Assembly: GCF_001428025.1 (NCBI RefSeq)
Contig: NZ_LMSC01000004.1
Span: forward strand, 1-54,733
DNA: 54,733 nucleotides
Reading direction: 5' to 3'
Source: Phycicoccus sp. Soil748
Lineage (GTDB): Bacteria; Actinomycetota; Actinomycetes; Actinomycetales; Dermatophilaceae
The notes below the pieces were generated by a model. That model was not told where the DNA came from and did not search any database. It was given only the letters and a program-made list of their open reading frames with translations. Both the position numbers and the translations under genes were made by a program. Shown piece after piece: positions 1 to 54,733 of the stretch (its first letter is position 1; every line of letters begins with the position of its first letter).

Positions 1-1
1 A

Positions 2-82
2 CCTACGGAACCCGAACCCGAGTTCGTCTCCTGGCTCGACGACCCCGCCAACCCCGACCGCGGCCTCATCCGCGTCCTCTGA
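2..82 (+). CDS. C-terminal end of an unidentified protein (partial)
   Basis: The window opens inside a plus-strand reading frame that ends at the TGA at 80-82. The visible 26 residues are acidic and proline-rich, include the stretch SWLDDPANPDRG and end in LIRVL. I do not recognise the family. The frame is convergent with the minus-strand small membrane protein and priA. Its stop codon lies inside a short tandem duplication (65-118). The reading frame is plausible from codon composition, but most of the gene is outside the window. Confidence 0.45.
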   Translation, partial: PTEPEPEFVSWLDDPANPDRGLIRVL

Positions 83-118
83 GCCGAGTCCTCTCATCCG
101 CGTCCTTTGAGCCGGGTC
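65..118 (+). repeat. Tandem duplication across a stop codon
   Basis: Two copies of a 26-base unit beginning CTCATCCGCGTCC occur at 65-90 and 93-118, separated by two bases and differing at two positions. The first copy contains the stop codon of the partial plus-strand gene. The second copy is therefore a duplicate of the gene's 3' end lying in non-coding sequence. Confidence 0.7.
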
Positions 119-402
119 GAGTGATCTGAACCAAGCCGAAGACACGACGGGTATCCAGGTCCGGCTGGCTCAGACGGCCCGACCACCTCCACGTCGTCTC
201 CTGGCCAGCTCCGCGAGGAGCGGGCGCACCGGTACACCCGCCACCAGGCTGTCGACCTCCCCTGACGGGGCCGCCGACCCTCCGTCATCCCGCATGCGGT
301 CCTCCGGCACGGCAACATTGTCGGCTTTCGGCGGCCACGAAGCACCCCACCGCCCGCGACAGCTCGTCGCCGGCGCCACCGAGCAGATGACGACAGGGGC
401 AG
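119..402. other. Gene-free stretch at the left edge
   Basis: Between the 3' end of the partial plus-strand gene and the 3' end of the small membrane-protein gene I see no convincing gene. A minus-strand frame (170-427) is open but runs into the neighbouring gene and has no start signal or recognisable domain. No tRNA cloverleaf, terminator with a T-run or insertion-sequence ends were found. Confidence 0.5.
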
Positions 403-543
403 TCAGCCCAACACGCGTGCGACCCACGTGAGCACGATGACTCCCACCAGTACGACGCCGAGGCCGATGAACCCTGTCAGGACGAGCCAGAGCGCCAATC
501 CGCCGACGCGCGAACCTCGGTCAATCACTTGACGCCAGTTCAT
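403..543 (-). CDS. Small single-span membrane protein (46 aa)
   Basis: ATG at 543 is preceded by a purine-rich stretch that can serve as a ribosome binding site. The product starts MNWRQVIDRGSRVGG and continues as one long hydrophobic segment (about residues 14-42, rich in Leu, Val, Gly), ending WVARVLG. This is one membrane helix with a short basic cytoplasmic N-terminus. I do not recognise a family. It lies 116 bases downstream of priA on the same strand. Short membrane proteins like this are easily missed. The hydrophobic run and the start signal are the only support. Confidence 0.5.
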   Translation of the reverse strand: MNWRQVIDRGSRVGGLALWLVLTGFIGLGVVLVGVIVLTWVARVLG

Positions 544-659
544 CGGTCCCCCTCGCTCCTTGCGTTGCACGACACCCCACGCATGCGGACGGCCGGTGAG
601 CGGCTCAGCCGAGCAGGCGACTGCGGCCGGCCGTTGAGCATCGCGAGGCATGCTCCCGT

Positions 660-2714
660 TCACGACGCGGGGTCGGGTGGGTCGACGCGCACCTGCACGC
701 TGACGGGTTCCTTGCGGGCGCTGCGTACTGCCCTCATGGCCGTCAGCGCCGAGGTCGCCTCGCCGCGGCGCTCGAGGGGCACCCGCACCAGCATCCGCAC
801 GGTGTCGTCGCCGAGCGGCAACGGCCCGAGTCGCTCCACGTCCTCCTCGAACCGGGTCTGCGCCACCGCCGCCTCGACGGCCCGCCGCTCGCCACTGACC
901 GCGGCCATGACCACGGTCGGGGGCAGCGACAACGCCGCCCGGTCGGCGAGCTCGCGCTGGGCGAACCACGCCGGGTCCCAGCGCACCAGGGCCTCCACGG
1001 CAGGGATGGTCGTGTGCCCGGGTGCACCACACAGCACGACCTGCCCACCGTCCGAGGACCCACGGGTCAGGGCAGCCGCCGCGAGCCACCGGCGCAGCGC
1101 CTCCTCCCCCGCGTCCAGGGTCGGGCGGTCGAGCGAGGCCCAGGCGTCGAGCAGCAGGGTGGCGGCGTACCCGCCCAGGGCCACGGGCTCCGCTCCCGGC
1201 GTCGCGATGACCAGCGCAGGGGTGGCCGCGACCGTGTCGAGCACCGCGCCGGCTCCGGAGGTGTGCACCGGCACGCCGGGGAAAGCGCGCCCGAGCTCCT
1301 CCGCGGTGCGCCGCGCACCGACGACCGACGACCTCAGCTCGCGGCCGCCGCACTGGCGGCACTCGAAGCGCCCGACACCCCGGCCACACCACCGGCACGC
1401 CGGCTCGGCCGCTCGACCACCGACCGCCAGCGGCCCGGAGCAGTGGGTGCAGCGGGCGGGGGTGCGACAGGTCTGACAGGCGAGCGAGGGTACGTAGCCG
1501 CGCCGGGGCACCTGGACGAGTACCGGGCCTGACTCGAGGGCTGCCTTGGCCGTCCGCCAGGCGATGGACGGCAGGTGGGCGCTGGCGGCCGCGGGGTCAC
1601 GGTCGAGCTCGTGCCCCTCCCCCGCGACGCGGACCCGCGGGACGGCCCCACGCACACCGGCCGCCACGATGGGACGCAGCGTGGCGTCGTCGACGAGCCG
1701 CTGCACCGTCACGGTGCGGGAGAACCCCCCGGACAGCACCGCCGCACCTTCCACGCGGGCCCTGGTGAGCAGCACCTCGCGGACGTGGGGGTAGGGGGCG
1801 CGGGGCTCACAGTGCAGGTCGTCGCCGTCGTCCCACCAGGCCACCAGGCCGAGGTCGCGGACGGGCGCAAAGGCCGCGGCGCGGGTGCCGACCACGACCG
1901 AGACGTGCCCCCTCAGCACCTTGAGCCACGCGGTGTAGCGGGCCTGCGGGCCCTGGTCGGCCGTGAGGCGGACGTGGCGCCCCTTGCCCAGGGCAGCGGT
2001 CAGGGCGGCGTCGACCCGCGCGACGTCGCGGTGGTCCGGGACGACCAGCACAGCCCCTCGCCCTCCTGCGACGGTGGCCGCCGCTGCTGCCGCGAGGGCT
2101 GCCGGCCAGTCGGCACCCGGGTCCGTCGCCGGCAGCGCCAGCCACGACGCCGCCGGCGACTCACCGGCGGCCAGGCGCGCGACGTACGCGGGTCCGGCCG
2201 GGTAGCGGCTCCACGCGGGCCCGGGGCCATCCGTGGCGGGCAGCGGGTCGGGGACGGGCGGCTCGAGCGCTAGCGCCTTCTCGGCTGCTGCGTGACGCGG
2301 GGGGACGGCCATGCGCAGGACGTCGCCCAGGGTGCCCGCGTAGTGGGCCGCCACGTCGGTCGCCACCTGCATCAGCGCCGGGGTGAGGACCGCCTCCGAG
2401 GACACGACCCGACGCAACGGGGCGAGCCGGCCGTCGTGGTCGGCAGCCGCCTTGCGCTCGACCACGAACCCGTCGAGGTCCTGGCCGGCGAACCTCACCT
2501 TGACCCGGGCCCCCGGCACGGCCGTGTCGGCCAGCGACTCCGGCACGAGGTACTCGAACGGGCGGTCGAGGTGCGCAAGGCCGGTGTCCACGACGACCGC
2601 GGCCACCGGGTCGGTCGCCGCGAACGCCTCGCCGGCAGCCTTGGCCGCGCGGGGGGCCTTGGGCAGCGCGGAGCGGATCAGCTCCAGCTGCTCGGACCCC
2701 GGGTGCTCGCTCAC
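660..2714 (-). CDS. priA: Primosomal protein N' (PriA), helicase-motif-less actinobacterial type
   Basis: The 684-residue product matches PriA along its length. An N-terminal 3'-DNA-binding domain (about 35-145, with FEYLVPESL) is followed by a degenerate helicase core. Four CxxC pairs at about 411-455 (CQTC, CTHC, CRWC, CRQC) would bind two zinc ions. The Walker A motif GxGKT is absent, and the usual DEEH Walker B is replaced by WWDDGDD, so ATP-driven unwinding is not expected. Loss of these motifs is known for actinobacterial PriA homologues. The likely role is replication restart through DNA or fork binding. GTG at 2714 is the start, immediately after the metK terminator, so priA probably has its own weak promoter or a leaderless transcript. 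Confidence 0.9.
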   Translation of the reverse strand: MSEHPGSEQLELIRSALPKAPRAAKAAGEAFAATDPVAAVVVDTGLAHLDRPFEYLVPESLADTAVPGARVKVRFAGQDLDGFVVERKAAADHDGRLAPLRRVVSSEAVLTPALMQVATDVAAHYAGTLGDVLRMAVPPRHAAAEKALALEPPVPDPLPATDGPGPAWSRYPAGPAYVARLAAGESPAASWLALPATDPGADWPAALAAAAAATVAGGRGAVLVVPDHRDVARVDAALTAALGKGRHVRLTADQGPQARYTAWLKVLRGHVSVVVGTRAAAFAPVRDLGLVAWWDDGDDLHCEPRAPYPHVREVLLTRARVEGAAVLSGGFSRTVTVQRLVDDATLRPIVAAGVRGAVPRVRVAGEGHELDRDPAAASAHLPSIAWRTAKAALESGPVLVQVPRRGYVPSLACQTCRTPARCTHCSGPLAVGGRAAEPACRWCGRGVGRFECRQCGGRELRSSVVGARRTAEELGRAFPGVPVHTSGAGAVLDTVAATPALVIATPGAEPVALGGYAATLLLDAWASLDRPTLDAGEEALRRWLAAAALTRGSSDGGQVVLCGAPGHTTIPAVEALVRWDPAWFAQRELADRAALSLPPTVVMAAVSGERRAVEAAVAQTRFEEDVERLGPLPLGDDTVRMLVRVPLERRGEATSALTAMRAVRSARKEPVSVQVRVDPPDPAS

Positions 2715-2728
2715 ACCGGAAAACTAGT

Positions 2729-2772
2729 CGACCCGGCCGACAGCCCTACTGGGCAGGTCGTCGGCCGGGTCG
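2729..2772 (-). terminator. Rho-independent terminator after metK
   Basis: Arms CGACCCGGCCGAC (2729-2741) and GTCGGCCGGGTCG (2760-2772) are perfect inverted repeats of 13 bases around an 18-base loop that itself contains GCCC/GGGC. On the minus strand the hairpin is followed by ACTAGTTTT, a short T-run. It lies between the metK stop and the priA start and should stop most metK transcription before priA. Confidence 0.7.
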
Positions 2773-2821
2773 GCTCGTGCGGTCTCGTGGAGAGCCGCGG
2801 GAGGTGCAGGTGGCGCTGTGG

Positions 2822-4042
2822 TCAGCCCTTGACGGCGCGCTGCAGCTGCTCGACGCGGTCGATGCGCTCCCAGGTGAACGCGTTGTCGACGCCTGCAGCC
2901 GAGGTCCGGCCGAAGTGGCCGTAGGCAGCCGTGGCCTTGTAGATCGGGCGCAGCAGGTCGAGCTGGTCGACGATCGCACCGGGGCGCAGGTCGAAGACGG
3001 AGGTGATCGCGTCCTGGATCTTGTCGACAGGCTCGGTCTCGGTGCCGAACGTCTCGACGTAGAGGCCGACGGGCTGGGCCTTGCCGATGGCATAGGCGAC
3101 CTGGACCTCGCAGCGGCGGGCCAGGCCCGCGGCCACGACGTTCTTGGCGACCCAGCGCATGGCGTAGGCAGCCGAGCGGTCGACCTTCGACGGGTCCTTG
3201 CCGGAGAACGCGCCGCCACCGTGGCGGGCCATGCCGCCGTAGGTGTCGACGATGATCTTGCGGCCGGTGAGGCCGGCGTCGCCCATGGGGCCGCCGATCT
3301 CGAAGCGCCCGGTGGGGTTGATCAGGCTGCGGTAGGCGGAGGTGTCGAGGTCGGTGCCGGTCTCGGCGAGCTCGGCCAGGACGGGCCGGATGACGTGCTG
3401 CTCGATGTCGGGCGCGAGCAGGTCGTCGAGCGAGACGTCGGGCGCGTGCTGGGTCGACAGGACGACGGTGTCGAGCTTGACGGCCTTGTCGCCCTCGTAG
3501 GCGATGGTGACCTGGGTCTTGCCGTCGGGGCGCAGGTAGGCCACCTGGCCGGACTTGCGGACGGCCGTCAGGCGCTCGGCGAGCCGGTGCGCGAGGTAGA
3601 TCGGCAGCGGCATCAGCTCGGGGGTGTCCTCGCAGGCGTAGCCGAACATCAGGCCCTGGTCGCCGGCGCCCTGCTTGTCCAGCGGGTCGATGCCACCGGT
3701 GCGGTTCTCGTGGGCCGTGTCGACGCCCTGGGCGATGTCGGGCGACTGCTCGCCGATGGAGATGGACACGCCGCAGGACGCGCCGTCGAAGCCCTTCTCC
3801 GAGGAGTCGTAGCCGATGCCCTTGATGGTGTCGCGCACGATCTTCGGGATCGGCACGTAGGAGCGGGTGTCGACCTCGCCGGCCACGTGGACCAGGCCGG
3901 TGGTGACCAGCGTCTCCACGGCCACGCGGCTGCTGGCGTCCTGCTCGAGCATCGCGTCGAGGATGGAGTCGGAGATCTGGTCGCAGATCTTGTCCGGGTG
4001 GCCCTCGGTGACGGACTCGGACGTGAACAGGCGTGCGGACAC
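2822..4042 (-). CDS. metK: S-adenosylmethionine synthetase
   Basis: MetK makes S-adenosylmethionine from methionine and ATP. The 406-residue product starts [18 protein letters not shown] and carries the ATP-binding GHPDK at 14-18. Signature 1, [12 protein letters not shown], is at 125-136 and the glycine-rich signature GGGAFSGKD lies near residue 280. Length is normal for the family. Start GTG at 4042 has a good ribosome binding site (AAGGAG, 7 bases upstream). It lies between coaBC and priA, the usual actinobacterial order, and is followed by a strong terminator. Confidence 0.97.
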
Positions 4043-4108
4043 TCAAATCTCCTTCGAGGAAACGGCGCTGGCTGCGGGCCCGCCAGCCTCGGCCGCACGG
4101 ACCTCGCG

Positions 4109-4114
4109 AGTGTA
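4109..4114 (-). promoter_or_regulatory. Possible -10 element for metK
   Basis: Minus-strand TACACT lies 67 bases upstream of the metK GTG, in the 78-base gap after coaBC. It fits the TANNNT -10 pattern of the main sigma factor, but no convincing -35 is seen. metK may therefore be transcribed both from here and by readthrough from coaBC. Confidence 0.3.
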
Positions 4115-4120
4115 CCTAGG

Positions 4121-5428
4121 TCACAAGATCTGCTGCACGGCGTCCCACACCGCAGCCGCGACCTCGTCCTTGGGCGCGGGACCTGCGTCGACGACGTGGC
4201 TCGACCCCTGCCGCAGGATGTGGATCGTGTTGTCGTCGCGGCCGAAGGTCTTGTCGGTCCCGACCTCGTTGACCACCAGCAGGTCGCAGCCCTTGCGGGC
4301 GAGCTTGGCGCGGGCGTGGTCGAGGACGCTGCCCTCATCGTCGCCGGTCTCCGCGGCGAACCCGACGATGACGGGGCTCGCCTCGTCGCCGCGCCGCTCG
4401 ACGAGCCCGGCGAGCACGTCGGGGTTGCGCACCAGCTCGACGACCGGGGCTGCGTCGGGGTCGGTCGGGTCGTGCGACTTCTTGATCTTGGTGCCCGCGT
4501 AGTGGGCGGGCCGGAAGTCGGCGACGGCCGCTGCCATGACGACGACGTCGGCTCCCTCGGCTGCCTCCTCGACCGCAGCCTGCAGCTCCAGCGCGGTGGA
4601 CACCGGTACGACGCTCACGCCGGGCGGCGTGGCCAGCTCGGCGTTGGCGGAGACGAGCACGACGTGGGCACCACGCCGTGCAGCAACGGCCGCGAGCGCA
4701 TACCCCTGCTTGCCCGAGCTGCGGTTGCCCAGGAACCGCACCGGGTCGAGCGGCTCACGGGTGCCCCCGGCGGAGACGACGACGGTGCGCCCCTCGAGGC
4801 CGCCCTCGGCGGCACTGACTGCCCCTCCGCCGTCCACGTCGGCGTCGTCGACCGGTGTGGCGCGAGCCGGGTACTTGTCGTGCGCGGGCACGGGGATGCC
4901 ATGGGCGAGGATGCGCTCGCACACGGCGTACAGGTCGGCCGGCTCGGGGAGCCTGCCGGGACCGGTGTCGGCGCCGGTGAGGCGGCCCGACACGGGCGGG
5001 ATCACGTGCACCCCGCGCTCCATGAGGGTGGAGACGTTGGCCTGCGTGGCGGGGTGGTCCCACATCTCGGTGTGCATCGCCGGGGCGACGACCACCGGGC
5101 AGCGGGCGGTGAGCAGCACGTTGGTGAGCAGGTCGCCGGCCAGCCCGTGGGCGGCCTTGGCGACCAGGTCGGCCGTGGCCGGGGCCACCACCACCAGGTC
5201 GGCGGACTGGCCGATCCGGACGTGGGGCACCTCGTGCACCGAGTCCCAGACACCCGTCGACACGGGGCGCCCCGAGAGGGCCTCCCAGGTCGGCGCGCCC
5301 ACGAAGCGCAGGGCCGACTCGGTCGGCACCACGGTCACCTCGTGGCCGGCCTCGGTGAACAGGCGCAGCAGCGAGCAGGCCTTGTAGGCCGCGATACCAC
5401 CCGCGACACCGAGAACGATGCGCGCCAC
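4121..5428 (-). CDS. coaBC: Bifunctional phosphopantothenoylcysteine decarboxylase / phosphopantothenate-cysteine ligase
   Basis: This fusion performs two steps of coenzyme A synthesis: ligation of cysteine to 4'-phosphopantothenate, then decarboxylation to phosphopantetheine. The N-terminal flavoprotein half starts MARIVLGVAGGIAAYK and has the catalytic His in VPHVRI. In place of the family PxMNxxMW motif it reads PAMHTEMW, a His where many bacteria have Asn; from memory this variant is usual in actinobacteria. The C-terminal CoaB half has GSSGKQG and the lysine motif KIKK. At 435 residues it is full length. GTG at 5428 is the start. Confidence 0.95.
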   Translation of the reverse strand: MARIVLGVAGGIAAYKACSLLRLFTEAGHEVTVVPTESALRFVGAPTWEALSGRPVSTGVWDSVHEVPHVRIGQSADLVVVAPATADLVAKAAHGLAGDLLTNVLLTARCPVVVAPAMHTEMWDHPATQANVSTLMERGVHVIPPVSGRLTGADTGPGRLPEPADLYAVCERILAHGIPVPAHDKYPARATPVDDADVDGGGAVSAAEGGLEGRTVVVSAGGTREPLDPVRFLGNRSSGKQGYALAAVAARRGAHVVLVSANAELATPPGVSVVPVSTALELQAAVEEAAEGADVVVMAAAVADFRPAHYAGTKIKKSHDPTDPDAAPVVELVRNPDVLAGLVERRGDEASPVIVGFAAETGDDEGSVLDHARAKLARKGCDLLVVNEVGTDKTFGRDDNTIHILRQGSSHVVDAGPAPKDEVAAAVWDAVQQIL

Positions 5429-5460
5429 TGCGCTGTCGCTCCCCCGCTCCCCTGCCGGGC

Positions 5461-5724
5461 TCAGCTCTCGATCGGCTCGGAGGTGACCAGGCCCTCGTTG
5501 ATCTCGCGCAGCGCGATCGACATCGGCTTCTCGTGCACCTGGCTGTCGACGAGCGGCCCGACGTACTCGAGCAGGCCCTCCTGCAGCTGGCTGTAGTAGG
5601 CGTTGATCTGACGCGCGCGCTTGGCGGAGTAGATGACCAGGGCGTACTTGGAGTCGGCCTTGGTGAGCAGGTCGTCGATCGGCGGGTTGGTGATGCCGAT
5701 CGGGTTCGCGACGGTTCCAGACAC
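5461..5724 (-). CDS. rpoZ: RNA polymerase omega subunit
   Basis: The 87-residue product reads [19 protein letters not shown], then [20 protein letters not shown] and [11 protein letters not shown], the conserved core of actinobacterial omega, which helps assemble and stabilise RNA polymerase. Start GTG at 5724 is chosen because homologues begin MSGTVA and a ribosome binding site (CAGGAG) lies 11 bases upstream. The open frame continues far upstream, but that part has no similarity to omega. The gmk-rpoZ-coaBC order is the usual actinobacterial one. Confidence 0.93.
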
Positions 5725-5777
5725 GGGGGGAATCACTCCTGTTGTTGGTTCGACGCAGGCTGGTTCGGACTCAGGCG

Positions 5778-6362
5778 TCAGTGGGATCGCATCAATGATA
5801 CGAGTTCTTCGGCGGCCCGACGAACATCGTCGTTGACGATGGTCACGTCGAACTCGTCCTCCGCCGCCAGCTCGACCTTCGCGGTCTCCAGGCGGCGGGT
5901 GCGCTCCTCCTCGTCCTCGGTGCCGCGCCCGACCAGCCGGCGCACCAGCTCGTCCCAGCTCGGCGGGGCGAGGAACACGAAGAGCGCCTCGGGCATCGAC
6001 TCCCTGACCTGGCGCGCGCCCTGCAGGTCGATCTCGAGCAGGGCCATGCGGTGCTCGCTCAGGGCCTGCTCCACCGGACCGCGGGGCGTGCCGTAGTGGT
6101 TGCGGCCGTGGACGACCGCCGACTCGATGAGCTCGCCCTCGCGCTCCATCCGCGAGAACTCGTCCTCGTCGACGAAGTGGTAGTGCACGCCCTCCGCCTC
6201 GCCGGGGCGCGGCGCGCGGGTGGTGGCGCTCACCGACAGCCACACCTCGGGGAAGTGGTCACGGACGTACGCCGAGAGGGTGCCCTTGCCGACCGCGGTG
6301 GGACCGGCGAGGACGACGAGGCGCTGGGGGCGCTGCTCGCCGACGGGGGTCGGGCCGCTCAC
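5778..6362 (-). CDS. gmk: Guanylate kinase
   Basis: Gmk phosphorylates GMP to GDP. The 194-residue protein has the P-loop GPTAVGKGT near residue 22, [18 protein letters not shown] for GMP binding, and [11 protein letters not shown]. Start GTG at 6362 overlaps the mihF stop as GTGA, so translation is probably coupled to mihF. The C-terminus ends in ELVSLMRSH. Length is normal. Confidence 0.96.
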
Positions 6363-6676
6363 GCCTCGTCGAAGCGGGTGAGCAGCGCGGAGATCTGGTT
6401 GGCCCCGAGCCCACGGACGCGGCGGCTCTCGGAGATGCCGACCTCCTCCATGATCTGGCGGGCGCGCACGCGACCGACACCGGGCATGGACTCCAGCAGG
6501 GCGGAGACCTTCATCTTGCCCACGACGTCGTTGCCCTTGCCGTCGGCGATGACCTCCTTGAGCGAGCCCTGGGCGTACTTCAGCCGGTTCTTGACGGCGG
6601 CTCGTTCGCGACGGGCCACTGCGGCCTTCTCCAAGGCCGCTGCTCGCTGCTCGGGCGTCAACGGGGGAAGTGCCAC
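6359..6676 (-). CDS. mihF: Integration host factor, actinobacterial type
   Basis: The 105-residue basic protein starts [19 protein letters not shown]. It contains the helix-two-turn-helix core [20 protein letters not shown] near residues 62-81 and [13 protein letters not shown]. These features mark the mycobacterial integration host factor/sIHF family, which binds and bends DNA and affects replication and nucleoid structure; it is unrelated in sequence to enterobacterial IHF. The GTG start at 6676 has a strong AAGGAG site. A likely promoter lies in the gap behind pyrF, so mihF-gmk-rpoZ can be expressed independently of the pyr genes. Confidence 0.95.
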
Positions 6677-6733
6677 GGTGTTACTCCTTGTGGGGCGCGC
6701 GGTTTCTGCACGGTGTTTTCACTGTTCACTTGG

Positions 6734-6739
6734 ACTCTA
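6734..6739 (-). promoter_or_regulatory. Probable mihF promoter (-10)
   Basis: Minus-strand TAGAGT lies about 58 bases upstream of the mihF start in the 151-base gap after pyrF. It fits the TAGRNT -10 style seen upstream of efp and of the TPR gene in this window. No clear -35 hexamer is visible at the expected distance. Confidence 0.4.
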
Positions 6740-6827
6740 GCAACCGTGGCGCGGGGTTTCTCGGTGAGGTGCGACATACCCGGACAGCTCCACGCGATCC
6801 GTCCTGCGCCCACCCCGGGCGATGGAC

Positions 6828-7715
6828 CTAGCGCAGGATCTCGGCGAGGTTGGCGCTGGTGCGCACCGCCTGCTCGCGCAGGCGGGCGACGTCGGGTCCG
6901 GCCGACAGGACCTCACGGCTGGAGGAGGGCAGCACGTTGGGCAGGGCGTCGCCGAAGACGCGGCGGAGGTCCTCGGGGGTCCCTCCCTGGGCGCCGACGC
7001 CGGGGGCCAGCAGCGGCCCGTTGCAGGCGGCCAGGTCGAGCCCGAGCTCCTGCACGGCCGAGCCGACCGTCGCACCGACGACCAGGCCGACCGAGCCCAG
7101 GCGGCCCTGTGAGCGTGCCTCGGCGTTCTCCACCTCGGCCCCCTTGACCATGGTCTCGGCGACGCTGACGTCGCGCAGCCGCGCGTGCTGGACACCTCGC
7201 CCCTCGGGGTTGGACGTCAGTCCGAGGACGAAGACGCCCCGGCCGGTGCGGGCGGCCAGGTCCAGAGCCGGGCGCAGCGCCTCGAAGCCGAGGTAGGGGC
7301 TCACCGTGAGCGCGTCGGCCGGGGCGGGCGCCTCGTCGGCCAGGTAGGCCTCGGCGTACGCAGCCATGGTGGAGCCGATGTCGCCTCGCTTCCCGTCGAG
7401 GATGACGAGCGTCCCTGCCTCGCGCAGGGCGAGGACGGCACGCTCGAGGACCGCCACGCCGCGCGAGCCGAACACCTCGAAGAACGCCGACTGCGGCTTG
7501 ACCACCCCGACGTGGCCGGCGAAGGCCTCGACGCAGGTCTCGGTGAAGCGGGTGAGGCCGTCGACGTCGTACGTCAGCCCCCACGACTCCACGAGCGCAC
7601 GGTGGGGGTCGATGCCCGCGCACAGCGGCCCGAAGGCGTCGCTGGCGGCACGGAGCCGCTCACCGAAGGTCGTCGCGTTCGTCGTCGTGGTCGCCGGGGA
7701 CACACCGGTCGTCAT
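6828..7715 (-). CDS. pyrF: Orotidine 5'-phosphate decarboxylase (type 2)
   Basis: PyrF decarboxylates OMP to UMP, the last step of de novo pyrimidine synthesis. The 295-residue product has the catalytic motif DGKRGDIGST at about 107-116, AGIDPH near the N-terminus, and VSPYLGFEAL. This is the longer actinobacterial/type 2 form. Start ATG at 7715 overlaps the pyrD stop (ATGA). It is the last gene of the overlapping pyr operon. Confidence 0.96.
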   Translation of the reverse strand: MTTGVSPATTTTNATTFGERLRAASDAFGPLCAGIDPHRALVESWGLTYDVDGLTRFTETCVEAFAGHVGVVKPQSAFFEVFGSRGVAVLERAVLALREAGTLVILDGKRGDIGSTMAAYAEAYLADEAPAPADALTVSPYLGFEALRPALDLAARTGRGVFVLGLTSNPEGRGVQHARLRDVSVAETMVKGAEVENAEARSQGRLGSVGLVVGATVGSAVQELGLDLAACNGPLLAPGVGAQGGTPEDLRRVFGDALPNVLPSSSREVLSAGPDVARLREQAVRTSANLAEILR

Positions 7716-8716
7716 GCGCGGGCCAGCCTCTCGTGTGCGATGCCCACCACGTCGGCGAGCCGGGTGAAACCCTTGTCCTGCACCAACCCTGCGAGCTCAC
7801 GGCCCACGCGGACCGGGGCGGAGGGGTCGTTGAACGTCGCCGTGCCGACCTGGACGGCACTGGCTCCGGCGGCCACGAGCTCGAGCGCGTCGCGGCCCGT
7901 GCGCACTCCCCCGACGCCGATGATCGGCACGTACGGGAGCCGGCCCTCGAGCATCGCAGCGCGGGTCTGCCAGACGGCGCGCACCGCGACGGGACGGACC
8001 GCCGGGCCGGACAGGCCACCGGTGACGCCGGCGACCTGCGGCCGCAGCAGGTCGGTGTCGATGACCATGCCGAGCAGCGTGTTGATCATGGTGAGGCCGT
8101 TGGCCCCGGCCTTCACACAGGCCTGGGCGACGCTGACGATGTCGGTGACGTCCGGGGTCAGCTTGGCGAAGACGGGTACGTCGCGCGGCAGCTGCTCGCG
8201 CACGAGGGCGATGACCTTCGCCGACGCCAGGGGGTCGCAGGCGAAGACGAGCCCGCGGTTGGCGACGTTGGGGCAGGAGATGTTGACCTCGACCCCGACG
8301 ACGGAGTCGAACGCGTCACTCGCGCGCAGGGTGGCCGCCACGTCGGCGAACTCGCCGCTGGTGCCGCCGGCGACGGAGACGAGCGTGCGGGCGCCGGCCT
8401 GCTTGAGCCAGGCCAGGTCGTGCTCGACGAACGCCGAGATGCCGGGTCCCTGCAGGCCGATGGAGTTGAGCATCCCCGACGGGGTCTCGGCCATGCGCGG
8501 GGTGCCGCGCCCGGAGCGCGGGTCGGCCATCACCGACTTGGTGACGAACGCCCCGAGCTCGGCGACGTCGAAGAACCGGCCGAGCTCACGACCGTTGGCG
8601 GCGCAGCCGGAGGCGGTCATCATCGGGCTCGGGAGGTGGCGTCCGGCGAGGTCGACCGACATGTCCACGGAGGTGGCCGTCGTCGCAGCGACGGTGTCGG
8701 CGGAGGTGAGCGTCAT
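7712..8716 (-). CDS. pyrD: Dihydroorotate dehydrogenase, catalytic subunit (class 1B)
   Basis: PyrD oxidises dihydroorotate to orotate with FMN. The 334-residue protein has NSIGLQGPG, NISCPNV with the catalytic Cys of class 1 enzymes, and GVGGVRTGRDALELVAAGASAV near the C-terminus for FMN phosphate binding. The adjacent pyrK shows this is the NAD-linked heterotetrameric 1B type. Start ATG at 8716 overlaps the pyrK stop by one base (TGATG). A longer open frame upstream is a shadow of pyrK. Confidence 0.95.
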   Translation of the reverse strand: MTLTSADTVAATTATSVDMSVDLAGRHLPSPMMTASGCAANGRELGRFFDVAELGAFVTKSVMADPRSGRGTPRMAETPSGMLNSIGLQGPGISAFVEHDLAWLKQAGARTLVSVAGGTSGEFADVAATLRASDAFDSVVGVEVNISCPNVANRGLVFACDPLASAKVIALVREQLPRDVPVFAKLTPDVTDIVSVAQACVKAGANGLTMINTLLGMVIDTDLLRPQVAGVTGGLSGPAVRPVAVRAVWQTRAAMLEGRLPYVPIIGVGGVRTGRDALELVAAGASAVQVGTATFNDPSAPVRVGRELAGLVQDKGFTRLADVVGIAHERLARA

Positions 8717-9617
8717 CAGTGGCCCCCTGCCCTCGGCGCACCGACCGCGTCGTCGGGCACGCGGCACCACCCGTCGGAGAACGCGTCCCAGCGCACCCGG
8801 TCGCCGCGGAACACCGGGCCCTCGACGCAGGAGCGCACCATGCGGGTGGCGCCGTCCTTGCCGACGACGGGCATCACGCAGGTCATGCAGACCCCCACGC
8901 CGCACGCCATGGACTCCTCCACCGCGACCTGGGCGACCGCGCCCTCGGCGGTGGCCACGTCGGTGATCGACTCGAGCATCCCCATCGGCCCGCAGCCGTA
9001 GACCACGGCGGCGCCGGTGCGGCGGATCACCTCGGGCAGCACGTCGGAGACCCAGCCCCGGGTGCCCATCGAGCCGTCGTCGGTGGTCACGGTCACGCCG
9101 TCGGCGTGCCGGCGCGCCTCGACGACCCCGAACAGCTTGGACTCGGTGGCGGCGCCGAGGACCATCTCGACGTGGCAGCCCCGGTCGCGCAGCGCCTCGG
9201 CGAGCCAGAACAGCGGCGCGCTGCCGTAGCCGCCGCCGACGAGGACGCACGGGACCGGCTCCTTGGGCAGCGGGAACGCCCTGCCCAGGGGCCCCACGAT
9301 GTCGACCTCGTCGTGCGCGCGCAGCTCGGTGATCCACGTGGTGCCGGGGCCGTGCGCGGCGACGACCACGTCCACGGTGCCGCCGTACGTCCCGGAGGGG
9401 CTCACCTTGTGGATCGAGAAGCACCGCCGCAGCAGGTTGGCGCTCGTCGGCCCCCCGACGGCGAGGGCCACGAACTGGCCCGGGCGGGCGAGCTCGGCGA
9501 GGCCGGGCGCCACGAACGTGAGGTGGTGGTAGGCGCCGACGCGGCGGGTCGCGATGAGCTCACCGGTCACCCGCACGACACCGCTGCCCGGACGCGTACC
9601 GTGCGTGGTCGCCCCGC

Positions 9618-9621
<4 letters not shown>
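8716..9621 (-). CDS. pyrK: Dihydroorotate dehydrogenase electron-transfer subunit
   Basis: PyrK passes electrons from the PyrD FMN through a [2Fe-2S] cluster and FAD to NAD+. The 301-residue protein has a ferredoxin-reductase-like fold with RRCFSIHK for [12 protein letters not shown] for NAD, and the cluster cysteines in [10 protein letters not shown] plus a later SCVEGPVF. Start GTG at 9621 overlaps the carB stop (GTGA). It pairs with the downstream class 1B pyrD. Confidence 0.94.
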
Positions 9622-12941
<3,320 letters not shown>

Positions 12942-12943
12942 GT

Positions 12944-14131
12944 CTAGAGACCGAGTCCCTTCTCGTTGTTGCTCATCAGCTCTACGAACCGGTCGAAGAG
13001 GTAGGCCGCGTCGTGGGGTCCGGCGGCCGCCTCCGGGTGGTACTGGACGGAGTAGGCGGGCAGGTCGAGGCACTCGAGGCCCTCGACCACGTCGTCGTTG
13101 AGGCACACGTGCGAGACCCGCACGCGGCCGTACGCCGTGCCGTCGGCGTCCGCGGGCGCGGTCACCTCGCCGTCGAGCGGTGCGTCCACCGCGAAGCCGT
13201 GGTTGTGGGCGGTGACCTCGACCTTGCCGGTGGTGCGGTCCATGACGGGCTGGTTGATCCCGCGGTGGCCGTACTTGAGCTTGTAGGTGCCGAACCCGAG
13301 CGCGCGGCCCAGGAGCTGGTTGCCGAAGCAGATGCCGAAGAAGGGGATCCGCGCGTCGAGGACCTCGCGCAGGACCGCCACCTCGGCGTCCGCCGTCGCC
13401 GGGTCACCGGGGCCGTTGGAGAAGAAGACGCCGTCCGGCCCGTCGTCGCCGACGGCGCGGACCTGCTCGAAGGTCGAGGTCGCAGGCAGCACGTGCACCT
13501 CGATGCCGTGCTGGGCCAGCATGGTGGGGGTCATGGCCTTGATGCCGAGGTCGAGGGCCGCGACGGTGAAGCGCTTCTCCCCCACCGCCGGCACGACGTA
13601 CGCCTGCGGGGTGGTGACCTCCGCCGCGAGGGCGGAGCCGGCCATCAGCGGCGCCTCCTGCACGACCGAGGTCAGCTGGGACACCGGCTGCTCGGCGTCG
13701 TCGCCGGAGAAGATGCCGACCCGCATGGCGCCCCGCTCGCGCAGGTGCCGGGTCAGGGCGCGGGTGTCGATGCCGCTGATCCCGACGACGCCCTGCTCGC
13801 GCAGGTCGTCCTCCAGGGACCTCTGTGACCGCCAGTTGGAGGGGCGCAGGGCGGGGTCGCGCACGACGTAGCCGGCCACCCAGATCCTGCGTGACTCGTG
13901 GTCCTCGTCGTTGACCCCGGTGTTGCCGACGTGGGGCGCGGTCATGACGACGACCTGCCGGCGGTAGCTGGGGTCGGTGAGGGTCTCCTGGTAGCCGGTC
14001 ATGCCGGTGGAGAACACCGCCTCACCGACGGTCCGGCCGGTGGCACCGTAGGCCTCACCGCGGAACGCCCTGCCGTCCTCGAGGACCAGGACGGCGGCTC
14101 CGCGCGGGGCGAGGTGTGCGGGAGAGGTCAT
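12944..14131 (-). CDS. carA: Carbamoyl-phosphate synthase small subunit (glutaminase)
   Basis: CarA hydrolyses glutamine and passes ammonia to CarB. The 395-residue product has the N-terminal CarA domain ([29 protein letters not shown]). A class I glutamine amidotransferase domain carries the nucleophile in [10 protein letters not shown] and the His-Glu pair in YHPEA. Start ATG at 14131 overlaps the preceding stop (ATGA). Confidence 0.97.
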
Positions 14132-14778
14132 GAGGCGGACTTTCCTTCGGTCGCAGGGGAATCGGTGACGGGAGGGGTGGGGGTGGCGGCCAGGGGCGAC
14201 GTCTCGCCGGACGGGCGCTCGCTCGAGCTCTGCGCCCGCGCGGCGGTCTCGCCGGTGTGCCACCACAGGGCCGACTCGACGCGCTCGACGTCGGCCTTGT
14301 AGCGCGGGAGGAAGCCGGTCTCGTAGAGGGCGTCGTCGTCGGCGCGCCACTGCAGCACGAGCACCCGGTTGCTCCCGACGAACTTGCCGACCATGCCGCG
14401 GTCACGGCGCACCGAGACGAGCCGGCCCGCGGTGACGACCACGCTCGACTCGCCCTGGCGCTCGATGCGCACCAGCTCGTCGGGGTTGCCGCGGGTGACC
14501 GTGAGGGTGGCCCGTGCGCGGTTGCCGAGGCCCTCGACGGTGACCCGCTCGAGGCGGCTCACCGCGGTGGTGGTGCTGATGTAGGTGCCTTCGACGACGA
14601 GCCGGGCTCCCACGGGACCAACCTCGTCCGGCTGCGTCCCCCCGTCGCCGCGCGTGGTCTCGGTGGCGACCGCGGCGGACGTGTGGCGGCGCTGCTTGCG
14701 CAGCCACGCGACGTACAGCAGGCCGTATATCAGACCGAGGGCGACGAGGAGGACGCCGACGGCTTGCAGGCGGGTCAT
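14128..14778 (-). CDS. Conserved membrane-anchored PH-like protein of the pyr operon
   Basis: The 216-residue protein has one N-terminal membrane segment (about 5-25, [20 protein letters not shown]), a basic stop-transfer patch, and a soluble domain rich in beta strands ([21 protein letters not shown]). The C-terminal tail is disordered and rich in Pro/Ser/Thr. A protein of this kind lies between pyrC and carA across actinobacteria (Rv1382 in M. tuberculosis). Databases often call it a transporter or export protein, but one helix does not support transport. Its function is unknown. The position, overlapping both pyrC and carA by four bases, implies strict co-expression with pyrimidine genes. 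Confidence 0.85.
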
Positions 14779-16063
14779 GCGAGCGCTCCCTTCTGGGCGG
14801 TCACGCGACCACCGAACACCGTGGCGTGCACCGCACCCCGGAGCATGCGTCCGTGCCAGGGGTTGTTGCGGGACAGGGACAGGCTGGCGCCCCGGTCCAC
14901 GGTCAGCTCGGCGGTGGGGTCGACCAGCGTGATGTGGGCCGCGTCGCCGACCTCGAGCGCGCCGCCGTGCGTGCCGAGCCCGGCGATCCGTGCGGGTGCC
15001 TGCGACATGACGCGGGCGACCCCGGCCCAGTCGAGCAGGCCCGAGCCGACCATCACGTCGCTGACCACGGCCAGCGCGGTCTCGAGACCGAGCATGCCGA
15101 ACGCCGCGTCGACGAACGCGTGCTCCTTGTCCTGGCGGGCGTGCGGGGCGTGGTCGGTGGCGACCGCGTCGATCGTGCCGTCGGCCAGCGCTGCGCGCAG
15201 GGCGTCGACGTCCTCCTGCGGCCGCAGCGGCGGGTTGACCTTGAAGGTCGGGTCGTAGCCGGCGAGCAGGTCGGTGGTCAGCACGAGGTGGTGCGGCGTG
15301 ACCTCGGCGGTCACTGCGATGCCCTGCGCCTTGGCCCACCGGACGACCTCGACGGTGCCCGCGGTGGAGACGTGGGCGACGTGCACCCGGGAGCCGGTGT
15401 GCCGGGCGAGCATGACGTCGCGGGCGACGACGGACTCCTCGGCGACACCGGGCCAGCCGGGCAGTCCGAGGCGTCCGGAGAGCTCGCCCTCGTGGGCACA
15501 GGCCTGCGGTCCGGCGAGGTGCGGGTCCTGGGCGTGCTGGCTGACGACCCCGCCGAAGGCGCGGACGTACTCCAGCGCGCGCCGCATCACCCGGGCGTCG
15601 TGGACGCACCTGCCGTCGTCGGAGAAGACGGTGGTGCGTGCACGGGAGCGGTGCATGAGCCCGAGCTCGGCGAGCTCCTCCCCGGCCAAGCTCTTGGTGA
15701 CGGCACCGACCGGGATGACGTCGACCAGCCCGGTGGTCCGCCCCAGGTCGAGGATGCGCTCGGCGGCCTCGGCCGTGTCGGTCACGGGGTCGGTGTTGGC
15801 CATGGCGAGGACCGCGGTGAAGCCACCCACGGCTGCGGCGGCCGCGCCCGAGGCGATCGTCTCGGCGTCCTCGCGGCCGGGCTCGCGCAGGTGGGTGTGC
15901 AGGTCGACCAGGCCGGGCAGCGCCACGAGCCCGTCGGCGTCGAGGACGTCAGCGCCCCTCGCCGAGCGGATGGAGCCGACCTCGGTGATGACACCGTCCT
16001 CGACGAGGACGTCCGCGGCGCCACGGCCGAGGAGGTCGGCGCCGGTGATGAGCAGGCTGGGCA

Positions 16064-16064
<1 letters not shown>
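14775..16064 (-). CDS. pyrC: Dihydroorotase
   Basis: PyrC cyclises carbamoyl aspartate to dihydroorotate. The 429-residue type I enzyme has the metal ligands DLHTHLREPG at about 54-63, further His residues (EVTPHH and AHVST), and the TDHAPH motif near residue 303. ATG at 16064 overlaps the pyrB stop by one base (TGATG). Confidence 0.96.
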
Positions 16065-17052
<988 letters not shown>

Positions 17053-17056
<4 letters not shown>

Positions 17057-17703
17057 CGGCTCTCTCCCGCCGCGATGGTGACCTGGTCCTCGACGCCGTC
17101 GTGCTCGAGCAGCCGCACCGAGACCCGCTCGGTGCTGGCCGTCGGAAGGTTCTTGCCGACGTGGTCGGCGCGGATCGGGAGCTCACGGTGCCCGCGGTCG
17201 ACCAGCACGGCGAGGCGGACCGCACGCGGGCGCCCGAGGTCGGAGAGGGCGTCGAGGGCGGCACGCACCGTACGGCCCGAGTAGAGGACGTCGTCCACGA
17301 GCACCACGACCTTGTCGTCGATGCCCGGCTCGGGGATGTCGGTGTGCATGGGGCTGCGGGTCGGCTGCCGGCGCAGGTCGTCGCGGTGCATCGTGACGTC
17401 GAGCGCGCCGACGGGGACGGGTCGGCCCTCGACGGACTCCATGACCGCGGCCAGGCGCCTGGCCAGCGCGACGCCGCGGCTCGGGATGCCGAGGACGACC
17501 AGGTCGGCGCCGCCCTTGTTGTGCTCGAGGATCTCATGGGCCACCCGGCGCAGCGCCCGGGAGACATCGCTCGCCGAGAGCACCGTGCGCGAGGGGGCGG
17601 CTGAGCCCGCGGCGCCAGGGGCGGTGGGGGTCGCCACGGGAGTGGTCACGGGAGCCGGGGACGGGGCTTCGACCGGACGGGGTACGGCTGAGTCAGGACG
17701 CAC
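17053..17703 (-). CDS. pyrR: Bifunctional pyr operon regulator / uracil phosphoribosyltransferase PyrR
   Basis: PyrR binds pyr mRNA when UMP is abundant and has uracil phosphoribosyltransferase activity. The 216-residue product carries the PRPP motif [14 protein letters not shown] near residue 135 and [12 protein letters not shown]. An N-terminal Pro/Ala/Thr-rich extension of about 40 residues precedes the conserved [17 protein letters not shown] at 17703 is chosen because AAGGAGG lies 11 bases upstream; an internal GTG near codon 20 is an alternative. It is the first gene of the nine-gene overlapping pyr operon. Confidence 0.94.
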
Positions 17704-17712
17704 AGGCGCCAG

Positions 17713-17742
17713 GACCTCCTTCCCTGCCTCACAGGACAGGTC
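17713..17742 (-). promoter_or_regulatory. PyrR RNA-binding loop abutting the pyrR ribosome binding site
   Basis: On the minus strand, CCTGTCCTGTGAGGCAGG (17740 to 17723) forms a CCTG/CAGG stem around TCCTGTGAGG. That loop matches the known PyrR consensus UCCNGNGAGG exactly. It is followed within two bases by the Shine-Dalgarno AAGGAGG (17721-17715). A competing stem, GACCT (17742-17738) with AGGTC (17717-17713), would occlude part of that site. This arrangement fits the PyrR-dependent translational repression described in mycobacteria rather than Bacillus-type transcription attenuation. Confidence 0.75.
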
Positions 17743-17765
17743 GTTAAAGGATGTCGAACGCCTCC

Positions 17766-17771
17766 ACCTTA
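17766..17771 (-). promoter_or_regulatory. Possible pyr operon -10 element
   Basis: Minus-strand TAAGGT lies about 63 bases upstream of the pyrR start and about 25 bases upstream of the PyrR loop. It would give a leader that contains the loop. No good -35 is seen. The remaining gap up to the divergent cupredoxin gene (17912) shows no other element I can name. Confidence 0.35.
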
Positions 17772-17911
17772 GCGCGTAGTCCTTGTGCCTGATGACGCGG
17801 TCCCGCGGAGCGAGCAGTGTGGCTCATGGACTGCCCGCGGTGCAGGGGTGAACGAGCGATCCAGCCAAGGTCGCCGCACCGACCCCCTCCACAAGGTCAG
17901 GAACACCCACC

Positions 17912-18868
17912 ATGCACAGGAAAGTCCTGCCGCGACGGCGCCTCGCCCTGTTCGTCGCCGGCCTCATCGCAGTCGCACTCCCGCTCGCCGTCGGCCAGTC
18001 CGCCACGGCGGCACCCGCTCCCGTCACCTGGCACGTCAAGGTCGGCGCCGAGACCCCCGACATGGCGGTCAGCGCCATGTCCTTCCTCCCCAGGCAGGTC
18101 TGGATCGACCGGGGAGACACCGTCCACTGGACGGCTGGGAGCGCCGAGCCCCACACCGTCACGTTCCTCGTACCGGGGACGACGTTGCCGGACTTCAACC
18201 CGTCCGACCCGATGCAGACGATGGCGCAGGGCACGCACCGCTACGACGGCACGGGCTACACCAACTCGGGGATCATCGCGACGCAGCCGATCTTCACCTT
18301 CACCAAGCCCGCCATGTCCTACGACCTGAAGTTCACCAAGACCGGCGACTTCACCTACTACTGCCTGCTGCACGGCGTGATGATGAAGGGCGTCGTCCAC
18401 GTCCGGGCGGCCGGCACGGCCTACCCGTACACCCAGGCGGACTACAACCAGGTGGGACACCGCCAGGGCCAGGTGCTCCTCGACCGGGGCATGAGGGCGT
18501 GGGAGCAGGCCAAGGAGGCCCACCCGGCCAAGAGCGGCCAGGTCCAGGCCGGCATCGACGGCAACGGCTTCTCGGTGATGCGCTTCATCCGCACCCACGC
18601 CACCGTGCACGTTGGTGACACCGTGACGTTCAGCGTCGCCGGACCGGGCGCGCCCCACACGGTGACCTTCGGCCACGAGCCGCCGATCCCGGCTGTCCTG
18701 GGGCCGTCGGGCGACCCGAAGCACTACGCCGGCGGTGACCTCAACAGCGGCGTGCTCGCACCCGGGGCACCGTTCGTCGTGACCTTCACCAAGGCCGGCA
18801 CGTTCCCCTACATCTGCGCCATCCACGACGACATGGGGATGGTCGGGGACGTGACCGTCCTGCCCTGA
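17912..18868 (+). CDS. Secreted protein with two cupredoxin domains
   Basis: The 318-residue product has a Sec signal peptide: basic MHRKVLPRRR, a hydrophobic core at 11-28, and a cleavage region ATAA-AP near residue 34. Two plastocyanin-like domains follow. Domain 1 (about 38-163) has a His in EPHTV and YYCLLHGVMM. Domain 2 (about 215-318) has APHTV and YICAIHDDMGM, the Cys-x2-His-x4-Met spacing of type 1 copper sites. A charged linker joins them. It is probably a periplasmic or cell-wall copper or electron carrier; its partner is unknown. It is divergent from pyrR, followed by a strong hairpin, and unlike its conserved minus-strand neighbours. Confidence 0.85.
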   Translation: MHRKVLPRRRLALFVAGLIAVALPLAVGQSATAAPAPVTWHVKVGAETPDMAVSAMSFLPRQVWIDRGDTVHWTAGSAEPHTVTFLVPGTTLPDFNPSDPMQTMAQGTHRYDGTGYTNSGIIATQPIFTFTKPAMSYDLKFTKTGDFTYYCLLHGVMMKGVVHVRAAGTAYPYTQADYNQVGHRQGQVLLDRGMRAWEQAKEAHPAKSGQVQAGIDGNGFSVMRFIRTHATVHVGDTVTFSVAGPGAPHTVTFGHEPPIPAVLGPSGDPKHYAGGDLNSGVLAPGAPFVVTFTKAGTFPYICAIHDDMGMVGDVTVLP

Positions 18869-18876
18869 CCCATTCC

Positions 18877-18911
18877 GTCCACCCCCTCGGGAGCCTTCCG
18901 AGGGGGTGGAC
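18877..18911 (+). terminator. Hairpin terminator after the cupredoxin gene
   Basis: GTCCACCCCCTCGG (18877-18890) pairs perfectly with CCGAGGGGGTGGAC (18898-18911) around a seven-base loop, starting nine bases after the cupredoxin stop. No T-run follows, which is common for actinobacterial hairpin terminators. It may serve both strands. Confidence 0.65.
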
Positions 18912-18922
18912 GTCACCCAGCC

Positions 18923-18952
18923 CCCAACTTTCGGCCCATGGGCTCAAAGCCC
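18923..18952. repeat. Palindrome-containing repeat, copy 1
   Basis: A 30-base unit with the core CTTTCGGCCCATGGGCTCAAAG, whose ends (CTTT/AAAG) and middle (GCCCATGGGC) are self-complementary. Copy 2 lies 52 bases downstream and differs at one base. The pair sits between the cupredoxin terminator and the 3' end of the GNAT gene. Confidence 0.75.
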
Positions 18953-18974
18953 AGCCCCAGCCCCGTACCCAGCG

Positions 18975-19004
18975 CCCAACTTTCGGCCCATGGGCCCAAA
19001 GCCC
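18975..19004. repeat. Palindrome-containing repeat, copy 2
   Basis: Second copy of the 30-base unit. Here the centre is fully symmetric, GGCCCATGGGCC, flanked by CTTTC and CAAAG. It differs from copy 1 at one position (C for T). The 22 bases between copies are CAG/CCC-rich and not repeated elsewhere that I can see. Confidence 0.75.
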
Positions 19005-19029
19005 GCACGGAACCGGGACGGGACGGTCG

Positions 19030-19527
19030 TCAGAGGTGGCGCACCATCGCGACCCGGGTGCCCTGACGGGGCAGGCCCACGCGTTCCTCGGCCTCCTGCA
19101 GCGGCGCCATCCAGGCGGGCTCCGGCGCCAGCACCACGAACCCGTGCCGCGCGTAGAACGGCGCGTTCCACGGGACGTCCGCGAAGGTGCGCAGGGTCAC
19201 CTCCCGCGCTCCCTGCTCGGCGGCGTACCGGCACGCCTCCTCGAGCAGCACCGAGCCGATGCCCTGCCGCGTGCGCTCGGGGAGCACCGCGATCTGCTCG
19301 AGGTGGGTGTGGCCGTCGAGGTCGAGGACGTGGGCGAACCCCACGACCCCGTCGGCGTCGGCCGCGACGAGCAGGAACCCCGGCTCGGCCGCTCGCTCCT
19401 CACCTGTCGGGCCGCTCCCCCACGTCGAGACGTCCATCAGCTCGGCGAAGAGCTGGTCCGCCGCGTCCTCGACCCCCTGCACCGACGAGAGGTCGGCGGC
19501 GAGGGCGAGACGGACGGCGACGGCCAT
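19030..19527 (-). CDS. GNAT-family N-acetyltransferase
   Basis: The 165-residue product has the GNAT acetyl-CoA motif: LEQIAVLPERTRQGIGSVLLEEA carries the Q/RxxGxG/A signature (residues about 78-100), and FYARHGFVVL forms the C-terminal strand-helix. Substrate unknown. Start ATG at 19527 is two bases after the nusB stop, so it is likely co-transcribed with efp-nusB. It lies where other actinobacteria place different genes, between nusB and pyrR, so it may be lineage-specific. Confidence 0.85.
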   Translation of the reverse strand: MAVAVRLALAADLSSVQGVEDAADQLFAELMDVSTWGSGPTGEERAAEPGFLLVAADADGVVGFAHVLDLDGHTHLEQIAVLPERTRQGIGSVLLEEACRYAAEQGAREVTLRTFADVPWNAPFYARHGFVVLAPEPAWMAPLQEAEERVGLPRQGTRVAMVRHL

Positions 19528-19529
19528 GG

Positions 19530-19943
19530 TCAGGCCAGCGTGGGCTTGACCTCGGCGAGCCGGGCGAGGAGGCCGTTGACGAACTTCGGCGAGTCGTCCG
19601 TGGACAGGCTCGTGGCCAGGTCGACCGCCTCGGCGATGGCAACGCCCTCGGGGACCTCGTCGGAGTACAGCACCTCGAACGCGCCGAGGCGCAGGATCGC
19701 GCGGTCGACGCTGGGCATGCGCTCGACGGTCCAGCCCTGCGAGTAGGTCGCGAGCAGTTCGTTGATGGCGGTCCAGTGGGCCACGACGCCCTCGACGAGG
19801 TCGGCGGTGTACTGGTTCAGCGGCGCCTCGGTGACCGGCTTGGCGAGCCGCTCGGCGAGCAGGTCGCGGGCGTTGAGCCCCCGCTGCTCGGCCTCGAACA
19901 GGATGTCGACGGCGCGCTTGCGCGCCTTGGAGCGAGCAGCCAC
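19530..19943 (-). CDS. nusB: Transcription antitermination factor NusB
   Basis: The 137-residue product starts MAARSKARKRAVDILFEAEQRG and ends with YSDEVPEGVAIAEAVDLATSLSTDDSPKFVNGLL, typical of NusB. NusB binds boxA RNA with NusE/S10 during rRNA antitermination. GTG at 19943 overlaps the efp stop by one base (TAGTG). The efp-nusB pairing is conserved in actinobacteria. Confidence 0.95.
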   Translation of the reverse strand: MAARSKARKRAVDILFEAEQRGLNARDLLAERLAKPVTEAPLNQYTADLVEGVVAHWTAINELLATYSQGWTVERMPSVDRAILRLGAFEVLYSDEVPEGVAIAEAVDLATSLSTDDSPKFVNGLLARLAEVKPTLA

Positions 19944-20503
19944 TAGCTCACGCGGCCGAGGTACGACCCGTCACGGGTGTCGACCTTGACCTTGGTGCCC
20001 TGCTCGAGGAACAGCGGCACGTTGATCGTGGCGCCGGTCTCGAGGGTCGCCGGCTTGGTGCCGCCGGTGGAGCGGTCGCCCTGCAGGCCCGGCTCGGTGT
20101 AGGTGATCTCGAGGACCACGGACGTCGGCAGCTCGACGTAGAGGACGGAGCCGTCGTGCGTGGCGACCTGCGCGGTCTGGTTCTCGAGGAGGTAGTTGGC
20201 GGCGTCGCCGACGGTGGCCTCGGGGATGTGGATCTGGTCGTAGGTGTCGCCGTCCATGAAGACGTAGTCGGACCCGTCCTTGTACAGGTACTGCATGTCG
20301 CGACGGTCGACGTTCGCGGTCTCGACCTTGACGCCTGCGTTGAAGGTCTTGTCGACGACCTTGCCGGACAGGACGTTCTTGAGCTTGGTCCGCACGAATG
20401 CCGGGCCCTTGCCGGGCTTGACGTGCTGGAACTCCACGACGGACCAGAGCTGGCCCTCGAGGTTGAGGACCAGGCCGTTCTTGAGGTCGTTGGTCGATGC
20501 CAC
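19943..20503 (-). CDS. efp: Elongation factor P
   Basis: The 186-residue EF-P has the three-beta-barrel layout: the KOW-like N-domain with loop KPGKGPAFV (Lys near 31), then [13 protein letters not shown], and the OB domain ending [11 protein letters not shown]. It rescues ribosomes stalled at polyproline stretches. The loop is PGKGP, the form with an unmodified Lys known from actinobacteria, and no modification enzyme (epmA, ymfI) is seen nearby. Start GTG at 20503 has only a weak ribosome binding site. Confidence 0.96.
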
Positions 20504-20591
20504 GTGTCAGTCGCTTTCGATGAGCCGGTACTGCGCGCTGCGCAGGCGCGCGCGAGTGCTCCGGAGTGTTCAGGAGTGGGAGTCGCCGGAC

Positions 20592-20597
20592 AGTCTA
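20592..20597 (-). promoter_or_regulatory. Probable efp-nusB promoter (-10)
   Basis: Minus-strand TAGACT lies about 90 bases upstream of the efp start in the divergent gap with the aldo/keto reductase. It is identical to the -10 proposed for the TPR gene at 54607. The implied leader is about 80 bases and contains GC-rich self-complementary sequence (GCGCGCG/CGCGC) near 20535-20550. Confidence 0.4.
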
Positions 20598-20690
20598 GCC
20601 GCGGGGATGGGTGTCCCCCGAATCGCTGGACCTGCACACGGGCCGTGCACCGCCCGGGCCTGCAGACCGGCGCCGACCTAGGGTGGAGGG

Positions 20691-21641
20691 ATGAGCGACA
20701 TGGACTACCGACCCCTCGGCGGCAGCGGCCTCATGGTCAGCGCGGTCGGCATCGGCTGCAACGCCTTCGGCCGGCGCGTCGACCAGGACGGCCTCGACGA
20801 CCTGTTGCGTGCCGCGCGCGAGACGGGCGTGACCCTGCTCGACACCGCCGACATCTACGGCGGCCACCCCGGGCAGAGCGAGGAGATGCTCGGCCAGGCG
20901 CTGCAGGGCCAACGTGACGAGTTCGTCGTCGCCACCAAGTTCGGGATGGACATGCAGGGCGCCAACGGCGAGGACTTCGGCGCGCGGGGGTCGCGCCGCT
21001 ACGTCCGTCGTGCGGTGGAGGCCAGCCTGCGGCGCCTGCAGACCGACCACATCGACCTCTACCAGCTGCACCGCCCCGACCCACTCACCCCGATCGCCGA
21101 GACGCTCGAGGCCCTCACCGACCTCGTCCGCGAGGGCAAGGTTCTCTATGTCGGTTGCTCCAACTTCGACGGCTGGCAGGTCGCGGACGCCTCGTGGACG
21201 TCGGCGACCGCGGGCCTGGCCTCGTTCGTGTCGGTGCAGAACGAGTACTCACTGCTCGACCGCACCGTCGAGAACGAGGTGACGCCGGCCTGCGAGCGCT
21301 TCGAGCTCGGGTTGCTCCCGTTCTTCCCCCTCGCCCGGGGCCTGCTCACCGGCAAGTACCAGCGCGGTGCAGCTGCCCCTCCCGGCTCTCGCGCGGCCCT
21401 CGAGGCCGACCGGGCCGGCTGGCTCGACGACGCCGACTGGGACCGGGTCGAGGCCCTGCAGTCGTTCGCCGACGCGCGCGGTGTCGAGCTGCTCGACGTC
21501 GCCATCGGCGGCCTCGCCGCCCAGCCACAGGTGGCCTCGGTCATCGCGGGCGCGACGTCCGCCGCCCAGGTCGAGCGCAACGCCCGCGCCGTGGCGTGGA
21601 CACCTACCGCTGCCGACCTCGCCGAGCTGGACGCGATCTAG
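20691..21641 (+). CDS. Aldo/keto reductase
   Basis: The 316-residue TIM-barrel oxidoreductase starts MSDMDYRPLGGSGLMVSAVGIG. The AKR catalytic tetrad is visible: Asp and Tyr in LLDTADIYGG, Lys in VVATKFG, and His in YQLHRPD. VIAGATSAAQVERNARA near the C-terminus binds NADPH. Substrate unknown. A second ATG nine bases downstream (20700) is better spaced from the GGAGGG site and may be the true start. It is a plus-strand gene between aroB and efp, where other actinobacteria carry aroQ or pepQ. Its stop codon lies in a tandem duplication. Confidence 0.92.
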   Translation: MSDMDYRPLGGSGLMVSAVGIGCNAFGRRVDQDGLDDLLRAARETGVTLLDTADIYGGHPGQSEEMLGQALQGQRDEFVVATKFGMDMQGANGEDFGARGSRRYVRRAVEASLRRLQTDHIDLYQLHRPDPLTPIAETLEALTDLVREGKVLYVGCSNFDGWQVADASWTSATAGLASFVSVQNEYSLLDRTVENEVTPACERFELGLLPFFPLARGLLTGKYQRGAAAPPGSRAALEADRAGWLDDADWDRVEALQSFADARGVELLDVAIGGLAAQPQVASVIAGATSAAQVERNARAVAWTPTAADLAELDAI

Positions 21642-21660
21642 CCGAGCTGGACGCGACCCA
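21621..21660 (+). repeat. 20-base tandem duplication across the aldo/keto reductase stop
   Basis: GCCGAGCTGGACGCGATCTA (21621-21640) is followed directly by GCCGAGCTGGACGCGACCCA (21641-21660): 18 of 20 bases match. The stop TAG spans the junction. The second copy, in non-coding DNA, repeats the codons for AELDA. Confidence 0.8.
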
Positions 21661-21686
21661 GCCGGGGCGACCCGGCGCGGTACCCG

Positions 21687-23346
<1,660 letters not shown>

Positions 23347-23350
<4 letters not shown>

Positions 23351-24570
23351 CACGTGCGCATCGCCTCCGGGATCGAGGCGAGGTATGCCGCGTGGTTGCG
23401 CGAGGTCTCGGCGACGGAGTCGCCGCCGAACTTCTCGACGCACGCCTGGGCCAGCGTCAGCGCGACCATGGCCTCGGCGACAACGCCCGCGGCGGGCACG
23501 GCGCACACGTCGGACCGCTGGTGGATCGCCTTGGCCGCCTCGGCCCCGGTGGTGTCGATGGTGTCGAGCGCGCGGGGCACGGTCGAGATGGGCTTCATCG
23601 CGGCGCGCACGCGCAGCACGTCGCCGGTGGACATGCCGCCCTCGGTTCCGCCGGCGCGGCCGGTGCGGCGGTGGATCGTGCCGTCGGGCCCGCGCTCCAT
23701 CTCGTCGTGGGCGGCGGAGCCGCGGCGGGCGGCGGTGCGGAAGCCGTCGCCGACCTCCACGCCCTTGATCGCCTGGATGCCCATGAGGGCCGCTGCGAGC
23801 TGGGCGTCGAGTCGCCGGTCCCAGTGGACGTGTGAGCCGAGCCCCGGCGGCAGGCCGTAGGCGAGCACCTCGACGACACCGCCGAGGGTGTCGCCGTCCT
23901 TCTTGGCCGCCTCGACCTCCGCGACCATGACGGCGGACCCCGCGGCGTCGAGCGTCCGCACCGGGTCGGCGTCGATCTGCTCGACCTGGTCGGGGGTGGG
24001 CAGCACGGCGTCGTCCGCGACACCGGCGGTGCCGATGGCGACGGTGTGGGAGACGAGGCGGATGCCGTAGGCCTGCTCCAGGAAGCGCGCGGCGACCTCG
24101 CCGAGGGCAACCCTGGCGGCGGTCTCGCGGGCGGACGCCCGCTCGAGCACCGGGCGCGCGTCGTCGAAGCCGTACTTCTGCATCCCCACGAGGTCGGCGT
24201 GGCCGGGACGCGGACGGGTGAGCGGCCGGTTGCGGGCCACCTCCTTCTCCGCGTTGACGTCGTCGGAGGCGGCGTAGGCCTCGTCCGACACCGGGTCAGG
24301 GGACATGACGGTCTCCCACTTGGGCCACTCGGTGTTGCCGATCCGGACCGCGACGGGCGAACCCATCGTCACGCCGTGGCGCACTCCACCGAGGAACTCG
24401 ACCTCGTCCTGCTCGAACTTCATCCGGGCGCCGCGGCCGAACCCCAGCCGACGGCGGGCCAGCGCACTCGCAACGTCCTTGGTCGTCACCTCGACGCCGG
24501 CCGGCAGCCCCTCGAGCGTCGCGAGGAGGGCTGGGCCGTGGGACTCACCTGCGGTCAACCAGCGGAGCAT
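23347..24570 (-). CDS. aroC: Chorismate synthase
   Basis: AroC forms chorismate from EPSP using reduced FMN. The 407-residue product starts [21 protein letters not shown] and has [32 protein letters not shown], and the C-terminal [11 protein letters not shown] at 24570 is chosen because family members begin here; the frame continues upstream without similarity. Confidence 0.97.
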
Positions 24571-24607
24571 GGCCCGATCCTCCCATGCACCCTCGGGGCC
24601 CCTCCGC

Positions 24608-25303
24608 CTAGGCCACCCACTGGTACTCGACGACGAGGGCGAGCAGCGCGCCGACGAGCATCGCCGGGCCGAACGCGATGTGCGAACGGAGCCCGACCCG
24701 ACGCCCTGCGAGCATGACGACGGCCGTGACCCCACCGACCAGGAAGCCGCCGAGCACGCCCATGACGAGCTGTGGGATGCCGATCCACCCCAGGAGCAGC
24801 CCGATCAGGCCGGACAGCTTCACGTCGCCGAACCCGAGCGACCCCGGCGACACCAGGTGCATCACGAGGTAGACGGCGTAGAGGCCGGCGAGGCAGGCCA
24901 GGGCGCGCCAGAGCTGCGCCCAGTCCCCCAGTCCTGCCGTCGCCACGACGACCAGCGCGAGCAGGGCGGGGTAGGCGGGCAGCACGAGGCCGTCGGGCAG
25001 GCGATGGACGTCCGCGTCGATCCAGACCAGGGCGACGGTCAGCCAGGCGAAGAAGAGGTATGCGGGCAGCGCGGCCCAGCCGGCGTAGTCGCCGATGCGC
25101 CAGCCCACCACCGCCCACAGCACGGCGAGCACCGGCGCCGGCCACCACCACACCCGCGGCAGGGCGCCCGCGTCGTCGGACTCGACGCGGTATCCGCCAT
25201 CCGACAGCACCCTCCCGGTCACCGCGCCGAGCGCGGCGCCCGCGAGCGCGAGGGCGCCGAGCACCCACCACGGCAGGTCGGTCCCGGCCGCGAGGACGAT
25301 CAC
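24608..25303 (-). CDS. Type IV prepilin peptidase (A24 family)
   Basis: The 231-residue polytopic membrane protein has about six to seven hydrophobic segments. It carries the two aspartate motifs of A24 leader peptidases: [13 protein letters not shown] (near 93) and [12 protein letters not shown] (near 155). These enzymes cleave prepilin/pseudopilin leaders at the membrane. The N-terminal zinc/methylase domain of PilD is missing, as in short TadV/CpaA-like forms. GTG at 25303 overlaps the aroE stop (GTGA), and 37 bases separate it from aroC. No pilin genes are in the window. Confidence 0.88.
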
Positions 25304-26184
25304 CGAGCCGTCCCGTCACCGTGCGCGGCGCCGTCGAGGCGGTCGTCAGCTGCGAGGGCTGCCCGCCCGGCGGCGAACATGGCCTCGACGGGGGCGTCCC
25401 GGCCGGTGAAGAGGCGGAACTGCTCCGCGGCCTGGTGCACGAGCATGTCGAGCCCGGAGACCACGTCGTACCCAGCGCCGGACGCCGCGCGCGCCAGCTC
25501 CGTCGGCCAGTCGGCGTAGACGACGTCGAGCAGGGTGGCGCCGCGGCCGGTCGCGTCGGCCGGTTCCGACAGCGCTGCGACGGCTGCACCCACCGCGGGT
25601 GGCAGCGTCGAGACGACGACGGTCGCAGGAACGGCGGCCCACTGCTCCAGCGGCACGGCCACGGCCTCGGTGCCGAGCCCCTGCAGGAGCGCCACGACGT
25701 CGGCCGCCGATGACGGGTTGCGGGCGGCGACGCGCACCTCCCGCATCCCGAGCCGGACGAGGGCGGCCCCTGCGGACCGTGCGGTGGCTCCGGACCCGAG
25801 CAGGGTCGCCGTACCGTCGTGGTCCACGTGCGCGAGCGCACCCACGATGCCGGCCACATCGGTGTTGTGGGCGTCCCACCCGAGGTCGTCGCGGCGGACG
25901 AGGGTGTTGGCCGCGCCGGTCAGCCGGGCGGTCGCCGACGCGGTGTCCGCCAGCGTGAGCGCAACGTCCTTCAGCGGCATGGTCAGGCTGAGGCCGCGCC
26001 AGGACTCGTCGCGCTCCCCCACCCACGCCGCCAGCTCGGCGGCGCCGAGGTCGTGCGCGCCGTACGCCCAGTCGTCCATGCCCAGGGCGCGGTAGGCGGC
26101 GGAGTGGAGCACCGGTGACAGCGAGTGGGCGACGGGTCGCCCGAGGACGGCGGCGTTCAGCACCGGTCGGCGTGGCCGCGGCAC
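25300..26184 (-). CDS. aroE: Shikimate dehydrogenase
   Basis: AroE reduces 3-dehydroshikimate with NADPH. The 294-residue product has the shikimate-binding HSLSPVLHSAAY, the catalytic Lys in LTMPLKDVAL, HNTDVAGI, and the Rossmann loop LLGSGATARSAGAAL. GTG at 26184 has an AGGAG site 11 bases upstream and overlaps mltG by 28 bases. A GTG at 26163 is a shorter alternative, overlapping by only seven bases. Confidence 0.93.
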   Translation of the reverse strand: MPRPRRPVLNAAVLGRPVAHSLSPVLHSAAYRALGMDDWAYGAHDLGAAELAAWVGERDESWRGLSLTMPLKDVALTLADTASATARLTGAANTLVRRDDLGWDAHNTDVAGIVGALAHVDHDGTATLLGSGATARSAGAALVRLGMREVRVAARNPSSAADVVALLQGLGTEAVAVPLEQWAAVPATVVVSTLPPAVGAAVAALSEPADATGRGATLLDVVYADWPTELARAASGAGYDVVSGLDMLVHQAAEQFRLFTGRDAPVEAMFAAGRAALAADDRLDGAAHGDGTAR

Positions 26185-27344
26185 CAGGCCCGGAACTCCT
26201 GCACGTTGCGGGCGTGCTCGGCAGCCGTGGTCGCGAACTTGGTCTCACCGGTGTCGGGGTCGACGGTGACGAAGAAGAACCAGCCACCCGGGGTCGGTGC
26301 TGCCGCCGCCTTGATGGACGCGGCGCCCGGGCTGTTGATCGGGCCCGGCGGCAGCCCCGGGTGCTTGTAGGTGTTGTAGGGGCTGGTGCTGCGGCGGTCC
26401 GCGTCGCTGGTGCCGGCGCGCCCCCGCTTCTGCACGGCGTAGTGGACGGTGGAGTCCATCTGCAGGTAGCCGTTGGTCGGCGGGCCGCTGGTCTTGAGGC
26501 GGTTCTCGATGACCCGGGCGACCTTGCCGCGGTCGGCGTCGCCGCTGACCTCGCCCTCGACGATCGAGGCCACGGTGAGCGTCCGCTCGCGGTCGGCCTC
26601 GGCCACGCCGGCAGCGTCGAGCTCGCTGAGGGTCTTGGCGACCATGGTGCGCAGCTGCTCGCCGGCCGTCGCCTTGGCGGGGAACTCGTAGGTGGACGGG
26701 AAGAGGTAACCCTCGAGGTTGCCCTTGGCCGACGCGGGGAGCCCGAGGGACCCCGGGTCCTTGGCGGCAGCGGTGTACTGGGCGAGCGGCACCCCCGTGG
26801 ACTTGGACAGGGCCGCGAAGACCTCGTTCTTCCACAGCCCCTCGCGGATCGTGACGCGCGGGACGGTGCGGTTGGCGGGGTTGACGAGGGTGGCAAGGGC
26901 GCCCTTGGCCGACATCTGCTTCTTCAGCGTGTAGGTGCCCGGCTGGATCGCCGAGGCCCGCGAGTCACCGGCGGCCGCGTCGAGGAAGGCCTTGGCCGAC
27001 TTCACCACGTCGGCCTTCTGGAGGGTGGCGCCGATGGCACGTCCGGAGTCCCCGTCGTTGACGACGACCTGCACGCTGCCCGACCCCGGGCCCGGGTAGT
27101 CGTTGCTCTCCAGGAACCCGTCGACGACCGGCCGCAGCACGGTGTAGGCGGCGAAACCCGCCACCGCGACGATCGCGAGGGCGATGACGAGGATGCCGCG
27201 ACGGCGTCCCCGGCCACGACGGCGCCGGGGCGGCCTGGTGCGGTCGCGCGCCTGGGAGCGCGTCTGGACGGACCCGTGGCCCTCCTCCACGTGCTCGTCG
27301 TGCTGCCCCCCGAAGATCGAGTGCTCCAGGTGGGGCTCGGTCAT
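26157..27344 (-). CDS. mltG: Endolytic murein transglycosylase
   Basis: MltG cuts nascent peptidoglycan strands near the membrane. The 395-residue product has an Arg-rich cytoplasmic N-terminus, one membrane helix (about 50-70, GILVIALAIVAVAGFAAYTV), a LysM-like region, and the YceG domain. The catalytic Glu lies in VASIVEGEVS. Other family motifs are YLFPSTYEF, YLQMDSTVHYA and LPPGPINSPG. ATG at 27344 overlaps the ruvX stop (ATGA). The alaS-ruvX-mltG-aroE order is conserved. Confidence 0.95.
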   Translation of the reverse strand: MTEPHLEHSIFGGQHDEHVEEGHGSVQTRSQARDRTRPPRRRRGRGRRRGILVIALAIVAVAGFAAYTVLRPVVDGFLESNDYPGPGSGSVQVVVNDGDSGRAIGATLQKADVVKSAKAFLDAAAGDSRASAIQPGTYTLKKQMSAKGALATLVNPANRTVPRVTIREGLWKNEVFAALSKSTGVPLAQYTAAAKDPGSLGLPASAKGNLEGYLFPSTYEFPAKATAGEQLRTMVAKTLSELDAAGVAEADRERTLTVASIVEGEVSGDADRGKVARVIENRLKTSGPPTNGYLQMDSTVHYAVQKRGRAGTSDADRRSTSPYNTYKHPGLPPGPINSPGAASIKAAAAPTPGGWFFFVTVDPDTGETKFATTAAEHARNVQEFRAWCRGHADRC

Positions 27345-27865
27345 CGGTGCCTGTCCTTCGTCCGGGGCTTGCGCCCGTCGGTCCTCACCAGCTCGCCGGG
27401 CGGACGCCCGGAGCTGCGCTCCGTGTCGAGGGCGACCTGCAGGATCAGGACCGCCGCCGCCTGGTCGACCACCGCGCGCTGCCGCCGGCCGCCGACCCCG
27501 CTGTCGCGGAGCGAGCGATGCGCGTCGACCGTGGTGAGCCGCTCGTCGACGAGCCGGACCGGTACGGGCGCGACACGTGCCGCCAACCGCCCAGCATACG
27601 TGCGTGCGGTCTGGGCGGCGGCACCTTCGGCACCCGCGAGTGTCCGGGGCAGGCCCACGACGACCTCGATGGCCTCGCGCTCGGCGACGATCGCGGCGAT
27701 CTCCTCGACGTCGGCGCCACCGCTGTCCTGCTCGGCAGGGTCGCGCGGCACGGTGCGCACGGGGGTCGCCAGCAGGCCCGAGGGGTCGCTGGCGGCCACC
27801 CCGACCCGGACGCTGCCGACGTCGACGCCGACCCGCACCCCGGCCCTGGTGGCTGCCTGCGTCAC
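27341..27865 (-). CDS. ruvX: Putative Holliday junction resolvase / pre-16S rRNA nuclease YqgF
   Basis: The 174-residue RNase H-fold protein has GVDVGSVRVGVAASD with the first catalytic Asp, VVVGLPRTL, LVDERLTT, and DQAAAVLILQ with the last Asp. YqgF acts in 16S rRNA maturation and possibly junction resolution. GTG at 27865 leaves a seven-base gap to alaS. A GTG at 27898 would add 11 residues and overlap alaS. Confidence 0.92.
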   Translation of the reverse strand: MTQAATRAGVRVGVDVGSVRVGVAASDPSGLLATPVRTVPRDPAEQDSGGADVEEIAAIVAEREAIEVVVGLPRTLAGAEGAAAQTARTYAGRLAARVAPVPVRLVDERLTTVDAHRSLRDSGVGGRRQRAVVDQAAAVLILQVALDTERSSGRPPGELVRTDGRKPRTKDRHR

Positions 27866-27872
27866 CGCGGGG

Positions 27873-30575
27873 TCACCCGGTGACGCCGGCGGCCTCACGC
27901 ACCGCGGCGTCGATGCGCCCGAGGGCGTCGCCCGTCCGGGTGGCGTCGGTGCCGCCTCCCTGCGCCAGGTCGTCCTTGCCGCCGCCACCACCGCCGAGCG
28001 TCTGGGCTGCGACGCGCACCAGCGCACCCGCCTTGACGCCGCGGTCACGGGCGCGGGCGTTCGTCGCGACGACCACTCCGGGGCGTCCCTTGGCCACACC
28101 GGTCAGGGCGACGACGACCGGCGTCGCGTCGCCGAGGCGCCCACGCAGGTCCAGGGCCATGGTGCGCAGGTCGTCGGCGCTGGCGCCCTCCCCCGCGTCG
28201 TGGGTCAGGAGGCGGATGCCGTCGAGGTCGCGGGCGTACTCGACGAGCTTGCCCGTCTGCGCCTGCACCTGCTCGCGACGGACCTTCTCCAGCTCGCGCT
28301 CCGCGTCGCGGACGCGGGCCACGAGGGCCGCCACGCGGTCCTTGAGCTCGCCGGGCTGCACCTTGACGATCTCGCTGAGCTCGGCCACGAGGGCACGCTC
28401 CTTGGCGAGGTGGCGCAGCGCGTCCATCCCGACGAAGGCCTCGAGGCGGCGCACGCCGGAGCCCACGGACGACTCGCCGGTGACCGACAGTGCGCCGATC
28501 TGCGAGGAGTGGCCGACGTGGGTGCCACCGCACAGCTCGCGCGACCAGGGGCCGCCGATCTCGATGACGCGGACCTGCTCGTCGTAGGTCTCGCCGAACA
28601 GGGCCAGCGCCCCGAACTCACGGGCCTGCGGCAGCGTCATGTACTGCGCCGACACCGGGAGGTCCTGGCGCACCGCGAGGTTGGCCACCTCCTCGATCTC
28701 GCTGCGGGTCTCCGGCGACAGGGCCTGGCCCCACGCGAAGTCGAGCCGCAGGTAGCCGGGCTTGTTGTAGGAGCCGGACTGCAGGGCAGACGGGCCGAGC
28801 ACCTGGCGCAGGGCCGCGTGGACGACGTGGGTGCCCGAGTGCGCCTGGCACGCGCAGACGCGCCACTCGGCGTCGACCTCGGCCGACACCTCCTGACCGG
28901 CGCGCAGCGGCCCGGTGAGCACCTCGACCGTGTGGGCGACGAGTCCCTTGACCGGCCGCTGCACGTCGACGACCCGCAGGTGGGCGCCGTCGGCGACGAT
29001 GACGCCCTCGTCGGCGACCTGGCCACCGGACTCGGCGTAGAACGGGGTGCGGTCGAGGACGACCTGGCCGCGCTGGCCGGGCTCGAGCTCCTCGACGCGC
29101 CGGCCGTCGACGACGAGGCCGAGGACCTTCGCCTCGGAGGTCAGCTCGGAGTAGGCGCGCCAGTCGGTCGCGCCCAGCGCCCGCAGGTCGCGCCAGACCT
29201 CGGTGTTGGCGTGACCGCCCTTCTTGGCCTTCGCGTCGGCCTTGGCGCGCTCACGCTGCTCGGTCATGAGCCGGCGGAAGCCGTCGCGGTCCACCTCGAG
29301 GCCCTGCTCGGCCGCCATCTCCAGCGTCAGGTCGATCGGGAAGCCGTAGGTGTCGTGGAGCTGGAACGCCTGGTCGCCCGCGAGGGTCCTGCCGCCCTCG
29401 GACTTCGTCCGGGTCACCGCGGTGTCCAGGATCGTCGTGCCGGCCGCCAGGGTGCGGCGGAACGCCTCCTCCTCCGCGTACGCGATCTGCGAGATCCGGT
29501 CGAACCCGGTCTCGAGCTCGGGGTAGGAGTTCTTCATCCGCTCGACCGAGACCGGCAGCAGCAGCGGCAGGCTCGGCTCGTCGAACCCGAGCAGGCGCAT
29601 CGAGCGCACCGCCCGGCGGAGCATGCGGCGCAGGACGTAGCCGCGGCCCTCGTTGCCGGGGGTGACGCCGTCGCCGATGAGCATCAGGCTCGAGCGGATG
29701 TGGTCGGCGACCACGCGCAGGCGCACGTCGTCGGGGTGGGACTCGCTCGCCGCGTGACCCGAGTGGACGCCGTACCGCTTGCCCGTGAGCTCGGCGGCGC
29801 GGTCGAGGACGGGGTAGACCTCGTCGATCTCGTACAGGTTGTCGACGCCCTGGAGCAGGGTCGCCATGCGCTCGAGGCCCATGCCGGTGTCGATGTTCTT
29901 CTTCGGCAGCTCGGAGGCGATGTCGAAGTCGTCCTTGGCGCGGACCGCCGACAGCTCGTACTGCATGAAGACGAGGTTCCAGAACTCGAGGTAGCGGTCC
30001 TCGTCGACGGCAGGGCCACCCTCGCGACCGTACTCCGGGCCGCGGTCGAGGTAGAGCTCGCTGCACGGGCCGCCGGGGCCGGCCACGCCCATGTGCCAGT
30101 AGTTGTCGAGCTTGCCGCGGCGGGTGATCCGCTCCTTGGGGACACCGATCATCCGGTGCCACAGGTCGAAGCTCTCGTCGTCGTCCTCGTAGACGGTGGG
30201 CCAGATCTTGTCGGCGTCGAGGCCGTAGCCACCCTGGTCCTGGGGCGTGGTGATGAGCTCCCAGGCGAACGTGATGGCGCCTTCCTTGAAGTAGTCCCCG
30301 AAGGAGAAGTTGCCGTTCATCTGGAAGAACGTGCCGTGGCGGGAGGTCTTGCCGACCTCCTCGATGTCGCCGGTGCGCACACACTTCTGGACGGAGGTGG
30401 CGCGGTTCCACTGGGGCGTCTGCTGCCCGAGGAAGTAGGGCTTGAAGGGCACCATGCCTGCGTTGACGAACAGCAGGTTGGGGTCGTCGTAGACGAGCGG
30501 TGCGGACGGGACGACCGTGTGCCCCTTGCTCTCGTAGAACGAGAGGAAGCGGCGCCTGATCTCGGCGGTTTCCAT
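27873..30575 (-). CDS. alaS: Alanyl-tRNA synthetase
   Basis: AlaS charges tRNA-Ala. The 900-residue product starts METAEIRRRFLSFYESKGH and has the class II core (FVNAGMVPFKPYFLG, RHGTFFQMNGNFSFGDYFKE). The editing domain has HSGTHVVHAAL and CGGTHVGHSSQ, and a C-terminal oligomerisation domain contains GGGGGGKDDLAQGGG. It is full length. ATG at 30575 is chosen by comparison with the family. The 111 bases upstream to the DUF6167 gene show no T-box or other leader that I can identify. Confidence 0.97.
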   Translation of the reverse strand: METAEIRRRFLSFYESKGHTVVPSAPLVYDDPNLLFVNAGMVPFKPYFLGQQTPQWNRATSVQKCVRTGDIEEVGKTSRHGTFFQMNGNFSFGDYFKEGAITFAWELITTPQDQGGYGLDADKIWPTVYEDDDESFDLWHRMIGVPKERITRRGKLDNYWHMGVAGPGGPCSELYLDRGPEYGREGGPAVDEDRYLEFWNLVFMQYELSAVRAKDDFDIASELPKKNIDTGMGLERMATLLQGVDNLYEIDEVYPVLDRAAELTGKRYGVHSGHAASESHPDDVRLRVVADHIRSSLMLIGDGVTPGNEGRGYVLRRMLRRAVRSMRLLGFDEPSLPLLLPVSVERMKNSYPELETGFDRISQIAYAEEEAFRRTLAAGTTILDTAVTRTKSEGGRTLAGDQAFQLHDTYGFPIDLTLEMAAEQGLEVDRDGFRRLMTEQRERAKADAKAKKGGHANTEVWRDLRALGATDWRAYSELTSEAKVLGLVVDGRRVEELEPGQRGQVVLDRTPFYAESGGQVADEGVIVADGAHLRVVDVQRPVKGLVAHTVEVLTGPLRAGQEVSAEVDAEWRVCACQAHSGTHVVHAALRQVLGPSALQSGSYNKPGYLRLDFAWGQALSPETRSEIEEVANLAVRQDLPVSAQYMTLPQAREFGALALFGETYDEQVRVIEIGGPWSRELCGGTHVGHSSQIGALSVTGESSVGSGVRRLEAFVGMDALRHLAKERALVAELSEIVKVQPGELKDRVAALVARVRDAERELEKVRREQVQAQTGKLVEYARDLDGIRLLTHDAGEGASADDLRTMALDLRGRLGDATPVVVALTGVAKGRPGVVVATNARARDRGVKAGALVRVAAQTLGGGGGGKDDLAQGGGTDATRTGDALGRIDAAVREAAGVTG

Positions 30576-30686
30576 GGGTTGATCAGTCCTTAGCGCATGC
30601 CCTCGGGGGGGGTGGGCGGGCATGACGAATCGTACGGGTAGTGAACGTGGTGTGGGTCGGGGCGAGCGCGCGGGAGCGCGGCGCCC

Positions 30687-31010
30687 CTACCGAGCTCGGT
30701 GCGCGCCGTTCCCGCGGCGACCGGTGGGGTCGTCCAGCAGCGCCCGCGCAGCGGCGGCGTCGAGCCGTGCCGCACCCGCCTCCGGGTCGTCGGCCGTGCC
30801 GGCGTCGATGCCGAGCGCCAGGCGCAGCTCGCCCTCGCGCTCGGCCATGCCCTCACGGACGGCTGCGGCGAGCTCGCGCAGGCCGTCACCGAAGTCGGAG
30901 AGCCCGTCGGCGACACCGGCGGGCGTGTAGGCCTGGGCTGCCTTGCCGACCTTGCGCACGGCGTAGACGCCGGCGGCGGCGCCGAGGGCGACCCAGAAGA
31001 GACGTGCCAC
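30687..31010 (-). CDS. DUF6167-like small membrane protein
   Basis: The 107-residue product has one N-terminal membrane segment (ARLFWVALGAAAGVYAVRKV), then a helical region (VADGLSDFGDGLRELAAAVREGMAEREGELRLALG) and a disordered tail. A protein of this type lies between a DUF948 gene and alaS in many actinobacteria. Function unknown. GTG at 31010 is five bases after the DUF948 stop, so the two are co-translated and may act together at the membrane. Confidence 0.8.
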   Translation of the reverse strand: MARLFWVALGAAAGVYAVRKVGKAAQAYTPAGVADGLSDFGDGLRELAAAVREGMAEREGELRLALGIDAGTADDPEAGAARLDAAAARALLDDPTGRRGNGAHRAR

Positions 31011-31015
31011 GGCGA

Positions 31016-31405
31016 TCAGCCCCGACGGCGGCGACGGCCGCTGGTCGACTTGGTGCCGGCGCCGCTGAGGGCAGAGCGCACGCCGTACGTGAACGCTGCC
31101 ACCTTGACGACCGGGCTGCCCAGCGTGGCGGCGAACAGGGCCGTCAGCGCGCTGGCGTTGGTGGTGATGGCGGAGACGTTGGTGGTGATGCCGTCGACCC
31201 GCGCCAGCTGCTCGTTGGTCAGGCTGACCGTGTCGGTGAGCTTGAGCAGGGTGGGCTGGACGTTCTCGGTGGTGGTCCGCAGACCCACCCGCGTCTCGTC
31301 GAGGATCTTGCCGGCCTTGCCGATCACGCTGCCCAGTCGGAAGACCAGGAACGCGAACGCCAGGGCCGCGATCATGCCGGCGATGTCGCCCAGACTCACA
31401 TCCAT
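31016..31405 (-). CDS. DUF948 membrane protein
   Basis: The 129-residue product starts MDVSLGDIAGMIAALAFAFLVFRLG, a single N-terminal helix. An amphipathic, chemotaxis-receptor-like helical region follows (LDETRVGLRTTTENVQPTLLKLTDTV), and the C-terminus is basic (GRRRRRG). These features match DUF948, whose role is unknown. It normally follows rarA in this block; here the nuclease islet separates the two. Confidence 0.85.
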   Translation of the reverse strand: MDVSLGDIAGMIAALAFAFLVFRLGSVIGKAGKILDETRVGLRTTTENVQPTLLKLTDTVSLTNEQLARVDGITTNVSAITTNASALTALFAATLGSPVVKVAAFTYGVRSALSGAGTKSTSGRRRRRG

Positions 31406-31432
31406 GCCGAAACCCTACCCCGACGGGCGCGG

Positions 31433-31461
31433 GCGTCACGGCGGCATTCCCCGAGGCCACC
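31433..31461 (+). repeat. Left direct repeat flanking the nuclease islet
   Basis: The sequence consists of GCGTCACGGCGGCA followed directly by TTCCCCGAGGCCACC. The same two blocks occur at 32666-32705 with one mismatch in the first block and an 11-base insertion between the blocks. The copy lies just upstream of the DUF948 start. Confidence 0.6.
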
Positions 31462-31519
31462 CGAGGGGTTGATCCGGGGGCCGCACGAAGGCCCCGGGCC
31501 ACGCCCGCGACGGCACAGC

Positions 31520-31600
31520 GACGTGCAGTACCCGGTCGTGCCCGACGGCAGCCGCACGGTGCAGCGGGCGCGGGCCCGGTTCCACGGAGTACTGCACGTC
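31520..31600. repeat. Left inverted-repeat unit of the nuclease islet
   Basis: GACGTGCAGTAC (31520-31531) and GTACTGCACGTC (31589-31600) are perfect 12-base inverted arms enclosing 57 bases. The unit is 81 bases long and ends 64 bases before the ATG of the nuclease-like gene. The interior contains shorter self-complementary stretches (CGTGC/GCACG). Confidence 0.8.
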
Positions 31601-31664
31601 CCTGTCTGCCGACGAACCTGTGGACGACCGGGAGGAGCGGTCGGTCGGGCGCGACGCTGGTGCG

Positions 31665-32600
31665 ATGCACCCGCCCGGTCCAGCACGCGCGCTCGCCGTC
31701 GCCGATGCGCTCGGCAGACTCGGGGGCTGCGCCACGTGGTCGACCTTGCGTGCCCTCGTCCCGCAGTCGGCCCTCGAGAGTGCCGTGGCAGAGGGGTCGG
31801 TTGTCCGGCTGCGACGGGGCCGCTACGTGCTGCCTGCCGTGTCGGCGCACCGGCGGGCAGCGCACGCCCGCAGCGGGGTCGTGTCGCACCTGAGCGCGGC
31901 GTTGGCCCACGGCTGGCCGGTCCTGCGGCCACCCGTGCGGCCGTGGCTGACCGTCCCGCGCAACCGCAAGGTCTCGCGCGAGCAGCGCCGCGGGGTGGTC
32001 ATTACGTATCGCGACCTGTCGCCGCACGAGCGCGCGGCCGGCCTCACCGACCCGATCCGGACGGTGCTCGACTGCGCAGTCAAGCTGCCGTTCGACCAGG
32101 CCCTCGCCGTGGCCGACTCCGCCCTGCGCTCGGGCGACGTGGCGCGGCACGAGCTGCTTGCCGCGGCTCGGGCCCTGCGGGGTACCGGCTCCTCGCGCGC
32201 CCGCCGCGTCGCCGTGGCAGCCGACCGGCGCGCGGCGAACCCGTTCGAGTCAGCACTGCGCGCGATCGCCCTCGACCTGCCGGGGCTGCGGCTTCAACCC
32301 CAGCTCGTCATCGCCGATGTCGGGGTGTTTGCGACCGTGGACCTCGGCGATCCCCGTGCGCGGGTGGTGCTGGAGGCGGAGGGGTTCGAGTTCCACGGGA
32401 CCCGGGACGGCCTCGAGCGGGACTGCCGTCGCTACACCGAGCTCGTGATGCACGGCTGGCGGGTGCTGCGCTACACGTGGGACGACGTGGTGCACCGTCC
32501 CGAGTGGGTGCGCTGGACCATCGAGGTCCTCGTGGCTGGGCTCAGCGGTCTGCCTGCTCCCCCGCAGCCGCAGGAGGAGCGACGTGCAGTGCCGGCGTGA
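31665..32600 (+). CDS. AbiEi-type winged-helix plus DUF559 (Vsr-like nuclease) protein
   Basis: The product (311 aa from ATG 31665; 326 aa if GTG 31620 is used) has an N-terminal winged-helix region like AbiEi antitoxins (LGRLGGCATWSTLRALV, VVRLRRGRYVLPA). Its C-terminal domain is related to DUF559/Vsr endonucleases: FESALRAIAL, VDLGDPRARVVLEAEGFEFHG, and WRVLRYTWDDV. The Glu, Asp and Glu positions of a PD-(D/E)xK site appear intact. No cognate AbiEii toxin or methyltransferase is adjacent. The gene is on the plus strand between rarA and DUF948. Its last codons lie inside the right inverted-repeat unit. Nuclease activity is inferred, not shown. Confidence 0.82.
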   Translation: MHPPGPARALAVADALGRLGGCATWSTLRALVPQSALESAVAEGSVVRLRRGRYVLPAVSAHRRAAHARSGVVSHLSAALAHGWPVLRPPVRPWLTVPRNRKVSREQRRGVVITYRDLSPHERAAGLTDPIRTVLDCAVKLPFDQALAVADSALRSGDVARHELLAAARALRGTGSSRARRVAVAADRRAANPFESALRAIALDLPGLRLQPQLVIADVGVFATVDLGDPRARVVLEAEGFEFHGTRDGLERDCRRYTELVMHGWRVLRYTWDDVVHRPEWVRWTIEVLVAGLSGLPAPPQPQEERRAVPA

Positions 32601-32660
32601 CCCCAGCCGTCGTAGTGCGGACGGCGGCTCCGCGAGACCTCCGCCGGCCTACTGCACGTC
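32581..32660. repeat. Right inverted-repeat unit of the nuclease islet
   Basis: GACGTGCAGT (32581-32590) and ACTGCACGTC (32651-32660) are inverted arms enclosing 60 bases, for a unit of 80 bases. The arms are the same motif as the left unit and the centre-to-centre spacing is nearly identical (70 versus 69). The left arm encodes the last residues of the nuclease-like protein. A second 13-base inverted pair, GTGCCGGCGTGAC (32589-32601) with its complement at 32668-32680, overlaps in a crossing order. Confidence 0.75.
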
Positions 32661-32665
32661 GGCGC

Positions 32666-32705
32666 GCGTCACGCCGGCACGTGTCCCACCTTCCCCGAGG
32701 CCACC
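32666..32705 (+). repeat. Right direct repeat flanking the nuclease islet
   Basis: GCGTCACGCCGGCA (32666-32679) and TTCCCCGAGGCCACC (32691-32705) repeat the two blocks found contiguous at 31433-31461, separated here by 11 extra bases. The copy lies just past the rarA stop codon. Confidence 0.6.
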
Positions 32706-32745
32706 AGCGGCCGGGTCAGGTCCGCCGCGGTCACCGGCCGGCGGG

Positions 32746-34143
32746 TCAGGAGCGCCGGATGCGGCCCTTGAGCCACGACCATCGCGGGCCGAGGCGCTCC
32801 TCGAACCCGCGGTCGGTCGGCCGGTAGTAGTCGGTCTGCCCCTGCAGGTCCTCCGGCAGGTAGTCCTGCCGGGCCACCCCGTCGGGCTCGGAGTGGGCGT
32901 AGACGTAACCGTCCCCGTGCCCGAGCCGCGCCGCGCCCGCATACCCGCTGCCGCGCAGGTGGGGCGGCACCGCGCCACCACGCCCGGCGCGCACGTCGGC
33001 GATCGCCTCGTTGATGGCGGTGTACGCCGCGTTGCTCTTGGGCGCGAGCGCGTTGTGGACCACCGCCTGGGCCAGGATGATCCGCGCCTCAGGCATCCCG
33101 ATCTGCGCCACGGCGTGCATGGCGGCGACAGCGGTCTGCAGGGCGGTGGGGTCGCCCATGCCGACGTCCTCGCTGGCGGAGATGACGATGCGCCGGGCGA
33201 TGAAGCGGGGGTCCTCGCCCGCCTCCAGCATGCGCGCGAGGTAGTGCAGCGCCGCGTCGACGTCGGAGCCGCGCATCGACTTGATGAGCGCCGACGCGAC
33301 GTCGTAGTGCTGGTCGCCCGTCTTGTCGTAGCGCACGCTGGCGTGCGCCACGGCCTGCTCGGTGTGGGCGAGGGTGATCTCGACAGGTCCGTCGACGTCG
33401 GCGCCGGGGGCCACCTCGTCGAGGGCCACGCCTGCGGCCGCCTCCAGCGAGGTGAGTGCGCGCCGGGCGTCGCCACCGGCGATGCGCACGAGGTGGTCGC
33501 GCGCGTCGTCGGCCAGGCTGAGTTCCCCTGAAAGGCCGCGGTCGTCGGACACGGCCGAGTCGAGGACCTCGGCCACCTCCTCGTCGGTCAGCGAGCCGAG
33601 GGTGATGAGCATCGAGCGCGACAGCAGCGGGGCGATCACCGAGAACGAGGGGTTCTCCGTGGTCGCCGCGACGAGGATGACCTGGCGGTTCTCGACGCCG
33701 GGGAGCAGCGCGTCCTGCTGGGCCTTGGTGAAGCGGTGGATCTCGTCGAGGAACAGGACCGTCTGCCGGTCGTAGAGGTCGCGGTCGCGAGCGGCCTGGT
33801 CCATGACCTGCCGCACGTCCTTGACGCCTGCGGTGACGGCCGACAGCTCGACGAACCGGCGGTCCGCGGCGGTCGCCACGAGGTGGGCCAGCGTCGTCTT
33901 CCCGGTCCCGGGCGGGCCCCAGATGATCGCGGACAGTGGCCCGGCGGCGCCGGCCGATCCCTCGATGAGCCGTCGCAGCGGGCTGCCGGCACGCAGTACC
34001 GAGCCCTGGCCCCGGACCTCCTCCAGCGACCGGGGGCGCATGCGCACGGCGAGCGGCGGGAGCGCGGCGCCGGTGGGCATGCGGTCTCCGGCCCGCCCCC
34101 GCGAGGCCTCTGCGAAGAGGTCGTCGCCGTCACCGTTCACCAC
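32746..34143 (-). CDS. rarA: Replication-associated recombination protein A (RarA/MgsA), AAA+ ATPase
   Basis: RarA acts at stalled replication forks. The 465-residue product begins VVNGDGDDLFAEAS and has a clamp-loader-like AAA+ domain. It contains Walker A GPPGTGKTT (near 75), Walker B LFLDEIHRF (near 130), sensor ATTENPSF, and GGDARRALTSLE. The C-terminal tetramerisation domain has SALIKSMRGSDVDAALHYLARM. Start is GTG at 34143 or the adjacent GTG at 34140; the start lies only 19 bases from the divergent MMPL gene, so the transcript may be leaderless. The long upstream open frame is antisense to MMPL. Confidence 0.94.
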   Translation of the reverse strand: MVNGDGDDLFAEASRGRAGDRMPTGAALPPLAVRMRPRSLEEVRGQGSVLRAGSPLRRLIEGSAGAAGPLSAIIWGPPGTGKTTLAHLVATAADRRFVELSAVTAGVKDVRQVMDQAARDRDLYDRQTVLFLDEIHRFTKAQQDALLPGVENRQVILVAATTENPSFSVIAPLLSRSMLITLGSLTDEEVAEVLDSAVSDDRGLSGELSLADDARDHLVRIAGGDARRALTSLEAAAGVALDEVAPGADVDGPVEITLAHTEQAVAHASVRYDKTGDQHYDVASALIKSMRGSDVDAALHYLARMLEAGEDPRFIARRIVISASEDVGMGDPTALQTAVAAMHAVAQIGMPEARIILAQAVVHNALAPKSNAAYTAINEAIADVRAGRGGAVPPHLRGSGYAGAARLGHGDGYVYAHSEPDGVARQDYLPEDLQGQTDYYRPTDRGFEERLGPRWSWLKGRIRRS

Positions 34144-34150
34144 GGATGGC

Positions 34151-34156
34151 AGGGTA
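34151..34156 (-). promoter_or_regulatory. Possible -10 for a leaderless rarA transcript
   Basis: Minus-strand TACCCT ends eight bases before the GTG at 34143, which would place the transcription start at or next to the start codon. It lies in a 19-base gap shared with the divergent MMPL gene. This fits the leaderless mRNAs common in actinobacteria. No -35 is evident. Confidence 0.35.
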
Positions 34157-34162
34157 TCTCCC

Positions 34163-36367
34163 GTGACCGACGCGCCCGACCACCCCGACCGGACGGCCTC
34201 CGCACTCTCCCACCTCGGCGGCCTGGTCGGCCGGCACCCCAGGACCGTCGTGATCGTGTGGCTGCTCGCGGTCGTGGCGGCGTTCGGCGGCGCGACCGGG
34301 GCCTTCGGCAACCAGTCGCTGTTCGACCGGCTGCAGTCCGGCGACCCGGCCGTCGCCGGCGAGAACCTCCAGGGCCGCGACCAGCTCGTCGCCGCCGGCA
34401 GGTCGGCCACCTCGACCCACCTGCTGCAGGTGACCGGTGCCGACGCGGCCGCGCCCACGACCGTGGCCGCGGTCAAGGCCGCCGCGGCCGACCTGGGCCG
34501 CATACCGGGGGTCGTCTCGGTCGCGGCCCCACAGCTCGTGCCGGCCGGGATCGCGAGCCCCGAGGCCAAGGCGCTGCTGCCCACGTCGGGTGACGGGTTC
34601 GCCGCAGTGGTCACCTTCGACCCGTCGCTCAAGGGGGACGCGCGGGACCGGACGCAGGAGCAGGTCGACACGAGGTTGCGCCAGCTGGTCGCCGCAGTCC
34701 CGGGCGCGAAGGGCACGACCGGCGGCCTCGCCGACCTCATCGACGCCATCACCTCGCAGGTCGAGAAGGACCTCCGCGCAGGAGAGGGCATCGCCCTGCC
34801 CATCAGCTTCCTGGTGATGGTGCTGGTCTTCGGCGGGTTCATCGCGGCGGGCATGCCGATCGTGGGAGCCATCGCGTCGATCGGCGGCGCGCTCGCCTCG
34901 CTGCTCGCCTTCTCGCACCTCATCGACCTCGACGCCACCGTGGTCAACGTCGTGACCGTCCTCGGGCTGGGCCTGTGCATCGACTACGGGCTGCTCACGG
35001 TGAGCCGGTTCCGGGAGGAGCTGCGCAGCCGCGTCCAGGGCCGGCCGGCAGCCGAGATCACCCGGGAGGAGGTGCAGGCGGCGATCGCGCGGACCGTCGA
35101 CTCCGCCGGCCGCACCGTGGTCTTCTCCGGGCTCACCGTCGCCATCTCCCTCGGTGGGCTGCTCGTCTTCGAGGCCTCGATCCTCAAGGCCATCGGCTCG
35201 GCCGGCCTGTCCGTCGTGCTGGTCGCCATGCTGGTGGCGCTCACGCTCGTGCCGGCCCTGTGCGTCCTCGGTGCCCGGCGCCTGCTCGCCCGCGGCACCG
35301 AGCAGGCACCCGAGGAGGGCGTCTTCTCGCGGCTCGCCACCGGGGTCTTCCGCCGACCCGTGCTGGTCATCCTCGCCGTCCTGGTCGTGCTCGGGACGCT
35401 CGCGGCACCGGCGTTCCAGCTCAAGCTGACCTCCTCCGGCAAGGAGCTGCTTCCGGTCAGCGCGCCCCAGCGCCAGTTCTTCACCCAGCTCGAACAGCGC
35501 TACCCCCAGCTGTCCGGGCCGGACCTGCAGGTCGTGGCACAGGCCCCGCTGGCCCGCGCGCAGGAGTACGCCGCCGCCCTCCCGGTCGTCGACGGCCAGC
35601 ACCTCGAGGGGCGCGCCGAGCGCGTCACCGACACGCTCAGCCTGGTCTCGGTGGAGGTCCCCGGCGGGCCGCTCGGCGACACGGCGAGGCACGCGGTCAC
35701 CGCGCTCAAGGCCGAGCGCCCCGACTTCCCCACCAAGGTCATCGGCCAGGCGTCAGGCCTGCGCGACTTCACCGACTCGCTGCGCGGGCGCGCCCCGTAC
35801 GCCTTCGCCCTCGTCGCCCTCGCGACGCTGGTACTGCTGTTCCTCATGACCGGGTCGGTGGTCATCCCCGTCAAGGCGCTGCTCATGAACGTCGTGTCGC
35901 TCGGGGCCAGCCTGGGTGTCGTCGTCTGGGTGTTCCAGCAGGGCCACCTCGAGGGGGTGCTCGGGTTCGACTCGGTGGGGGCGATCGAGTCGACCATCCC
36001 GCTGCTCGTGCTGGCCTTCGGCTTCGGGCTCTCGATGGACTACGAGGTCTTCCTGCTCTCGCGCATCGTCGAGCTCCACGAGCGCGGCGTCGACAACGAC
36101 CGCGCGGTCATCGCCGGGCTGCAGCGCTCGGGACGCATCATCACCTCGGCTGCCCTGCTCGTGGTCATCGTGTTCTCCGGGTTCGTGTCCGGCCGGCTGC
36201 TGGTCATCAAGGAGACGGGTGTCGGCCTCGCCGTCGCCGTCCTGCTCGACGCCACGCTCGTCCGCATGCTGCTCGTCCCCGCGACGATGAAGCTGCTGGG
36301 GTCCTGGAACTGGTGGGCGCCCCCCGCGCTCCGCCGCTGGCACGCCCGCTTCGGGATCACCGAGTGA
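34163..36367 (+). CDS. MMPL-family RND transporter
   Basis: The 734-residue protein has the MMPL architecture. The first membrane helix (about 31-52) is followed by an extracytoplasmic domain to about 200, then five helices. A second soluble domain (about 425-545) follows, then six more helices with the MMPL signature FGFGLSMDYEVFLLSR. The first half has the matching GLGLCIDYGLLTVSRFREE. MMPL proteins export lipids or small hydrophobic molecules using proton flow. Substrate unknown. GTG at 34163 is inferred from the first conserved residues. A GNAT gene overlaps its stop. The pair appears to be a lineage-specific plus-strand insertion. Confidence 0.9.
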   Translation: MTDAPDHPDRTASALSHLGGLVGRHPRTVVIVWLLAVVAAFGGATGAFGNQSLFDRLQSGDPAVAGENLQGRDQLVAAGRSATSTHLLQVTGADAAAPTTVAAVKAAAADLGRIPGVVSVAAPQLVPAGIASPEAKALLPTSGDGFAAVVTFDPSLKGDARDRTQEQVDTRLRQLVAAVPGAKGTTGGLADLIDAITSQVEKDLRAGEGIALPISFLVMVLVFGGFIAAGMPIVGAIASIGGALASLLAFSHLIDLDATVVNVVTVLGLGLCIDYGLLTVSRFREELRSRVQGRPAAEITREEVQAAIARTVDSAGRTVVFSGLTVAISLGGLLVFEASILKAIGSAGLSVVLVAMLVALTLVPALCVLGARRLLARGTEQAPEEGVFSRLATGVFRRPVLVILAVLVVLGTLAAPAFQLKLTSSGKELLPVSAPQRQFFTQLEQRYPQLSGPDLQVVAQAPLARAQEYAAALPVVDGQHLEGRAERVTDTLSLVSVEVPGGPLGDTARHAVTALKAERPDFPTKVIGQASGLRDFTDSLRGRAPYAFALVALATLVLLFLMTGSVVIPVKALLMNVVSLGASLGVVVWVFQQGHLEGVLGFDSVGAIESTIPLLVLAFGFGLSMDYEVFLLSRIVELHERGVDNDRAVIAGLQRSGRIITSAALLVVIVFSGFVSGRLLVIKETGVGLAVAVLLDATLVRMLLVPATMKLLGSWNWWAPPALRRWHARFGITE

Positions 36368-37155
36368 GCGCCTCGGACGGGACGGACGGCGACGTGGTCG
36401 GCACCGCCCTGCGGGAGGTCTCGAGCCACCAAGAGCTGCTCGCACTCAGTGGCGGCAGCGGGTTCCTGCGCTGGGACATCCCCACGCCCCTGAGCAACCC
36501 TGCCTACAGGGTGGGCTCGGCGTTCGCGCTCCCCCGCCAGACCCACACGCGTCGCCACGGCCTGTTGGTGATGGGCCAGCCCGAGGACGTCGACCGGCTG
36601 GTGGCGGCGATGGTCGCCGCCGACGTGCTGCCTCACGACCTCGGCTCCGTCACGGTGCAGCGCGGCTCGCTCGACGCTGTCGCACGTCACCTGCCGCTGG
36701 ACGACGGCAACGACTGGGAGTGGCTGCGGGCACTGGAGGCACCACCGGTGGTGGCGGCCGAGGACCGGCTGGTCACCCTCCACCGCGACGACCAGCCCGC
36801 CATCCAGGTGCTGCTCGACCTCGCCAACCCCGGCACGGACGCACGACCCTTCGAGTACCCCGACCAGCGCTGGGTCGGCGTCCGTGGCGACGCGGGAGCC
36901 CTTCTGGCGTGTGGCGTGCGCGAGCCCAACCTCGCCGGCCACCCCGTCCTCTCCGGCATCACCGTGCACCCGGACGCACGCGGCACCGGGCTCGGGCTGG
37001 CCGTCACCGCGCGGCTGACGCGTGACGCCGTCCAGGAGACGGGCGTCTGCACCCTGGGCATGTACTCCCACAACGACGTGGCGCGCCGCCTCTACACCGG
37101 CCTCGGGTACGGCGACACGCACGCCTGGTCGAGCCGCCGCCTGGCCCGGGCCTGA
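36364..37155 (+). CDS. GNAT-family N-acetyltransferase coupled to the MMPL gene
   Basis: The 263-residue product has a non-catalytic N-terminal half, which may itself be a degenerate GNAT fold. The C-terminal GNAT domain has ITVHPDARGTGLGLAVTARL for acetyl-CoA binding and YSHNDVARRLYTGLGYGDTHAW. GTG at 36364 overlaps the MMPL stop (GTGA), so the two are translationally coupled. A modifying enzyme encoded with an exporter suggests that it acetylates the exported compound or confers resistance to it; this is inference. It is followed by a strong hairpin. Confidence 0.87.
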   Translation: MSASDGTDGDVVGTALREVSSHQELLALSGGSGFLRWDIPTPLSNPAYRVGSAFALPRQTHTRRHGLLVMGQPEDVDRLVAAMVAADVLPHDLGSVTVQRGSLDAVARHLPLDDGNDWEWLRALEAPPVVAAEDRLVTLHRDDQPAIQVLLDLANPGTDARPFEYPDQRWVGVRGDAGALLACGVREPNLAGHPVLSGITVHPDARGTGLGLAVTARLTRDAVQETGVCTLGMYSHNDVARRLYTGLGYGDTHAWSSRRLARA

Positions 37156-37169
37156 GCTCAGCCGCACGA

Positions 37170-37216
37170 GAGACAGGTACGGCGCCCGCTCGGTGAGCGG
37201 GCGCCGTACCTGTCTC
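37170..37216. terminator. Bidirectional 22-bp hairpin terminator
   Basis: A perfect 22-base inverted repeat lies at 37170-37191 and 37195-37216 with a three-base loop (GGT). It falls between the 3' ends of the plus-strand GNAT gene and minus-strand aspS. The outer ends are GAGACAGG/CCTGTCTC. No T-run follows on either side, but stability and position argue for termination of both transcripts. Confidence 0.8.
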
Positions 37217-37240
37217 GGTGGTCCGGGCAGGGACCGGGTG

Positions 37241-39070
37241 TCAGCTGGTGACGGGGCTGACCTTCTCCGCACCCTGGGCCGCAGGGGCGTCGGCGGCGGG
37301 CTTGGCGTCGACGCCGGCCTCCTTGCGCTGCTCCGGCGTGATGGGCGCCGGGGCCGCGGTCAGCGGGTCGAAGCCGCCACCGGACTTCGGGAACGCGATG
37401 ACGTCGCGGATCGACTCGGTGCCGGCGAGCAGCGACACGATGCGGTCCCAGCCGAACGCGATGCCGCCGTGCGGCGGGGCGCCGAAGGCGAAGGCGTCGA
37501 GCAGGAAGCCGAACTTCTCCTGCGCCTCCTCCTGCGACAGGCCCATGACCTCGAAGACCCGCTCCTGGACGTCGCGGCGGTGGATACGGATGGAGCCGCC
37601 ACCGATCTCGTTGCCGTTGCAGACCATGTCGTAGGCGTAGGCCAGCGCCGAGCCGGGGTCGGTGTCGAAGGTGTCGAGGAACTCGGCCTTGGGCGAGGTG
37701 AACGCGTGGTGCACCGCGGTCCACGCGCTGTAGCCGAGGGCCACGTCACCGGAGGCGGTCGCGTCGGCGCTGGGCTCGAACAGCGGGGCGTCGAGCACCC
37801 ACAGGAACGACCAGGCGTCCTCGTCGATGAGCTCGCAGCGGCGGCCGATCTCGAGGCGGGCCGCGCCGAGCAGCGCGCGCGACGACTTGGTCGCACCGGC
37901 GCCGAAGAAGATGCAGTCGCCCGGCTTCGCCCCCACGTGCTCGGCGAGCCCGTCGCGCTCTGCGTCCGTGAGGTTCTTGGCCACCGGACCACCCAGGGTG
38001 CCGTCCTCCTGAACCAGCACGTAGGCGAGGCCCTTGGCGCCGCGGCTCTTGGCCCAGTCCTGCCAGGCGTCGAGCTGCTTGCGCGGCTGGGAGGCCCCGC
38101 CGGGCATGACGACGGCGCCGACGTACTCGGCCTGGAACACGCGGAAGGTGGTGTCCTTGAAGTAGTCGGTGCACTCGACGAGCTCGTTGCCGAACCGCAG
38201 GTCGGGCTTGTCGGAGCCGAACCGGCGCATCGCCTCGGCGTAGGTCATCTGCAGGAACGGCGTCTGCAGGTCGACGCCGATGAGCTTCCAGACCTCCTTG
38301 ACGACCGCCTCGCCCAGCTCGAGCACGTCCTCCTGCTCGACGAACGACATCTCGATGTCGAGCTGGGTGAACTCGGGCTGGCGGTCGGCGCGGAAGTCCT
38401 CGTCGCGGTAGCAGCGTGCGATCTGGTAGTAGCGCTCCATGCCCGCCACCATGAGCAGCTGCTTGAACAGCTGCGGGCTCTGCGGCAGGGCGTACCAGGA
38501 CCCGGGCGCCAGACGCGCGGGCACGAGGAAGTCGCGGGCACCCTCCGGGGTGGAGCGGGTCAGCGTGGGGGTCTCGATCTCGACGAAGTCACGGGTGCCG
38601 AGCACCGAACGGGCTGCGGCGTTGACCTTGGAGCGCAGCCGGATCGCGGTGCCCGCAGACGACCGGCCGGGGCGGCGCAGGTCGAGGTAGCGGTGCTTGA
38701 GGCGTGCCTCCTCGCCGACGGTGACCCGCTCGTCGATCTGGAACGGCAGGGGCGCGGAGGCGTTGAGCACCTCCAGCTCGGTCGCGATGACCTCGATCTC
38801 GCCGGTGGGCAGGTCGGCGTTGGCGTTGCCCTCGGGACGCGTCTTCACCTCACCGATGACCTTGACGACGTACTCGTTGCGCAGGTCGTGGGCGCCGCCC
38901 TGCGCGAGCACCTCGTCGCGGACGACGACCTGGGCGACGCCGCTGGCGTCCCGCAGATCGAGGAACGCGACCCCTCCGTGGTCGCGCCGCCGGGCGACCC
39001 ACCCGGTGAGCGTGACGGTCTGGCCGGAGTGGTCGGCACGCAGGGTGCCGGCCTCGTGGGTGCGGAGCAC
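37241..39070 (-). CDS. aspS: Aspartyl-tRNA synthetase, probably non-discriminating
   Basis: The 609-residue class IIb synthetase has an N-terminal OB domain ([19 protein letters not shown]), motif 2 ([21 protein letters not shown]), a bacterial insertion domain, and motif 3 ([13 protein letters not shown]). Residue 31 is His, the residue associated with acceptance of both tRNA-Asp and tRNA-Asn in non-discriminating enzymes such as that of Pseudomonas aeruginosa; E. coli has Leu. That would imply tRNA-Asn amidation by GatCAB elsewhere. GTG at 39070 has an AAGGAAG site four bases upstream. Confidence 0.96.
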
Positions 39071-39132
39071 AGGACTTCCTTCGGTCTCGGGGACGACGGT
39101 GCCCGGTCCGGGGGTGCCGGTCGAGCCCGCCC

Positions 39133-39151
39133 ATCCTACGGACCGGTCCGT
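39133..39151 (-). promoter_or_regulatory. Possible aspS promoter -10 joined to a 14-bp palindrome
   Basis: Minus-strand TAGGAT (39138-39133) fits a -10. It is joined to the perfect palindrome ACGGACCGGTCCGT (39138-39151), which would fill the spacer where an operator could block RNA polymerase. It lies about 63 bases upstream of the aspS start, in the 121-base gap behind the SEC-C gene. Confidence 0.4.
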
Positions 39152-39191
39152 GGGCCCCACGAATCGGTTTCGCCTGCAGCGGTTGCTTCGG

Positions 39192-39596
39192 TCAGCCGTG
39201 GACGACGCCGTCGAGGTAGACCCAGCGGCCCGCACGGCGTACGAAGCGGCTGCGCTCGTGCAGCGGCCCGTCGAGGTGGGAGGCCACGAACTCGACCTCA
39301 CCGGTCTCGTCGTCCTCGCCACCCCCGGTCACGTCCAGCACGTCGAGCCGCCGCCACCCCGGGTCCGGCGCGACCTCGAGAGGGTCGGGGCGGTTGCGGG
39401 GGTGCCAGGTGCGCACGAGGTACGCAGCGTCGCCCAGGACGTAGGCGGCGTAGCGGCTGCGCATGAGCCGCTCGGCCGTCGTCGCCGAGGACTCCCCCGT
39501 GTGCAGCGGGCCGCAGCACACGCCGTACTCGGCGTCGCTGCCGCACGGGCACGGTCCGGCGGTCGTGGCGCCGAAGGCACCGCGGTCGCCGGCCAC
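39192..39596 (-). CDS. SEC-C motif / YchJ (UPF0225) family protein
   Basis: The 134-residue product has an N-terminal zinc-binding SEC-C motif ([19 protein letters not shown]), then [26 protein letters not shown] and a C-terminal NTF2-like half ([21 protein letters not shown]). This is the YchJ/UPF0225 layout; function is not established. GTG at 39596 is one base past the NUDIX stop, so it is probably translated with it. Confidence 0.88.
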
Positions 39597-39597
39597 G

Positions 39598-40248
39598 TCA
39601 GGAGTCCTGGGCAGGGGTGCGGTGGTCGCGGTGGATGGGCCATGGAGCGTCGACGGGACGGAGTGTGGCCCAGCCCTGGTCGCGGGAGGCGAGGGCGCTG
39701 AGGGCGGCGAGGCCGAGGGCGGCGTTGTGCACCTTGCCGGCGAGGAACGCGTCGCGCACCTGCTCCAGCGGCACCCAGCGCAGCGGCATGCCGAGCTCCT
39801 CGCCGTCGCGGGTGTGCCGGTCGTGGTGCGGCACCGGCGACAGGTCGCGGGCCAGGTAGATCCGCAGGGCCTCGTCGATGCCGCCGGGCGAGCTGACGTA
39901 GTCGACCAGGACGTGCCACGTGTCGGCGACGAGGTCGGCCTCCTCGTGCAGCTCGCGGGCTGCGCCGACGTGCGGCGGCTCGTCGTCGACGTCGAGCAGG
40001 CCGGCCGGGATCTCCCACTCGAACATCCGGACCGGGTGGCGGTACTGCTGCACCAGCGCGACCCGACCCTGGTCGTCGAGCGCCAGCACCGCGACGGCGC
40101 CGGGGTGCCGCACGAACTGGCGGGTGACCTCACCGGCCTCGCCGAGGTCGACCGTCTCGCTGACGACGTCCCAGACCATGCCCTCGAAGACGGTCTCCTG
40201 CGCCAGGACCGGCCGGGCCTCGAACCGGTCCGCGAGCTGCTCCTCCAC
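39598..40248 (-). CDS. NUDIX hydrolase, ADP-ribose pyrophosphatase type
   Basis: The 216-residue product has the NUDIX box around GLLDVDDEPPHVGAAREL with HEEADL, preceded by FEWEIPAG, a layout typical of ADP-ribose pyrophosphatases. It would hydrolyse ADP-ribose to AMP and ribose 5-phosphate. The pyrG-NUDIX adjacency is conserved (Rv1699-Rv1700). GTG at 40248 is two bases from the pyrG stop. A xerD gene, which follows in mycobacteria, is absent here; the SEC-C gene and aspS follow instead. Confidence 0.92.
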   Translation of the reverse strand: MEEQLADRFEARPVLAQETVFEGMVWDVVSETVDLGEAGEVTRQFVRHPGAVAVLALDDQGRVALVQQYRHPVRMFEWEIPAGLLDVDDEPPHVGAARELHEEADLVADTWHVLVDYVSSPGGIDEALRIYLARDLSPVPHHDRHTRDGEELGMPLRWVPLEQVRDAFLAGKVHNAALGLAALSALASRDQGWATLRPVDAPWPIHRDHRTPAQDS

Positions 40249-40250
40249 GG

Positions 40251-43074
<2,824 letters not shown>

Positions 43075-43078
<4 letters not shown>

Positions 43079-44754
43079 GCGGCGCTCCCCCGACGGCGGC
43101 TGCGTCCCCGTTCGCGCATCTCGCGGAACGTCGCCCGGTCACCCACAGCCATGACGGCCAGGTAGACCGCCGCGGTGGCGAGCGCCACGGCGACGCCTGC
43201 GCCGAGGGCGCCCCACACCGAGGTGGTCGACAGGGCGCGGGCGATGCCGTCGCCGACGGCCAGCGCCAGCGCGACGGCCACGATGACCGAGCCGAGGGTG
43301 CGGTAGCTGCCGGCGAGCGCCAGCGGCCCCCATGCCTTGCGCACGAGCAGGACGAGCACGAGCGCGGAGAGGATCATGCCGACCGAGGAGGCGACGCCCA
43401 GGACACCGAGGGTCGCGCCGGCGCTCGACCCCTCCGGGAGGACTGCGAGGGGCAGGAGGGCGGTCACGGCCCAGCCAGCCGCGACCGCCAGTGCCGCGTG
43501 GGCGGGGCGCCCGCGCACGTAGAGGGCGCGGGTGAGCAGGGCCGCGACGCCGAAGCCGACGACGCCGGGGGCGTACGCCGACAGGGCGCCGGGGATGGCG
43601 GCCAGCGCGGCTCCTCCCCCGAGGTCCGAACCACGGTCGAAGTGGGAGAAGAAGGCACCCACGGGGCGCGAGACCGCCATGAGGACGGCGGCAGCGCCCG
43701 CGGTGAGCAGCAGGATGCCCTGCAGCCCGCGGGCCAGCGAGTCGCGGGCTGCGGTGCCCACCATGCCCTGCGACTCCTGGCCGGCGGTGTGGGCCAGCGC
43801 GGGGAAGACCGAGGTCGCGATGGGCACCGCGAGGACGGCGTAGGGCAGCAGATAGACGGCCTGGACATAGGCGTAGGCGTTGACCGTGCCCACGACGTCC
43901 GTGCGGTGGTGGGTGATCCACAGCACCGTGAGCACGGCGGCCTGCTGCGCGACCAGCGCCACCAGCCCGGCACCGGCCAGGGAGGCGGCCCGCCGGGCGA
44001 GGCCCGCGGGGAAGCCCAGGGTCGGCCGGAGCCTTACACCCGAGCGCACGACGGGCACGAGCAGCGGGAGGCTGAGCACCACCACGCCGAGGGTGGTGCC
44101 GCCTGCGAGCGTCCAGACCGCTGCGTCGGAGACACCGCCGGGGCCGTCGGTGGTGCCGGCGAGCGCGCCGTACGCGACGTAGGCGGCGATGACGACCAGG
44201 CTCGACAGCAGCGGCGCCAGGGCCGCCGCAAGGAAGTGCCGACGGGCCTGTAGGACGCCGGACAGCACGATGCCCACGCCGTAGAGCAGGACCTGCGGGG
44301 CGAACAGGCGCAGCATGTGCGACCCGAGGTCGACCGCGTCCCGGGACGCCCCGGCCCCGAGCAGGGCCGCGCTGAGCCAGGGTGCGAGCACCGCGAGCAG
44401 GACGGCCAGCGGCGCCAGCACGAGCACGGCCCAGGTGAGCAGGGCCGACGCGGTGCGGTCGGCCTCCTCCTGCCGTCCCATCCCGAGCTGGCCGGCGATG
44501 AGGGGTACGGCGACGGCGGCGAGGACGCCCCCGGCTGCCACCTCGTAGACGACGTTGGGCACGAGGTTGATGGTCTGGTAGACGTCGCCGACCCCGGCTG
44601 CCCCGACGCTGTTGGAGAAGACCATGGTGCGGACGAAGCCGGCGACACGGGCGAGCAGCGTGGCCACGGCGATGATCCCCGCCGCCCGGGCCACCGACGT
44701 CCCGGCCGTCCCGGCCGACGGCGGGGTCGTCCGCGGAGTCGTCGGCGGGGTCAT
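43075..44754 (-). CDS. murJ: MurJ/MviN-family lipid flippase (probable paralogue)
   Basis: The 559-residue polytopic protein has about 14 hydrophobic helices and begins, after a Thr/Pro-rich stretch, ARAAGIIAVATLLARVAGFVRT. It has SNSVGAAGVGDVYQTIN and VYEVAAGGVLAAVAVPLI, the conserved N-terminal MurJ region. MurJ flips lipid II. The usual actinobacterial murJ lies near parAB/trxB, so this copy is probably a second one devoted to the product of the neighbouring genes. ATG at 44754 overlaps the transferase stop (ATGA). Confidence 0.9.
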
Positions 44755-45572
44755 CGGCGGCCCAGGGCGTCGATCTCGCGCAGCACCGGGGTCGACTCGA
44801 TGACCCGTGTGAAGGAGACCTTCTCCGAGGCCAGGGTCAGCCCGGTGAGGACGGCCAGCGCGACGAGCCGACCGCGTCGGCCGGTGGCCTGCACCAACAC
44901 GGTCCCGAGCAGGGCGCCTGCGCTGTTGGCCCCCGTGTCGCCGAGCATCGCCTCGCCCCGCAGGTCGGGCGCCAGCAGGCCCATGGCTGCGCCGCCGGCG
45001 GCCGCCGCGGCCGCACGCGGCTCCCGGCCTGTGGCGGCAAGGGCGGCGGCACCGAGCAGGGTCGCCTTGAGCGCCCGCCCGGGTCGCAGGTCCAGGAGGT
45101 TGAGCAGGTTGGCCGAGCCCGCCACCACGGCGCCACCGACGAGGGTGTCGACCGCGGTGGGCCGGGCAGGTCCGCCGCTCCGGCGCAGGCCACGGTCGAC
45201 CAGGGTGGCCGTGGCCAGGCCGGCAGCACCGAGCCCGAGCACCTTGACCGCGCCGGTGGTGACCTGTCCGCGGGCGAGCGCGCCGAGGTGCCCCTTGAGC
45301 CCCTTGCTCGAGGAGTCGCCGACGAGGTCGTCGAGGGCGCCGAGACCGGCCGAGGCGGTGGCCGCGAGGACGGGCCCCGGACCGGCACCGGCGAAGCCGG
45401 CAGCAGCCGCCGCGCCCACGGCGTACGCGGGGCCCTCGAGGAGCGTGACCGGTCGCCCGGCGTGGTTGGTGCGCTCCCAGCGCTGCGTGCCTCCGGGCGG
45501 GTTCGCCCGCAACGCCTTGAGCGAGAGCGAGGCCACGACCCCGGCCAGGGCACCGGTCGCCACGGGGTGCAC
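44751..45572 (-). CDS. MraY/WecA-like polyprenyl-phosphate sugar-phosphate transferase
   Basis: The 273-residue membrane protein keeps the three motif groups of the family: LGALDDLVGDSSSKGLKGHL (DD-x3-D), NLLNLLDLRPGRALK (NxxNxxD), and MLGDTGANSAGALLG. It is shorter than MraY/WecA (about 320-370) and may lack one or two helices. Expected reaction: transfer of a sugar phosphate from a UDP-sugar to undecaprenyl or decaprenyl phosphate. It lies between steB and murJ and is often listed only as a hypothetical protein. GTG at 45572. Confidence 0.85.
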   Translation of the reverse strand: MHPVATGALAGVVASLSLKALRANPPGGTQRWERTNHAGRPVTLLEGPAYAVGAAAAAGFAGAGPGPVLAATASAGLGALDDLVGDSSSKGLKGHLGALARGQVTTGAVKVLGLGAAGLATATLVDRGLRRSGGPARPTAVDTLVGGAVVAGSANLLNLLDLRPGRALKATLLGAAALAATGREPRAAAAAAGGAAMGLLAPDLRGEAMLGDTGANSAGALLGTVLVQATGRRGRLVALAVLTGLTLASEKVSFTRVIESTPVLREIDALGRR

Positions 45573-45580
45573 GACGCTGC

Positions 45581-46519
45581 CTACTTGGTTGCGAGCTGCG
45601 GGAACCCGGCGGACGCGTCGCCGGCGAGGCCGTACTGCCCCGACTTGCCGGCCTCCTGCTCGAGGAGGCCGAACACGACACTCGCCTGGCCCATCGGCAG
45701 CTCGCCGTCGTCGACCGTGGTCAGGGCACCCGAGAGGTCCTTGTCGTCGCGGGCGGCGGTGACCACCGAGGCGGTGCCCGTGGTCCCGGGAGCGGTGCTG
45801 CTCGTGACGAGGACGGCTCCGGCGCCGGCCGAGTCCATCGCGCCGGCGAGGCGGGCCAGCGCTGCGGCCCGGTCGCTGCGGGCGGCGGTGTCCGAGCCGG
45901 TGACCGGCCCGGCCACGACGACCGCGAGGGTGGCGCGGGTGACGGTGTCGGGGCTGTACTTCACGAGCTCACCGGTGCGCAGCCCCTCCAGCGCGGCGTT
46001 CGCGCCGGCGGCGCCGGACCCCGCCTTGGTGAGGACCGAGCGGGCGAGCACCGTGTCGACGAGGTCGGCCGACTGGTCGACCGGCACCCCGACCTGGCCG
46101 GCGAGGTTCTGGGCCAGGGTCGAGCGCAGGGTCGCCTTGTCGGGGTCCACCCACGCGTCCTGGACGGAGATGGTCGAGCCGATGGTGGCCCCGGCGGCGG
46201 TGAGCGTGTCGGTGGTGGACTTCACGAGCCCGTCGTCCGCGCCGGGCAGCACGATGACGCTGACGGTCGTGTCGTCGAGGCGCGACGCCAGCAGGCTGCG
46301 GTTGCTCGCGGTCGTGAACTCGTCACGGGCCTTGTCCCCGCGCTCGGCCTGGTCGAGCTGGGTCCGCAGCGTCGCCTTGTCCTGGCGCAGGTTCTTCACC
46401 TCCGACGTCAGGGTGTTGCCCAGGTCCTCCTTGAGCGGACCGGCACCGAGCACGATCCCCACCGCGAGGGCGAGGAAGATCGAGACGATGGAGACGAGGT
46501 GGTAGCGGAAGTCGATCAC
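45581..46519 (-). CDS. steB: SteB/MctB-like membrane-anchored protein (DUF3186)
   Basis: The 312-residue product begins VIDFRYHLVSIVSIFLALAVGIVLG: one N-terminal membrane helix, then a coiled coil (LTSEVKNLRQDKATLRTQLDQAE), then a globular extracytoplasmic domain. The family includes M. tuberculosis Rv1698, annotated as copper transporter MctB, and C. glutamicum SteB, which works with SteA to control the hydrolase RipA during cell separation. Direct coupling to steA (GTGA overlap at 46519) favours the SteB role. A transporter with one helix would be unusual. Confidence 0.87.
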   Translation of the reverse strand: MIDFRYHLVSIVSIFLALAVGIVLGAGPLKEDLGNTLTSEVKNLRQDKATLRTQLDQAERGDKARDEFTTASNRSLLASRLDDTTVSVIVLPGADDGLVKSTTDTLTAAGATIGSTISVQDAWVDPDKATLRSTLAQNLAGQVGVPVDQSADLVDTVLARSVLTKAGSGAAGANAALEGLRTGELVKYSPDTVTRATLAVVVAGPVTGSDTAARSDRAAALARLAGAMDSAGAGAVLVTSSTAPGTTGTASVVTAARDDKDLSGALTTVDDGELPMGQASVVFGLLEQEAGKSGQYGLAGDASAGFPQLATK

Positions 46520-47700
46520 GTGATGGTTCCTACGACGAAGGACCACAAGTCGTCCCAGCGAGCGCCGAGGACCTGCAGGAGGGCACGCCCACCCGTCGTC
46601 GACCACAGCGCCGCGAACAGCGCGCTGAGCCCGACGAGGAGCATGACGATGAGGGTGAGGTTGGAGATGCGAGAGCGGTAGAGGCGGCTCACGCCCTTGG
46701 CGTCGACGAGCTTGCCGCCGACGCGAAGGCGGGTCAGGAAGGTGCTGGCCATGCCGCTGCGGCCCTTGTCGAGGAACTCGACCAGGGTCGCGTGCGTGCC
46801 GACGGCGACGATGAGCTCGGCGCCCTTGTCGTCCGCGAGGAGCATGGCGACGTCCTCGCTCGTGCCGGTGGCGGGGAAGACGACGGGCTCCACCCCGAGG
46901 CGGCGCACGCGCTCGAGGCCGGGCGCGTTGCCGTCGCGGTAGGCGTGGACGACGATCTCGGCGCCGCAGCGCAGTGTCGCGTCGGACACCGAGTCCATGT
47001 CGCCGACGACGAGGTCCGGCTTGAGCCCGACCTCGACGAGGGCGTCCGCCCCGCCGTCGACGCCGATGAGGACCGGGCGGTACTCGCGGATGTAGCTCCG
47101 GAGGGTCTGCAGGTCCTCCTTGTAGTGGTAACCGCGCACGACGATGAGCGCGTGGCGGCCGTCGATCTGCGTCGTGATGTCCGGGACGCCGACCCCGTCG
47201 AGGAGCAGCTCACGCTCGCGCCGCAGGTACTCCATGGTGTTGGCGGCGAAGGCCTCGAGCTGCACGGCCAGGCCGGCCCTCGCCTCGGTCATGGCTGCCG
47301 CGACGATCTCGTGGTCGAACGCCTGGCCCTTGGCCACGACCTCGTCGCCGACCCAGAGCTGGTCGCCGTCGAGGCGGACCTGCTGGCCCTCGTGCACGGT
47401 GTGCATGACGTCGACGCCGACGTTGTCGAGCAGCGGCACCCCGGCGTCGATGAGGATCTCGGGGCCCAGGTTGGGGTAGCGCCCGGAGATCGACGGCGCG
47501 GCGTTGACGACCGCGGCGGGTCGGCACGCCAGCAGCGCCTCGGCGCTGACCTTGTCGATGTCCTGGTGGTTGATGACGGCGATCTCGCCGGGACGCAGCC
47601 TCTTGGTGAGGTTCTTGGTGCGGGCGTCGACGCGGACCTGCCCGCGGACCCCCGGGGTCTCGGGTTCGCGGGCGCGCTGGCGGGGGATCTTGAGGGGCAT
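46516..47700 (-). CDS. steA: SteA-like cytokinetic ring protein
   Basis: The 394-residue protein starts MPLKIPRQRAREPE. It has a central thiamin pyrophosphokinase-like fold (LIGVDGGADALVEVGLKPDL, VVGDMDSVSD), and a C-terminal membrane helix near residue 355 (ISNLTLIVMLLVGLSALFAAL). SteA in corynebacteria localises to the division ring and forms a complex with SteB to control septal peptidoglycan hydrolysis. It probably binds a nucleotide-like ligand rather than making thiamin diphosphate. ATG at 47700 is 63 bases after recN. Confidence 0.92.
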   Translation of the reverse strand: MPLKIPRQRAREPETPGVRGQVRVDARTKNLTKRLRPGEIAVINHQDIDKVSAEALLACRPAAVVNAAPSISGRYPNLGPEILIDAGVPLLDNVGVDVMHTVHEGQQVRLDGDQLWVGDEVVAKGQAFDHEIVAAAMTEARAGLAVQLEAFAANTMEYLRRERELLLDGVGVPDITTQIDGRHALIVVRGYHYKEDLQTLRSYIREYRPVLIGVDGGADALVEVGLKPDLVVGDMDSVSDATLRCGAEIVVHAYRDGNAPGLERVRRLGVEPVVFPATGTSEDVAMLLADDKGAELIVAVGTHATLVEFLDKGRSGMASTFLTRLRVGGKLVDAKGVSRLYRSRISNLTLIVMLLVGLSALFAALWSTTGGRALLQVLGARWDDLWSFVVGTIT

Positions 47701-47763
47701 CGCGCCCATCCTCCCATGCGGGCGGGCCAGCTCAGCGCGCCCCACGCGGGCGTGCCGCGACGC

Positions 47764-49482
47764 TCAGGAGACCGCTGCCGCCCTCCGGGCAGAGCTCGCG
47801 GCGACGAGCTCCCGGGCGTGGTCGAGGGCCGCGTCGGTCTCGGCCCCGGACATCATGCGGGCCAGCTCGCGCAGCCGCTCGTCGTCGTCGAGGGCGTGCA
47901 CGCCGCTGGAGGTGATGTGGCCGTCGCTGGCCTTGCGGACGACCAGGTGCCGGTCGGCGTAGGCAGCGACCTGGGGCAGGTGGGTCACGACGACGACCTG
48001 GGCGTGCTCGGCCAGCGCCGCGAGCCGTGCGCCGACGTCGAGGGCAGCGCTGCCACCGACCCCGGCGTCGACCTCGTCGAAGACGAAGGTGGGGACGTCG
48101 GCGCCGCCCGCGGCACCGGTCACGACCTCCAGCGCGAGCATGACGCGGGAGAGCTCACCACCGGAGGCAGCCTTGGCGACCGTCCGGGCCGTGGCGCCGG
48201 GGTTGGCCGCGAGCAGGATCTCGACGTCGTCGGCGCCGTGGCGCGCGAGTCCCGACGACCGGGCGCTGACGTCGACCTCCACGCGCGCCTGCCCCATGGC
48301 CAGGTGGGCGAGCTCGGCGGTCACGGCCTTGGCCAGGCGGGAGGCGGCCTTGCGGCGGGCCGCGGTCAGGGCCTGGGCCGCGGTGGTGCGCTGGGCGTCG
48401 AGCTCGGCGACCCGGGGCTCGAGCTCCTCGATACGGCTGTCCGACCCGAGCAGCAGGTCGAGCCGCCGAGCCGCCTCCCGCCCCCAGTCCAGGGCGTCGG
48501 CGACGGTCTCGCCGTACTTGCGGGTGAGCGCCGTGAGGTCGGCGCGGCGCTGCTGCACCCAGGCCAGCCGCGCGGGGTCCACGTCGACATCGGTGAGGTA
48601 GGAGCTGAGGTCGGCCGCGAGGTCGGCCACGAGGTAGCCGAGGTCGGCGAGGCGCCGGTCGAGCTCCTTGAGCGCGGGGTCGTGGTCGGCCTCCCCCGCC
48701 AGGGCCTGGCGTGCCGCCGCGACCGTCTCGGCCGCGCCGGGGGCCTCCTGCCCCGAGTAGTCCGGGGTCCCCGCGAGGTGGTCGTGGGCGAGGGCCGCGG
48801 CCGTCCGCAGTCCCTCGGCGTGGCTGAGCCGCTCGTCCTCCACGCGCAGGTCGGCGTCCTCCCCCGGCTGCGGGTCGAGCTGCTCGAGCTGCTCGAGGCC
48901 GTGCTGGAGGATCTCGACCTCCCTGGCGCGGTCGCGAGCGGCCTCCCGGAGCGAGGCGAGCTCGGTGCGCGCGGCCTCGTGCTCGTCGTAGACGGCGGTG
49001 TAGCGGGCGAGGGCCTTGGCGACCGCGTCGCCCCCGAACTGGTCGAGCATCGCGCGGTGCTGGTCTCCGTGGCGCAGCCGCCACTGGTCGGCCTGGCCGT
49101 GCACGGCCACGAGGTGCTCACCGACCTCGGCCAGCACACCGACCGGTGCTGACCGACCACCGACGTGGGCGCGAGAGCGTCCCTCGGCCGAGACCGACCG
49201 GACCAGGACCAGTCCGTCCGCCACCTCTGCGCCCGCCTCGGCGGCCCGCACGGAGGCGGGGTGGGACTCGGGCACGTCGACGAGGCCCTCCACCACGGCG
49301 GTGGAGGCACCGGACCGGACCAGGCCGGCGTCGGCGCGGGCCCCGAGCAGCAGCCCGAGGCCGGTGACGACCATGGTCTTGCCAGCACCGGTCTCACCGG
49401 TGAGGACGTTGAGGCCCGGGTGCAGGTCGAGCACGGCGTCGTCGATGACGCCCAGACGCTGGATCCTCAGTTCCTGCAGCAC
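47764..49482 (-). CDS. recN: DNA repair protein RecN
   Basis: RecN is an SMC-like ATPase in double-strand-break repair. The 572-residue product begins LQELRIQRLGVIDDA and has Walker A TGETGAGKT (near 33). Coiled coils (about 150-360) flank a short hinge. The ABC signature is SGGELSRVMLALEV and Walker B is FVFDEVDAGVGG. GTG at 49482 is chosen by homology. An in-frame ATG 24 bases upstream is possible. Confidence 0.96.
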   Translation of the reverse strand: MLQELRIQRLGVIDDAVLDLHPGLNVLTGETGAGKTMVVTGLGLLLGARADAGLVRSGASTAVVEGLVDVPESHPASVRAAEAGAEVADGLVLVRSVSAEGRSRAHVGGRSAPVGVLAEVGEHLVAVHGQADQWRLRHGDQHRAMLDQFGGDAVAKALARYTAVYDEHEAARTELASLREAARDRAREVEILQHGLEQLEQLDPQPGEDADLRVEDERLSHAEGLRTAAALAHDHLAGTPDYSGQEAPGAAETVAAARQALAGEADHDPALKELDRRLADLGYLVADLAADLSSYLTDVDVDPARLAWVQQRRADLTALTRKYGETVADALDWGREAARRLDLLLGSDSRIEELEPRVAELDAQRTTAAQALTAARRKAASRLAKAVTAELAHLAMGQARVEVDVSARSSGLARHGADDVEILLAANPGATARTVAKAASGGELSRVMLALEVVTGAAGGADVPTFVFDEVDAGVGGSAALDVGARLAALAEHAQVVVVTHLPQVAAYADRHLVVRKASDGHITSSGVHALDDDERLRELARMMSGAETDAALDHARELVAASSARRAAAVS

Positions 49483-49546
49483 GGGGCACAGCCTCTCACG
49501 GGGCACCGACGCCGCCGGTCACGCAGGGCCGCCACACCGACGCCCG

Positions 49547-49570
49547 GACCGACGTTCAGACCGACGTTCA
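49547..49570 (-). repeat. Perfect 12-base tandem duplication at the nadK stop
   Basis: On the minus strand TGAACGTCGGTC occurs twice in a row. The first TGA is the nadK stop codon and the second is an in-frame duplicate 12 bases on. The two copies are identical. Confidence 0.85.
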
Positions 49571-50515
49571 GGCTGACGGTGCCGGGCGGCCGTTGCGGGC
49601 GGCCTCGAGCCGCGCCTGGCCGCGCCAGCCGTGCACGTTGAGGTCGAACTTGGCCACGAGCCGGTCGGTGAACGGCGAACGGCTCAGCCGCGCCAGCCGC
49701 ACGGGGGTCTGTGACCGGACCACCTCGATGCGGGCACCCGGGGGCAGGTCGACGGCGCGCCGGCCGTCGCACCACAGCGCCCCGGTGCCGAGGGTGTCCG
49801 GCACCACCTCGAGGGCGAGGTGCGACTGCGGCCCGACCACGAGCGGCCGGGCGAACAGGGCGTGCGCGCTGATCGGCACGAGCAGCAGTGCCTCGACATC
49901 GGGCCACACGACCGGCCCACCGGCCGAGAACGCGTAGGCCGTCGACCCGGTCGGCGTGGCCACCACGGCGCCGTCGCAGCCCCAGGTCGTCAGCGGGCGA
50001 CCGTCGATCTCGGCGACGACCTCGAGCATGCGCTCACGGTTGGCCTTCTCGACGGTGACCTCGTTGAGGGCCCAGCTGGTGTAGACCGGCTCCCCGTCGA
50101 CCTTGGCGGTCACGTCGAGGGTCATGCGCTCCTCGACGGTGTAGCTGCGCGCGACGATGTGCTCGACGGTGGCCGAGATGTCCTCCCGCTCCGCCTCGGC
50201 GAGGAACCCGACGTGTCCGAGGTTGACGCCCAGGAGCGGCGCACCGGTCCCCCGCGACATCTCGGCCCCGCGGAGGATGGTCCCGTCGCCGCCGAGCACG
50301 CACACCAGCTCGCAGCCCTCGGCAGGGTTGTCTGCGCTGGCGAGGGTCACGCCGTCCTGGGCGGACAGGTTGACGGCGGCCGCCTCGTCGGACTGGACGA
50401 CGACCTCGATACCGGCGTCGTGCAGCCGTTGCACCACCCCGGCGGCGAGGTCGTGGGCCTCCTGACGACGCGGGTGGGCCACGAGGAGGATCCTGCGGCG
50501 GGCTGGGGTGGTCAC
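49568..50515 (-). CDS. nadK: NAD kinase
   Basis: NadK phosphorylates NAD+ to NADP+. The 315-residue product has the GGDGT motif (VLGGDGTILRGAE), NLGHVGFLAEAE, the NE motif SWALNEVTVEKA, and VATPTGSTAYAFSAGGP. GTG at 50515 overlaps the tlyA stop (GTGA). The tlyA-nadK-recN run is strongly conserved. Its stop codon is tandemly duplicated. Confidence 0.96.
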   Translation of the reverse strand: MTTPARRRILLVAHPRRQEAHDLAAGVVQRLHDAGIEVVVQSDEAAAVNLSAQDGVTLASADNPAEGCELVCVLGGDGTILRGAEMSRGTGAPLLGVNLGHVGFLAEAEREDISATVEHIVARSYTVEERMTLDVTAKVDGEPVYTSWALNEVTVEKANRERMLEVVAEIDGRPLTTWGCDGAVVATPTGSTAYAFSAGGPVVWPDVEALLLVPISAHALFARPLVVGPQSHLALEVVPDTLGTGALWCDGRRAVDLPPGARIEVVRSQTPVRLARLSRSPFTDRLVAKFDLNVHGWRGQARLEAARNGRPAPSA

Positions 50516-51327
50516 GGGGTTCCCTTCAGGCTCACCTGGTCTGCGGTCTTCACCAGAGCCTCCCATCCCATGCCCTCAGCGGCGCGCGGGGTCAGCCAGA
50601 GGAGGTACTCGGCGTTGCCCTCGCCTCCCCGGATGGGGCTCTCCGCCAGACCCTTCGGGTGCAGGCCCGCGGCGATGGCGCTGCGTGTGACCTCGGTGAC
50701 CGCCCAGGCGCGGTCGCCCTGGCTGCGCACGATGCCGCCCTTGCCCAGCCGCGTCCGGCCCACCTCGAACTGAGGCTTCACCAGCACCACGGCGTCGCCG
50801 TCCTCGCGCAGCAGCCCCCGAAAGGTGTCGAGGACGAGGGTGAGCGAGATGAAGCTGAGGTCGGCGACGAGGAGGTCGACCGGTCCGCCGACCTCCTCCG
50901 CCGACAGGCCGCGCACGGTGGTGCCGGGACGGTCGGTCACCCGTGGGTCGTCGGCGAGCTCGGGCACGAGCTGCCCGCGGCCGACGTCGAGCGCGACGAC
51001 GTGGTCGGCGCCGTGGCGGAGCAGCACCTGGGTGAACCCGCCGGTGGAGGCCCCGACGTCGAGGCAGCGCTTCCCCGCGGCGGTGAGCCCGAGCTCCCCG
51101 AAGACCTCGAACGCCCCCACGAGCTTGTACGCCGCGCGGCTCACCCAGCGCGGCCCCTCGTCGCGGACCTCGATCGGCGTCGCGGCGTCCACGGGGGTCG
51201 AGGACTTGGCTGCCGTGGCACCCGCGACCACGACGTCACCGGCCTCGACGAGGGCGCGGGCATGACCGCGTGACCTGGCCAGGCCCCGACGGACGAGCTC
51301 GACGTCGAGCCGCGCGGTGTCGCTCAC
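50512..51327 (-). CDS. tlyA: TlyA-type rRNA 2'-O-methyltransferase
   Basis: The 271-residue product has an N-terminal S4 RNA-binding domain (ARLDVELVRRGLARSRGHARALVEAG). An FtsJ-like methyltransferase follows, with the SAM motif CLDVGASTGGFTQVLL and the expected catalytic Lys/Asp residues (LVADLSFISL, VLVKPQFEVGR). TlyA of this length methylates 16S C1409 and 23S C1920, which governs capreomycin sensitivity. GTG at 51327 overlaps the small upstream gene (GTGA). Confidence 0.95.
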   Translation of the reverse strand: MSDTARLDVELVRRGLARSRGHARALVEAGDVVVAGATAAKSSTPVDAATPIEVRDEGPRWVSRAAYKLVGAFEVFGELGLTAAGKRCLDVGASTGGFTQVLLRHGADHVVALDVGRGQLVPELADDPRVTDRPGTTVRGLSAEEVGGPVDLLVADLSFISLTLVLDTFRGLLREDGDAVVLVKPQFEVGRTRLGKGGIVRSQGDRAWAVTEVTRSAIAAGLHPKGLAESPIRGGEGNAEYLLWLTPRAAEGMGWEALVKTADQVSLKGTP

Positions 51328-51644
51328 TCGCCGCCGAGGTGGGACAGGCGGCCCTGCAGCGTCTGGTGCACCCGTCGGCCGGCGTCGATGCGGGCGTCCA
51401 GGTCGTCCTCGGGGGCGTCACGCAGGTCCTGCAACGCGGAGTCGATGACGATGTCGCCGGTCGTGTGCTCCCCGAGGTCGGGCGCCTCGCGCCCAGGTGT
51501 GCCGATGTGTGGTGCGCCACCGTCGGGGGCCTCGCCGCCAGGGGCGGTGCGCGGGGGTCCGGGCAGAGGCCCTGGGCCTGGGCCCGGTGTGGGCGCAGCC
51601 GGGCGGGGCTGCTGGGCGTTGTCGCTGTGGAGCTGGTTGGTCAC
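51324..51644 (-). CDS. Small conserved-position protein, Pro/Gly-rich then acidic helix
   Basis: The 106-residue product has a disordered Pro/Gly-rich N-terminal half (about 12-60). A C-terminal helical segment follows (DIVIDSALQDLRDAPEDDLDARIDAGRRVHQTLQGRLSHL). An equivalent short gene (Rv1693 position) lies upstream of tlyA in mycobacteria. Function unknown. It overlaps both neighbours by four bases (GTGA at each end), which supports it as a real gene. Confidence 0.75.
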   Translation of the reverse strand: MTNQLHSDNAQQPRPAAPTPGPGPGPLPGPPRTAPGGEAPDGGAPHIGTPGREAPDLGEHTTGDIVIDSALQDLRDAPEDDLDARIDAGRRVHQTLQGRLSHLGGE

Positions 51645-52375
51645 GAGCCGGTCTTCTTCGCAGTCGTCTTCTGGGCAGTGGACTTCGTGGGCGTGGACTT
51701 CTTCGCCGCGGACTTCGTGGCCGTCGTCTTCCTCGCGGTCGTCTTCTTCGCAGCAGACTTCGTCGCGGTGGTCTTCTTCGCGGTGGTCTTCTTCGCAGAC
51801 GTCGACTTCTTCGCCGCGGTCTTCCTCGCAGTCGACTTCTTCGCCGGCGTCCGCGTCGACGCGGACTTCCTGCCGGCGCCGGTCGTGGACTTCGTCGCGA
51901 CGGCAGGCTCGACTGGGGCGGCGGCCGGGGCGGCTGCGTACGGTGCCGCGGCAGGCCTCGCGCTCGTGCTCACCGCGCCGGAGGGCCGAGGTGCTGAGCC
52001 ACGGGCGGCACCGGCGGCGCCGGACACTGCCGAGACACCGGTGGCGACGACGAGGTCCCTGAGGTCCGCGAGCTCCTTGGTGACCCCGGCCAACGCGGCC
52101 CGGGCGGCGTCGACGTCGCCGAGGCTGGCCACGTCGGCACGCCGAAGCGCGGTCTCGACCTCGGCCTGCACGAGGGCCACGAGGTTGGCCCTGTTGCTCC
52201 GGGCGGCCTCGAGCAGCTGGTCGGCCAGGGTCGAGGCCTGCACCGCTCGACGGCTCACCTCGTCGACTCCCGGGAGGGCCAGCAGACCCTGCGCAGCCTC
52301 CATCGCCTTGGCCATCGTCATCTCACCCAGACCGCTGGCGAGCTGGACGTAGCTGCGCACGGACTCGAACGCCAT
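51641..52375 (-). CDS. Two-part protein: helical N-terminus, histone H1-like Lys/Thr/Ala tail
   Basis: The 244-residue protein starts MAFESVRSYVQLASGLGEMT. Residues about 1-115 are amphipathic helices resembling phasin-like or coiled-coil proteins (ALVQAEVETALRRADV, AALAGVTKELADLRDLVV). Residues about 160-244 are a low-complexity basic tail of KKTTAKK/AKKST units like histone H1 or the C-terminal half of mycobacterial HupB. Binding to DNA, RNA or polyphosphate is likely but unproven. ATG at 52375 has an excellent GAGGAGG site. It lies between a HAD phosphatase gene and the short gene before tlyA. Confidence 0.8.
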   Translation of the reverse strand: MAFESVRSYVQLASGLGEMTMAKAMEAAQGLLALPGVDEVSRRAVQASTLADQLLEAARSNRANLVALVQAEVETALRRADVASLGDVDAARAALAGVTKELADLRDLVVATGVSAVSGAAGAARGSAPRPSGAVSTSARPAAAPYAAAPAAAPVEPAVATKSTTGAGRKSASTRTPAKKSTARKTAAKKSTSAKKTTAKKTTATKSAAKKTTARKTTATKSAAKKSTPTKSTAQKTTAKKTGS

Positions 52376-52420
52376 GGGGTCCTCCTCGGGGAGCGACCGG
52401 GCGTCGCTCGACTCCTCACG

Positions 52421-53434
52421 CTACTGCCAGACGTCCAGGTCCTGCACGAGGCGCCGGGCCGCGTCGTCGTCGAGCTCGTCGTCGTCGATCGCCTGGTGCA
52501 GGCACGCCACGGCAGCCCGAGCAGACTCGATGGGGGTCCCCGTGCGGGCGACGTCCCAGCGCCCGTCCACGAGCCGGCGCCGGTCGCCGCCGCACTCCCA
52601 CCAGGAGTAGTCCGTCTCAGCCGCCTCGTAGGCGGCGCCGAGCGCCCGCAGGTCCTCCACGAGGTAGGTCGGGCGCATGGCCGGCGGAGCGGTCGCCAGC
52701 GTGGTCACCGAGTCGACACCGGTGAGCACCAGCACGGAGTCCATGCCGGTGGCGACTGCGCCGGCCACGTCGGTCTCGAGCCGGTCCCCCACGGCGAGCA
52801 CCCGGCGTGCGGGCATGTCGAGGCGGTCCGCGCACAGCTCGTAGAGCGGCGCCTCGGGCTTCCCGACGACGACCGGGTCGCGATCGACGGCTCGCCGCAC
52901 CGCGGCGACGAGCATGCCGTTGCCGGGTGCGGTCCCCCGGTGCGTCGGCAGCGTCTCGTCGGTGTTGGTCGCCACCCACAACGCACCGGCGGCCACGGCG
53001 TAGGCCGCTTCAGCCAGGTCGGAGGCCGTCACGTCCTGGCCGTAGCCCTGCAGCACCCCCTCCGGTCGCAGACTCGCGTCCTCGCGCAGGTCGCGTGGCT
53101 CGAGGACGCGAAAGCCCTTGGCCTGCAGCGCCTCGTGCACCCCCGAGCCGCCGACCGCCAGCACGCCCGCTCCCCGGGGCAGGTGCCGGGCCAGCACCTC
53201 GGCGCCGGCCTGGGAGCTGGTGGCGACGTCGCGGCCGCTCGCGTGAAGGCCCAGCTCGGTCAGGTGGGCCGCCACCTCGCCGGGAGGGCGGGACGCGTTG
53301 TTGGTCGCGTACACGATCGGCACCGACAGCGACGACAGCGCGGAGACCGCATGGTCCACCGCCTCCGGGCCGCGGTAGACCACGCCGTCGAGGTCGCAGA
53401 CGACCGCGGAGTACCGCTCGATCAGCGTCGACAC
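52421..53434 (-). CDS. HAD-IIA (NagD/AraL-type) phosphatase
   Basis: The 337-residue product has HAD motif I DLDGVVYRG (near 13), motif II YATNNASRP, motif III Lys in VVVGKPEAPLYE, and motif IV AVGDRLETDVAGA. A C2b cap lies between. It also has a C-terminal extension of about 75 residues (SWWECGGDRRRLVDGRW) seen in actinobacterial homologues such as Rv1692, a glycerol-phosphate phosphatase. GTG at 53434 abuts the TPR stop directly. Confidence 0.92.
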   Translation of the reverse strand: MSTLIERYSAVVCDLDGVVYRGPEAVDHAVSALSSLSVPIVYATNNASRPPGEVAAHLTELGLHASGRDVATSSQAGAEVLARHLPRGAGVLAVGGSGVHEALQAKGFRVLEPRDLREDASLRPEGVLQGYGQDVTASDLAEAAYAVAAGALWVATNTDETLPTHRGTAPGNGMLVAAVRRAVDRDPVVVGKPEAPLYELCADRLDMPARRVLAVGDRLETDVAGAVATGMDSVLVLTGVDSVTTLATAPPAMRPTYLVEDLRALGAAYEAAETDYSWWECGGDRRRLVDGRWDVARTGTPIESARAAVACLHQAIDDDELDDDAARRLVQDLDVWQ

Positions 53435-54574
53435 CTAGCGGTCGCCGTCCTGGCGCTCCTCGCGACCGCCGGCTCCCTGCTCCCGCTCGTCGTCACCGTC
53501 GAGGTCGTCCTCCTCGCCCTCCAGCAGGTCGGTGAGGATGACCCCGTCGAGCTCGGCGAGACGCTCGGCCGCGTCGGTCTCCAGCTCGGTGTCGGTGTCG
53601 GCAGCACGGGCGAACCACGTGCGCGCGTCCTCCTCACGCCCCACCGCGAGCAGCGTCTCCGCGTAGGCGTAGGCGAGCCGCGTCGTCCACGGCTTGCGCC
53701 CGGTCGACTTCAGCTGGGGGATCTCCAGGGCCAGGCGCGCGGCATCGAGCTGCCCCATGTCACGGCGGATGCCCGAGATGACGATGGCCAGCTCGACGCG
53801 CTCCTCCACCGTCAGGGTCCTCGCCTCCGGCGACGTGGCCAGCTCCAGCGCGCGCTCGGGACGCCCCAGCCCACGCTCGCAGTCCACCATCAGCGGCAGC
53901 ATGTGCGAGGAACCGCTGAGCCGGCGGGCGGTGCGGAACTCGCTGAGCGCCCTGGCCCACTCCCCCTTGCGGTAGGCGACCAGGCCGAGGGCCTCGCGCG
54001 TCGCGGGCACGCGTCCGGCCCGTCGCACTGCCGTCTCGGCGTGCGCCTCGGCCCCGACGAAGTCGTCGACCTCGAGCAGGGCGGCCACCATGACCAGGTG
54101 CTGCGCCACACCCTCGGCGTTCTCCTTGCTCAGGGTGCGCAGCTGGTGGTGCACCGAGCGGTCCAGCTCCTTGCCTGTCACCCCCTCGGCGATGCGGGGC
54201 TCGGGCAGCTTCGGGGTGCGGGGCGCGAGCCTCGGTCCCCCACGACGCTCACTGTTGTCAAAGGTCCCGGCTCCACGCTCGTCACGCCGACCCGCGCCAC
54301 CGCGCCGCTCGGAGCCACCCGGGGGACGACCGCCGGGTCGCCCGGCTCCCGGACGTCCGCCGGATGGACGACCTTCACCACGGTCGTAGCTGCCGCCACC
54401 GCCCTGACCGCCCTGACCGCCCTGGCCTCGGTAACCGCCACCCTGGCCACCTTGACCGCGGGAGCCGCCGCCAGGGCCTCGCGAGCCTCCAGGCCCTCCA
54501 GAGCCCCCGGGACGGCCGCCGCCCGAGGATGGACGACGGCCCTGGCCGTCACGACCTGACTGGTTCTCGGACAC
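53435..54574 (-). CDS. TPR-like repeat protein with Gly/Arg-rich disordered N-terminus
   Basis: The 379-residue product starts VSENQSGRDGQGRRPSSGGG. Residues about 10-115 are low-complexity RGG/GQGG repeats (GYRGQGGQGGQGG), resembling RNA-binding disordered tails. From about 125 helices resembling tetratricopeptide repeats follow (ALGLVAYRKGEWARALSEFRTARRL, AYAYAETLLAVGREEDARTWF), and the tail is acidic. It is the first gene of the run TPR-HAD-...-tlyA-nadK-recN, matching Rv1691. GTG at 54574 has a GAGGAG site six bases upstream. Role unknown; a ribosome- or RNA-associated scaffold is a guess. Confidence 0.85.
   Translation of the reverse strand: MSENQSGRDGQGRRPSSGGGRPGGSGGPGGSRGPGGGSRGQGGQGGGYRGQGGQGGQGGGGSYDRGEGRPSGGRPGAGRPGGRPPGGSERRGGAGRRDERGAGTFDNSERRGGPRLAPRTPKLPEPRIAEGVTGKELDRSVHHQLRTLSKENAEGVAQHLVMVAALLEVDDFVGAEAHAETAVRRAGRVPATREALGLVAYRKGEWARALSEFRTARRLSGSSHMLPLMVDCERGLGRPERALELATSPEARTLTVEERVELAIVISGIRRDMGQLDAARLALEIPQLKSTGRKPWTTRLAYAYAETLLAVGREEDARTWFARAADTDTELETDAAERLAELDGVILTDLLEGEEDDLDGDDEREQGAGGREERQDGDR
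54401..54427 (-). repeat. In-frame 9-base repeats in the Gly-rich tract
   Basis: GCCCTGACC occurs at 54401-54409 and 54410-54418, then GCCCTGGCC at 54419-54427, encoding GQGGQGGQG on the minus strand. Because the unit is a multiple of three, gain or loss would change the length of the disordered region without a frameshift. Confidence 0.75.
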
Positions 54575-54606
54575 CGGTGCTCCTCGCTGTGCAGTAATCG
54601 TCCCGC

Positions 54607-54612
54607 AGTCTA
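54607..54612 (-). promoter_or_regulatory. Probable promoter (-10) of the TPR-HAD-tlyA run
   Basis: Minus-strand TAGACT lies 33 bases upstream of the TPR start codon and is identical to the -10 proposed for efp. A transcription start about seven bases on would leave a short leader with the GAGGAG site. No clear -35 is seen. Confidence 0.45.
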
Positions 54613-54701
54613 CGGACTCGCTGCGACCGGGGCACTGCCCGGGTGAGAGCGTCCGTCGCGACTCGTCGGAACTGTCGTCGTGGGTGCACTTCTGCAATGC
54701 G

Positions 54702-54731
54702 CCCACAAATGCGAAAGGGCCTTCCTGTGGG
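54702..54731 (-). terminator. Terminator-like nested hairpin at the right edge
   Basis: CCCACA (54702-54707) and TGTGGG (54726-54731) are inverted, and the enclosed sequence holds a second short complement (AAGG/CCTT). It lies upstream of the TPR promoter on the minus strand and could end an operon lying beyond the window. No T-run is seen within the window. Confidence 0.35.
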
Positions 54732-54733
54732 GG

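What the first reader, a model, noticed from the sequence alone, without database searches (positions are those of the whole stretch)
31520..32660. A lone wHTH-DUF559 nuclease gene bracketed by two matching ~80-base inverted-repeat units
The motif GACGTGCAGT(a) occurs four times, arranged as two inverted pairs: 31520-31531/31589-31600 and 32581-32590/32651-32660. The pairs have almost the same total length (81 and 80 bases) and arm spacing, but unrelated interiors. They sit on each side of one gene, and the right unit supplies its last codons. Identical termini around a putative Vsr-like nuclease are what one would expect of a compact mobile or self-propagating unit whose nuclease recognises its own ends, or of a nuclease with dual operator sites. 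AbiEi/DUF559 fusions are common in actinobacteria, but I know of no described association with such end structures.
Basis: partly seen in the sequence, partly recalled or inferred. Interest (0 to 1): 0.8.

Follow-up and report, generated by a model that had tools for sequence, protein, structure and literature searches.

The report
Nuclease gene between paired self-sites
A small bacterial gene, predicted to make a DNA-binding protein fused to a DNA-cutting domain, sits between two matched copies of what looks like its own double binding site; the layout recurs in many relatives, with a different site sequence in different lineages, which suggests a little-known self-recognising, probably selfish, genetic element.

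Summary
In the window, two inverted-repeat units (81 and 80 bp, arms GACGTGCAGT) bracket a lone AbiEi-DUF559 gene. In 61 of 130 distinct homologue loci matched units bracket the gene, against 21 of 4000 swapped-flank pairs and 0 of 346 pseudo-gene windows. Arm sequence varies between loci; the four arms of a locus agree equally well in every pairing, over ~24 bp. With no length rule, the two units differ by at most 1 bp in 45 of 48 loci, else by 11, 21 and 31 bp. The predicted protein is a full AbiEi fold plus the catalytic fold of homing endonuclease I-Bth0305I/Vsr. Arm type follows protein clade; related elements occupy one site in both orientations; gene-less sites lack these arms as pairs (one remnant apart), though several hold other inverted repeats. 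Best reading: a nuclease element that recognises, and probably synapses, its own two ends. Binding, cutting and mobility are inferred, not shown. Main rival: a dual-operator autoregulatory locus. No plasmid match and only two doubtful virus-collection hits were found, so any movement is slow.

The parts
31515..31605 (.). Left unit (core 31520-31600, 81 bp): inverted pair of ~22-nt arms around an unrelated spacer, upstream of the gene
   Evidence: arm equivalence tested for the family
31617..31625 (+). CCTGTGGAC, DnaA-box-like motif (name recalled) between left unit and gene; TGTGGA is found near the start in 72 of 128 family loci against 2 of 125 downstream control stretches
31620..32600 (+). 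ORF for the AbiEi-DUF559 protein (326 aa from GTG; likely start ATG 31665), stop TGA 32598-32600 inside the right unit
31686..32225 (+). AbiEi-like part (residues 23-202; winged helix plus second domain)
32232..32549 (+). DUF559 / Vsr-like nuclease domain (residues 205-310; invariant E210, D241, E252, H259, D268 in 31 aligned sequences)
32581..32660 (.). Right unit (80 bp): same arms GACGTGCAGT in inverted orientation, unrelated spacer; encodes the last codons of the protein

Best explanation
This is a compact chromosomal element made of one gene and its two ends. The AbiEi part of the protein binds a ~24-bp site (the arm). Each end is a pair of such sites, inverted, a few helical turns apart. 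The two ends probably synapse with each other through the protein, which would explain why their spacers match each other and no universal length. The Vsr/I-Bth0305I-like domain would then cut DNA between the arms of a unit, allowing slow spread by repair: insertion beside or in units of related elements, replacement, and changes of orientation. The left unit lies upstream of the gene, so the same binding may also repress it (no promoter scan was run). Shown by comparison: the recurring architecture, its specificity for this gene family, arm equivalence, matched spacing, arm type following protein clade, the predicted folds. Inferred: binding, synapsis, cutting, mobility and repression.
For: Matched units bracket the gene in 61 of 130 unique loci vs 21 of 4000 swapped pairs (narrower flanks 56 of 130 vs 90 of 16,770) and 0 of 346 pseudo-gene windows. 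Without any length rule, unit lengths differ by 0 in 32, 1 in 13, and 11, 21 and 31 bp in the other 3 of 48 loci. Within-unit complementarity (0.62, 0.62) is no better than between-unit identity (0.62-0.68), as for four protein sites (65 loci). At the rarA-DUF948 site of this genus the units are 70/71 (G006) and 71/71 (G007) but 80/81 in G000: both longer by about one turn. Arm type, assigned by eye, agrees with the nearest protein subclade in 17 of 17 Nocardioides loci at one site. Opposite gene orientations at one site: proS, hpt, and the L122/L150 site. Footprints of another arm type beside units, seen by eye: L172, L178, L229, L230. The ORF stop lies inside the right unit in 32 of 56 loci, within 14 nt of the unit centre in 26. 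Fold: AbiEi + I-Bth0305I/Vsr. AbiEi binds 23-bp inverted repeats (PMC7319586, passages); I-Bth0305I dimerises on a target of nearly 60 bp (PMC3943268, passages).
Against: No clean insertion with target duplication was found. All 20 gene-bearing loci read at the Nocardioides glgA site have one orientation. No plasmid match; one unverified 'phage' contig and one weak viral-contig hit. 69 of 130 loci show no detected pair, and four own-genome paralogues show no convincing one. Half-unit mosaics expected from cut-and-ligate at the centre were not seen. The central motif is only mildly enriched. The helical periodicity of spacings between loci is broad (best 0.55 near 11-11.5 bp, but still 0.44-0.50 at 12-14.5). 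No precise solo-unit excision product was seen.
Confidence: 0.52

Rival explanations
1. Dual-operator autoregulation only: the AbiEi part represses its own promoter from the left unit and loops to the right unit; the nuclease acts elsewhere (for example in defence) and the locus is not mobile.
For: AbiEi and Rv2827c autoregulate through inverted repeats in the promoter (PMC7319586, passages). The left unit lies upstream of the gene. Occupancy within a genus is largely vertical and matches in plasmid and virus collections are absent or doubtful. Matched spacing also fits a repression loop.
Against: It does not explain why a full second double site sits at or after the stop codon, why the stop clusters near its centre, why related elements occupy the same intergenic site in both orientations, or the arm footprints beside units.
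Confidence: 0.32
2. The units act as RNA or single-strand hairpins (terminators, mRNA stabilisers, or HUH-type transposon ends).
For: Both window units fold better than shuffles (z -4.0 and -4.5), as inverted repeats must; interiors alone are somewhat over-structured (107 interiors, mean z -0.55, 10% below -2; control 55 stretches, mean -0.02, 2%).
Against: Within-unit pairing is no better than between-unit identity; unit lengths match to 1 bp or differ by 11, 21, 31; most interiors are not structured; no Rfam match up to E 0.1.
Confidence: 0.06
3. Site-specific inversion switch: the units serve to flip the gene (phase variation) without spread.
For: Opposite orientations at one site; the two units are inverted copies of each other in L048 and L150.
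Against: At proS the two orientations belong to different subclades with different outer arms, which points to replacement rather than flipping; 20 of 20 gene-bearing Nocardioides loci read share one orientation.
Confidence: 0.05
4. Dispersed genomic palindromes (REP/MITE-like) that happen to flank the gene.
For: Nocardioides genomes do carry dispersed palindromic arrays, for example 146 copies of one word in G589.
Against: In the window genome the arm occurs at background and the paired form only here; pseudo-gene control 0 of 346; arms differ by locus and follow the protein clade.
Confidence: 0.02

Closest known systems
EDxHD homing endonucleases (I-Bth0305I) and Vsr
   Different: DNA-binding part is AbiEi, not a phage modular domain; two intact candidate target sites bracket the gene, whereas a homing gene normally interrupts its single target (recalled); chromosomal and actinobacterial in the material read, not phage or intron
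AbiEi antitoxin / type IV toxin-antitoxin (AbiE, Rv2827c)
   Different: No DUF1814 toxin gene among the window neighbours (DUF948, MgsA/RarA-type ATPase, alaS); fused to a nuclease; sites also downstream; gap between repeats 3-13 bp in AbiE/Rv2827c, tens of bp here
Tn7 TnsA / insertion sequences
   Different: No DDE, HUH, serine or tyrosine recombinase recognised in the element's gene; each end is a complete symmetric double site; no target duplication identified
REP/RAYT systems
   Same: Palindromic units flanking a gene for a DNA-processing enzyme (recalled)
   Different: No dispersed copies in the window genome

Membership tests
DUF559 (Pfam PF04480) | Score above the curated cut-off | tested here: met
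   24.1 bits vs 20.6
EDxHD homing endonuclease (I-Bth0305I family) | Catalytic domain fold | tested here: met
EDxHD homing endonuclease (I-Bth0305I family) | Cuts a long target in an allele lacking the gene and is copied into it | not testable with these tools
   needs biochemistry and crosses
EDxHD homing endonuclease (I-Bth0305I family) | Target site interrupted by the gene (feature recalled) | tested here: not met
   if the units are the targets, two intact copies flank the gene
AbiE type IV toxin-antitoxin system | AbiEi fold | tested here: met
AbiE type IV toxin-antitoxin system | Adjacent DUF1814 nucleotidyltransferase toxin gene | tested here: not met
   window neighbours are DUF948, MgsA/RarA-type ATPase and alanyl-tRNA synthetase (ORFs); not checked for every relative
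Insertion sequence / classical transposon | Encodes a DDE, HUH, serine or tyrosine transposase | tested here: not met
   the one convincing ORF between the units matches only DUF559, MTES_1575 and AbiEi models; other reading frames were not scanned
Insertion sequence / classical transposon | Target-site duplication at a clean empty site | tested here: inconclusive
   gene-less sites found but flanks too diverged to place exact junctions
REP/RAYT | Units dispersed through the genome | tested here: not met
   25 exact arms vs 23 control, paired form only here; tested for the window genome only

The most novel reading that the evidence does not exclude
A new class of mobile element: a single AbiEi-homing-endonuclease fusion that recognises, synapses and cuts two matched double sites at its own ends, moving by nuclease cutting and host repair with no transposase or recombinase. 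New copies settle beside or in the end units of related elements, leaving arm footprints. Arm sequence, arm spacing and protein specificity co-evolve, giving a natural series of matched nuclease/site pairs across Actinomycetota.
Probability: 0.35. Interest if true: 0.92.

Novelty: new variant of a known kind. Interest (0 to 1): 0.78.

Why it matters
Homologues of this protein are frequent in related genomes (52 of 58 searched, the window's own included, have a match at E <= 0.001; not all of these carry units). In the library searched I found no paper holding both AbiEi and DUF559 or both DUF559 and inverted repeat. If the units are the protein's own sites, the genome itself names the likely target of each of dozens of divergent predicted nucleases: a ready set of protein/site pairs for testing binding code, spacing, synapsis and cutting. 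It would turn an orphan family into either a new kind of self-maintaining element or a new layout of autoregulation with two double operators.

Tried and rejected
RNA hairpin reading: disfavoured by arm equivalence and length matching, although interiors are somewhat more structured than control stretches; Rfam nothing up to E 0.1. Dispersed-repeat reading: rejected for the window genome. Solo units at gene-less Nocardioides sites (L161, L165, L166, L168, L179, L180, seen by eye) first looked like excision products. The L161/L168 arms proved to be a dispersed family in G589 and G466, with no DUF559 match in any of 14 fetched stretches; the other four were not followed. They do not count as evidence for excision, and they mean that gene-less sites there are not free of inverted repeats.

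Central-cut mosaic model: half-unit comparison on 70 loci (4 of them too palindromic or short to split) showed similarity in direct copy (for example L036, L063, L121, L151) or inverted copy (L048, L150), but no pattern of centre breakpoints. Central motif CTGAGCGTG: TGAGCGTGG (<=1 mismatch) was found in 15 of 100 units of 50 loci (6 close orthologues of the 56 dropped), 13 of them within 5.5 nt of the unit centre; but the best 8-mer (9 loci) only equals the largest shuffle value (mean of shuffle maxima 6.8), so it is a lead. Spacing explained by protein length: weak correlation only (rho 0.38, 48 loci, relatives not independent). Own-genome paralogues L002-L005: no convincing units (L002 only a self-palindromic word, L005 score 4, two none). 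In-place flipping at proS: weakened by the tree and by different outer arms.

Limits of the tests. The locus counts require unit lengths within 2; the test without a length rule is, whose tie-breaking favours small differences, whose swapped control gave 18 of 4000 (10 with difference 0-1, 4 with 11), and in which L123 (93/72) can also be read as 89/91. Of the 65 loci used for arm analysis (L026, L029, L104, L149 dropped as near-perfect palindromes or doubtful) two differ by 2 bp and one (L177) by 8. For periodicity I kept 48 of 65 loci with arm-motif score >= 3, collapsed to 28 groups; p 0.0025 is against uniform lengths for the best period in 10-11.5 bp, but the signal stays 0.44-0.50 at 12-14.5 bp, so exact helical phasing between loci is suggestive only. 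TGTGGA was counted from an estimated gene start; its reverse word TCCACA is in 48 of 128 of the same stretches, and no control was made for that word. Context clusters rest on single-linkage translated matches, some weak. Arm types and footprints were assigned by eye. The reverse reading of the proS footprints (ancestral flank that resembles an arm end) is not excluded. L057, used as an example of the same arms elsewhere, has units with four mismatches, below my threshold. I lowered the best-explanation odds from 0.55 to 0.52 and raised the operator rival from 0.30 to 0.32 after this check, because of the broad periodicity.

Full report
OBSERVATION. The word itself occurs 25 times in the 3.97-Mb genome against 23 for its reversed control, but the paired form occurs only at these two places, control 0. 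The gene between them lies between DUF948 and a MgsA/RarA-type ATPase gene, with alaS beyond DUF948 (Pfam). The two unit interiors are not alike.

THE LAYOUT IS FAMILY-WIDE. I collected homologues by genome search and contig scan, gave 138 loci to the gene finder, kept 137 with a match and 130 after removing 7 duplicates. Left out beforehand: L002-L005 (own-genome paralogues, tested apart, no convincing units) and the flank loci L081-L091. With no motif given, I looked for two inverted units, one on each side, with similar arms (9-mers, total mismatches <= 2) and lengths within 2. Found: 56 of 130, against 90 of 16,770 when upstream and downstream flanks of different loci are combined, many of these between related loci. 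With wider flanks: 61 of 130 against 21 of 4000. Pseudo-genes placed elsewhere in the same loci: 0 of 346. Members with only 28-37% identity to the window protein are included (L028, L029, L147 and others). 69 of 130 have no detected pair; some are decayed or truncated (L025, L051, L133), others lack it at this sensitivity.

FOUR EQUIVALENT SITES. Arms differ between loci (GACGTGCAG, GGCACGGCA, CCAGTCGGC, TCGACAGGA, CACTCACAA and so on) but agree within a locus. Over 65 loci, agreement outside the seed word is the same within a unit (0.62, 0.62) and between units (0.62-0.68), and spans about 24 positions. An RNA stem would favour within-unit pairing; four protein sites would not. Dropping the length rule, 48 of 130 loci qualify; unit lengths differ by 0 (32 loci), 1 (13) and otherwise 11, 21 and 31 bp. 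A shared arm motif (about GCGGACAGAA) lets spacings be anchored across loci; 28 groups from 48 well-scoring of 65 loci lie mostly near 57-58, 67-72, 78-83 and 88-104, with a broad periodic signal that is best near 11-11.5 bp (p 0.0025 against uniform lengths for 10-11.5 bp, but not sharply peaked). This agrees with, without proving, binding on one face of duplex DNA. Since spacing does not follow protein segment length yet the two units of a locus match each other, the simplest inference is that the units interact with each other (synapsis or looping), or are copied from one another.

EVOLUTION AT ONE SITE. In the 11 genomes of this genus all have DUF948. Between it and rarA, G000, G006 and G004 have the gene, G007 and G003 a decayed gene, G001 and G002 other sequence with no unit, and G005, G008, G009 and G010 only 44-99 nt as extracted. 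Units are 80/81 in G000, 70/71 in G006, 71/71 in G007; one unit of 70 remains in G003, and one of 70 with arms changed to GACGGGCA in G004. So both units of G000 are about one helical turn longer than in its relatives. The four gene-less gaps hold no pair of these arms (searched with the word GACGTGCA, <= 1 mismatch); G005 keeps a single GACGTGCAGT followed by GAGCGTGG.

In Nocardioides I searched 196 genomes at the 3' end of a glycosyltransferase gene (glgA-like by context; Pfam glycosyltransferase families), of which 117 matched, and read only the best 30 loci: 20 carry the gene, all in the same orientation; 1 (L160) is decayed; 9 lack it. One of the 9 (L172) keeps a left arm, the gene tail and the right unit; several others hold inverted repeats of other sequence. 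Units were recovered in 17 of 20 (L159, L171, L173 missed); lengths agree within 2 in 16 of 17, and differ by 8 in L177. Two arm types, assigned by eye, occur at this one site, and in 17 of 17 loci the type agrees with the nearest protein subclade (7 with L099, 10 with L100/L102). In L172 and L178 the right arm of one type lies directly beside the right arm of the other, as if one element had been added at, or had replaced, another.

MANY SITES, BOTH ORIENTATIONS. Flank comparison puts the 130 loci in 26 shared contexts and 41 single ones. At proS, at the hpt site (L027/L028) and at the L122-L150 site the gene is found in opposite orientations relative to the same neighbours. At proS, in five genomes with 95-100% identical proS segments, L229, L230 and L234 read with proS and L231 and L232 against it; the two sets belong to sister subclades (L230 placed by its best match) with different outer arms, and L229 and L230 keep the last bases of the other arm type just outside their own unit, L234 does not. 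The Quadrisphaera relative L057 carries a weaker version of the second arm type at another chromosomal place. So arms and gene appear to travel together. Against frequent movement: no plasmid match, one unverified contig among phages, one weak hit in viral contigs.

INNER DETAILS. The stop codon of the gene lies inside the right unit in 32 of 56 loci, within 14 nt of its centre in 26 and within 5.5 nt in 14; this fits a boundary at the unit centre but could also follow from arms placed at the gene end. Some unit centres carry CTGAGCGTG, only mildly above shuffles overall. The two interiors of a locus can be close direct copies (L151, L063), inverted copies (L048, L150) or unrelated. TGTGGA, DnaA-box-like (name recalled), is near the estimated gene start in 72 of 128 loci against 2 of 125 downstream stretches.

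VERDICT. The paired units are real, specific to this gene family in the material examined, and best read as the protein's own binding sites, in two pairs (I hold this part at about 0.85). That they are the ends of a slowly mobile, nuclease-driven element is the reading I prefer, because of the downstream unit, the reversed orientations, the re-occupation with footprints and the homing-type nuclease; it is not proved. A dual-operator autoregulatory locus is the serious rival. In the library searched, no paper holds DUF559 with inverted repeat or AbiEi with DUF559; of the papers listed I saw titles and abstract beginnings, and passages of PMC3943268 and PMC7319586 only. Preprints and most subscription journals are not held, so novelty is judged within that limit.

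Noticed in passing
G589 genome; loci L214-L223, L168: A 17-bp word AGTCGGCGCATCCTGAC occurs 146 times (<= 2 mismatches, control 1) in arrays with mostly 32-bp period, forward copies then reverse copies; 16 copies in G466. No DUF559 match in the 14 stretches read.
   Followed up: partly
L165, L166, L179, L180 (Nocardioides glgA site): Gene-less sites hold other solo, nested or tandem inverted units (for example three tandem copies of GCGTCATACGAA-20-TTCGTATGACGC in L179).
   Followed up: no
window 31617-31625 and family loci: DnaA-box-like TGTGGA near the gene start in 72 of 128 loci.
   Followed up: partly
L089, L090 (G001, G002): The same rarA-DUF948 gap holds other small genes (they look like a glyoxalase-type gene and a vapBC-type pair; names recalled from the sequence, no search), so this gap seems to accept insertions.
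   Followed up: no
L028, L044, L048, L150 unit interiors: A second kind of unit interior built on CGACACGCC/GGCGTGTCG repeats.
   Followed up: no
L091 (G005): Gene-less site with one arm GACGTGCAGT fused to GAGCGTGG, resembling the central motif of other units; possible deletion scar.
   Followed up: partly
L092 (MT837367.1): A contig deposited as an unverified bacteriophage carries a homologue (55% identity); its nearest relative in the tree, L009, is from a bacterial genome, so it may be bacterial DNA.
   Followed up: no
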